Assembly: GCA_902793335.1 (NCBI GenBank)
Contig: CADBCZ010000038.1
Span: forward strand, 1-32,898
DNA from: an uncultured Lachnospiraceae bacterium
GTDB taxonomy: Bacteria > Bacillota > Clostridia > Lachnospirales > Lachnospiraceae
Length of the DNA: 32,898 bases
Direction of reading: 5' to 3'
In this document: one piece after another, positions 1 through 32,898 of the stretch
Layout of the letters: the number at the start of each line of letters is the position of its first letter
Numbering within the stretch: position 1 is the first letter of the stretch
The notes under the pieces: model-generated
Told to the model about the DNA's origin: nothing
What the model saw: only the letters and a program-made list of their open reading frames with translations
Database searches by the model: none
Position numbers and translations under genes: made by a program

Positions 1-105
1 TTAGAAACTCTTATCCATGGACAATCAAGACATAAAAATATACCATAATATATCGTAATACGGCGTTCGTAAAAGAAAATAAAACATCCCTACAAACCCT
101 AATTT
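1..105 (+). repeat. 105-bp dispersed repeat, copy 1 (inverted relative to copy 2)
   Basis: This stretch matches 14845-14950 in the opposite orientation at about 93 percent identity by eye, with six substitutions and one single-base indel. The match begins at the first base of the window, so the repeat may continue outside it. It reaches the stop codon of purF. No ORF and no strong internal terminator is visible. A contig end at a repeat is a common assembly break, so the coincidence with the window edge may be technical. Confidence 0.85.
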
Positions 106-1522
106 AGTGTTCAGACAAACGCTTTTCAAAACGATTTTTGCTTACATTTTCCGGAACCGATGTCGGATAATTTCCCGTAAAGCAGGCATTACAAATTCCA
201 TCATGCCCTACTAATTCCGAAAGACTTTCAACCGGAAGATAGCCAAGCGAATCAGCTCCAATCAATTTGGCAATCTCATCAACAGTGTGATTGCATGCTA
301 TAAGATTCTCTTTAGAATCAATATCTGTACCGTAGTAACACGGATTGGTAAATGGTGGTGCAGATATCATCATATGTATCTCTTTAGCACCTGCATCCCT
401 TAATAACTTAACGATGCGTCCACTTGTGGTACCTCTTACAATCGAGTCATCGATAAGTACAACTCTCTTGCCCTCAACTGTTTCCCTGATAGGATTAAGC
501 TTTATCCTGACCTGATCATTTCTCTCATTTTGTGTTGGAGATATAAAGGTTCTTCCTATATATTTATTCTTGATAAAACCTATTCCATATGGAATACCTG
601 ATTCTCTTGAATATCCAAGTGCTGCATCAAGTCCGGAATCCGGAACACCTACTACTACATCTGCATCTACAGGATATTCTCTTGCAAGTATCTGTCCCGC
701 CTTAATTCTTGCGCCATGAACTGAAACACCATCTATTTCTGAATCCGGTCTTGCAAAGTAAATATATTCAAATATGCATATCTGTTTCTTCTTTGTGTCA
801 CAATAATCAGTATAACTTACTATTCCATCGTCAGAAAATACTATGAGTTCACCGGGTCTTACATCACGGACAAACTCAGCGCCCATAGCTTCTAATGCAC
901 AGCTTTCAGAAGCTGCTACATATCGTCCATCCTCACATTTACCATAACAAAGAGGTCTGAATCCATGAGGATCTCTTGCAATAATCAACTTCTTAGCTGA
1001 CATTACCACTATCGAATATGCACCTTCTAAATATTTCATGGTGGATAACACAGCCTGTTCAATCGAAGGTGATTTTAATCTTTCTCTCGTCACAATATAG
1101 GCAATTATCTCTGTATCGGAAGTAGAGTGAAAAATCGCGCCGCTAAGTTCCAAATCATTTCTAAGTGTATAAGCATTACTTATATTACCGTTATGAGCAA
1201 GTGCCATCTTACCCTTTTGATGATTCACTTCCATAGGCTGACAATTATTTCGATTATTTCCTCCGGTTGTACCATATCTGACATGTCCCACCGCCATCTT
1301 CCCACACGGCAGTTTTGTAAGCTCCTCTTCATTAAATACTGAGCTTACCTGTCCGATATCCTTGTGCGAAAAGAACAATCCGTCATCATTAACTACTATA
1401 CCGCAGCTTTCCTGTCCTCTATGCTGTAAAGCATACAGACCATAATACACATCATTTGCTATCCTGTAATTATCAGGTGCAAAAACACCAATGACACCAC
1501 ATTCTTCATGAAGATTACTCAT
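104..1522 (-). CDS. purF: Amidophosphoribosyltransferase (PurF)
   Basis: Catalyses the first step of purine synthesis, making 5-phosphoribosylamine from PRPP and glutamine in the cytoplasm. The protein starts MSNLHEECGVIG: the short leader before Cys8 is the propeptide normally cleaved to free the N-terminal nucleophile cysteine. The glutaminase domain follows (LQHRGQES, VRYGTTG), then the phosphoribosyltransferase domain with the PRPP loop VVLIDDSIVRGTTS. The C-terminal CNAC pair fits the Bacillus-type enzyme that carries a 4Fe-4S cluster. I chose the ATG at 1522 because GGAAAGGAA lies just upstream; an upstream in-frame start would fall in the terminator U-tract. The length, 472 residues, is normal. 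The gene appears to be alone behind its own promoter and attenuator leader. Identity is certain. Confidence 0.97.
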   Translation of the reverse strand: MSNLHEECGVIGVFAPDNYRIANDVYYGLYALQHRGQESCGIVVNDDGLFFSHKDIGQVSSVFNEEELTKLPCGKMAVGHVRYGTTGGNNRNNCQPMEVNHQKGKMALAHNGNISNAYTLRNDLELSGAIFHSTSDTEIIAYIVTRERLKSPSIEQAVLSTMKYLEGAYSIVVMSAKKLIIARDPHGFRPLCYGKCEDGRYVAASESCALEAMGAEFVRDVRPGELIVFSDDGIVSYTDYCDTKKKQICIFEYIYFARPDSEIDGVSVHGARIKAGQILAREYPVDADVVVGVPDSGLDAALGYSRESGIPYGIGFIKNKYIGRTFISPTQNERNDQVRIKLNPIRETVEGKRVVLIDDSIVRGTTSGRIVKLLRDAGAKEIHMMISAPPFTNPCYYGTDIDSKENLIACNHTVDEIAKLIGADSLGYLPVESLSELVGHDGICNACFTGNYPTSVPENVSKNRFEKRLSEH

Positions 1523-1536
1523 TGCATATTCCTTTC

Positions 1537-1583
1537 CAAAAAACAAAAAATAGGGTGCTTCGAGTAAGGACCTCGAAACACCC
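1537..1583 (-). terminator. Rho-independent terminator inside the purF leader (attenuator)
   Basis: On the minus strand GGGTGTTTCGAG pairs with CTCGAAGCACCC (12-bp stem, one G-U) across a 7-base loop and is followed by TATTTTTTGTTTTTT. It lies between the promoter and the purF ribosome site, so it can only work as a regulated premature terminator. Its 5' arm uses the loop and right arm of the hairpin at 1575-1590. Confidence 0.88.
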
Positions 1584-1638
1584 TTGTTTCATAAACACTT
1601 ATTGTTAATCAAAAAAATAAAAGTTCCACCCTTGGAAC
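1575..1638 (-). ncRNA. Candidate ANTAR target: tandem hexaloop hairpins in the purF leader
   Basis: Two hairpins lie on the minus strand: GTTCC-AAGGGT-GGAAC at 1623-1638 and GAAAC-AAGGGT-GTTTC at 1575-1590. Their stems differ in sequence but keep full pairing, while the six-base loops are identical. ANTAR-domain antiterminators bind exactly this kind of element: two hexaloop hairpins with A at loop position 1 and G at position 4, the second overlapping a terminator. Both rules are met here. The linker is 32 bases. That ANTAR regulates this leader is inference from family knowledge; no ANTAR gene is in the window. Confidence 0.65.
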
Positions 1639-1646
1639 ATATAACT

Positions 1647-1674
1647 AGTATATAACTTTTTATTTGAATGTCAA
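1647..1674 (-). promoter_or_regulatory. purF promoter
   Basis: The minus strand reads TTGACA (1669-1674), a 16-base spacer, then TATACT (1647-1652). Transcription would start near 1640, only a few bases before the first leader hairpin, leaving a leader of about 118 bases. Confidence 0.8.
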
Positions 1675-1682
1675 GTATAAAT

Positions 1683-1901
1683 TTACTTTCCCAATTCTAG
1701 TTTTTTCTTCTCCATTCCAGCCTTAGTACATTCCATTGAAGTCTTATGGATACTTCATCACTTATCTTATATTGCTGCCCACAACATATATGGCGGTACT
1801 TTAATAATACTATCATTAGAAATAATAAAATCTATCTCAATATAGTTTTACTCATTTATATACGCAGTACGCAAAGTATTATATGCTTTTTTATTAAATA
1901 T
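1683..1901. other. Intergenic stretch without a convincing gene
   Basis: This AT-rich stretch lies between the purF promoter and the ABC terminator. The only noticeable frame is a 39-codon minus-strand ORF (1697-1816) containing HICCGQQY and ending EWRRKN. It has no ribosome site, so it is at best the tail of a lost gene. Confidence 0.4.
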
Positions 1902-1936
1902 AAAACTGCCACCCGATAATCCGAGCGACAGTTTTT
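1891..1936 (-). terminator. Terminator of the ABC exporter operon
   Basis: On the minus strand AAAACTGTCGCTCGG pairs through several G-U pairs with TCGGGTGGCAGTTTT over a small loop, followed by a U-rich run. It lies about 45 bases after the 616-residue ABC gene. Confidence 0.75.
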
Positions 1937-1979
1937 ACTACAATTTACATATAATATAACTTTCACATCTTTAAGTCTT

Positions 1980-3830
1980 TCATGCTATGCGTTCAAACTG
2001 TGAATTATAAAGTTCTGCATAGAATCCATTCTTTTCTATCAACTCCTCATGATTACCCTGCTCAATTATATCTCCATCTTTCATTACGAGAATAATATCC
2101 GCATCTCTTATTGTAGAAAGTCGATGTGCGATTACAAAACTTGTTCTTCCTCTCATAAGATTATCCATTGCTTTTTGTATTCTGACTTCTGTTCTCGTAT
2201 CGACAGAAGATGTAGCCTCATCAAGAATCAAAAGTTTTTTATTTGCAAGAATTGCACGTGCAATGGTTAACAACTGTTTCTGTCCCTGTGAAACATTTGT
2301 CGCCTCCTCATTGAGCTCCATCTCATAACCACCGGGAAGTGCCTGAATAAAGTGATGTGCATGAGCCGCCTTTGCAGCAGCAATAACTTCCTCATCCGTT
2401 GCGTCAAGTCTTCCGTATCTGATATTTTCCATTATGGTTCCTTTGAACAACCATGTATCCTGTAATACCATTCCGAATGCATTTCTCACTTCTTTCTTGT
2501 CAAATTCTTTGACATTTACATCATCGATAAATATATCACCTGAGTTAAGATCATAGAATCTCATAAGAAGCTTGACCAATGTAGTCTTTCCTGCCCCGGT
2601 AGGTCCTACTATAGCAACCTTCTGTCCATCTTTAACCTTAACCGAGAAATCCTTGAGAATTATCTTATCCGGATTATATCCAAAGCATACATGTGAAAAT
2701 GTTATATCACCCTTTATATCGTCAATGGACTTATCCGTATGATTATCTGAGGTCATTACCTCCTCCGGTTCATCTAAAAGAGTAAACACTCTTTCAGCTG
2801 CAGCTGCTGTAGACTGAAGCATGTTGGAAATCTGAGCGACCTGCTGAATAGGCTGTGTAAACTGTCTGACGTATTGAATAAATGATTGTATATCACCAAC
2901 CTCTATTACTTTCTTGATACTTAAGTATCCTCCAAGAATAACAACACCTACATATCCCAGGTTACCAACAAAGACCATTATAGGTTGAATCATACCCGAA
3001 ATAAATTGTGCCTTCCAGGCTGAATTATACAGCTTGTCATTGGTGTCATTAAATTCTTCCAAAACGCTATCTTCTCTTGTAAACAGCTTAACCACGTTGT
3101 GGCCGCCAAAGCACTCCTCTATCTGTCCGTTGACATCACCGAGAAATTGTTGCTGAGCCACAAAATACTGCTGGGAATTTTTAAATATTACCGCAACTCC
3201 AAATCCTGAAATCGGAAGCAGCAGAAGCGCAACCAAAGTCATTAGCGGAGAGATTGAAAGCATCATTATAAGAATTCCTATAAGTGTTGCTACTGATGAT
3301 ATCAATTGAGTAACCGACTGATTCAATCCCTGTGTCAAAGTATCCACATCATTGGTAATTCTTGACAACACATCTCCCACACTGTTCTTGTCATAGTAAT
3401 TCATGGGAAGACGATTAATCTTTTCAGAAATCTCTTTTCTCATCTGAAATGCAATTCTTTGTACAACATTTGTCATAATGAGACCCTGAATATAACTCAT
3501 TATCATAGAAAACAGATATAGTCCCACAAGTACCAATATAAAGCGAGACAGTTTAGTAAAATCTATACCGTTTCCTCCCTGTATTTTACTGACTAAACCA
3601 TTGAAAATCTCTGTCGTCGCCTTACCAAGTACTTTAGGACCAATAATGTTGAAAATAGTTGATGCAGCTGTTAGTACAACCACAAAAACGATAAGTCCTT
3701 GATATTTTGATATATACTCCAATAATTTCTTTAATGTTCCCTTAAAGTCCTTCGGCTTTTCCACAGGCCCCTGTGGACCTCTGCCATGAAACCCTTTTCT
3801 TTTAGGTGGCTGTTTTATATTCTCTGCCAT
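1980..3830 (-). CDS. ABC exporter half-transporter, catalytic-site subunit (616 aa)
   Basis: A type IV (MdlB/LmrA-like) half-transporter, predicted to export drugs or lipophilic compounds as one half of a heterodimer. A basic N-tail is followed by six membrane segments (about residues 45-330) and a nucleotide-binding domain. It has Walker A GPTGAGKTT (409-417), signature NVSQGQ (512-517), Walker B LLILDE with the catalytic Glu, and the switch His in VIAHRLS (569). The signature departs from LSGGQ, while its own Walker B and His are intact. That is the reciprocal of its neighbour, as expected of a BmrC/BmrD or TM287/288-type pair with one degenerate ATP site. It starts 30 bases after the 723-residue subunit stop with GAGGG as ribosome site. 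The substrate is unknown. Confidence 0.93.
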   Translation of the reverse strand: MAENIKQPPKRKGFHGRGPQGPVEKPKDFKGTLKKLLEYISKYQGLIVFVVVLTAASTIFNIIGPKVLGKATTEIFNGLVSKIQGGNGIDFTKLSRFILVLVGLYLFSMIMSYIQGLIMTNVVQRIAFQMRKEISEKINRLPMNYYDKNSVGDVLSRITNDVDTLTQGLNQSVTQLISSVATLIGILIMMLSISPLMTLVALLLLPISGFGVAVIFKNSQQYFVAQQQFLGDVNGQIEECFGGHNVVKLFTREDSVLEEFNDTNDKLYNSAWKAQFISGMIQPIMVFVGNLGYVGVVILGGYLSIKKVIEVGDIQSFIQYVRQFTQPIQQVAQISNMLQSTAAAAERVFTLLDEPEEVMTSDNHTDKSIDDIKGDITFSHVCFGYNPDKIILKDFSVKVKDGQKVAIVGPTGAGKTTLVKLLMRFYDLNSGDIFIDDVNVKEFDKKEVRNAFGMVLQDTWLFKGTIMENIRYGRLDATDEEVIAAAKAAHAHHFIQALPGGYEMELNEEATNVSQGQKQLLTIARAILANKKLLILDEATSSVDTRTEVRIQKAMDNLMRGRTSFVIAHRLSTIRDADIILVMKDGDIIEQGNHEELIEKNGFYAELYNSQFERIA

Positions 3831-3860
3831 TTGACATCCCTCACTTTTATTATTCCAAAA

Positions 3861-6032
3861 CTACGATAACTGCGATTCAGCTATCTGTTGATATATCTCA
3901 CTGTTTTTCATTAATTCCTCATGCGTACCGCGATCAACAATTTTACCATCCTCTAATACAAGTATCTGATCGGCATGCATTATCGTGCTAATTCTCTGTG
4001 CAACAATTATAACAGTAGCATCACCCACATTTTCTCTAAGTGCTTTTCTAAGTGCTGTATCCGTCTTATAATCAAGTGCTGAAAAACTGTCATCAAATAC
4101 ATATATTTTAGGTTTCTTAGCAATCGCTCTCGCAATGGCAAGTCTCTGTTTCTGTCCTCCGGAAACATTATTACCACCCTGAGAAATTTCAGATTCGTAT
4201 TTTTTCTCCTTCTCATCTATGAACTCAGTAGCCTGTGCAATCTTTGCGGCACGAACAACCTCATCATCGCCAGCATTCTTTGCACCAAATCGTATATTGG
4301 AAGAAATGGTACCCGAGAACAGTGTTCCCTTCTGTGGCACAAATCCGATTGACTTTCTAAGCTCCTTCATTTTCACATCACGAATATCAACACCATCTAT
4401 AGTGATAGAACCTTCTGTCACATCAAACAATCTTGGAATAAGGTTGACAAGAGTTGATTTTCCGCATCCTGTACTTCCGATTATTGCAGTGGTCTTACCC
4501 GCAGGAGCTGTAAAATCTATATCACTGAGTGCATCCTCCTTTGCATTTGGATAAGCGAAGGATACATGATTAAATGAAATCTCACCCAAACCATTAGGAA
4601 TATCTACCGGTTTCTCTTTATCCAATATAAGAGTTTTAGAGTTCAATACCTCATCAATACGATCTGCCGCAACAGCCGCACGAGGAATAATTATAGCCAC
4701 TACTGAAATAAATAAAAAGCTCATTACTATATGCATAGCATATACAAGAAATGCCATCATTTCACCAACCTGAAGCGAACCGGCATTGATTTTTCCTGCT
4801 CCTACCCATACTATCAGAACACTTACTCCGTTCATTATGAACATCATAGTAGGAAACATTAAAGCCATCGCCCCGGAAGTAAAAAGCTGTGTCTTCATGA
4901 GATTTCTGCTTGCACCGTCAAAACGTTTCTCCTCATATTCCTCTCTGCCAAATGCACGTATTACCGGAAGACCCGTCAGAATCTCTCTTGATACAAGATT
5001 AAGTCCGTCCACCAGTTTCTGCATTATTTTGAATTTCGGCATAGCAACCAGCATAAGCACTGCAATTACCGCCATAACCGTAAGAACAGCTACTACTACC
5101 GTCCATCCCATAGTGGCGGTATTGTTGATAACCTTAAGTATAGCTCCTCCTCCCATTATCGGAGCAAAAACGACGATCCTGAAAAATACAGTCAACACCA
5201 TCTGAACCTGCTGAACATCGTTTGTACATCTGGTAATAAGTGATGATGTAGAAAATGAATTCATTTCTGCATTAGAAAAACTCATAACCTTTGAAAAAAT
5301 CCTCTGTCTCAATTCCTTCGCTGTAAATGCTGCAAGTTTAGAGGAAAGATAACCTACAATAATACTGACTGCCAATGCTATAATTGCAATCAACAGCATC
5401 TTCACAGCCATAATCTTTAGATAATTCATCTGATATTCATTCATATCAAAATCTAATTTCTCATACTCTGCCTGAACAAAGGAAACACCGGATGCCTCTA
5501 ACATATACTCAGGATAATCCGACATTTGATTCTCTAGCATTTCCCGGATTGCATTTCTCTTTATCTGAGGCATACTTTTCAAAAAATCTATTACTGAAAC
5601 AGAACCCATCTGCTCCTTATTCATACCAAGAGAATCAAAAAGACCACTCTGCATTTTTTTCGCCTCTTCACTGTCAGATGTCAGCAAGAAGGTCATCATC
5701 TCCGGAATAAGCATAGCTGATTCTAATTCAGTCAATTCTTCTTCAGACAACTTATCAAGCTCTGATTCAAAAATATCCTCTTTCTTTGAATAGTATTTTT
5801 CAACCAGCAAAATTTCATCATCCGACATAAAAAGCTGTAGATTTTCATATGTGTCAGACGACATTTTCTCCGGAATCGGATATTTCACACCTTTACTCTG
5901 TATTCCGACATCTACTATATCGGAAGTATAATCAGGCAACGTAAGTTCACAATATACCTGCACAAAGAGCAACATAATAATTGCTAATATCACATACCAT
6001 CTGTCTTTTGCAAACTTTAGTACTTTTAACAT
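3861..6032 (-). CDS. ABC exporter half-transporter, degenerate-site subunit (723 aa)
   Basis: First gene of the exporter pair. Membrane segment 1 (about 13-30) is followed by an unusually long, acidic, probably extracellular insertion of roughly 170 residues before segment 2 (about 208-230); this explains the length of 723 against about 580-620 for the family. The nucleotide-binding domain has Walker A GSTGCGKS (519-526) and a perfect signature VSGGQ (623-627). However, the catalytic Glu after Walker B is Asp (VFDD, D648) and the switch His is Gln (VAQR, Q679). These two changes are the known marks of the non-hydrolysing site in heterodimeric exporters. It has its own consensus promoter and follows the terminator of the tetR gene, so control by that regulator is not evident. 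Confidence 0.93.
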   Translation of the reverse strand: MLKVLKFAKDRWYVILAIIMLLFVQVYCELTLPDYTSDIVDVGIQSKGVKYPIPEKMSSDTYENLQLFMSDDEILLVEKYYSKKEDIFESELDKLSEEELTELESAMLIPEMMTFLLTSDSEEAKKMQSGLFDSLGMNKEQMGSVSVIDFLKSMPQIKRNAIREMLENQMSDYPEYMLEASGVSFVQAEYEKLDFDMNEYQMNYLKIMAVKMLLIAIIALAVSIIVGYLSSKLAAFTAKELRQRIFSKVMSFSNAEMNSFSTSSLITRCTNDVQQVQMVLTVFFRIVVFAPIMGGGAILKVINNTATMGWTVVVAVLTVMAVIAVLMLVAMPKFKIMQKLVDGLNLVSREILTGLPVIRAFGREEYEEKRFDGASRNLMKTQLFTSGAMALMFPTMMFIMNGVSVLIVWVGAGKINAGSLQVGEMMAFLVYAMHIVMSFLFISVVAIIIPRAAVAADRIDEVLNSKTLILDKEKPVDIPNGLGEISFNHVSFAYPNAKEDALSDIDFTAPAGKTTAIIGSTGCGKSTLVNLIPRLFDVTEGSITIDGVDIRDVKMKELRKSIGFVPQKGTLFSGTISSNIRFGAKNAGDDEVVRAAKIAQATEFIDEKEKKYESEISQGGNNVSGGQKQRLAIARAIAKKPKIYVFDDSFSALDYKTDTALRKALRENVGDATVIIVAQRISTIMHADQILVLEDGKIVDRGTHEELMKNSEIYQQIAESQLS

Positions 6033-6095
6033 GCTAATTCCTCATCTCCTTTTACTATCTCTAAAATCATGTTCACATTCTTTAAGTATTTCTTT

Positions 6096-6123
6096 ATTAT
6101 AATTATTAATATTATTTCGTCAA
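6096..6123 (-). promoter_or_regulatory. Promoter of the ABC exporter operon
   Basis: Minus strand: TTGACG (6118-6123), 16-base spacer, TATAAT (6096-6101). It lies just after the tetR terminator and about 65 bases before the ABC start. No copy of the TTGACCA palindrome found at the MmpL promoter is present. Confidence 0.8.
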
Positions 6124-6135
6124 CCTGTAATATAT

Positions 6136-6182
6136 AAAAAAACTGAATACATTGTTTTAAGCACTTTTAACAATGTATTCAG
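6136..6182 (-). terminator. Terminator of the mmpL-xxxLxxG-tetR operon
   Basis: A perfect 14-bp inverted repeat, CTGAATACATTGTT and its complement, with a 12-base loop, followed on the minus strand by seven T residues. It separates the tetR gene from the ABC operon. Confidence 0.88.
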
Positions 6183-6208
6183 TCTGCCTCATTAATATCT
6201 GTATTTCA

Positions 6209-6814
6209 TCAGTTCGTTTCTTCAAAAGAATGTATCATATTGATAATTATTGGATACAATTCTTTTTTCAGTTCAGGTAATTCAACCGGCTGTTGATAAA
6301 GTATAACTGAATGAGCTGTAGAATTGATAAGTTCAGCAATCATAAAAAACAACATTTCGAGATTTCTGATATGCTTATCACTTTCCTCCGCTAACTGCTC
6401 TATATAATCCGCAGCATTTTCTCCATCATTTACAGACATGTTCTCAATTGAATTTCTAAGTATACCCCAACTTAAATTCTTTGAAATAAATTTGAGAAGT
6501 ATTTTATTATTATTAAGCTCATCAAGCATGTAATCAACAATAAATATTATCTTATCGTCAAACTCTGTTATCTCACTATCCTTAAGCTTAACAATCGCAT
6601 TTTCGAAAAGCTGTGCCGCCTTCTTTCGTACAAGATAATCCCTGACATCATATTTATCCTTAAAATAGAGGTAAAAGGTTCCCTTTGCCAGTTCCGCTTT
6701 TTTCATTATATCTGCAATCGATGTATCCTTGATACCATGATCTATGAACAGGGAAAATGCAGAATTAACGATCGCATCTTTTTTCTTTTTCTTGTTCTCT
6801 TCAATCTTACCCAT
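6209..6814 (-). CDS. TetR/AcrR family transcriptional regulator
   Basis: A DNA-binding repressor of about 201 residues. The N-terminal helix-turn-helix is clear (about residues 14-60: AIVNSAFSLFIDHG, then TSIADIMKKAELAKGTFYLY). It is followed by an all-helical ligand-binding domain with no recognisable specificity. I start at the ATG at 6814 with GGAG eight bases upstream, not the TTG one codon earlier. It is the last gene of the MmpL operon and ends in a strong terminator. Two TTGACCA-type palindromes at the operon promoter are the likely binding sites, which would make this an autoregulated efflux operon induced by its substrate. That link is inference. A short palindrome, CATAC-C-GTATG, sits just upstream of the gene at 6826-6836. 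Confidence 0.93.
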   Translation of the reverse strand: MGKIEENKKKKKDAIVNSAFSLFIDHGIKDTSIADIMKKAELAKGTFYLYFKDKYDVRDYLVRKKAAQLFENAIVKLKDSEITEFDDKIIFIVDYMLDELNNNKILLKFISKNLSWGILRNSIENMSVNDGENAADYIEQLAEESDKHIRNLEMLFFMIAELINSTAHSVILYQQPVELPELKKELYPIIINMIHSFEETN

Positions 6815-6845
6815 CAAATCATCTCCATACCGTATGACGTTTCAT

Positions 6846-8963
6846 TCAATCCTTTGTTTTAATCTCCGATGTCTGGAATATAAACTTAACCTTTCCGTTC
6901 ATACCATCTGCAAGTCCCGAGAAAGAATTGTATCTGCCGGCTTCTCCGGTCAGGGAATCAAAACGATCTAATACGGTCTTAACCTTATCATTATACTCGT
7001 TTCTTAATTTGTCTGTTCCTTTTGACTTAAACTCACTCATACCGTCTGATAACTTATCAGAGCCATCAGAGATTTTGCCGATACCATCGTATACTTTATC
7101 AGTTGCCGTGTCAAGTGAAGCAGTACCTGATGAAAGATTTTTTGCTCCCTTTGAAAGCTTTGCCGCACCACTTGTAAGTGAGTCGGTACCTGATGTCAAC
7201 TGACCAATACCACTTGTAAGTAAATTACCACTCTTTTCAAGAGTATCTGCTCCTGTGGTCAGTGCATCATTATTTTCGCTCAGCTTCTTGATTCCATCAT
7301 ACAGACTCGAAATGCCACCTACTACCTTAGCAATACCGGCACTTACATTTGCACTTCCAGAAATTAATGTTGCACTTTTATCGGATAACTGACCTGCACC
7401 ATTTGAAAGAGCAGTTGCGCTTTCTGACAACTTTTTAGCACCGCCAACAAGTCCGTCAAGCTGCTTTATCGCATTAGGATCACTGCTGCTTTGTATACCC
7501 TGCAAAATAGACTTCTCATTTGTTGCTGTCTGTGTAAGCTCTCCAATTATCCCCTGCAATGAACTCTTCTGCTCGTCCGTTAGTGTCTCATCTGTCTGAA
7601 GCATAGTTGCAAGCTCTGTTATAGCTCTCTCATATCCCGCTGCGTTTCCGCCAAGTTTTTGAAGCGCCTCAGTCATACCCTGATTGGTATCCTTTACACC
7701 TGTCACAGCTGCATCTACACCCTTATATAATTCATCTGCACCTTTCGAGAGTTCATACATATTAGATGCCACAGAATCAACACCGTCTGTATACTGCTTC
7801 AAGCCTTTTGAAAACTCATTGTATTGTTCCGGAAAACTTTTGCTTCCTTCATTTAATTCATTAGCACCCGCTTCAACCTGTTTTTCTCCGGCTATATACT
7901 GTTTAATTCCCGAAGTAAGACTTCCTGTTCCCTTCACATAATCCTTAGTGCCGTCTGTTACAGATTTCACACCATCCGTATACTTGGTAATACCGTCAGA
8001 AAGACTCTTGGCTCCCTTTGAAATTGATGCAGCACCTTTACTAACCTTAGATACACCACTCGAATAGTCCTTGAATTTATCCTGCAATGTCTTCACACCA
8101 TCCGAAAGATCAGATGAACCTGAAACCAATTCTTCAGATGCATCCTCTAACTGAGAAATGGCATCTTCAAGTTCATCCATGTCACTGTTTTCATCAAGAT
8201 CAACCGCCGTAAGATCATCCGAAGTTGCGACCGTATATATCGAGCCCAGCTCGAAATCCTTAACTTTTGCTGTTATAGTAACGGTATCACTCAAATCATC
8301 TTCAAGCTTCTTACGTGTGTCATCTGCTAATTTCAAACTGTCTAAAAGTCCCGGCACACCATATGCCAAAAGAATCTGATTACTTCCTTCCGATACTATC
8401 TTGCCCTGGCTGACTTCAACATCAGAAAAACCATCAACCGGTAGAATTACAGTAGATGCCATAAGAAACGGACTCTTAAGCTTTGTTGACACTCCATCTA
8501 TCTTATCCTCATAGTTTGTTTCATTGTAATACTGCAAAGTAATTTCAAGATTTCCTGATTTTCCTGCAAGCTCTTCTGGCTTGATATCCTTTCCGTCTAA
8601 CTTGAAAGAAACATTTACACCAACAGGCGGCTTCTCTGTTGTTGTGCCCTGATAATAAATGTCTGTATCATTCGCCTCCCAGGTTATCTCTCCACTGTTT
8701 TCCTTGAACTTCTCATCACCCTTTACATTCTTGATATCTTTAAGATTCGACTTATCCTTTATTTCTCCTGTTCCCGATACATTCTTGAGCCAGTCGGAAA
8801 CTATTATTTTCTCTATATCACCTGAGGCAGTCTGGTTAACATATACTGTCTCATTTTTCTCAACACTCTCTGCTGCACAGGAAGTCATAAATGGTCCATG
8901 CACAAGTCCTGCCACCAAAGCAGCTGATAATGTTACCGATGTTATGCGTTTCAATGATCTCAT
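6846..8963 (-). CDS. Secreted xxxLxxG heptad-repeat protein, partner of the MmpL exporter
   Basis: A 705-residue exported protein. The N-terminus is a signal sequence (RSLKRIT, hydrophobic core, then TSCAAES), possibly a lipoprotein signal with Cys29, although the lipobox is not perfect. Residues about 45-260 form a beta-rich globular part. From about 270 to 640 there are dozens of repeats of the type LSDGxxx, LTSGxxx and LSKGxxx, the xxxLxxG heptad known from the extracellular part of YhgE/Pip proteins. Unlike those proteins, there is no C-terminal membrane domain. The start codon overlaps the stop of the MmpL gene (ATGA), so the two are translationally coupled. A long coiled-coil-like arm working with the RND pump at the cell surface is likely, but no precise function is known. 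Confidence 0.85.
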   Translation of the reverse strand: MRSLKRITSVTLSAALVAGLVHGPFMTSCAAESVEKNETVYVNQTASGDIEKIIVSDWLKNVSGTGEIKDKSNLKDIKNVKGDEKFKENSGEITWEANDTDIYYQGTTTEKPPVGVNVSFKLDGKDIKPEELAGKSGNLEITLQYYNETNYEDKIDGVSTKLKSPFLMASTVILPVDGFSDVEVSQGKIVSEGSNQILLAYGVPGLLDSLKLADDTRKKLEDDLSDTVTITAKVKDFELGSIYTVATSDDLTAVDLDENSDMDELEDAISQLEDASEELVSGSSDLSDGVKTLQDKFKDYSSGVSKVSKGAASISKGAKSLSDGITKYTDGVKSVTDGTKDYVKGTGSLTSGIKQYIAGEKQVEAGANELNEGSKSFPEQYNEFSKGLKQYTDGVDSVASNMYELSKGADELYKGVDAAVTGVKDTNQGMTEALQKLGGNAAGYERAITELATMLQTDETLTDEQKSSLQGIIGELTQTATNEKSILQGIQSSSDPNAIKQLDGLVGGAKKLSESATALSNGAGQLSDKSATLISGSANVSAGIAKVVGGISSLYDGIKKLSENNDALTTGADTLEKSGNLLTSGIGQLTSGTDSLTSGAAKLSKGAKNLSSGTASLDTATDKVYDGIGKISDGSDKLSDGMSEFKSKGTDKLRNEYNDKVKTVLDRFDSLTGEAGRYNSFSGLADGMNGKVKFIFQTSEIKTKD

Positions 8964-11077
8964 AATAATTCCTCCTTATATACATTCTTATTTTCTGTAT
9001 TTTTACTTAACTTAACATTGCGAAGTCCCCATGTTGTCTTACAAATTATCGGATCAAATATCCAAAGCAATGCCGGGAGCACAGTTACTACCACTATTAC
9101 ACTTATTACAGCGCCACGTGCAAGAAGTGTACATATTGAACCTATCATATCAATACTTGAGTAAAGTGTTATACCAAATGTAGCTGCAAAGAAACATGAA
9201 CCACTGATTATTATTGATTTGATAGATGCTTTATGCGCTATAGAAACTGCCTCTTTCTTTCCCTTGCCAAGACCTCTTTCTTTCAAGTATCTCGACGTCA
9301 TCAATATCGCATAATCAACTGTTGCCCCTAATTGAATACTTCCTATTACAATGCTTGCCACAAACACCAGCGAAGTATTGCTGTAATATGGAAATGACAT
9401 ATTCACAAATATGGCAAACTCAATAACAGCAACCAGAATAATCGGAAGGGATATTGATTTAAATGTGAACAATATGATTATAAATATCGCCGCTATGGAA
9501 AGGTAATTAACCCTCTTAAGATCTATGTTTGTCGTATCCATAAGATCCTTAGTTAAAGGAGCCTCTCCGATTACCATTGATGACTCATCAACTTTTTTCG
9601 CAATTTGGGTAAGTTTTTCAATCTGCTCATTTACCTCATCAGATGCAGTCTGATAATTAGAACATACAAACATCAATTCATAATTATCACTCGATAGCAT
9701 TTCTTTATATTTCTTAGGCACCATCGATTCCGGCACATCAGCGCCAAGAACTGAATTCATACCTATAACCCATTTAACTCCATCAACCTTCTTCATATTC
9801 TCAATAGCCTTGGTCTTCTCACTTGAATCAAGTCCTGACGGTAACATGACAATGTGCATTACACTCATATTAAACTCATCCTCAAGTTTTCTGTTTGCTA
9901 TTGAAGATGGAAGATCCTCAGGCAAACCTCTGTCAAGGTTGTAATAGATAGAAACATTGTTATTACCATGGGCTGCCGGAATAAATGCAATCACAAACAA
10001 TACAATAGCTACCCATCTATGTTTTAACAGGAAATCAGACAGTTTCTTAAATTCAGGAATCCACTCTCTATGACTATATCTTTCAATCTGCTTGTCAAAC
10101 ACGAGGATGAGACACGGAAGAACAGTAACGCATACTATAACTCCCAGCAAAACACCCTTCGACATTACAATACCCAAATCCTTACCAAGTGCAAATGTCA
10201 TAACACACAGGGCCATAAATCCTGCCACCGTTGTAAGTGAACTTCCGCATACCGATACAAATGTATTGGAAATTGCATGAGCCATAGCTCTCTCTTTACT
10301 GTCTGAATATTTAATCTTATTTGCCCTATAACTTTCCAGAAGAAAGATCGAGTAATCCATTGTTACTCCTAACTGAAGAACCGCAGTCAGGGCAGTTGTG
10401 ATATAACTGGTTTCACCAAGAAAACAGTTAGTACCCAGATTATACAAAACCGCAAGCCCGATTCCCGAAAGGAAAATGATTGGTGTAAAAAAAGAATCCA
10501 TTGTAATTATCAACACTACCAGAGTAGATATTGCTGCTATGACCACATATATCGGAATCTGAGAAAGTGCCAGATCCTTAACATCTGTTACCAATGCCGT
10601 CATACCGGATACAAAACATTGTTCATTTACCGTCTTTCTAATCTCCGTTACCGCATTCATAGAGTTATCTGAGGAAGTAGTATCATCAAACAATGCTATC
10701 ATCATGGTGGCATCACCATTAAATATCGCTTTCTGATATTCCTCAGGAAGCATCTCATATGGAATGGTGATATCCATTATACTGTCATACCAAATTACAT
10801 CCTCAACATGGTCTATCTTCATGAGTTTTTCCTTCAGGGCACTTACATCCTTCATCTCCATGCCTTCAACTATAATCATCGAGAAACCGCCCATGCCAAA
10901 TTCATCAACCATTATATTCTGTCCCGATACAGTCTCTAATGACTCCGGGAGATAGCTCAACAGATCATAATTGGTTCTTGTCTTTATCATTCCTATCACA
11001 GATGGAATAATAAGTAAAATGCTCAAAATAATAATTAATGCTTTATGTCTGGTTATCCATTTACCAACAGCTATCAT
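8960..11077 (-). CDS. MmpL/RND family exporter
   Basis: A 705-residue integral membrane transporter of the RND superfamily, MMPL type, powered by the proton gradient. It has two similar halves, each with one membrane helix, an outer domain of about 130-150 residues and a block of five helices. The paired signature helices GVTMDYSIFLLESYRA and GATVDYAILMTSRYLKERG carry the Asp-Tyr pair typical of MmpL proton relay helices. I chose the ATG at 11077 (IAVGKWITRHK) because AGGAG lies ten bases upstream; the longer TTG frame would start on the ribosome site. It is the first gene of an operon with a surface heptad-repeat protein and a TetR regulator. Substrates in this family are lipids or hydrophobic toxic compounds; which one applies here cannot be told. 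Confidence 0.92.
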   Translation of the reverse strand: MIAVGKWITRHKALIIILSILLIIPSVIGMIKTRTNYDLLSYLPESLETVSGQNIMVDEFGMGGFSMIIVEGMEMKDVSALKEKLMKIDHVEDVIWYDSIMDITIPYEMLPEEYQKAIFNGDATMMIALFDDTTSSDNSMNAVTEIRKTVNEQCFVSGMTALVTDVKDLALSQIPIYVVIAAISTLVVLIITMDSFFTPIIFLSGIGLAVLYNLGTNCFLGETSYITTALTAVLQLGVTMDYSIFLLESYRANKIKYSDSKERAMAHAISNTFVSVCGSSLTTVAGFMALCVMTFALGKDLGIVMSKGVLLGVIVCVTVLPCLILVFDKQIERYSHREWIPEFKKLSDFLLKHRWVAIVLFVIAFIPAAHGNNNVSIYYNLDRGLPEDLPSSIANRKLEDEFNMSVMHIVMLPSGLDSSEKTKAIENMKKVDGVKWVIGMNSVLGADVPESMVPKKYKEMLSSDNYELMFVCSNYQTASDEVNEQIEKLTQIAKKVDESSMVIGEAPLTKDLMDTTNIDLKRVNYLSIAAIFIIILFTFKSISLPIILVAVIEFAIFVNMSFPYYSNTSLVFVASIVIGSIQLGATVDYAILMTSRYLKERGLGKGKKEAVSIAHKASIKSIIISGSCFFAATFGITLYSSIDMIGSICTLLARGAVISVIVVVTVLPALLWIFDPIICKTTWGLRNVKLSKNTENKNVYKEELL

Positions 11078-11120
11078 TATCTCTCGCTCTCCTTTCAAAA
11101 ATTTCTATACTAATCCAAAA

Positions 11121-11135
11121 ATGAGCATTGGTCAT
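11121..11135 (-). promoter_or_regulatory. Operator site 2 (imperfect) of the MmpL operon
   Basis: ATGAGCA-T-TGGTCAT is the same palindrome as at 11166-11180 with one mismatch in one arm. Its centre is 45 bp from the other site and lies downstream of the predicted transcription start, a position suited to repression. Confidence 0.65.
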
Positions 11136-11148
11136 TTTTGTCCTTAAA

Positions 11149-11180
11149 GAGAATATACTACAAAATTGACCATTGGTCAA
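11149..11180 (-). promoter_or_regulatory. MmpL operon promoter overlapping operator site 1
   Basis: Minus strand: TTGACC, 17-base spacer, TATATT. The -35 box is part of a perfect 7-1-7 palindrome, TTGACCA-T-TGGTCAA (11166-11180). A repressor bound there would block RNA polymerase. The TetR protein encoded by the third gene of this operon is the obvious candidate. Confidence 0.75.
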
Positions 11181-11220
11181 TACTTGATTTTAAAAAATTT
11201 TCTATTTTCTCTTAAGCATC

Positions 11221-11265
11221 AAAAAAACAGCCACAAAATGTTTTTAACTGCATCTTGTGACTGTT
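11221..11265 (-). terminator. Terminator after htrA
   Basis: Minus strand: AACAGTCACAAGATG pairs with CATTTTGTGGCTGTT (15-bp stem, two G-U) and is followed by a run of T. It sits directly after the htrA stop. Confidence 0.88.
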
Positions 11266-11287
11266 CTATATCAACACTTACATATTA

Positions 11288-13009
11288 TTATCTGCCAAAG
11301 TACTCTTCAAACTCACGGAAGAAATCTTCAGGATCAACCTGCTGATAATTATTACCATCTTCTTGCGGTACATCTGCACCATTGTCCTGTGAATCGTCTG
11401 CACTCTCATCACTGTTTTCATTATTGTCTTGTTCCTGCTCATTGTCATCAGAAGATTTGCTGTTCTTATCTGACTTCTTCGACTTGTCGTTCTCATCATC
11501 AGCAGGCATATCCTTCTTAGCACCGAGTTTAACTTTCAAGGTAATCTCCTTGTACTCACCTTTTTCGTTATTTCTCTGGATGACCATTTCTATTTCTTCA
11601 CCGGCTTTCTTCTTAGAAAGAACACTCTGAAGCTCTTCCATGGTAGAGACATCTCTGTCACCAAACTTTGTAATTATGTCACCCGCTTTAAGACCGCATT
11701 TATCTGCTGGAGAGTCCTCAAGAATCTTAACAACATATACACCGTTAGGCATGTTAAAGTTCTTAGCATATTCGTCTGTACTGTCACTTCCTCTTATTCC
11801 GAGATAACCCTGCTCGCTCTCTTTGATCACCTTTTCATTCATAAGGTCATTAATAATTGGAATTGCTTTAGATATCGGAATTGCATATCCCATTCCCTCA
11901 ACAGTGCTATCAACAAACTTCATTGTATTGATTCCGATAACCTCGCCCTTTGAATTAAGCAAAGCTCCACCACTGTTACCCGGATTAATTGCTGCATCTG
12001 TCTGTAATAATTTCATTGTCTTTCCATCAGCATCCACTTCTCTTTCCAATGCACTGATGTATCCAACAGTAACTGACTGACCATATCCCAATGCGTTACC
12101 GATTGCTATTGCAGATTCACCAACTCTTAAATCGTCTGATGAACCAAGTGCTGCAACCTTGATCTTGCTAAGTGTTTCTTCTTCCATTTCATTTACATCT
12201 ATGGCAATTACCGCAAGATCCATTGCTTTGTCAACGCCCTTGACAGTTGCTTCTACTGCGGTTTCGTCACTAAATGATACCGTAAGCTCTTTTGCTCCAT
12301 CTATAACATGATTGTTAGTAGCTATCAATATCTCTTTATCTGTCTGGCCGATAATGATTCCTGAGCCTGCGCCTTCAACCTCCTGCTCATATGACTGGAA
12401 CCATGAACGTACAACCTGAACAGAGGTGTTGGTGATTGAAACTATCGAAGGCATAACCTCTTCTGCAACATCCGCAACATCACTTCCCGATGTGGTTTTA
12501 TCTTTCATTCCACTATCAGCAGTTGTAACCGTCTTGACTTCAGCGTGTTTTACATTAGCACCTGTAGCCTTATTGCCCAAGGCATTGACTCCGAACATCA
12601 CACCACCGGCAACAAGACCAAATGCAGCGGCCTTACCTACAAAAAAACATGCCTTCTTAGCCTTTCCGCTCCCCTGTTTCTTAACCTTTGTTTTCTTCTT
12701 AGGTTTTCCTGCTTCCTGAGGGGCTGTATAATTGTTATCTGTATAAGCTGTCTGACTATATGGATTATTCACATATGGATTGCCGGTCACATACTCTTTC
12801 TGAACCGGTATAGATTCTTTCTCTAAATGATAAGTTGATGTCTCAGAGGAATCTTCCTTAACCTCAGATGCTACGCTGTCAATAACATCTTCTGTGCCAT
12901 TCTTCTTCTCTTCACCAACATTCTCATTAATCACATTCTCATTACTTAAGCTCTCACCGTTCACGCTTTCGTTACTTGTGTTCTCACCATTCATGTTCTC
13001 GTTATCCAT
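11288..13009 (-). CDS. HtrA/DegP-like membrane-anchored serine protease
   Basis: An S1C-family surface quality-control protease, 573 residues. The order is: a cytoplasmic N-tail of about 120 residues, first rich in Asn/Glu/Gly repeats (NEN, NGE) and then Lys-rich; one membrane anchor (about 119-145); a trypsin-like domain with His234 (NNHVID), Asp264 (DLAVI) and Ser346 (PGNSGGAL); one PDZ domain (LGIRG, then SPADKCGLKAGDII); and a long acidic Ser/Asp/Glu/Asn tail of about 75 residues. The catalytic triad is complete. I start at the ATG at 13009, with AGGCAGG eight bases upstream. It is monocistronic between two terminators. TCACAAA direct repeats in phase upstream suggest control by a response regulator, as htrA genes often have. 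The long acidic tail after the PDZ is unusual. Confidence 0.93.
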   Translation of the reverse strand: MDNENMNGENTSNESVNGESLSNENVINENVGEEKKNGTEDVIDSVASEVKEDSSETSTYHLEKESIPVQKEYVTGNPYVNNPYSQTAYTDNNYTAPQEAGKPKKKTKVKKQGSGKAKKACFFVGKAAAFGLVAGGVMFGVNALGNKATGANVKHAEVKTVTTADSGMKDKTTSGSDVADVAEEVMPSIVSITNTSVQVVRSWFQSYEQEVEGAGSGIIIGQTDKEILIATNNHVIDGAKELTVSFSDETAVEATVKGVDKAMDLAVIAIDVNEMEEETLSKIKVAALGSSDDLRVGESAIAIGNALGYGQSVTVGYISALEREVDADGKTMKLLQTDAAINPGNSGGALLNSKGEVIGINTMKFVDSTVEGMGYAIPISKAIPIINDLMNEKVIKESEQGYLGIRGSDSTDEYAKNFNMPNGVYVVKILEDSPADKCGLKAGDIITKFGDRDVSTMEELQSVLSKKKAGEEIEMVIQRNNEKGEYKEITLKVKLGAKKDMPADDENDKSKKSDKNSKSSDDNEQEQDNNENSDESADDSQDNGADVPQEDGNNYQQVDPEDFFREFEEYFGR

Positions 13010-13112
13010 GATCAAAACCTGCCTTTCATATGCGAACCGTTATTAACGACTGATATGTATGTGTCGTCTCTGTCCGCTTCATATTTATCTTATGTGGCTT
13101 ATCTTACTAACC

Positions 13113-13154
13113 ATTTGTGACCAATTTGTGACGGAATTTTTTCACTTTTGTGAT
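13113..13154 (-). promoter_or_regulatory. Phased direct repeats upstream of htrA
   Basis: Three copies of a TCACAAA word on the minus strand: GTCACAAAT at 13113-13121, GTCACAAAT at 13124-13132 and ATCACAAAA at 13146-13154. The starts are 11 and 22 bp apart, so all face the same side of the helix. This is typical of OmpR-type response-regulator sites. No clear -35 is visible next to them, which fits an activated promoter. Confidence 0.5.
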
Positions 13155-13174
13155 TATTACATTTAAAAAAGATT

Positions 13175-13202
13175 GAAAAAAGGAGGACTCAATAGTCCTC
13201 CT
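13175..13202 (-). terminator. Terminator of the activase/dehydratase-like operon
   Basis: Minus strand AGGAGGACT-ATTG-AGTCCTCCT followed by TTTTTT: a perfect 9-bp stem. It contains the stop codon of the 89-residue gene, so termination is immediate. Confidence 0.9.
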
Positions 13203-13458
13203 CAATAACCTGAAAATCCAGATAGTCAAAATCAATAGTTTCTATAAAGCTGTCACTGGTAAATCTTGTTCTGGAATGTCTGATAAAATCCTTCTTATTA
13301 ATCTCGAGCCATATAGGTTTTGCAAGATCAAATTCATAACACATCTTTTCCAATGCGTCATACACCTTCTTGGTTCTCGACAAAGAAAAATCATAATTCT
13401 CGACCACAGTATCTCTTACTAAATGGTTATCTTTAATTAATTTTCCCCAAATACGCAT
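13189..13458 (-). CDS. Conserved-looking small protein of unknown function (89 aa)
   Basis: I do not recognise a domain. The protein starts MRIWGKLIKDNHLVRD and is mixed in charge, with no membrane segment or signal. It ends in an acidic FQVIEEDY tail; WLEINKKDF and RFTSDSFIETIDF look like short beta strands. It is probably cytoplasmic. AAAGGAAATGG gives a ribosome site, and the gene starts 14 bases after the stop of the dehydratase-like gene. It is the last member of that operon, ending inside the terminator hairpin. Tight linkage suggests it assists the activase/dehydratase-like pair, but this is only context. Confidence 0.8.
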   Translation of the reverse strand: MRIWGKLIKDNHLVRDTVVENYDFSLSRTKKVYDALEKMCYEFDLAKPIWLEINKKDFIRHSRTRFTSDSFIETIDFDYLDFQVIEEDY

Positions 13459-13472
13459 ATTGCCATTTCCTT

Positions 13473-14810
13473 TTATTCTGATTCTCTTGCAACAGCAAGC
13501 ATAAGTTTAATACGATTTTCCTGATTAACCTTGGTTGCACCCGGATCATAATCAATAGGAACAATATTAGCCTGCGGATAAATCTCTTTAACCTTTCTTA
13601 TCATACCTTTTCCAACTATATGATTAGGCAGGCAACCAAATGGCTGAGCACAGATTATATTCTCATATCCCGACTCAGACAGCTCTAACATCTCTGCTGT
13701 AAGAAGCCATCCTTCACCCATTTTATTGCCAAGTCCAACGACACCTGTAATAAGCTCCTTAATATGTGCATACTTTGATGGCGGCATAAAATCACTGTAC
13801 TTAGATACGCAATCATATAACATTCCTTCAAGCATCTCACAATATTTCATAAGAGCCTGTACAACCTTCTTCTTAGCCGGATTACCACCGTAAAGATTAA
13901 TATCCTCAATACGGTTGTCAATCTTAAACATCATAAATCCCATTACACCCGGAACCATAACCTCACAGTTCTGCTCAACTAAGAAATTCTCAAGGTCATT
14001 ATTAGCCATCGAAGAATATTTAACATATATCTCACCGACGATTCCAACCTTAGTCTTAGGCTCTTTGTTAAGTTTTATCTTATTGAAATCCTCAACAATA
14101 GCACGCATGTTTCTCTCCATACCCTTTGGAGTATAACCTTTTCTATGCCTGAATTGAGAAGACAATTCCTTAACCCATTTTGCAATAAGTTCATCTGCCT
14201 CACCCTTATTGACTTCGTAAGAACGCACCTGATTTTTGAGGAGCATAAATAAGTCACCGTAGGTAAGACCGATAAGAGCCTGATATAACATCTCTAGAGT
14301 CAACTTAAAACCACTGTTGCTCTCAAGTCCCGAAAGGTTCAATGATATTACAGGGACCTGTGAAAGGCCTGCCTTTACAAGAGCCTTTCTAAGTAAATGA
14401 ATATAGTTAGACGCACGACAACCGCCTCCGGTCTGAGTTATCATCAGTGCAACTTTATTGACATCATATTTTCCGCTCTGTAATGCGCTGATCATCTGAC
14501 CGATAACAAGAAGTGCCGGGTAACAGGTGTCATTGTGTACATATTTAAGTCCTGTATCAACCACACGTCTTCCTGTATTCTTTAAGAGTCCTACTTTATA
14601 TCCGTTCTGTAAAAATATATTTCTGAGGAGTTTGAAATGAACAGGAAGCATATCCGGAATAAGAATTGTATAATCCTTCTTCATTTCCTTTGTAAACTCC
14701 ACACGTCCATCAAGACTACCGTTAGGAGTGCCTCCCGCACCAATATTAACATTACAGGTGTTGTCTGCATCAGCAACATTTCTGTTTGAAGTATTCTCTT
14801 TTTTACTCAC
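13473..14810 (-). CDS. 2-hydroxyglutaryl-CoA dehydratase D-component-like protein
   Basis: A 445-residue protein related to the HgdB/BcrB fold, which holds iron-sulfur clusters and receives low-potential electrons from an ATP-driven activase. Cysteines sit in family-like motifs: Cys96 (NDTCYPALL), Cys131 (GGGCRASNY) and a C-terminal CAQPFGCLPNH. I start at the GTG at 14810 because AGGAGG lies nine bases upstream; the ATG ten codons earlier has no ribosome site. The first 30 residues are rich in Asn/Gly and look linker-like. In many Clostridia the equivalent region is the C-terminal part of one large protein of about 1,400 residues; here it is separate, and a 105-bp repeat lies between it and the activase gene. 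The real substrate is unknown. Confidence 0.85.
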   Translation of the reverse strand: MSKKENTSNRNVADADNTCNVNIGAGGTPNGSLDGRVEFTKEMKKDYTILIPDMLPVHFKLLRNIFLQNGYKVGLLKNTGRRVVDTGLKYVHNDTCYPALLVIGQMISALQSGKYDVNKVALMITQTGGGCRASNYIHLLRKALVKAGLSQVPVISLNLSGLESNSGFKLTLEMLYQALIGLTYGDLFMLLKNQVRSYEVNKGEADELIAKWVKELSSQFRHRKGYTPKGMERNMRAIVEDFNKIKLNKEPKTKVGIVGEIYVKYSSMANNDLENFLVEQNCEVMVPGVMGFMMFKIDNRIEDINLYGGNPAKKKVVQALMKYCEMLEGMLYDCVSKYSDFMPPSKYAHIKELITGVVGLGNKMGEGWLLTAEMLELSESGYENIICAQPFGCLPNHIVGKGMIRKVKEIYPQANIVPIDYDPGATKVNQENRIKLMLAVARESE

Positions 14811-14844
14811 AGTAATCTTCCTCCTATTGTTTTCTTTCATTTGC

Positions 14845-14950
14845 AAATTGGGGTTTGTAGGGATGTTTTATTATCTTTTTACGGACGCCGTATTACGATA
14901 TATTATGGTTTATTTTTATGTCTTGATTGTCCGTAGATAAGAGTTTCTAA
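14845..14950 (-). repeat. 105-bp dispersed repeat, copy 2
   Basis: Inverted copy of 1-105 at about 93 percent identity, lying between the 973-residue activase gene and the 445-residue dehydratase-like gene. Read on the minus strand it runs from TTAGAAACTC to CAATTT, just before the ribosome site of the downstream gene. In this copy TACGGAC and GTCCGTA could pair over about 44 bases; the pairing is lost in copy 1, so it is probably not a required structure. Confidence 0.85.
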
Positions 14951-15109
14951 GTACTCCGTATACGTTTTTCTATAATACGCGAACGGGTCCCGCAGCAATT
15001 ATGACTGTCACTGGAGCCGTAAACAATATAAATATCTATAAAAGTTTCGACCACAACTTATAATCAATTCATAATTGTGCGTCTGTCATTCAAACAGCTT
15101 AATCAAACC
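14951..15109. other. Non-coding remainder of the activase/dehydratase gap
   Basis: No ORF or terminator is visible. The stretch carries GGACCCG-type GC-rich words unlike other gaps here. Right after the activase stop it has AAATTAGGGTTTG, a 13-base match to the purF-side end of repeat copy 1, perhaps the edge of another partial repeat. Confidence 0.4.
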
Positions 15110-18031
15110 CTAATTTTTCTGTCCCGCTGCCGCAAACAGACTTCTAAGTCTTATCTTAACCGCACCCAGATTTGTAATCTCATCTATCTTAATCTGTGTG
15201 TAAATTTTTCCTTTTTCCTCAAGAATTCTTCTCACTTCATCGGTGGTTATAGCATCAACACCACATCCAAAAGATACAAGCTGAACAAGATTTAACTTAG
15301 GATCATTTGAATCTGCAACATATTCAGCCGCAGCATACATTCTCGAATGATACATCCACTGGTTAAGTACCTTGGTTCTTACCGGATGTGCCATATCAGA
15401 TACCGAATCCTCTGTGACAACGACTGCTCCAAGATCACATATCAGCTTATTAATACCGTGATTAATCTCAGGGTCAAGATGATATGGTCTTCCCGCAAGT
15501 ACAATAACCGGCTTGCTCTCTCTCTTGGCAATACGGAGATACTTTCTTCCCTCCATTCGCACAAGGCTCATATGCTTGTCATACTCTTCGTAAGCATAAT
15601 TACAAGCCATCGATACATCCGAAAACTTCATTTTTCCAAAATATTTCTCAAGTACCTTATGGAACTTCTTAGTGAAATCCTTACGTCTGTGTATGCCGAG
15701 ATATTCATATATAAACTTCACATCCCTGAGTGCTTTGACATTTGCCTCTAACACCTCTGGATAATATGCTACAACCGGACAGTTATAATGATTATCTCCA
15801 AGTCCCTCGTCAAAATTATATGATAAACATGGATAGAATATCGCATCTACATCCTGTTTGAGAAGCGACTCGATATGTCCATGCATAAGCTTAGCAGGGA
15901 AGCACACGGTATCAGACGGTATTGTGTGTTGTCCGCTAAGATAGAGACTTCTCGATGAATTAGGCGAAGTTACAACATTGAATCCTAATCTTGTAAATAA
16001 AGTGTACCAGAACGGCAGGAGCTCGTACATGTTAAGACCCATAGGAATTCCTATAGTTCCTTTAGCTCTCTCCTTCGGTATATTGGAATGTCTGTATTCC
16101 TCGAGTAAATGGAGCTTATAACTGTAGAGATCATACTGCGGTCCTTCCGCTTTCTTCTGTGTAGGCTTATCACAGCGGTTACCGCTTATGAATCTTCTTC
16201 CATTATCAAATATGTTAATTGTCAATTTACAATGATTGCTACATCCGTTACATGTAGTCATCTTAATCTCATGAGTAAAATTCTTAAGTCCCTCTGCATC
16301 GACAACAGTACTCTTACCGGTGCTGTTATTCATGGCATACAGAGCACAACCGTATGCTCCCATAATTCCTGCCATCTCAGGTCTTACTACCTCATGACCT
16401 ATCTCCTGTTCAAAAGCACGAAGAACCGCGTTGTTAAGGAAAGTTCCACCCTGAACAACTATATGTTCTCCAAGCTGGCTTGCCGAAGCCGCACGTATTA
16501 CCTTGTACAAAGCATTTTTAACTACTGAAATCGAAAGTCCCGCTGAAATATTCTCAATAGATGCACCGTCTTTCTGCGCCTGCTTAACTGATGAATTCAT
16601 AAACACAGTACAACGTGAACCAAGATCAACCGGCTTATCCGCAAAAAGGCCAAGCTTTGCAAATTCCTCAATGCCGTATCCCAGTGCACCCGCAAATGTC
16701 TGTAAAAATGAACCACAACCTGAAGAACATGCTTCATTTAAGAAAATATTATCTATTGCATTGTTTCTTATCTGGAAACACTTGATATCCTGTCCACCTA
16801 TATCAATTATGAAATCAACATCCGGCTGGAATTTCTTAGCTGCGGTAAAATGAGCCACAGTTTCAACGATACCAAAATCCACGCCAAATGCATTCATTAT
16901 CATCTCTTCGCCATATCCGGTTACCGCTGACGATTCAATGTGAATATCCGGGTATTCCTTATACAAATCTTCCATAAACTCCTTGATAAGCGGTACCGGA
17001 TTACCACCGTTTGGAAGATATCTTGAACAGAGAATGTTCGCATTTTCATCAATTACCACAGCCTTAATCGTGGTCGAACCTGCATCTATTCCCAAAAATG
17101 CATGACCGGTAAGACTGTCCACGTTCTTGATATGATCTGAATTCTTCTTATGTCTTACAATAAACTTATTGTAATCCTCTTTCGAGGTAAACAATGGCTT
17201 ACAGCTCGCATACCCGCCTGTTGCCGTATAACCGTCAATCTTCTCAATAAGCTCATCTATGTTAAATGATTTATTATCCTTTTTAAGTGCCGCACCAAGT
17301 GCAACAAAATATAATGAGTTATCAGGCGCAACACCCTTAAGTTTCAAGGTGTTGTCAAACGCCTTACGAAGCTCTGATAAGAATGTAAGCGGTCCACCAA
17401 GATAAACCACCTTACCCTCTATCTCTCTTCCCTGTGCAAGACCGGCAATTGTCTGATTGACAACTGCGTAAAATATACTTGCAGATATATCATTCTTCTG
17501 TGCACCCTGATTAAGAAGAGGCTGAACATCCGACTTGGCAAATACACCACATCGACTGGCTATAGTGTATATCTTTTCATAATTCTTAGCTATCTCATTC
17601 ATCTGACCGGCTTCCATATCAAGAAGCGTAGCCATCTGATCAATAAATGCTCCAGTACCTCCTGCACATGAACCATTCATTCTGACCTCTAATCCATCTG
17701 TAAGAAAAAGAATCTTGGCATCCTCACCACCAAGCTCTATAACCACATCAGTGCCCGGTATCATTTTGTTGACTGCAACTCTTGTGGCATACACTTCCTG
17801 CTCAAAAGGAATACCTAAAGTATCTGCAATACCCATTCCTGCCGAACCTGATATTGTAAGACATATCTCCTTTTCGCTTGGAAACTTCTCCTTAATGTCT
17901 GTAAGCATTTTCACAGTCTTTTCCGTAATCTGCGAAAAATGTCTCTGATAATCATTATAAACTATCTGATCCTTATCATCTAATACCACACATTTAAGGG
18001 TTGTTGAACCAACATCCAAACCTATTCTCAT
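15110..18031 (-). CDS. Two-domain 2-hydroxyacyl-CoA dehydratase activase-like ATPase (BadF/BcrA + DUF2229)
   Basis: A 973-residue protein with two tandem ASKHA ATPase domains of the HgdC/BadF type and a C-terminal DUF2229 region. Domain 1 (1-250) has LDVGSTTLK, then SCAGGTGAF (Cys122) and SRCGVFAKSD (Cys161). Domain 2 (310-570) has IDAGSTTIK, then EACSSGCGSF (Cys435) and GSRCTVF (Cys474). In HgdC these two cysteines per subunit bind one 4Fe-4S cluster at the dimer face, so this chain could form the dimer within itself. Further cysteines follow (CNGCSNHC at 594-601, SDTVCFPAK, FYPCLSYN). ATP use would drive electrons to a very low potential for the 445-residue partner downstream. The start has GAGGTG before ATG. 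Function beyond the family is not established. Confidence 0.9.
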   Translation of the reverse strand: MRIGLDVGSTTLKCVVLDDKDQIVYNDYQRHFSQITEKTVKMLTDIKEKFPSEKEICLTISGSAGMGIADTLGIPFEQEVYATRVAVNKMIPGTDVVIELGGEDAKILFLTDGLEVRMNGSCAGGTGAFIDQMATLLDMEAGQMNEIAKNYEKIYTIASRCGVFAKSDVQPLLNQGAQKNDISASIFYAVVNQTIAGLAQGREIEGKVVYLGGPLTFLSELRKAFDNTLKLKGVAPDNSLYFVALGAALKKDNKSFNIDELIEKIDGYTATGGYASCKPLFTSKEDYNKFIVRHKKNSDHIKNVDSLTGHAFLGIDAGSTTIKAVVIDENANILCSRYLPNGGNPVPLIKEFMEDLYKEYPDIHIESSAVTGYGEEMIMNAFGVDFGIVETVAHFTAAKKFQPDVDFIIDIGGQDIKCFQIRNNAIDNIFLNEACSSGCGSFLQTFAGALGYGIEEFAKLGLFADKPVDLGSRCTVFMNSSVKQAQKDGASIENISAGLSISVVKNALYKVIRAASASQLGEHIVVQGGTFLNNAVLRAFEQEIGHEVVRPEMAGIMGAYGCALYAMNNSTGKSTVVDAEGLKNFTHEIKMTTCNGCSNHCKLTINIFDNGRRFISGNRCDKPTQKKAEGPQYDLYSYKLHLLEEYRHSNIPKERAKGTIGIPMGLNMYELLPFWYTLFTRLGFNVVTSPNSSRSLYLSGQHTIPSDTVCFPAKLMHGHIESLLKQDVDAIFYPCLSYNFDEGLGDNHYNCPVVAYYPEVLEANVKALRDVKFIYEYLGIHRRKDFTKKFHKVLEKYFGKMKFSDVSMACNYAYEEYDKHMSLVRMEGRKYLRIAKRESKPVIVLAGRPYHLDPEINHGINKLICDLGAVVVTEDSVSDMAHPVRTKVLNQWMYHSRMYAAAEYVADSNDPKLNLVQLVSFGCGVDAITTDEVRRILEEKGKIYTQIKIDEITNLGAVKIRLRSLFAAAGQKN

Positions 18032-18096
18032 TGTGACACCTCATCCTCTATTTCGTCAATACGCATAATTCTACAAATAACTATTCAAACAGACAC

Positions 18097-18125
18097 ATTC
18101 TAACCTAAAACAAAGCTTTTAGCAA
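18097..18125 (-). promoter_or_regulatory. Promoter of the activase operon
   Basis: Minus strand: TTGCTA (18120-18125), 17-base spacer, TAGAAT (18097-18102), about 65 bases before the ATG at 18031. Confidence 0.65.
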
Positions 18126-18160
18126 GTCCAATTTATGACAATCAAAGTTCTATTCTTTAT

Positions 18161-18868
18161 CTATTTTTCATAAAAGTCCTTCGCATATAATCCCTTTTTC
18201 ACCGCAGTCATCATGCGGGCTTTCGTACCCGGTGCATGCTTTTCAATCCCATTTAGCAACTCTCTTGCATAGGTTCTTTCGGTATTATTATCATACGGGC
18301 AGGGATTTTTAACTATCGGCACTCCCTGTTTTTGCGCAAAGCTCTTAATTCTTCCTGCCGGTATATATATAAGCGGTCTTATCAGTGTAAGACAGGTATC
18401 ATCATATCTTGTCACCGGTTCAAACGAAGAAAACCTCCCTTCATATATTAGGGATAGCATCATTGTCTCTATAACATCATCCATATTGTGAGCATACGCC
18501 ATTTTATTGCAACCAAGCTCTCTGGCCTTCTCACCAAATGCTCCCTTCCGAAGTCTTGCGCATAATGAGCAACCAGCCTCATTAAGCATCTTGGAAATCT
18601 CAGTCCTTACAACATAATATTCCACGCCAAGTTTTTCACACTCTCTACCGATGCTGTCGGTATCAAATCCGTCATAACCAAGATCCACAGTTATTGCTAC
18701 AATATTAAAATGCTCAGGGTAAAAATCCTTCAGACCATTTAACGCATAAAGAAGAGTGTAAGAATCTTTTCCACCTGACATTCCAACCGCAATCTTATCA
18801 CCATCTTCTATCATTTTGTAATCCTGCACTGCTTGTCTTACATAACTGTATAACTTCTGTAATTTCAC
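18161..18868 (-). CDS. TtcA/TilS-type PP-loop ATPase, probable tRNA 2-thiolation enzyme
   Basis: A 235-residue N-type ATP pyrophosphatase with the PP-loop SGGKDS (residues 30-35), which adenylates its substrate. CSLCARLRKGAF gives the Cys-x-x-Cys typical of TtcA-like proteins, and NPCPYDNNTERTYARELL supplies another cysteine near the conserved C-terminal region. This pattern fits the cluster-dependent tRNA cytidine-32 thiolation family, but close relatives have other thiolation roles, so I leave the symbol open. The start overlaps the stop of the ArsC/Spx-like gene by four bases, so the two are translationally coupled. No terminator follows, and read-through toward the activase operon is possible. 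Confidence 0.85.
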   Translation of the reverse strand: MKLQKLYSYVRQAVQDYKMIEDGDKIAVGMSGGKDSYTLLYALNGLKDFYPEHFNIVAITVDLGYDGFDTDSIGRECEKLGVEYYVVRTEISKMLNEAGCSLCARLRKGAFGEKARELGCNKMAYAHNMDDVIETMMLSLIYEGRFSSFEPVTRYDDTCLTLIRPLIYIPAGRIKSFAQKQGVPIVKNPCPYDNNTERTYARELLNGIEKHAPGTKARMMTAVKKGLYAKDFYEK

Positions 18869-19215
18869 AATAAATTTTCCTTCCAGTCGCTCTCCTTAAA
18901 ACCGACAAGCACCTTGTCACCATCGACAACCATAGGACGTTTCACAAGCATACCGTTCTCTGATAAAAGTCTTAACTGTTCTTCTTCACTCATATCAGGC
19001 AACTTATCCTTAAGTTTCATTTCCCTGTACAACATGCCACTGGTATTAAAAAATTTTTTAAGTGGCAAACCGCTTACCTTGTTCCATTTTTTCAGTTCCT
19101 CATAAGTAGGATTGTCCTCAACTATATGACGCTCCTCGTATTTCACACCATTAGTATCAAGCCAGTCTTTTGCCTTTCTACAAGTTGAACATTTAGGGTA
19201 ACACAAAAATAACAT
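18865..19215 (-). CDS. ArsC/Spx-family thioredoxin-fold protein
   Basis: 116 residues of the COG1393 family. It begins with a beta strand and the redox motif CPKCSTCRKA: the N-terminal Cys-x-x-Cys is followed by an extra cysteine and the Arg usual in this fold. The GLPLKKFFNTSG and LVKRPMVVDGDKVLVGF segments are the family hallmarks, including the cis-proline region. The protein may be a reductase or a thiol-dependent regulator; the family name arsenate reductase should not be read as proven activity. A strong ribosome site (GGAGG) precedes the ATG. Coupling to a cysteine-dependent tRNA thiolation-type enzyme is suggestive of a sulfur-related task. It may be cotranscribed with the esterase 49 bases upstream. 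Confidence 0.88.
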   Translation of the reverse strand: MLFLCYPKCSTCRKAKDWLDTNGVKYEERHIVEDNPTYEELKKWNKVSGLPLKKFFNTSGMLYREMKLKDKLPDMSEEEQLRLLSENGMLVKRPMVVDGDKVLVGFKESDWKENLL

Positions 19216-19264
19216 ACTTATTCCTCCAAATTATAATATTTACATAAAAGTCAGTTATATCACA

Positions 19265-20029
19265 TCAAAGTGGCAACCAGTCTAAAACCTTCTTAATCTG
19301 GCTATCCCAAAAATCCCATTCGTGACCATATTCCTCCTCATCCCACGTCACTTCAATATCTTTCGACTTTAAGAAATCACGAAATGCAACACTTGCAGGC
19401 ATCAGTTCATCCTTAGTTCCGCACGCCATATAAAACTTTGGAATAGAACGTTTCTCAGATATCATCTCTTCCACAGCCACCCATGGATTTTTATCTGTCT
19501 TGGCAGCCGCTTCTTTATTGTCGAAAAGTCCATTGTTAGCTTCTTCAGAGGTATCTTCAAAAATATGCAACGCACCGGATAAGCCCGCCACATGACTGAA
19601 GGTCTCCGAATATACAATACCGTTGCGCAGTGCACCAAATCCTCCCATTGAAAGACCCGCAATAAAGGTGTCCTCTCTCTTATCGGAAAGCGGAAACATA
19701 CGTCTGGTCACCTCAACCAACTCTTCTCCTATATAAGTACCGTAATCATTCCAGGGTGTTCTGAAATTAAAGTAAAACGCATTATCCCCTGATGGCATTA
19801 CTACCGCTAAGTTCTTCTCCTCTGCCCACTTTCTGATACGGGTGTAGCTCACCCAATCTGTATAATTTCCTAACAGACCATGCAAAAGATAAAGTGTTTT
19901 GTACTTTTTCCCATTTTCATTTAAATAACAGTTATTGCCCGCATCAAATTGATCCACAGGAAGGATCACATTCACCGGAACATTTCTAAACAGTGCTTTT
20001 GATAAATAATTTACTTGTATTAATGCCAT
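19265..20029 (-). CDS. Esterase D / tributyrin-esterase-like hydrolase
   Basis: A cytoplasmic alpha/beta hydrolase of 254 residues, COG0627 family (EstA, S-formylglutathione hydrolase-like). It has YLLHGLLGNYTDW near the oxyanion region, the nucleophile elbow GLSMGGFGA, the acid in CGTKDEL and the His in YGHEWDFW, so the triad is complete. There is no signal peptide. Relatives hydrolyse short acyl esters, and in gut and rumen Clostridia often acetylated or feruloylated sugars; the substrate here is unknown. AGGAGAAG precedes the ATG. The promoter is covered by a 29-bp palindrome, so expression is probably under a dedicated repressor that is not encoded nearby. Confidence 0.92.
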   Translation of the reverse strand: MALIQVNYLSKALFRNVPVNVILPVDQFDAGNNCYLNENGKKYKTLYLLHGLLGNYTDWVSYTRIRKWAEEKNLAVVMPSGDNAFYFNFRTPWNDYGTYIGEELVEVTRRMFPLSDKREDTFIAGLSMGGFGALRNGIVYSETFSHVAGLSGALHIFEDTSEEANNGLFDNKEAAAKTDKNPWVAVEEMISEKRSIPKFYMACGTKDELMPASVAFRDFLKSKDIEVTWDEEEYGHEWDFWDSQIKKVLDWLPL

Positions 20030-20064
20030 TTGTCTTCTCCTAACTTTTTTGTTTTATATTTAAT

Positions 20065-20098
20065 GTTTAGTATAATAATTTATTATACTAAACACAAA
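20065..20098 (-). promoter_or_regulatory. 29-bp palindromic operator overlapping the esterase promoter
   Basis: GTTTAGTATAATAA and its exact complement flank a single central base (20065-20093). A promoter fits over it on the minus strand: TTGTGT, 17 bases, TATACT, with the -10 inside the palindrome. No U-tract follows, so it is not a terminator. It resembles PerR/Fur-type AT-rich boxes in composition, but the arm phase differs from both. Confidence 0.7.
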
Positions 20099-20099
20099 G

Positions 20100-20129
20100 A
20101 AAAAAGGAACCGTCAATCTGACAGTTTCC
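20100..20129 (-). terminator. Terminator of the GGDEF-EAL gene
   Basis: Minus strand GGAAACTGTC pairs with GACGGTTCC (one bulge, one G-U) over five bases and is followed by TTTTTT. Confidence 0.8.
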
Positions 20130-20160
20130 CTTTTCCTTAAAGATTCTCAATCATAATAAG

Positions 20161-21846
20161 TTATTCATCATCCTCGATATCATAACCGGCTTTCTCAAGC
20201 CTCTTTTCAAATTCCTCAACTGGCAATGGCTTATCAAAGTAGAATCCCTGTGCAATACGACATTTATTGTCTCTGAGTATCCCTAACTGTCCATATGTTT
20301 CAACACCCTCTGTAACACACTCAAGTCCCAATTCATGAGCTATTGCGACAACGTGCTTATACATCATGTCCGAATCCTTTTCTTCATCTGTCGGAAGGAA
20401 GGATTTATCAATCTTGATTACATCCCACGGTATCTCCTTGATAAGATTCAGAGACGAGTAACCCATTCCAAAATCATCAACCGCTGTGCAGATTCCCTCA
20501 TCCTTCAAACCCGTAACAACCCGTTTAAGGTCACGAAATTCTATATCGTTAATAGTCTCGGTAAGCTCTATCTCAACATACTTGTGAGGAACTCTATTAT
20601 CATCAATAATCTTCATTATACTCTCAAGAAGATTAGTATCAATAAGATGCTTTCTTGATAAGTTAACTGATATTCTTACAGGTTTCCTGTCGTCATCCAT
20701 CCATCTCCTGATGTCTTTACACACTATATCAAGCATGTAAAAATCGAGTGTACAAATGTCGGTGTTCTGTTCTAACAACGGGATAAAATCTATAGGCGGA
20801 ATAACTTCACCATTGCGTATCCAGCGACAAAGCGCCTCTGCCCCAACAATTTCTCCCGAAACAACGTCCACTTTAGGCTGATAATACGCCTTAAACTCCT
20901 GTTCTTCCAATGCTTCCGGAAACATTCGCCATATGCTGAGGATTCTCTTTCTTCGGTTCTCAGTGTCTTTATCGTAATAGACAACTCTTCCCTTACTCTC
21001 AGACTTAGCCGTCTGAACCGCAACATAGATCAGCTCAAAAAGATCACCGGCCCTTTCATAGACATAGTCATCAGGAACAATATACACACCCGCAACTGCA
21101 GATACCTTAACCCTTTTATCTTCTGTCGTACCATAAACAACCGGATACCCCTTAATAATAGCAAGGATATCATCCAATAATTCGGTTTTAAAAATCATTA
21201 TGAAATTGTCTCCGCCCAGGCGGCATACCACGCCATCTCCACCAATGATTTCCTCTATTCTGTCGTAATACTTGCGCATTACCACATCGCCTGCGTCACG
21301 TCCGATTTCCCTGTTAATTATAGAAAACTGTCTTAAATTAATCTGCACAAGCGTATTACCATGTATCATCCCTTTTTCATTGAGAGTATCAAGATGACGC
21401 ATAAAGTAATTAAAATTTCTGTATCCTACCGGATCGTAAAACATTGTCTGTTCTAATGCCTTCTGCATCCTGTTACGACTTATAAAGCTTAAGAGAGCAC
21501 GAAGCATTATGTCAATTTTTTTTAGTTCTTCGTCTGTAAAAGTATCTTCATTTGCTGCATATATCGTACCCTTAACAACAGCTTTCGCCTTAGTCACCAG
21601 GCGGCGTTTTATTATTACCTTTTCGCCTCTGCCGTTATCAAAATCAATTAAAACTTCTCCAACACCGTCATTCTCATCAACGACACTTTTGTAAAACTCC
21701 GTAACTCCCTTTGCTATGTGAAAGAGTTCACATATATCTTTCAATACAGCAACAAATCTATCACGATCAAAGTTTTCCGGATCGGTCGTCATATCTATCA
21801 TTTTCTCGAACAAATCTCTATATGCATTGAGTTTTTCTTCGTTCAT
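20161..21846 (-). CDS. GGDEF-EAL protein, probable c-di-GMP phosphodiesterase
   Basis: 561 soluble residues: an N-terminal GAF-like sensory region (about 1-135), a GGDEF domain (about 150-300) and an EAL domain (about 315-555). The cyclase signature reads RLGGDNFIMIF, with Asn in place of the catalytic-loop Glu, so cyclase activity is doubtful and the domain may only sense GTP. The EAL domain keeps its key residues: GAEALCRW, SVNLSRKHL, ELTET, VDDFGMGYSS, IKIDKSF, TEGVET and AQGFYF. It should hydrolyse c-di-GMP. I start at the ATG at 21846 behind AGGGGTGATC and drop the 13-residue upstream extension. A consensus promoter about 135 bases upstream gives a long leader in which I see no known c-di-GMP riboswitch. 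A terminator follows, so the gene is monocistronic. Confidence 0.9.
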   Translation of the reverse strand: MNEEKLNAYRDLFEKMIDMTTDPENFDRDRFVAVLKDICELFHIAKGVTEFYKSVVDENDGVGEVLIDFDNGRGEKVIIKRRLVTKAKAVVKGTIYAANEDTFTDEELKKIDIMLRALLSFISRNRMQKALEQTMFYDPVGYRNFNYFMRHLDTLNEKGMIHGNTLVQINLRQFSIINREIGRDAGDVVMRKYYDRIEEIIGGDGVVCRLGGDNFIMIFKTELLDDILAIIKGYPVVYGTTEDKRVKVSAVAGVYIVPDDYVYERAGDLFELIYVAVQTAKSESKGRVVYYDKDTENRRKRILSIWRMFPEALEEQEFKAYYQPKVDVVSGEIVGAEALCRWIRNGEVIPPIDFIPLLEQNTDICTLDFYMLDIVCKDIRRWMDDDRKPVRISVNLSRKHLIDTNLLESIMKIIDDNRVPHKYVEIELTETINDIEFRDLKRVVTGLKDEGICTAVDDFGMGYSSLNLIKEIPWDVIKIDKSFLPTDEEKDSDMMYKHVVAIAHELGLECVTEGVETYGQLGILRDNKCRIAQGFYFDKPLPVEEFEKRLEKAGYDIEDDE

Positions 21847-21986
21847 CCGATCACCCCTAACATGTATAAACAAATCACATATCACTTAAATAACAAATCA
21901 TAGATCAATACTTCTTCAATCCTCATAACAACAATTAATATTATCTCCCCAAATACCATATTACACTAACCATCAAATATGTTAAT

Positions 21987-22015
21987 ATTATACCAAATCA
22001 CGTAGATCTTTACAA
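21987..22015 (-). promoter_or_regulatory. Promoter of the GGDEF-EAL gene
   Basis: Minus strand: TTGTAA (22010-22015), 17-base spacer, TATAAT (21987-21992). Transcription would start about 135 bases before the ATG; the leader shows no GEMM-type conserved core. Confidence 0.7.
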
Positions 22016-22044
22016 GAAAAACCCATACTCGGTCAAGCACTGTT

Positions 22045-22146
22045 CTAATGATTAATCAACCATTTTTTATATTTGAATATACAAAATATTATCCATCCGG
22101 TTATAACTATAGCGAAAAAAGTCACTACTATTACGTAACCCAGCAT
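22045..22146 (-). CDS. 33-residue single-span membrane microprotein
   Basis: A short gene with a clear ribosome site: AAGGAG six bases before the ATG. The protein is one hydrophobic helix starting MLGYVIVVTFFAIVITGW and closing with the basic tail KYKKWLINH, so it should span the membrane once with the tail in the cytoplasm by the positive-inside rule. I do not recognise it. The codons carry no frameshift, and the hydrophobic-then-basic layout is that of genuine bacterial microproteins. It stands alone between the GGDEF-EAL promoter and the 181-residue gene, with TATAAT about 60-70 bases upstream but no good -35. Confidence 0.6.
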   Translation of the reverse strand: MLGYVIVVTFFAIVITGWIIFCIFKYKKWLINH

Positions 22147-22268
22147 ATTTTTCTCCTTATTGTCATCTTACCCTACCAGAAAATCCAAACATAGCATCAA
22201 TGTTATTATATTAGAATCGGACAATTACTTTTACGCAAGTTGTTTCCACAGGCAAAATGAAGAGTGGT

Positions 22269-22814
22269 CTATACATATTCTTTATATTGTATATCGCGGG
22301 TACCGTCTTCATTTATAATCACCCGTAAATCATCCACATATATATCTTTTACATTAAATATGCCATATTCGGTAACTCCATTTCTGTAAACAGTTATAAA
22401 CGATACACTAATCCCCTCCATAAGTTCCTCTCTTGTGGAGTTTTCCGATATGATTTCCGGTTTGAACCAAAAATAATCAGCAATAACTTGTCTTATTTCG
22501 GTATCAATCCTCTCCTTGTCTGACAGGATTGACTCCAATTTGCGATAGCATTTACCCGGTCTGATCTCATTTAATTCCGGCATTACCTGTATCAGCTTTT
22601 CTATTTCCCCCTCATAACCAGGTTCTGCCTGGTCTTCCCACAAAAAACTGCAGAAAGGTGTATCGAACCGGATATGTTTCTTTAAATTTTTCTTTTGTTC
22701 TTTATAATACTGTTTAGTCAAAATAATTGGTAATATAACCATTACAAATATCGTTAGCAGGCACATGAATCCTACAAAAAGATTTATAATAATTGTTTCA
22801 ATATCGTTTCCCAT
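22269..22814 (-). CDS. Membrane-anchored protein of unknown function (181 aa)
   Basis: I do not recognise this protein. Residues 9-33 are a membrane helix (IINLFVGFMCLLTIFVMVIL), followed by a basic stretch (KEQKKNLKKH) that should keep the rest in the cytoplasm. The soluble part is helical and charged (about 70-120), then rich in beta strands ending in VYRNGVTEYGIFNVKDI and a second VRVIIN-like strand pair. The ribosome site is weak (AAAGGCGGTG, about 11 bases away). The gene stands alone, with no strong promoter or terminator nearby. It is a plausible single gene but could belong to an orphan accessory set. Confidence 0.75.
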   Translation of the reverse strand: MGNDIETIIINLFVGFMCLLTIFVMVILPIILTKQYYKEQKKNLKKHIRFDTPFCSFLWEDQAEPGYEGEIEKLIQVMPELNEIRPGKCYRKLESILSDKERIDTEIRQVIADYFWFKPEIISENSTREELMEGISVSFITVYRNGVTEYGIFNVKDIYVDDLRVIINEDGTRDIQYKEYV

Positions 22815-23040
22815 TATTCTCGCAGCACCGCCTTTAACACGTTTTTCAAAGTTTTTCTATAACGTAGACATAAAAACCAGTTATTCATTAACACTGATTA
22901 TGAATAATTATATCACCAATCCTCATTTATGTGTACTTCTTAATATAAAACCTCATATTTTTTATTGCACCATATTATTAAATGTGAATCAACAAAAAAT
23001 ATCTATCATCAGCTTCCCTATATGACAGATATTAAATTCA
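22815..23040. other. AT-rich gap without a recognised feature
   Basis: Nothing convincing on either strand. A plus-strand frame is open for 86 codons (22765-23025), but it overlaps the 181-residue gene, has no ribosome site and has composition typical of random AT-rich DNA. Confidence 0.4.
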
Positions 23041-23100
23041 TTTTTATATAAAAATCCGGCATCTGCAAGTACATCATTCAACGTTCCTACAGATACCGGA
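23041..23100 (-). terminator. Terminator downstream of the ATPase/HAD remnant region
   Basis: Minus strand TCCGGTATCTGTAGG pairs with CTTGCAGATGCCGGA (15-bp stem with three wobble pairs, 16-base loop) and is followed by TTTTTATAT. It probably served the now broken HAD gene and the ATPase upstream. Confidence 0.7.
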
Positions 23101-23174
23101 ATATTAGTTGTTACCCCAAAGAGGATATCAGTCTGCTTTTAGATAAAAATATTATCACTTAACTGTTACGTTCA

Positions 23175-23250
23175 GTTCACAAAAGAATCTTAAAAATTAG
23201 AGAGGTCCGATGGGAAATAGAAGAATGTTTAAGAATTTTTCATAAAAAAA
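23175..23250 (+). pseudogene. Scrap of an IS4/IS1634-like transposase
   Basis: The plus strand reads VHKRILKIREVRWEIEECLR then IFHKKT. RWEIEECFRIMKT is a hallmark of the C-terminal part of IS4/IS1634-group DDE transposases, with the Glu of the triad. Stops lie just upstream and about 14 codons downstream, and no inverted repeats remain. Only about 26 codons are recognisable, so the match is by motif and moderate in strength. Confidence 0.5.
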
Positions 23251-23263
23251 CAATACAACATAA

Positions 23264-23498
23264 CATATCCGCTACTAATCCCCTATTATATTGATTGTCT
23301 TTATAAACAAATTCTTTCAGATTTTCTACTATGAACATCTGCCGAAATTACTACAACATCAAACAGTTCTTTAAATACAAAATTATTGATAATAGCATCT
23401 ATTCTATCAGTTTTATTATCTGTTATCATTCCAATAAGATAATTATTATGCTTATCTTTTATATAATCAAGCATCTTTTCGTCGATAGTAATATTCAT
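23264..23498 (-). pseudogene. HAD-family hydrolase fragment
   Basis: An open frame of 65 codons (23301-23498) reads like the second half of a HAD phosphatase: YLIGMITDNKTDRID, then FKELFDVVVISADVHSRKSE, where the family has motif III before KPDP. Past its stop, the other frames still show IIGD followed by LVADM, the remains of the motif IV GDSxxxDI with bases missing. The N-terminal half with the nucleophile Asp is absent. The frame begins 33 bases after the ATPase stop, and its far end abuts the transposase scrap on the other strand. It is almost certainly non-functional. Confidence 0.65.
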
Positions 23499-23531
23499 AA
23501 ATGCTTTTTATTTATATTTAAAAATCCCCCT

Positions 23532-24377
23532 CTAATCTTCTTCAAATGCAGCCTTATGCTTTTGAAAGAAATTATAAAAATATCTTATATTTTCAAGTTC
23601 ATACCATTGCATTACTCTACAATCAGGTTTATCGATATTATATATCTTTGAATCCAGCGTTCCCAACATAAACGGAGAATGTGTAGCAATAATAAACTGG
23701 CAATCAAGATATCTGCTCATTTTTACTATTTCTTCAGCAAGCATCACCTGATTAGCCGGTGACAAAGACACCTCTGGTTCATCTAGAAGGTACAATGCAT
23801 CAGGTCTTAAATATTCCTCAAAAATCTGCATTGCAGTTTCACCATTAGAATATTTCTCTTGTGCAAAAAGAATGTAGTCCATTTGTTTACTTCCCTCTTT
23901 TGTTGCAAGAAAAGCCTTAGCACTCTCTTTTGTCATTCCTTTATTAACATAATCATAAACCATCCCATCAGCCAATACATTCTTCTGTTCTATTTTCTTA
24001 ACCTCATATAAGATATCTTCACTTTTTATAAAACGACTATTATCCGGTAGTTTCCTAACCAGCTTTCCTGTTTCTTCGTTCTGCCCTAATTCATAACTGC
24101 ATTCTGCTGAAAAACGACCACAATAATCAACAATTCCAAAGTATGTGTTTTCACTAAAATCAATAGCTATATCAGAATACTCTTTTCCTTTTAGTTTAAG
24201 CTTGTTTGCAATTAAGTTTAAGATTGTAGATTTTCCCGATCCATTATTCCCATATAAAACTGTAATTTCAGAAAATACAAATCTACGAATCTCTTTTCCA
24301 CAAAATACATTATAAGGATAAATATTGGGATCATTCACCTTTCTATCGCTCAATTCAAACGAATTAAGATATATCAT
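23532..24377 (-). CDS. AAA/ABC-type predicted ATPase (COG3910-like)
   Basis: 281 soluble residues. Walker A GNNGSGKST is near residue 43, an ABC-like insertion occupies the middle, and Walker B LYLLDEPEVSLSPANQ is followed by FIIATHSPFM with the switch His. This is the layout of small stand-alone ATPases related to RecF/SMC heads. The start is good (GAGGAAAAG before ATG). Relatives occur singly in many genomes without known function. No nuclease or toxin partner is adjacent, so I do not call a defence system: the upstream neighbour is a broken glycerate kinase and the downstream one a HAD fragment. All key ATPase motifs are intact, so the protein is probably active. Confidence 0.85.
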   Translation of the reverse strand: MIYLNSFELSDRKVNDPNIYPYNVFCGKEIRRFVFSEITVLYGNNGSGKSTILNLIANKLKLKGKEYSDIAIDFSENTYFGIVDYCGRFSAECSYELGQNEETGKLVRKLPDNSRFIKSEDILYEVKKIEQKNVLADGMVYDYVNKGMTKESAKAFLATKEGSKQMDYILFAQEKYSNGETAMQIFEEYLRPDALYLLDEPEVSLSPANQVMLAEEIVKMSRYLDCQFIIATHSPFMLGTLDSKIYNIDKPDCRVMQWYELENIRYFYNFFQKHKAAFEED

Positions 24378-24415
24378 TTTTACTTTTCCTCGTTATCTAT
24401 AACTAATTCTATGTG

Positions 24416-25383
24416 TCAACTTTTAAAAATGTTCTCTGCCAACTTTGACAGATTCGAATATGCATTTTCCTTATCCATATACTCTGCAAAATCATCATAA
24501 TGTATATAATCTGTTATCCCATAGCATTCATCTATGCCATAATCTTTGCATTCTTCTGCACCTTCACCCAACTTACCGGCCAGTGCAACAACTTTCTTAG
24601 ACGTATCACACGCCTTAACCGCTCTCGTTAATCCTACCGGAGCTTTTCCCATTGAAGTTTGAGAATCCATACAGCCCTCGCCTGTAATAATAACATCTGC
24701 ATTTTTAATATATTCAAGCAAACCCGTCTCTTTAATCACAATATCAATTCCCGGCTTAAGCTCACCGCCCAGATAATACTTAAATGCAAATCCCAATCCA
24801 CCGGCAGCACCCGTTCCCGGATAATCCTTATCAATAAATTCATTTTTTTCTTTTAATGTATCATTAGTCAAATCCGCATAGCATTCCAGCCATCTGTCCA
24901 TCTTTTCTATCGAATCATCATCTGCGCCTTTTTGCCTTGCAAATATTTGACTACAGCCTTTTTCACCACATAACGGATTATCTACATCGCATGCTATCAT
25001 AAATGAACACTGGCACAGCTCCTTATTCATACCTGATACATCTATGGAATGCAAATTTTCAAGTCCTATCGCACCACGAGATATCTCATTTCCTCCCTTA
25101 TCAAGAAAATGAGCCCCCAACGCTTCAAGCATTCCGATACCTTGACAGACTGAAAACTCCCATTCATTCCGTATATCAAAGCATCAACCGTCCCTTCGCC
25201 TCCATCAGCCAATGGACAGACATTTACAATTGCTTCAGGATCAGCTCTTAATATTCCCTCTTTAACAGCATTTGCCGCTTCAATCGAACTTAAGCTCCCC
25301 TTAAATGAATCCATGGCAACAAGGTATTTCACTGCGGTACTATCTATTGGAATTGTCATACTTTGCGTTATAGTTATCTTCAT
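24416..25383 (-). pseudogene. Glycerate kinase with internal deletion and frameshift
   Basis: Two overlapping frames are halves of one glycerate kinase (GlxK/GarK type, usually about 370-380 residues). The first (25066-25383) reads YLVAMDSFKGSLSSIEAANA, ADGGEGTVDALIYGMNG and VKVS. The second (24416-25132) resumes at GMLEALGAHFLDKGG and continues ACDVDNPLCGEKG, ITGEGCMDSQTSMGKAP to the end. About 80 codons between the halves, covering the central core and the GGSATNDGG region, are gone, and the join near 25128-25140 is out of frame. The start overlaps the stop of the hydrolase gene (ATGA), showing the old operon. About 15 extra residues precede YLVAMDSFKG, also unusual. The enzyme should be inactive. 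Confidence 0.85.
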
Positions 25384-26075
25384 ATTACATTTCCCCGGTT
25401 TGTCAAAAAACCATCCACTGCCTTATTAAATTCTTCCGGATTCTTATTGGCTACAAAATGATTCCCCTTAATAATCATCAACTCAGAATTCTTAATATTA
25501 TCTGCAATCTCTCTTGTGTGAGATTCCTTTATCATGTCATTCGTTCCACAAATAACAAGTGTAGGAACTGTTATCTTTGAAAGCTCATCTGGCTTGATAT
25601 TCGGATCATTAACCATAAGTCCAAGCATTTCCGCATTCTTTTTAGCTTCAGGAGATTTGTCAGCAAAAAGACTTGCAATCCTATATCCTATTTCGATAGG
25701 AACTTGCGTCGAACCCTTTACACCTTTTGCATTAAGATTGCCACCATTTAGAATCAACGCTCTCAACATGTCCGGATACTTTATGGCAAATTTCATAGCA
25801 ATATTAGCACCATCAGAAAAACCTAAAATAATCGCCTTCTTCAACTCTTTTTGCATCATAAAATCATATAAATCATCAGCGAACTGCGCAATTGTAAATG
25901 GTGCCTCTCCTCTCGGTGATTTCCCATGTCCTCTGGTGTCAATTGCGATAACATGATAGTTCCTGCTGAAATATTCTATTTGATTGCAGAAATAGTCGCT
26001 ATTTTCTCCATTTCCATGAAGCATAATAAACGGCTCTCCATTACCTTTTTCCTGATAATATAACTCTATATCCAT
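25380..26075 (-). CDS. Alpha/beta hydrolase
   Basis: 231 residues, cytoplasmic. It has the [11 protein letters not shown] oxyanion loop, DTRGHGKS, the nucleophile elbow GFSDGANIA with Ser, the acid in CGTNDMIKE and the His in KGNHFVANK, so the full triad is present. The fold is of the small-esterase/haloperoxidase-like group; the substrate cannot be assigned. AGGAAATATA precedes the ATG. It is translationally coupled to the broken glycerate kinase and follows a rearranged stretch in which flavodoxin and CPBP remnants meet, so its original promoter may have been lost. Confidence 0.9.
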
Positions 26076-26109
26076 TATATTTCCTAAATACCTTTCGTTT
26101 CTCTACAAA

Positions 26110-26232
26110 GTTTTAACTTTTCTCCAAACAGGAGCGATTGGATTTGCCTTTGCCGTTATATTTGTTAAATCCGGTAATATTCTTATACCAATGATCCTTC
26201 ACTTCCTTTATGATGTGATATACAATCATCTC
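26110..26232 (+). pseudogene. C-terminal remnant of a CPBP-family membrane protein
   Basis: The plus strand encodes [20 protein letters not shown] then [20 protein letters not shown]. This matches the last two helices of CPBP (CAAX protease/bacteriocin-processing) proteins, including the final conserved His in ILHF. No start or N-terminal part is present: the DNA to the left is the hydrolase gene on the other strand. It is not a copy of the CPBP gene at 28325, from which its sequence differs. Confidence 0.5.
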
Positions 26233-26274
26233 ACTATTTCCAAGCATAGAATAATATACTATGGCTGTACTCAT
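26113..26274 (-). pseudogene. Truncated flavodoxin start
   Basis: An ATG two bases after the PadR stop, with AAGGAG inside the end of that gene, opens a 53-codon frame. The first residues [15 protein letters not shown] are the FMN-phosphate-binding start of a flavodoxin (usually about 140-180 residues). After residue 17 or so the protein no longer resembles one; the DNA there is the antisense of the CPBP remnant. A rearrangement therefore replaced the rest of the gene. The position suggests that the ferredoxin protein, PadR and a flavodoxin once formed one operon. Confidence 0.6.
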
Positions 26275-26275
26275 C

Positions 26276-26818
26276 TTATTTCTCCTTCAAAATCTTCTTA
26301 GCCATATTGCACCATTTCATATAAGCTTCATAAGTCTCAATCCCAAAAGTAACAGTTAAATAAAAATGGAGGTGGTCCTCCTGATCCAGAATCTTTTCCA
26401 GATTCTCCTTATAGATCTTAAGTACCTCAAGATTACCCTTAACCTGTTCCTCAAAGATTTCAATATTTCGTATTGTCACACTTCTATCTTCTGAACCACC
26501 AAAGTACATTTTAAGAAGCGTCTCATACTTGAGGTCATTTGTTGCCTTCTCATCATTTAACCATACCTTAAGAGTATCCTTACCCTTCTTGGTTATCTGG
26601 TAAAATATCTTCTCACGGCCGCTGGTAACATCCGCTTTCTTACGTTTTACAAGTCCCTGCTTTTCCATATCACTTAGTGCAGGATAAATACTTCCAAAAC
26701 TTCCTTTCCAGAAAAAACTGATCGCACCATCTATCTGTTTCTTGATATCATATCCCGTAAGATCCTCATGTGCGAGAAGTCCAAGTATCACAACATCTAT
26801 CTTTCTGTCTTTAGCCAT
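26276..26818 (-). CDS. PadR family transcriptional regulator
   Basis: 180 residues. The N-terminal winged helix is typical of PadR ([20 protein letters not shown], then [20 protein letters not shown] and [11 protein letters not shown]). A helical C-terminal domain (PadR subfamily 2, Vir_act_alpha_C type, about 95-175) provides dimerisation. I start at the ATG at 26818 behind GGAGAAGG; the longer frame reads back into the preceding gene. It starts four bases after the ferredoxin-membrane protein stop and is surely cotranscribed. The operator at 27580-27611, right at the operon promoter, has the ATATATC inverted-repeat form expected of PadR sites, so autoregulation is likely. Confidence 0.92.
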
Positions 26819-26822
26819 TTTT

Positions 26823-27554
26823 TTACCTTCTCCAAGTCCATTTATATGATAGAGCATTCTTAGGGCAGCCATCCACACAGGCTCCACACTGTATACATTC
26901 AGTACATTTTAAAATACTGCTATCAGCTACCATCTGCCTTACATCCAGCCCCATTGAACAAGCCTTATTACAGATTCCGCAGCCGACACATTTATCCTTT
27001 TCAACCTCGATATGAAGCTGAGGCAGATGAAGAAGTCTTCCAATCGAACTTCCGATCACCATGAATGGTGCCATCCAGCAGATATAATGACAAGCTGCTC
27101 TTCGGCCGTGTATTAACGCTGGAAAAACCAACAGCATAACTACTCCGTAGTATATCACGTAATTATAAATGCTCGAAACTGAAATGCCATGGTCAGTCAT
27201 ATAAAAAGGATTAATTGTCACATCATTTTTCCCGCATATGAATGTTACTATCACAGTTACTATCCACAAAGTCCAGATAACATATTTGATTTTATCTCTC
27301 TTCCCCTGTTTTGCCGGATCATCCTTAACCCTCATGGCACATTCCTGAAGACCGCCAGCTGGACAAAGATAACCGCACCACGCTCTCCCCAAAAACATCG
27401 ATAGTATAAGCATCAAACAGAATACAATAAAACTTCCGTTAATTATATGCTCCATAGCCGCATTGATTATAAGGTATGGAGAGAAATACCATATAGTAAT
27501 AGGGAAAGCCAGAAACGAAATCAGCAGTAAACACTTTCTCATTTTTTGCCTCAT
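26823..27554 (-). CDS. NapH-like membrane 4Fe-4S ferredoxin protein
   Basis: 243 residues. Four or five membrane helices (about 10-30, 35-55, 85-105, 115-145, 150-170) precede a cytoplasmic bicluster ferredoxin with CVGCGICNKAC and CTECIQCGACVDGC, each ready to hold a 4Fe-4S cluster. CGYLCPAGGLQE in the membrane part is the NapH/RnfB-relative hallmark. The protein should pass electrons between membrane carriers and a soluble partner. The operon continues with a PadR regulator and the remains of a flavodoxin, which could have been that partner. I start at the ATG at 27554, using the GGAG elements just upstream, rather than the GTG three codons earlier. Confidence 0.87.
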   Translation of the reverse strand: MRQKMRKCLLLISFLAFPITIWYFSPYLIINAAMEHIINGSFIVFCLMLILSMFLGRAWCGYLCPAGGLQECAMRVKDDPAKQGKRDKIKYVIWTLWIVTVIVTFICGKNDVTINPFYMTDHGISVSSIYNYVIYYGVVMLLVFPALIHGRRAACHYICWMAPFMVIGSSIGRLLHLPQLHIEVEKDKCVGCGICNKACSMGLDVRQMVADSSILKCTECIQCGACVDGCPKNALSYKWTWRR

Positions 27555-27579
27555 AAACTCCACGCTCCTTCTCTCTTTA

Positions 27580-27611
27580 ATATATCGTTTTGATATATCA
27601 TTTTGATATAT
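27580..27611 (-). promoter_or_regulatory. PadR-type operator, two overlapping dyads
   Basis: Three half-sites, each separated by five bases: ATATATC, GATATATC, GATATAT on the minus strand. The middle one serves both dyads, giving two inverted repeats whose centres are 12 bp apart. The array begins at the -10 box and covers the transcription start. Confidence 0.75.
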
Positions 27612-27638
27612 TATGTAACAATCTTATTCTTTTGTCAA
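27610..27638 (-). promoter_or_regulatory. Promoter of the ferredoxin-PadR operon
   Basis: Minus strand: TTGACA (27633-27638), 17-base spacer, CATAAT (27610-27615), directly against the ATATATC operator. Confidence 0.85.
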
Positions 27639-27680
27639 TAAAAAAATCAGAGTCTGGCTAATAGCCAGGCCCTGATTTTT
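27639..27680 (-). terminator. Terminator of the CPBP-Crp operon
   Basis: Minus strand ATCAGGGCCTGGCT pairs with AGCCAGACTCTGAT (14-bp stem, two wobble pairs, 3-base loop) and is followed by TTTTTTTATT. It ends just before the -35 of the ferredoxin operon. Confidence 0.88.
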
Positions 27681-27718
27681 CACCTCTTATTAGTTGTTTT
27701 GTTAAGTTATCTTCCGGT

Positions 27719-28312
27719 TTAATCTTCCTTCATTGCGCCTCTGATCCTGCTAAGAGACTCCGGTGTGATACCAAGATATGTTGCTATATGTCTTTGAGAT
27801 ACCCTCTCACTAAGATTAGGATATAGCTTTTTAAAATGTATGTATCTTTCGGTTGCATTTTCTACAAGGAAGCCATTCTCCCTGTATATCTTATATCTCA
27901 TAGCGCTTTCTAAAAGATAAATCCAAATATCTTTAAACGAATCATTTTCTTTTATCATCTTTTTTATAGCCGCTGTCTCGCATATCATGATTGTTGTTTC
28001 TTCGAGCGTTTCCCACATACAGTTTCTATCTGTATATCCAAAAAAGCCCTCATCCATAAACATGACACCTTCCTGAGCAAAACCTCTTGTAATGTCATTT
28101 CCGTCTTTATCTATGTAATATGCACGTGCCACTCCTGATAGGATAAGCCCTGCATAGGTTGTGTCATCTCCAATAGAAGCAAGTATCTCCCCTTTCTTTA
28201 CCACTCTAAAACTGGCAAGACTCACGATATCACCGACCAGTTCTTCACTTACTTCAATTTTGTATTCTTCTGCAAATGTCATCAGCTGTTTTACAAAATA
28301 ATCTTTATTCAT
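27719..28312 (-). CDS. Crp/Fnr family transcriptional regulator
   Basis: 197 residues. An N-terminal cyclic-nucleotide-binding-type beta barrel (about 20-115, with VKKGEILASIGD and AGLILSGVARAYYID) is joined by a long helix to a C-terminal helix-turn-helix (SQRHIATYLGITPESLSRIRG, about 172-192). The RGFAQEG and FMDEGFFG segments take the place of the phosphate-binding cassette, without a clear Arg-Ser pair, so cAMP binding is doubtful. There are no Fnr-type cysteine clusters. AGGAGG precedes the ATG. It follows the CPBP gene by 12 bases in the same operon and ends at a strong terminator. It also resembles the Crp-like regulators seen next to transport and stress genes in Clostridia. Confidence 0.9.
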   Translation of the reverse strand: MNKDYFVKQLMTFAEEYKIEVSEELVGDIVSLASFRVVKKGEILASIGDDTTYAGLILSGVARAYYIDKDGNDITRGFAQEGVMFMDEGFFGYTDRNCMWETLEETTIMICETAAIKKMIKENDSFKDIWIYLLESAMRYKIYRENGFLVENATERYIHFKKLYPNLSERVSQRHIATYLGITPESLSRIRGAMKED

Positions 28313-28324
28313 AGGAACGCCTCC

Positions 28325-29020
28325 TTAATGACTACCCATAACAACGATGTATATGATACTAATTAAATTCACTCCACCGTGTATAATCATAGGAACTATC
28401 ATGTGTTTTCTTTTCTGATAACCAAAGATACATACAAGTCCAAGCACGAAGGAATATCCAAAATTATACCAGTCAAGTAACCCAAAGAGCATATTGAATA
28501 GTAAAAGTGCCGTAATCTCTCCAAATACCTGCCCACAAAATTTTCTTGCAAAGCCTCTGAAATATATTTCCTTGCAAATTCCACTCACAAAGACTAGTGC
28601 GATTACATAAAGAATAGTTATTCCTACTCCCATCTTTTCATCTTCTACAAAAGCAAGTTCTGTGCAGCCTTTATATATAGGCAAAGAAAGAAGACTTAAC
28701 AGGCTGGCTGCAATTGCGAGTATCACCCCCCAAAGAATATCACCGCCAAGAGTCTCTCTTTCGTATACTTCCTTTTTAAGACTGATTCCATTCGCCTTAT
28801 AAAGAAGCAGCGCACTGGGAAAAAGAACAAGATTTGCAAATATAAATACAAAAGCAAATATCCATCTATTAGCCTGTACATAACTAGCTATATCAAGCAG
28901 ATTCATTCCCGGCTTATAGAACCTAAGTGCATTTACCATTTCAAAAGTGGCAATAAAAAGTGTCAACACAGTGGTAATTGTTAATGCCTTTCCGGCATTC
29001 TTGATATCATTTTCTTTCAT
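28325..29020 (-). CDS. CPBP-family intramembrane protein (Abi/CAAX-protease-like)
   Basis: 231 residues with about seven or eight membrane helices. The CPBP core is recognisable: KEIYFRGFARK at motif 1, an FNMLFGLLDWYN segment at motif 2 and IIHGGVN at the last motif. Motif 1 has Lys-Glu where active family members have Glu-Glu, and motif 2 has Asp where a His is usual, so protease activity is doubtful and the protein may be a scaffold. I start at the ATG at 29020, with AGGAGG eight bases upstream. It is the first gene of an operon with a Crp/Fnr regulator, behind a consensus promoter. Confidence 0.85.
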   Translation of the reverse strand: MKENDIKNAGKALTITTVLTLFIATFEMVNALRFYKPGMNLLDIASYVQANRWIFAFVFIFANLVLFPSALLLYKANGISLKKEVYERETLGGDILWGVILAIAASLLSLLSLPIYKGCTELAFVEDEKMGVGITILYVIALVFVSGICKEIYFRGFARKFCGQVFGEITALLLFNMLFGLLDWYNFGYSFVLGLVCIFGYQKRKHMIVPMIIHGGVNLISIIYIVVMGSH

Positions 29021-29053
29021 GATGTCACCTCCTGAAAGAAACAATACCATTTC

Positions 29054-29082
29054 TTTATATTATTCGCATTGACATATGTTAA
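29054..29082 (-). promoter_or_regulatory. Promoter of the CPBP-Crp operon
   Basis: Minus strand: TTAACA (29077-29082), 17-base spacer, TATAAA (29054-29059), about 30 bases before the ATG at 29020. Confidence 0.7.
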
Positions 29083-29112
29083 GATTCAAACATTATCTTT
29101 CAATATAAAACG

Positions 29113-29709
29113 CTAAGCTTTGGTTATTACAGCAATAGCACATGGCATGCGCCCGTCGACCACATGATACTCTACTCCGGTATATCCCTTGTCTTCAAAA
29201 AATGCCTTATATGAATCCAGATCAAACTGCCTTTTGAAATCTGCTCCGAGAAGAGTAATGAACTTAACCGCTGCTGTTCCCGTTCCCTTTGACTTATTGA
29301 TATAAGTGGGAATGATGATCTCACCTCCCGGCTTAACTACCCTTTCCAATTCATGAAGTGCCTTCTCCGGGTCAGGCAACAAATGGATCACGTTACCTGC
29401 AACCACCTTATCAAAGCGAGCATCTTTGCATTTGATATTTGTAATATCAGCTTTCTTGAAAACAGCATTCGGGTAATTCCGGCATTTCTTTGCTGCTCTC
29501 CGAAGCATCCCGGTTGCAAAGTCTGTTGCGATCAACTTTTTACACTTCTGCGCAATATATATACTGATAGCACCTGTTCCACATGCGCATTCCAATACTT
29601 CATCCGACGAATCTATAAGTTCTGCAACCTTTTTCCCGGTACCGGTATATACCTTGCCGTTATAAATATTTTCAAATATGTCATATAAAGGTGAAATCTT
29701 GTAGCAAAT
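29113..29709 (-). CDS. SAM-dependent methyltransferase with no normal start codon
   Basis: A class I methyltransferase. Motif I is ECACGTGAISIYIA, then LIATDFATGMLRRA, VFKKADITNI, DKVVAGNVIHLLPDPEKALH and LERVVKPGGEIIIPTY. The first TTG in frame (29595) lies inside motif I. However, homologous-looking coding sequence continues upstream (ISPLYDIFENIYNGKVYTGT) to an in-frame TGA at 29728. No ATG, GTG or TTG occurs in that part; only ATT or ATA codons near 29707-29712 stand behind a weak GGAAG. Either the start codon was mutated or a rare start is used. It begins where the broken acetyltransferase gene ends, so translation by coupling is conceivable. Function is uncertain. Confidence 0.6.
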   Translation of the reverse strand: MCYKISPLYDIFENIYNGKVYTGTGKKVAELIDSSDEVLECACGTGAISIYIAQKCKKLIATDFATGMLRRAAKKCRNYPNAVFKKADITNIKCKDARFDKVVAGNVIHLLPDPEKALHELERVVKPGGEIIIPTYINKSKGTGTAAVKFITLLGADFKRQFDLDSYKAFFEDKGYTGVEYHVVDGRMPCAIAVITKA

Positions 29710-29720
29710 TATCTTCCGGT

Positions 29721-30161
29721 TTATATATCAAACCTATAGATTTTCACTTTTCGTTTACCCTCCGCATACATTTCATTATCTTCTGGAATATTTGCTGTCT
29801 CAATAAATATACCGCCTGCATGCTCGCAAGTTTTGTAAGAAGCTACATTAGCCGGATCACAAGTAATAATCAAATAATCCTAGCCATGTTTCTTCGCCTG
29901 TTGAAACAGAAGTTTACATGCCTTGGCGGCATAATGGTGTCCGCGATAAGGTTCATCAATTCCATAGCCGATGTTGCCGCCAATATATGTTTTGTCATTG
30001 TGTCCTATCCTTAAATCGCATTTTCCAATCGTGGTTCCATCCACTAAACAAATATCCAAATAATAAGCCGGGAGCCACCTCTTCTCAGGTTGTTCCTCAC
30101 ATGTTTTAGTTAGTTTTAAAAATATTTCATCTGTCTTTAAATCTTCTACACCAAAAAACAT
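29721..30161 (-). pseudogene. GNAT acetyltransferase with an in-frame amber codon
   Basis: The frame is 145 residues long if one TAG (29880-29882) is ignored. Upstream of it: FGVEDLKTDEIFLKLTKTCE, a beta core LDICLVDGTTIGKCDLRIG and the acetyl-CoA loop GIDEPYRGHHYAAKACKLL. Downstream, in the same frame and clearly still homologous: DYLIITCDPANVASYKTCEH, then AGGIFIETANIPEDN, to a TAA. Only one base separates this gene from a normal one, so the break is recent or reflects suppression. Other genes here, such as the activase and the ATPase, end naturally in TAG, which argues against a reassigned code. The ribosome site GAAGGG precedes the ATG. Confidence 0.82.
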
Positions 30162-30207
30162 ATTTTATCCCTTCAAATTCACCCTTACGACATTTTAAAC
30201 TGAAATT

Positions 30208-30573
30208 TCATGCTACTGTATACCCTTCAGAAGCCAGCACTTCCAATGCCCGCTCAAAGTTCTCTTCTTTCACAAGGATATAATCCGTATTATAGGTTGA
30301 AACAGCGAAGATTCCTATCTTGTGTTCTGCAAGAATCCCTGAAAGTCTTGAGAGAATCCCGATAAGCGAAAAATCCAATACTCCCTGAATACGAAATCCT
30401 CTCCATCCATCGTCACGCTCGGTCGTATACTGCGGCGTATCTTCCGTTTTGCAGACAAGAGATAGTTCTTCATCTGTCTTTCCAATAAAAAAGAAATCCG
30501 AGGACAGATCTATATCCGATATATCTGTCACTTTACAAACAGACAGATTATACTCTATTGTCTTCAGTTCCAT
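30208..30573 (-). CDS. ACT-domain protein (COG3603/CASTOR-like)
   Basis: 121 residues in two ACT-like halves. The first (about 1-50) carries FFFIGKTDEELSLVCK and the second (about 60-120) FRIQGVLDFSLIGILSRLSG and LAEHKIGIFAVSTYNTDYIL. This is the amino-acid-sensing fold of the COG3603 family, in which a small ligand sits between the two domains. There is no enzyme domain, so it probably acts as a sensor or regulator by binding a partner. AAGGAAGG is about 13 bases before the ATG, a little far. It lies 49 bases after the EAL gene and may be cotranscribed with it. Confidence 0.85.
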   Translation of the reverse strand: MELKTIEYNLSVCKVTDISDIDLSSDFFFIGKTDEELSLVCKTEDTPQYTTERDDGWRGFRIQGVLDFSLIGILSRLSGILAEHKIGIFAVSTYNTDYILVKEENFERALEVLASEGYTVA

Positions 30574-30622
30574 TTGGTTTTATCATCCTTCCTTTAGTCG
30601 ATTATGCTGGAAGATAATCTGA

Positions 30623-31327
30623 CTACGCCGGACGGGCAAGATAGTATCCCTGATAGAGATCCACACCCAGTCCAACGAGATAATCAAACTCTTCTTTTTC
30701 CTCAACACCTTCTGCCACAACCAGGATGCCTCTTGAATGGAACTCAAGTACAAGATTCCTGACATTCTCCTGTTTCTCCGGTAAATGATCTATGCCTGAT
30801 ATCAATGTTCTATCCAGTTTTACGATCTGTGGTGAATACTTCTTAACAACCTCCATATCATTGACACCTGCACCAAAATCATCTATCGCGATAAGAAGGT
30901 TCTGCCTGGATGTATCTGCAAGCTTCATTTTACAGGCAAAGTCAGAGAAATATGGATATTCAAGAATCTCTATGATTCCTACACCCTTAGGATCCCCATA
31001 GTAATCCGCAAAAGCTTTTGTTTCTGCCGGAGTGAACCACTCTGACGGAAATGAATTAAGACATATATGCTCTGTATAACCCCTTAGTTGGTACTCCTGC
31101 ATAGCTCCAAAAAAGGTGGCAATTTCCAGAACATGAAGCTTGTCTTCTTTTGTATATTTGTCGATTAGTTCCATTACATCCATCTCAGTCGGACGCATAA
31201 GTGCCTCTCTGGCATATATCGTTTTCCCATCCGCTTGAAATATGGATTGAAATACATAGTTTATGGACAGCTCACCAAGGGCATTTAGAATATCCTCATC
31301 CAGAGGCAAATCATCATAATAGATCAT
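30623..31327 (-). CDS. Stand-alone EAL-domain c-di-GMP phosphodiesterase
   Basis: 234 residues that are all EAL domain. Key positions are present: YAREALMRP, LNSFPSEW (Asn), EILEYP (Glu), IDDFGAG (Asp pair), IVKLDRTL (Lys), VAEGVEEKEEF (Glu) and YQGYYLARP (Gln). Hydrolysis of c-di-GMP is therefore likely, although the sequence is divergent and lacks the usual SSL after the Asp pair. No sensor or membrane domain is attached. I start at the ATG at 31327 (IYYDDLPLDED) with GGAG eight bases upstream; the longer TTG frame runs through the microprotein gene. With the GGDEF-EAL protein at 20161 this is the second such enzyme in the window. Confidence 0.82.
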   Translation of the reverse strand: MIYYDDLPLDEDILNALGELSINYVFQSIFQADGKTIYAREALMRPTEMDVMELIDKYTKEDKLHVLEIATFFGAMQEYQLRGYTEHICLNSFPSEWFTPAETKAFADYYGDPKGVGIIEILEYPYFSDFACKMKLADTSRQNLLIAIDDFGAGVNDMEVVKKYSPQIVKLDRTLISGIDHLPEKQENVRNLVLEFHSRGILVVAEGVEEKEEFDYLVGLGVDLYQGYYLARPA

Positions 31328-31398
31328 GCTTCGTTCTCCGTTTGTTGCCGGCACAATTTTACCTAATATAATTATATCGGCATAAACCAGTAGATTTT

Positions 31399-31503
31399 TT
31401 ATAGCATGGAGAGCAGAAATACATGTAAAATCCGTCCAATCCAAACCGCCGCAAATATGCCAACTATCACAAGTATAACATCTTCGCCCTCATAATTGTT
31501 CAT
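31399..31503 (-). CDS. 34-residue single-span membrane microprotein
   Basis: A short frame with a strong ribosome site (GAGGGG about eight bases before the ATG). The protein begins with a short acidic head, MNNYEGED, then one long hydrophobic helix (VILVIVGIFAAVWIG) and a second hydrophobic run after RILH, ending LLSML. The charge order suggests the head may face outward. It lies in the gap between the DUF5688 gene and the EAL gene, at the step from GC-richer to AT-rich DNA. No homologue is recognised. It may be an independent gene of the presumed mobile element or a leader peptide. Confidence 0.55.
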   Translation of the reverse strand: MNNYEGEDVILVIVGIFAAVWIGRILHVFLLSML

Positions 31504-31526
31504 CTTCTATCCCCTCATTAACAGAA

Positions 31527-31548
31527 GGGGCAGCCGGATGACTGCCCC
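31527..31548 (-). terminator. GC-rich hairpin after the DUF5688 gene, possible weak terminator
   Basis: GGGGCAG and CTGCCCC form a perfect 7-bp stem over eight bases, 37 bases after the DUF5688 stop. It is followed by TTCTGTT only, so termination would be weak. Confidence 0.4.
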
Positions 31549-31584
31549 AATCTGCCATTAACTTCCTTAAACGGTCCCTGAGCA

Positions 31585-32736
31585 TTATCCCAGAGCCGTC
31601 TCCTTCGTCTTGCTTGGTACCGGATGCTCCCGGTTTGCTTCGTTTTTTGCGACTTCCGCCTTCTTCTCGGGAAGCTTTTCCTTCATGGATACACGCTCAC
31701 GCTCAGACTTCTTTTCACCGCGCTCTGTTTTACCGGGCTTATCAGCCTGCTCAGCTTCCTTGGCATCCTTCTGAGCCTCTGCTCTCTGCTGCTGACGCTC
31801 TTCCATCTTGTCGGCAAGAACAAGCTCCTTTGCCTGGGAATCGTACATATAGACATGATCAGAAAGCCTTTCCTCGGGAGCCACCTGTCCGGCATTCACG
31901 TCCTGCACCATTGCTTCCAGAGTATGCCTGTCCATATCATCATTCAGGGGCAAAACGATAGTCTCATGGATACTCGAAGGTAAAACCACGAAATCACCAC
32001 CCAGCTTCTCGGAAATATCTTCCATTGTTTTAGCATCCAAAAGTGCGGCAGCTCCGTTAAGCTTGTCCGCATTGGAAAGCACGTACATGGAAGGGTTCTC
32101 CTCTTCGGGCGGGAGCATGAACGCTCTGGGATCTCCTTCCTGGATTCCATCCGGAAACATCATATCCACCAGTACATCCCTCATTGTCTTGAACTCGATC
32201 TGAGACTCAGACAGATTCTGAAGTGCGATATCATGAAGTTCCTGTGTAGTCACTCCGTACTGTTCCATAAGATTGTTAGTGATAGGTGCGCTCATACGGC
32301 CGGATTCACCACCACCAAGGTCAATCGCATATACGACAGCCAGATCCTCTACTAAAGTGTGGGGCTTATCTGCAAGATAATCTGCATTCATCTCGGCATT
32401 TACAAGCTTGCAGATGATATGATCCTTCACCTGGTCAAAATCCGTGATCTTACTCACATCAAAGCCCTGTTCCATCTCATGATTCACGCGGATATCCGCG
32501 ATATGCTGAAGAATATCCCCCAGATCTTCTCCATCCTGATACTGTGCGAAGAAGTTCTCAAGGTAGATATTGGGGGCGATATTGCTGTCCTCGGTTCTGA
32601 TAAGAAGACCGGTCAGCACGGTATCGTTATTCTTGGTCACATTCTGCAGATCGACAGTTGCATCTGCATACTTCTCAGGCAGATAATCCTTGATCTGTTC
32701 TGCCACACTTGCCTTAAACTCTTCAAAATCCATCAT
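31585..32736 (-). CDS. DUF5688 family protein, mobile-element associated
   Basis: 383 residues. The first 300 fit the DUF5688 family: DFEEFKASVAEQIKDYLP, NNDTVLTGLLIR, NIAPNIYLENFFAQY, then a zincin-like-sized but motif-free core ending SDHVYMYD. The C-terminal 80 residues are a charged tail of Lys, Glu, Ala and Arg, probably a helix or disordered. The domain is common in Lachnospiraceae on integrative and conjugative elements; its function is unknown. AGGAGG stands before two consecutive ATG codons. The start overlaps the stop of the gene upstream (ATGA). GC content and codon choice (CTG, GGC, CTC-rich) differ from the rest of the window, consistent with transfer. Confidence 0.88.
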   Translation of the reverse strand: MMDFEEFKASVAEQIKDYLPEKYADATVDLQNVTKNNDTVLTGLLIRTEDSNIAPNIYLENFFAQYQDGEDLGDILQHIADIRVNHEMEQGFDVSKITDFDQVKDHIICKLVNAEMNADYLADKPHTLVEDLAVVYAIDLGGGESGRMSAPITNNLMEQYGVTTQELHDIALQNLSESQIEFKTMRDVLVDMMFPDGIQEGDPRAFMLPPEEENPSMYVLSNADKLNGAAALLDAKTMEDISEKLGGDFVVLPSSIHETIVLPLNDDMDRHTLEAMVQDVNAGQVAPEERLSDHVYMYDSQAKELVLADKMEERQQQRAEAQKDAKEAEQADKPGKTERGEKKSERERVSMKEKLPEKKAEVAKNEANREHPVPSKTKETALG

Positions 32737-32898
32737 ACTGCGCCTCCTACTCTGGCAGCCTTATCGCGGCTGTTCTTCTCTGACTGTACCCTCTGCTCCA
32801 GCTTACGAAGTCCCTGCATATATGCGGTATATCTCGCACGCTGCGCACCCTTGCTTACGCTTTCTGTTTCCACCTTGGGCATATTCTTAATCTCACTC
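32733..32898 (-). CDS. Partial gene at the window edge, mobile-element associated
   Basis: The last 54 codons of a gene that begins outside the window. They read MPKVETESVSKGAQRARYTA, then GLRKLEQRVQSEKNSRDKAA and RVGGAV: a basic, helical C-terminus with no recognised domain. The stop (TGA) overlaps the DUF5688 start by four bases, so both are translated together. Base composition matches that of the DUF5688 gene rather than the genes to the left. Confidence 0.7.
   Translation of the reverse strand, partial: SEIKNMPKVETESVSKGAQRARYTAYMQGLRKLEQRVQSEKNSRDKAARVGGAV

Follow-up and report, generated by a model that had tools for sequence, protein, structure and literature searches.

The leader of purF in the window, which is the whole stretch of 32,898 nucleotides analysed here from an uncultured Lachnospiraceae bacterium, carries two hexaloop hairpins, the second of which overlaps an intrinsic terminator, and this dual element is not a product of chance. 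Judged by sequence comparison, the leader is very likely an antiterminator responsive to an ANTAR protein within a NitR-type glutamine/nitrogen regulon, with low nitrogen or low glutamine as the most likely signal. With less assurance, we think it probable that the clostridial ANTAR (NitR-type) regulon joins genes of glutamine supply (glnN, gltB, amt) with those of amidotransferases (purF, carA, pyrG, asnB), that its standard switch is not dual and consists of one 5'-terminal hexaloop overlapping a terminator, and that in the clade of the window's genome the dual form at purF, carA, gltB and dapL, with its long linker, is derived, one-hairpin elements occurring elsewhere.

Anatomy of the purF leader

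A sequence-only reading of this stretch had proposed a promoter, two hairpins, an overlapping terminator and a ribosome-binding site before purF, and all of these were located on the minus strand:

1669..1674 (-): -35 hexamer TTGACA of the purF promoter; TTGACA and TATACT together give 11/12 consensus matches with a 16-nt spacer
1647..1652 (-): -10 hexamer TATACT of the purF promoter, read from the sequence
1623..1638 (-): P1, hexaloop hairpin GTTCC-AAGGGT-GGAAC, loop of A1/G4 type; from the sequence and compensatory changes in the clade
1591..1622 (-): P1-P2 linker, 32 nt (range over 24 clade elements given below)
1575..1590 (-): P2, hexaloop hairpin GAAAC-AAGGGT-GTTTC, loop of A1/G4 type, the presumed antiterminator; from the sequence and covariation
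1552..1584 (-): intrinsic terminator overlapping P2; from terminator prediction and covariation
1538..1551 (-): U-rich tail of the terminator, read from the sequence
1531..1537 (-): purF ribosome-binding site GGAAAGG, read from the sequence
104..1522 (-): purF, glutamine-dependent amidophosphoribosyltransferase, 472 aa, ATG at 1522; from the ORF, Pfam and NCBIfam TIGR01134

The loops are identical (AAGGGT) and the stems different, as had been stated, and the product of purF exceeds the cut-off of the NCBIfam purF equivalog model (TIGR01134). The predicted start of transcription lies about 7 nt downstream of the -10 hexamer, immediately 5' of P1, and the distance from the -10 hexamer to P1 is 8 nt in 7/7 purF leaders from genus loci of the window's type. 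The terminator comprises a 12-bp core with one G-U pair and a closing A-U pair, followed by ATTTTTTG. Its 5' arm is made of loop positions 3-6 of P2 and the entire right arm of P2; P2 and the terminator share these bases and are mutually exclusive. Calculated separately, the values are about -5.6 kcal/mol for P1, -4.7 for P2 and -20.7 for the terminator, and given the difference between the last two, P2 needs help to win.

The leader folds more stably than its shuffles, by 5 sd. A dual A1/G4 hexaloop with an overlapping terminator (both stems of at least 5 bp, at most 100 nt apart, terminator of at least 10 bp) occurred in 0/100 sequences obtained by dinucleotide shuffling of the minus strand of the window, and relaxed criteria yielded a dual element in 1/100. 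Leader terminators are common, which would suit a constitutive attenuator or a chance fold without any regulation; such an account is hardly credible in view of the 0/100 shuffled windows, the conservation of the element in 7/7 window-type leaders, and the covariation of both alternative folds described below. As a separate observation, a T-rich run 3' of P1 is present in 5/7 purF leaders and was flagged as terminator-like in the window (1638-1611, minus strand); a second terminator after P1 is unlikely because the run is missing in 2/7.

Elements in the genome and its clade

Model R1 was built from 7 purF and 2 carA leaders, and model R3, which describes P2 plus terminator, from 51 sequences, 6/57 candidates having been dropped because they failed the P2-plus-terminator rule; the E-values of R1-R3 are rough. 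In the window's own genome R1 matched purF (1.8e-20), carA (2.8e-15), gltB (6e-13) and dapL (3.6e-9), the last three each upstream of the gene, and weakly glnN (0.13); purF, gltB, dapL and carA were named by NCBIfam models above their cut-offs. A common element before carA, gltB and dapL agrees with the tie to nitrogen status that had been suggested for purF, and it bears on the possibility that the leader responds to purines, by a riboswitch or a PurR-type mechanism, with the hexaloops incidental. That purF is a purine gene would suit such a response, but it is very improbable considering the other genes that carry the element; moreover, an Rfam 15 scan of the leader returned no family match at E <= 5, which speaks against the riboswitch part of the proposal. 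In relatives, further element-bearing genes are gltD (G126) and an ammonium-transporter/P-II fusion.

P1 could be placed in 24 elements of the clade, a set that leaves out the leaders of glnN as well as those of amt in G121 and G130. Extraction required A2 and G4 in both hairpins, P1 pairing and the P2 stem pattern, and 0/24 were lost by it. A1 is found in 46/48 loops (G in the other 2), A2 and G4 in 48/48, and position 3 is variable, so that the predicted conservation of A1 and G4 is borne out. The P1-P2 linkers measure 31-92 nt. Because stem pairing was partly required when this set and the 51-element set were picked, only compensatory changes count and not the percentage of pairing. Such changes had been called for by the sequence-only reading, and they were found: the fold with P1 and P2 has 7 doubly changed cells vs 1.6 in shuffles, and the fold with P1 and the terminator, in 21 of the 24 elements, has 15 vs 3.1. 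All 7 of the former lie in P1 (e.g. GTTCC/GGAAC vs GTTTC/GAAAC and ATTTC/GAAAT); the variation in P2 is one-sided. In 6/7 carA leaders the linker is 65-67 nt long and contains a conserved, self-foldable stretch (L195, L154, L208, L212, L213, L214); a hairpin formed there could shorten the effective distance between P1 and P2.

The leaders of glnN depart from this pattern. That of the window's genome has P2 and the terminator without a canonical P1; it is absent among the R2 and R3 genome-search matches and reaches E 0.017 by R3 on its contig alone with the filters off. In G121 the glnN beside the ANTAR gene has lost the P2 pairing, and a second glnN (C4) possesses an intact one-hairpin element. 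One-hairpin elements thus occur within the clade too, namely at this second glnN, at amt in G121 and G130, and on contig C66 of the window's genome. In the window's genome and in G121 alike, the glnN leader beside the ANTAR gene retains the terminator; the two leaders concerned are L154:8340-8250 (-) and L002:13440-13330 (-).

The element on C66 (L289, C66:23551-23598) is a hexaloop-terminator, and the gene that follows is a short ORF of 118 aa of the Peptidase_C26/class-I GATase type. About 500 nt past it, a second similar element was recognised by reading before a circularly permuted ATP-grasp gene, and elements before such ATP-grasp genes were observed in G212 and, by reading, in G675 and G397.

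purF leaders of the genus and other relatives

The genus search covered 26 genomes, 20 of which gave a purF match at E <= 1e-100. Related purF leaders had been expected to keep both hairpins, and this holds for one part of them: the window-type genes (86-100% identical) have both hairpins and the overlapping terminator in 7/7 cases, whereas among the other purF genes of the genus (51-58% identical) the dual form occurs in 0/13, with a one-hairpin R3 match about 190 nt upstream of purF in L131 (E 0.0027). Within the genus PurF thus alternates between two types (L119-L131 vs L113-L118), each 51-58% identical to the reference of the other; with the dual element accompanying the window's type only, gene replacement is possible.

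We further inspected 109 purF leaders (the best 30 loci of one purF search and the best 80 of another, minus L013, which has no upstream DNA). The dual form is present in 3 and a one-hairpin match lies upstream in 4 more, hence most of them have neither form. The one-hairpin matches, obtained with R3 at E <= 0.1 over the 109 leaders and the 13 negative genus loci, lie directly before purF in L044 and L045 (E 2.5e-4), about 260 nt upstream in L051 (E 6e-4), and upstream on the same strand in L015 (E 0.024). Counting dual forms only (3/109) would make the purF element a narrow trait of one clade, a notion that we rejected in view of the one-hairpin forms and of the purF elements that model searches revealed in 13 other genera of Lachnospiraceae, besides one in another family.

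In L044 and L045, which are uncultured Lachnospiraceae/Clostridiales contigs, a one-hairpin element (1443-1489 in both) with the hairpin GAGGC-AAAGGC-GTCTC stands directly before a purF of the window's type (73-74% identical), and just after it comes a second R3 match.

Elements across the family and the class

Model R2 detected elements in 36/299 Lachnospiraceae genomes at E <= 0.01, some of them before purF in other genera. With R3 we obtained 122 elements in 78/299 genomes at E <= 0.001, 5 of them from the window's genome, in a search that used filters which miss weak matches; many of the searched genomes are metagenome assemblies. Downstream genes were assigned by the best blastp match of ORFs starting at most 450 nt downstream to checked references from earlier matches: glnN 42, gltB 18, purF 14, amt 13, asnB 8, carA 6, dapL 3, pyrG 2, PPDK_N-type 2, class-I GATase fragment 1, and none 13. 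Altogether 107/122 elements precede glnN, gltB, amt, purF, carA, pyrG, asnB, dapL or the GATase ORF. The 14 purF cases come from 14 genera, and the 13 PurF proteins other than the window's are 50-55% identical to it.

The family loops have A1 in 121/122, A2 in 122/122 and G4 in 122/122, counts to be read with the choice of R3 seeds with A1/G4 and with the fact that reading favoured such loops within 2 nt. In the 51 elements, whose seeds needed a stem of at least 4, the 5' arm of P2 (which lies outside the terminator) and its 3' arm are paired at 96.1% vs 89.6 in shuffles and show 20 doubly changed cells vs 5.5; for the terminator the counts are 91 vs 22.6. In the class-level search a match was found in 23/391 genomes, 19 of those outside Lachnospiraceae. 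Reading of 19 places outside the family (G380:C5:49295 was left out) gave 11 with an assigned gene: glnN 6, amt 3, purF 1 and glnA 1. Neighbouring hexaloop-terminator matches within one leader region were seen at G214:C56:23473-23576 (L441), G380:C5:49295-49428 and G321:C22:327165-327571 (L278), and these may be stacked attenuators.

The one-hairpin form at the start site

The dual form claimed by the sequence-only reading holds for the clade of the window; in other genera the purF element is mostly of the one-hairpin form, so the dual form is not general. In 93/122 family elements the predicted start is followed by a single hexaloop at a distance of at most 20 nt (median 4 nt), with no P1 found and no room left for one. 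The remainder comprises 9 dual elements, 9 with a longer leader without P1, and 11 without a promoter by our rule (score of at least 9/12). Among the 9 dual elements, 4 come from the window's genome and one (glnN of G214) is a stack of two elements. The predicted start falls within 12 nt of the hairpin at 89/121 real sites vs 16/2175 downstream offsets, with 15/442 upstream offsets and 3/51 other terminators as further controls. In the clade of the window the start-proximal place is taken by P1, the first hexaloop. Two stem-loops, the accepted mark of an ANTAR-target RNA, are thus present in the window and in the 24 clade elements and lacking from the 93 family elements.

The abundance of start-proximal single hexaloops raises the question of whether P2 and the terminator are all that matters, the functional unit being a single hexaloop and the P1 of the clade an accessory or a remnant. 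The one-hairpin elements inside the clade itself argue in the same direction, as do the linkers, which exceed the published range. On the other hand, the 24 clade elements with a placeable P1 show compensatory changes in it, its spacing from the promoter hardly varies, and four other genera (G007, G257, G272, G322) likewise have a P1 with A1/G4 in their gltB leaders; besides, according to the available excerpts of PMC3369931, deletion of P1 abolished eutP induction in Enterococcus faecalis. We therefore consider a dispensable P1 unlikely, if well worth keeping in mind, and retain for the purF leader an ANTAR-responsive antiterminator with two hexaloops.

The ANTAR gene and its occurrence

An ANTAR gene in the genome had been named as a check, and the assembly, 98.5% complete with 3.6 Mb on 157 contigs, contains a single match, the gene at C62:15388-16014 (E 1.9e-13, above the Pfam cut-off). 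It starts 25 nt after glnA, a glutamine synthetase gene of 390 aa; about 2.2 kb further on, past an oppositely oriented gene, there is another glutamine synthetase gene of 712 aa, whose counterpart in G121 carries GSIII_N (glnN). Other members of the genus have purF and carA close to each other and to the glnA-ANTAR pair (e.g. G121 C9). We collected 53 ANTAR loci (23 from the genus and the best 30 of the family search), and in 50/53 a glutamine synthetase match lies at most 1.5 kb away. A dapL query also matches near 30/53 of these loci (L001, L132-L153, L296-L325); dapL itself may be the neighbour there, or the query may pick up a different aminotransferase.

ANTAR is present in 22/26 genus genomes and 6/7 clade genomes; in G140 (86% complete) no ANTAR gene was found although elements are present. 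Among 299 Lachnospiraceae genomes ANTAR occurs in 265, namely in 77/78 genomes with elements vs 188/221 others (Fisher p = 3e-4), or, among high-quality genomes only, in 66/66 with elements vs 158/180 without (p = 0.0016). The exception, G162, is 81% complete and has a marginal element match. Since ANTAR is so common (265/299) and the statistics, uncorrected for phylogeny, ignore kinship, this co-occurrence carries weak to modest weight.

The Response_reg domain of the ANTAR protein scores under the Pfam cut-off. By reading, the receiver has no acidic pair (ILIVSASE) and Asn replaces the phospho-accepting Asp at its expected position (VINAPLP), so that the mark of a phospho-activated regulator of the EutV type is missing; the receiver of the relative G135 reads VLD, hence the site varies within the clade. 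Because the acidic pocket is gone and Asn stands at the phospho-Asp position, control by a binding partner, perhaps glutamine synthetase itself, may be entertained ahead of phosphorylation, as a tentative guess at less than even odds. The suggestion of glutamine synthetase as the direct partner draws on gene order and the degenerate receiver only. In an HMM alignment the G4-coordinating Lys149 and Glu160 of EutV are kept in 53/53 ANTAR proteins and Met172 in 52/53, and all of them are kept in the protein of the window's genome. Other RNA contacts of EutV are changed in it: Arg142 to Met, Tyr164 to His, Arg168 to Gly, Asn173 to Asp, Arg175 to Cys and Arg177 to Ser.

These changed contacts, the predicted nature of the ANTAR binding, and the elements of G140, where the ANTAR gene was not detected, would fit hairpins read by another RNA-binding protein or by a small molecule, with the ANTAR gene a bystander. 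We find this improbable, because A1/G4 hexaloops overlap the terminator, the elements associate with glutamine synthetase, GOGAT and Amt genes, the ANTAR gene adjoins glnA, and elements and ANTAR co-occur; moreover, Rfam provided no match to the window's leader at the threshold given above and no relevant family for 14 family loci scanned at gathering scores. Comparison of the ANTAR gene, of the elements of the regulon and of A1/G4 conservation thus favours the ANTAR-type reading originally put forward, which we take as probably correct.

A model for purF

Homology with EutV and AmiR, together with conservation, suggests the following model. By default the nascent RNA would fold the terminator, whose structure is evident in the leader, and purF would presumably not be made. 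P1, lying at the 5' end of the RNA, would be the earlier hairpin to form, and the active ANTAR protein encoded directly after glnA would bind the A1/G4 hexaloops; P2, once stabilised, would block the terminator and allow transcription of purF. Through the shared element purF would be linked with carA, gltB and dapL in this genome and, in relatives, with glnN, amt, asnB and pyrG. Low glutamine or nitrogen is the best guess for the signal because NitR of Clostridium saccharobutylicum NCP262 is, in the accessible part of PMC6316151, an ANTAR protein that induces the glutamine synthetase and GOGAT genes on nitrogen limitation. As a conjecture, raised purF and carA would compensate for a low supply of glutamine.

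Several points count against this model: the unexplained rise of a glutamine consumer, purF, that it predicts at nitrogen shortage; linkers that are long by the standard of EutV spacing; the missing EutV contacts; the 2/48 loops with G in place of A1; the weak element at the genome's own glnN; the glnN of G121 without P2 pairing; and G140 without a detected ANTAR gene.

Comparison with known systems

The partner genes and signals of AmiR and Rv1626 differ from those of the present system. Both proteins (PDB 1qo0, 1s8n; phmmer) share an RR-like plus ANTAR architecture with the protein of the window's genome, and AmiR likewise has His at the position of EutV Tyr164. The eut/EutV system of E. faecalis resembles the purF leader in having two A1/G4 hexaloops, a P2 that overlaps the terminator, and an RR-ANTAR protein. 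It differs in its target genes and in that EutV is activated at Asp54, whereas the receiver here looks degenerate. In the excerpts of PMC3369931 the natural eut linkers measure 5-12 nt, as against 32 nt in the purF leader, and 14 nt is already poor or inactive; an addition of 20 nt is inactive according to the same source and PMC8934654. The curated actinobacterial ANTAR-RNA set, as presented in the available text of PMC8164766, consists of dual stem-loops with a linker of 2-25 nt. Both the window and the clade elements lie outside these ranges.

NitR provides the precedent as an ANTAR protein of ammonium assimilation that acts by antitermination on glutamine synthetase and GOGAT genes, as the ANTAR system of this genome would. 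Its features recur here in the adjacency of the ANTAR gene to a glutamine synthetase gene and in the element at gltB, the genome's own glnN having a weak, non-canonical one. The likeness concerns the protein and the target genes, the RNA elements being outside the comparison. The regulon described here extends beyond what is reported for NitR, in the portion of that literature at hand, to glutamine users (purF and carA; pyrG and asnB in relatives) and to dapL. For C. thermocellum, too, an ANTAR protein near a glutamine synthetase cluster has been put forward (PMC4676874, in part). Covariance-predicted ANTAR RNAs of Firmicutes, Proteobacteria and Actinobacteria (PMC3369931, PMC8164766) likewise stand at nitrogen genes, the predicted targets in the excerpts of the former being ammonium transporters, P-II, and glutamate, glutamine and arginine synthase genes; those RNAs are dual stem-loops, whereas ours contain either a longer linker or only one hexaloop. 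The sequence-only reading knew of no described ANTAR element at purF, and among the literature matches listed no paper gives purF as an ANTAR target, though the supplementary tables of PMC3369931 may list some of the genes.

Together the elements outline a coherent glutamine regulon of gut Clostridia with branches in the synthesis of purines, pyrimidines and asparagine, and they would largely escape the dual-hexaloop, short-linker definition on which published searches were built. They also make a question directly testable, since in the available parts of the EutV structure paper (PMC8934654) the minimal binding motif is redefined as one hexaloop, and its model has both hexaloops contacted for antitermination: is one hexaloop enough, or are two needed? 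We conclude that this is the same kind of system as the described ANTAR RNAs, with targets that are new among the literature matches listed and with two structural departures, a long linker (32 nt in the window, 31-92 nt in the clade) and single hexaloops (93/122 in the family).
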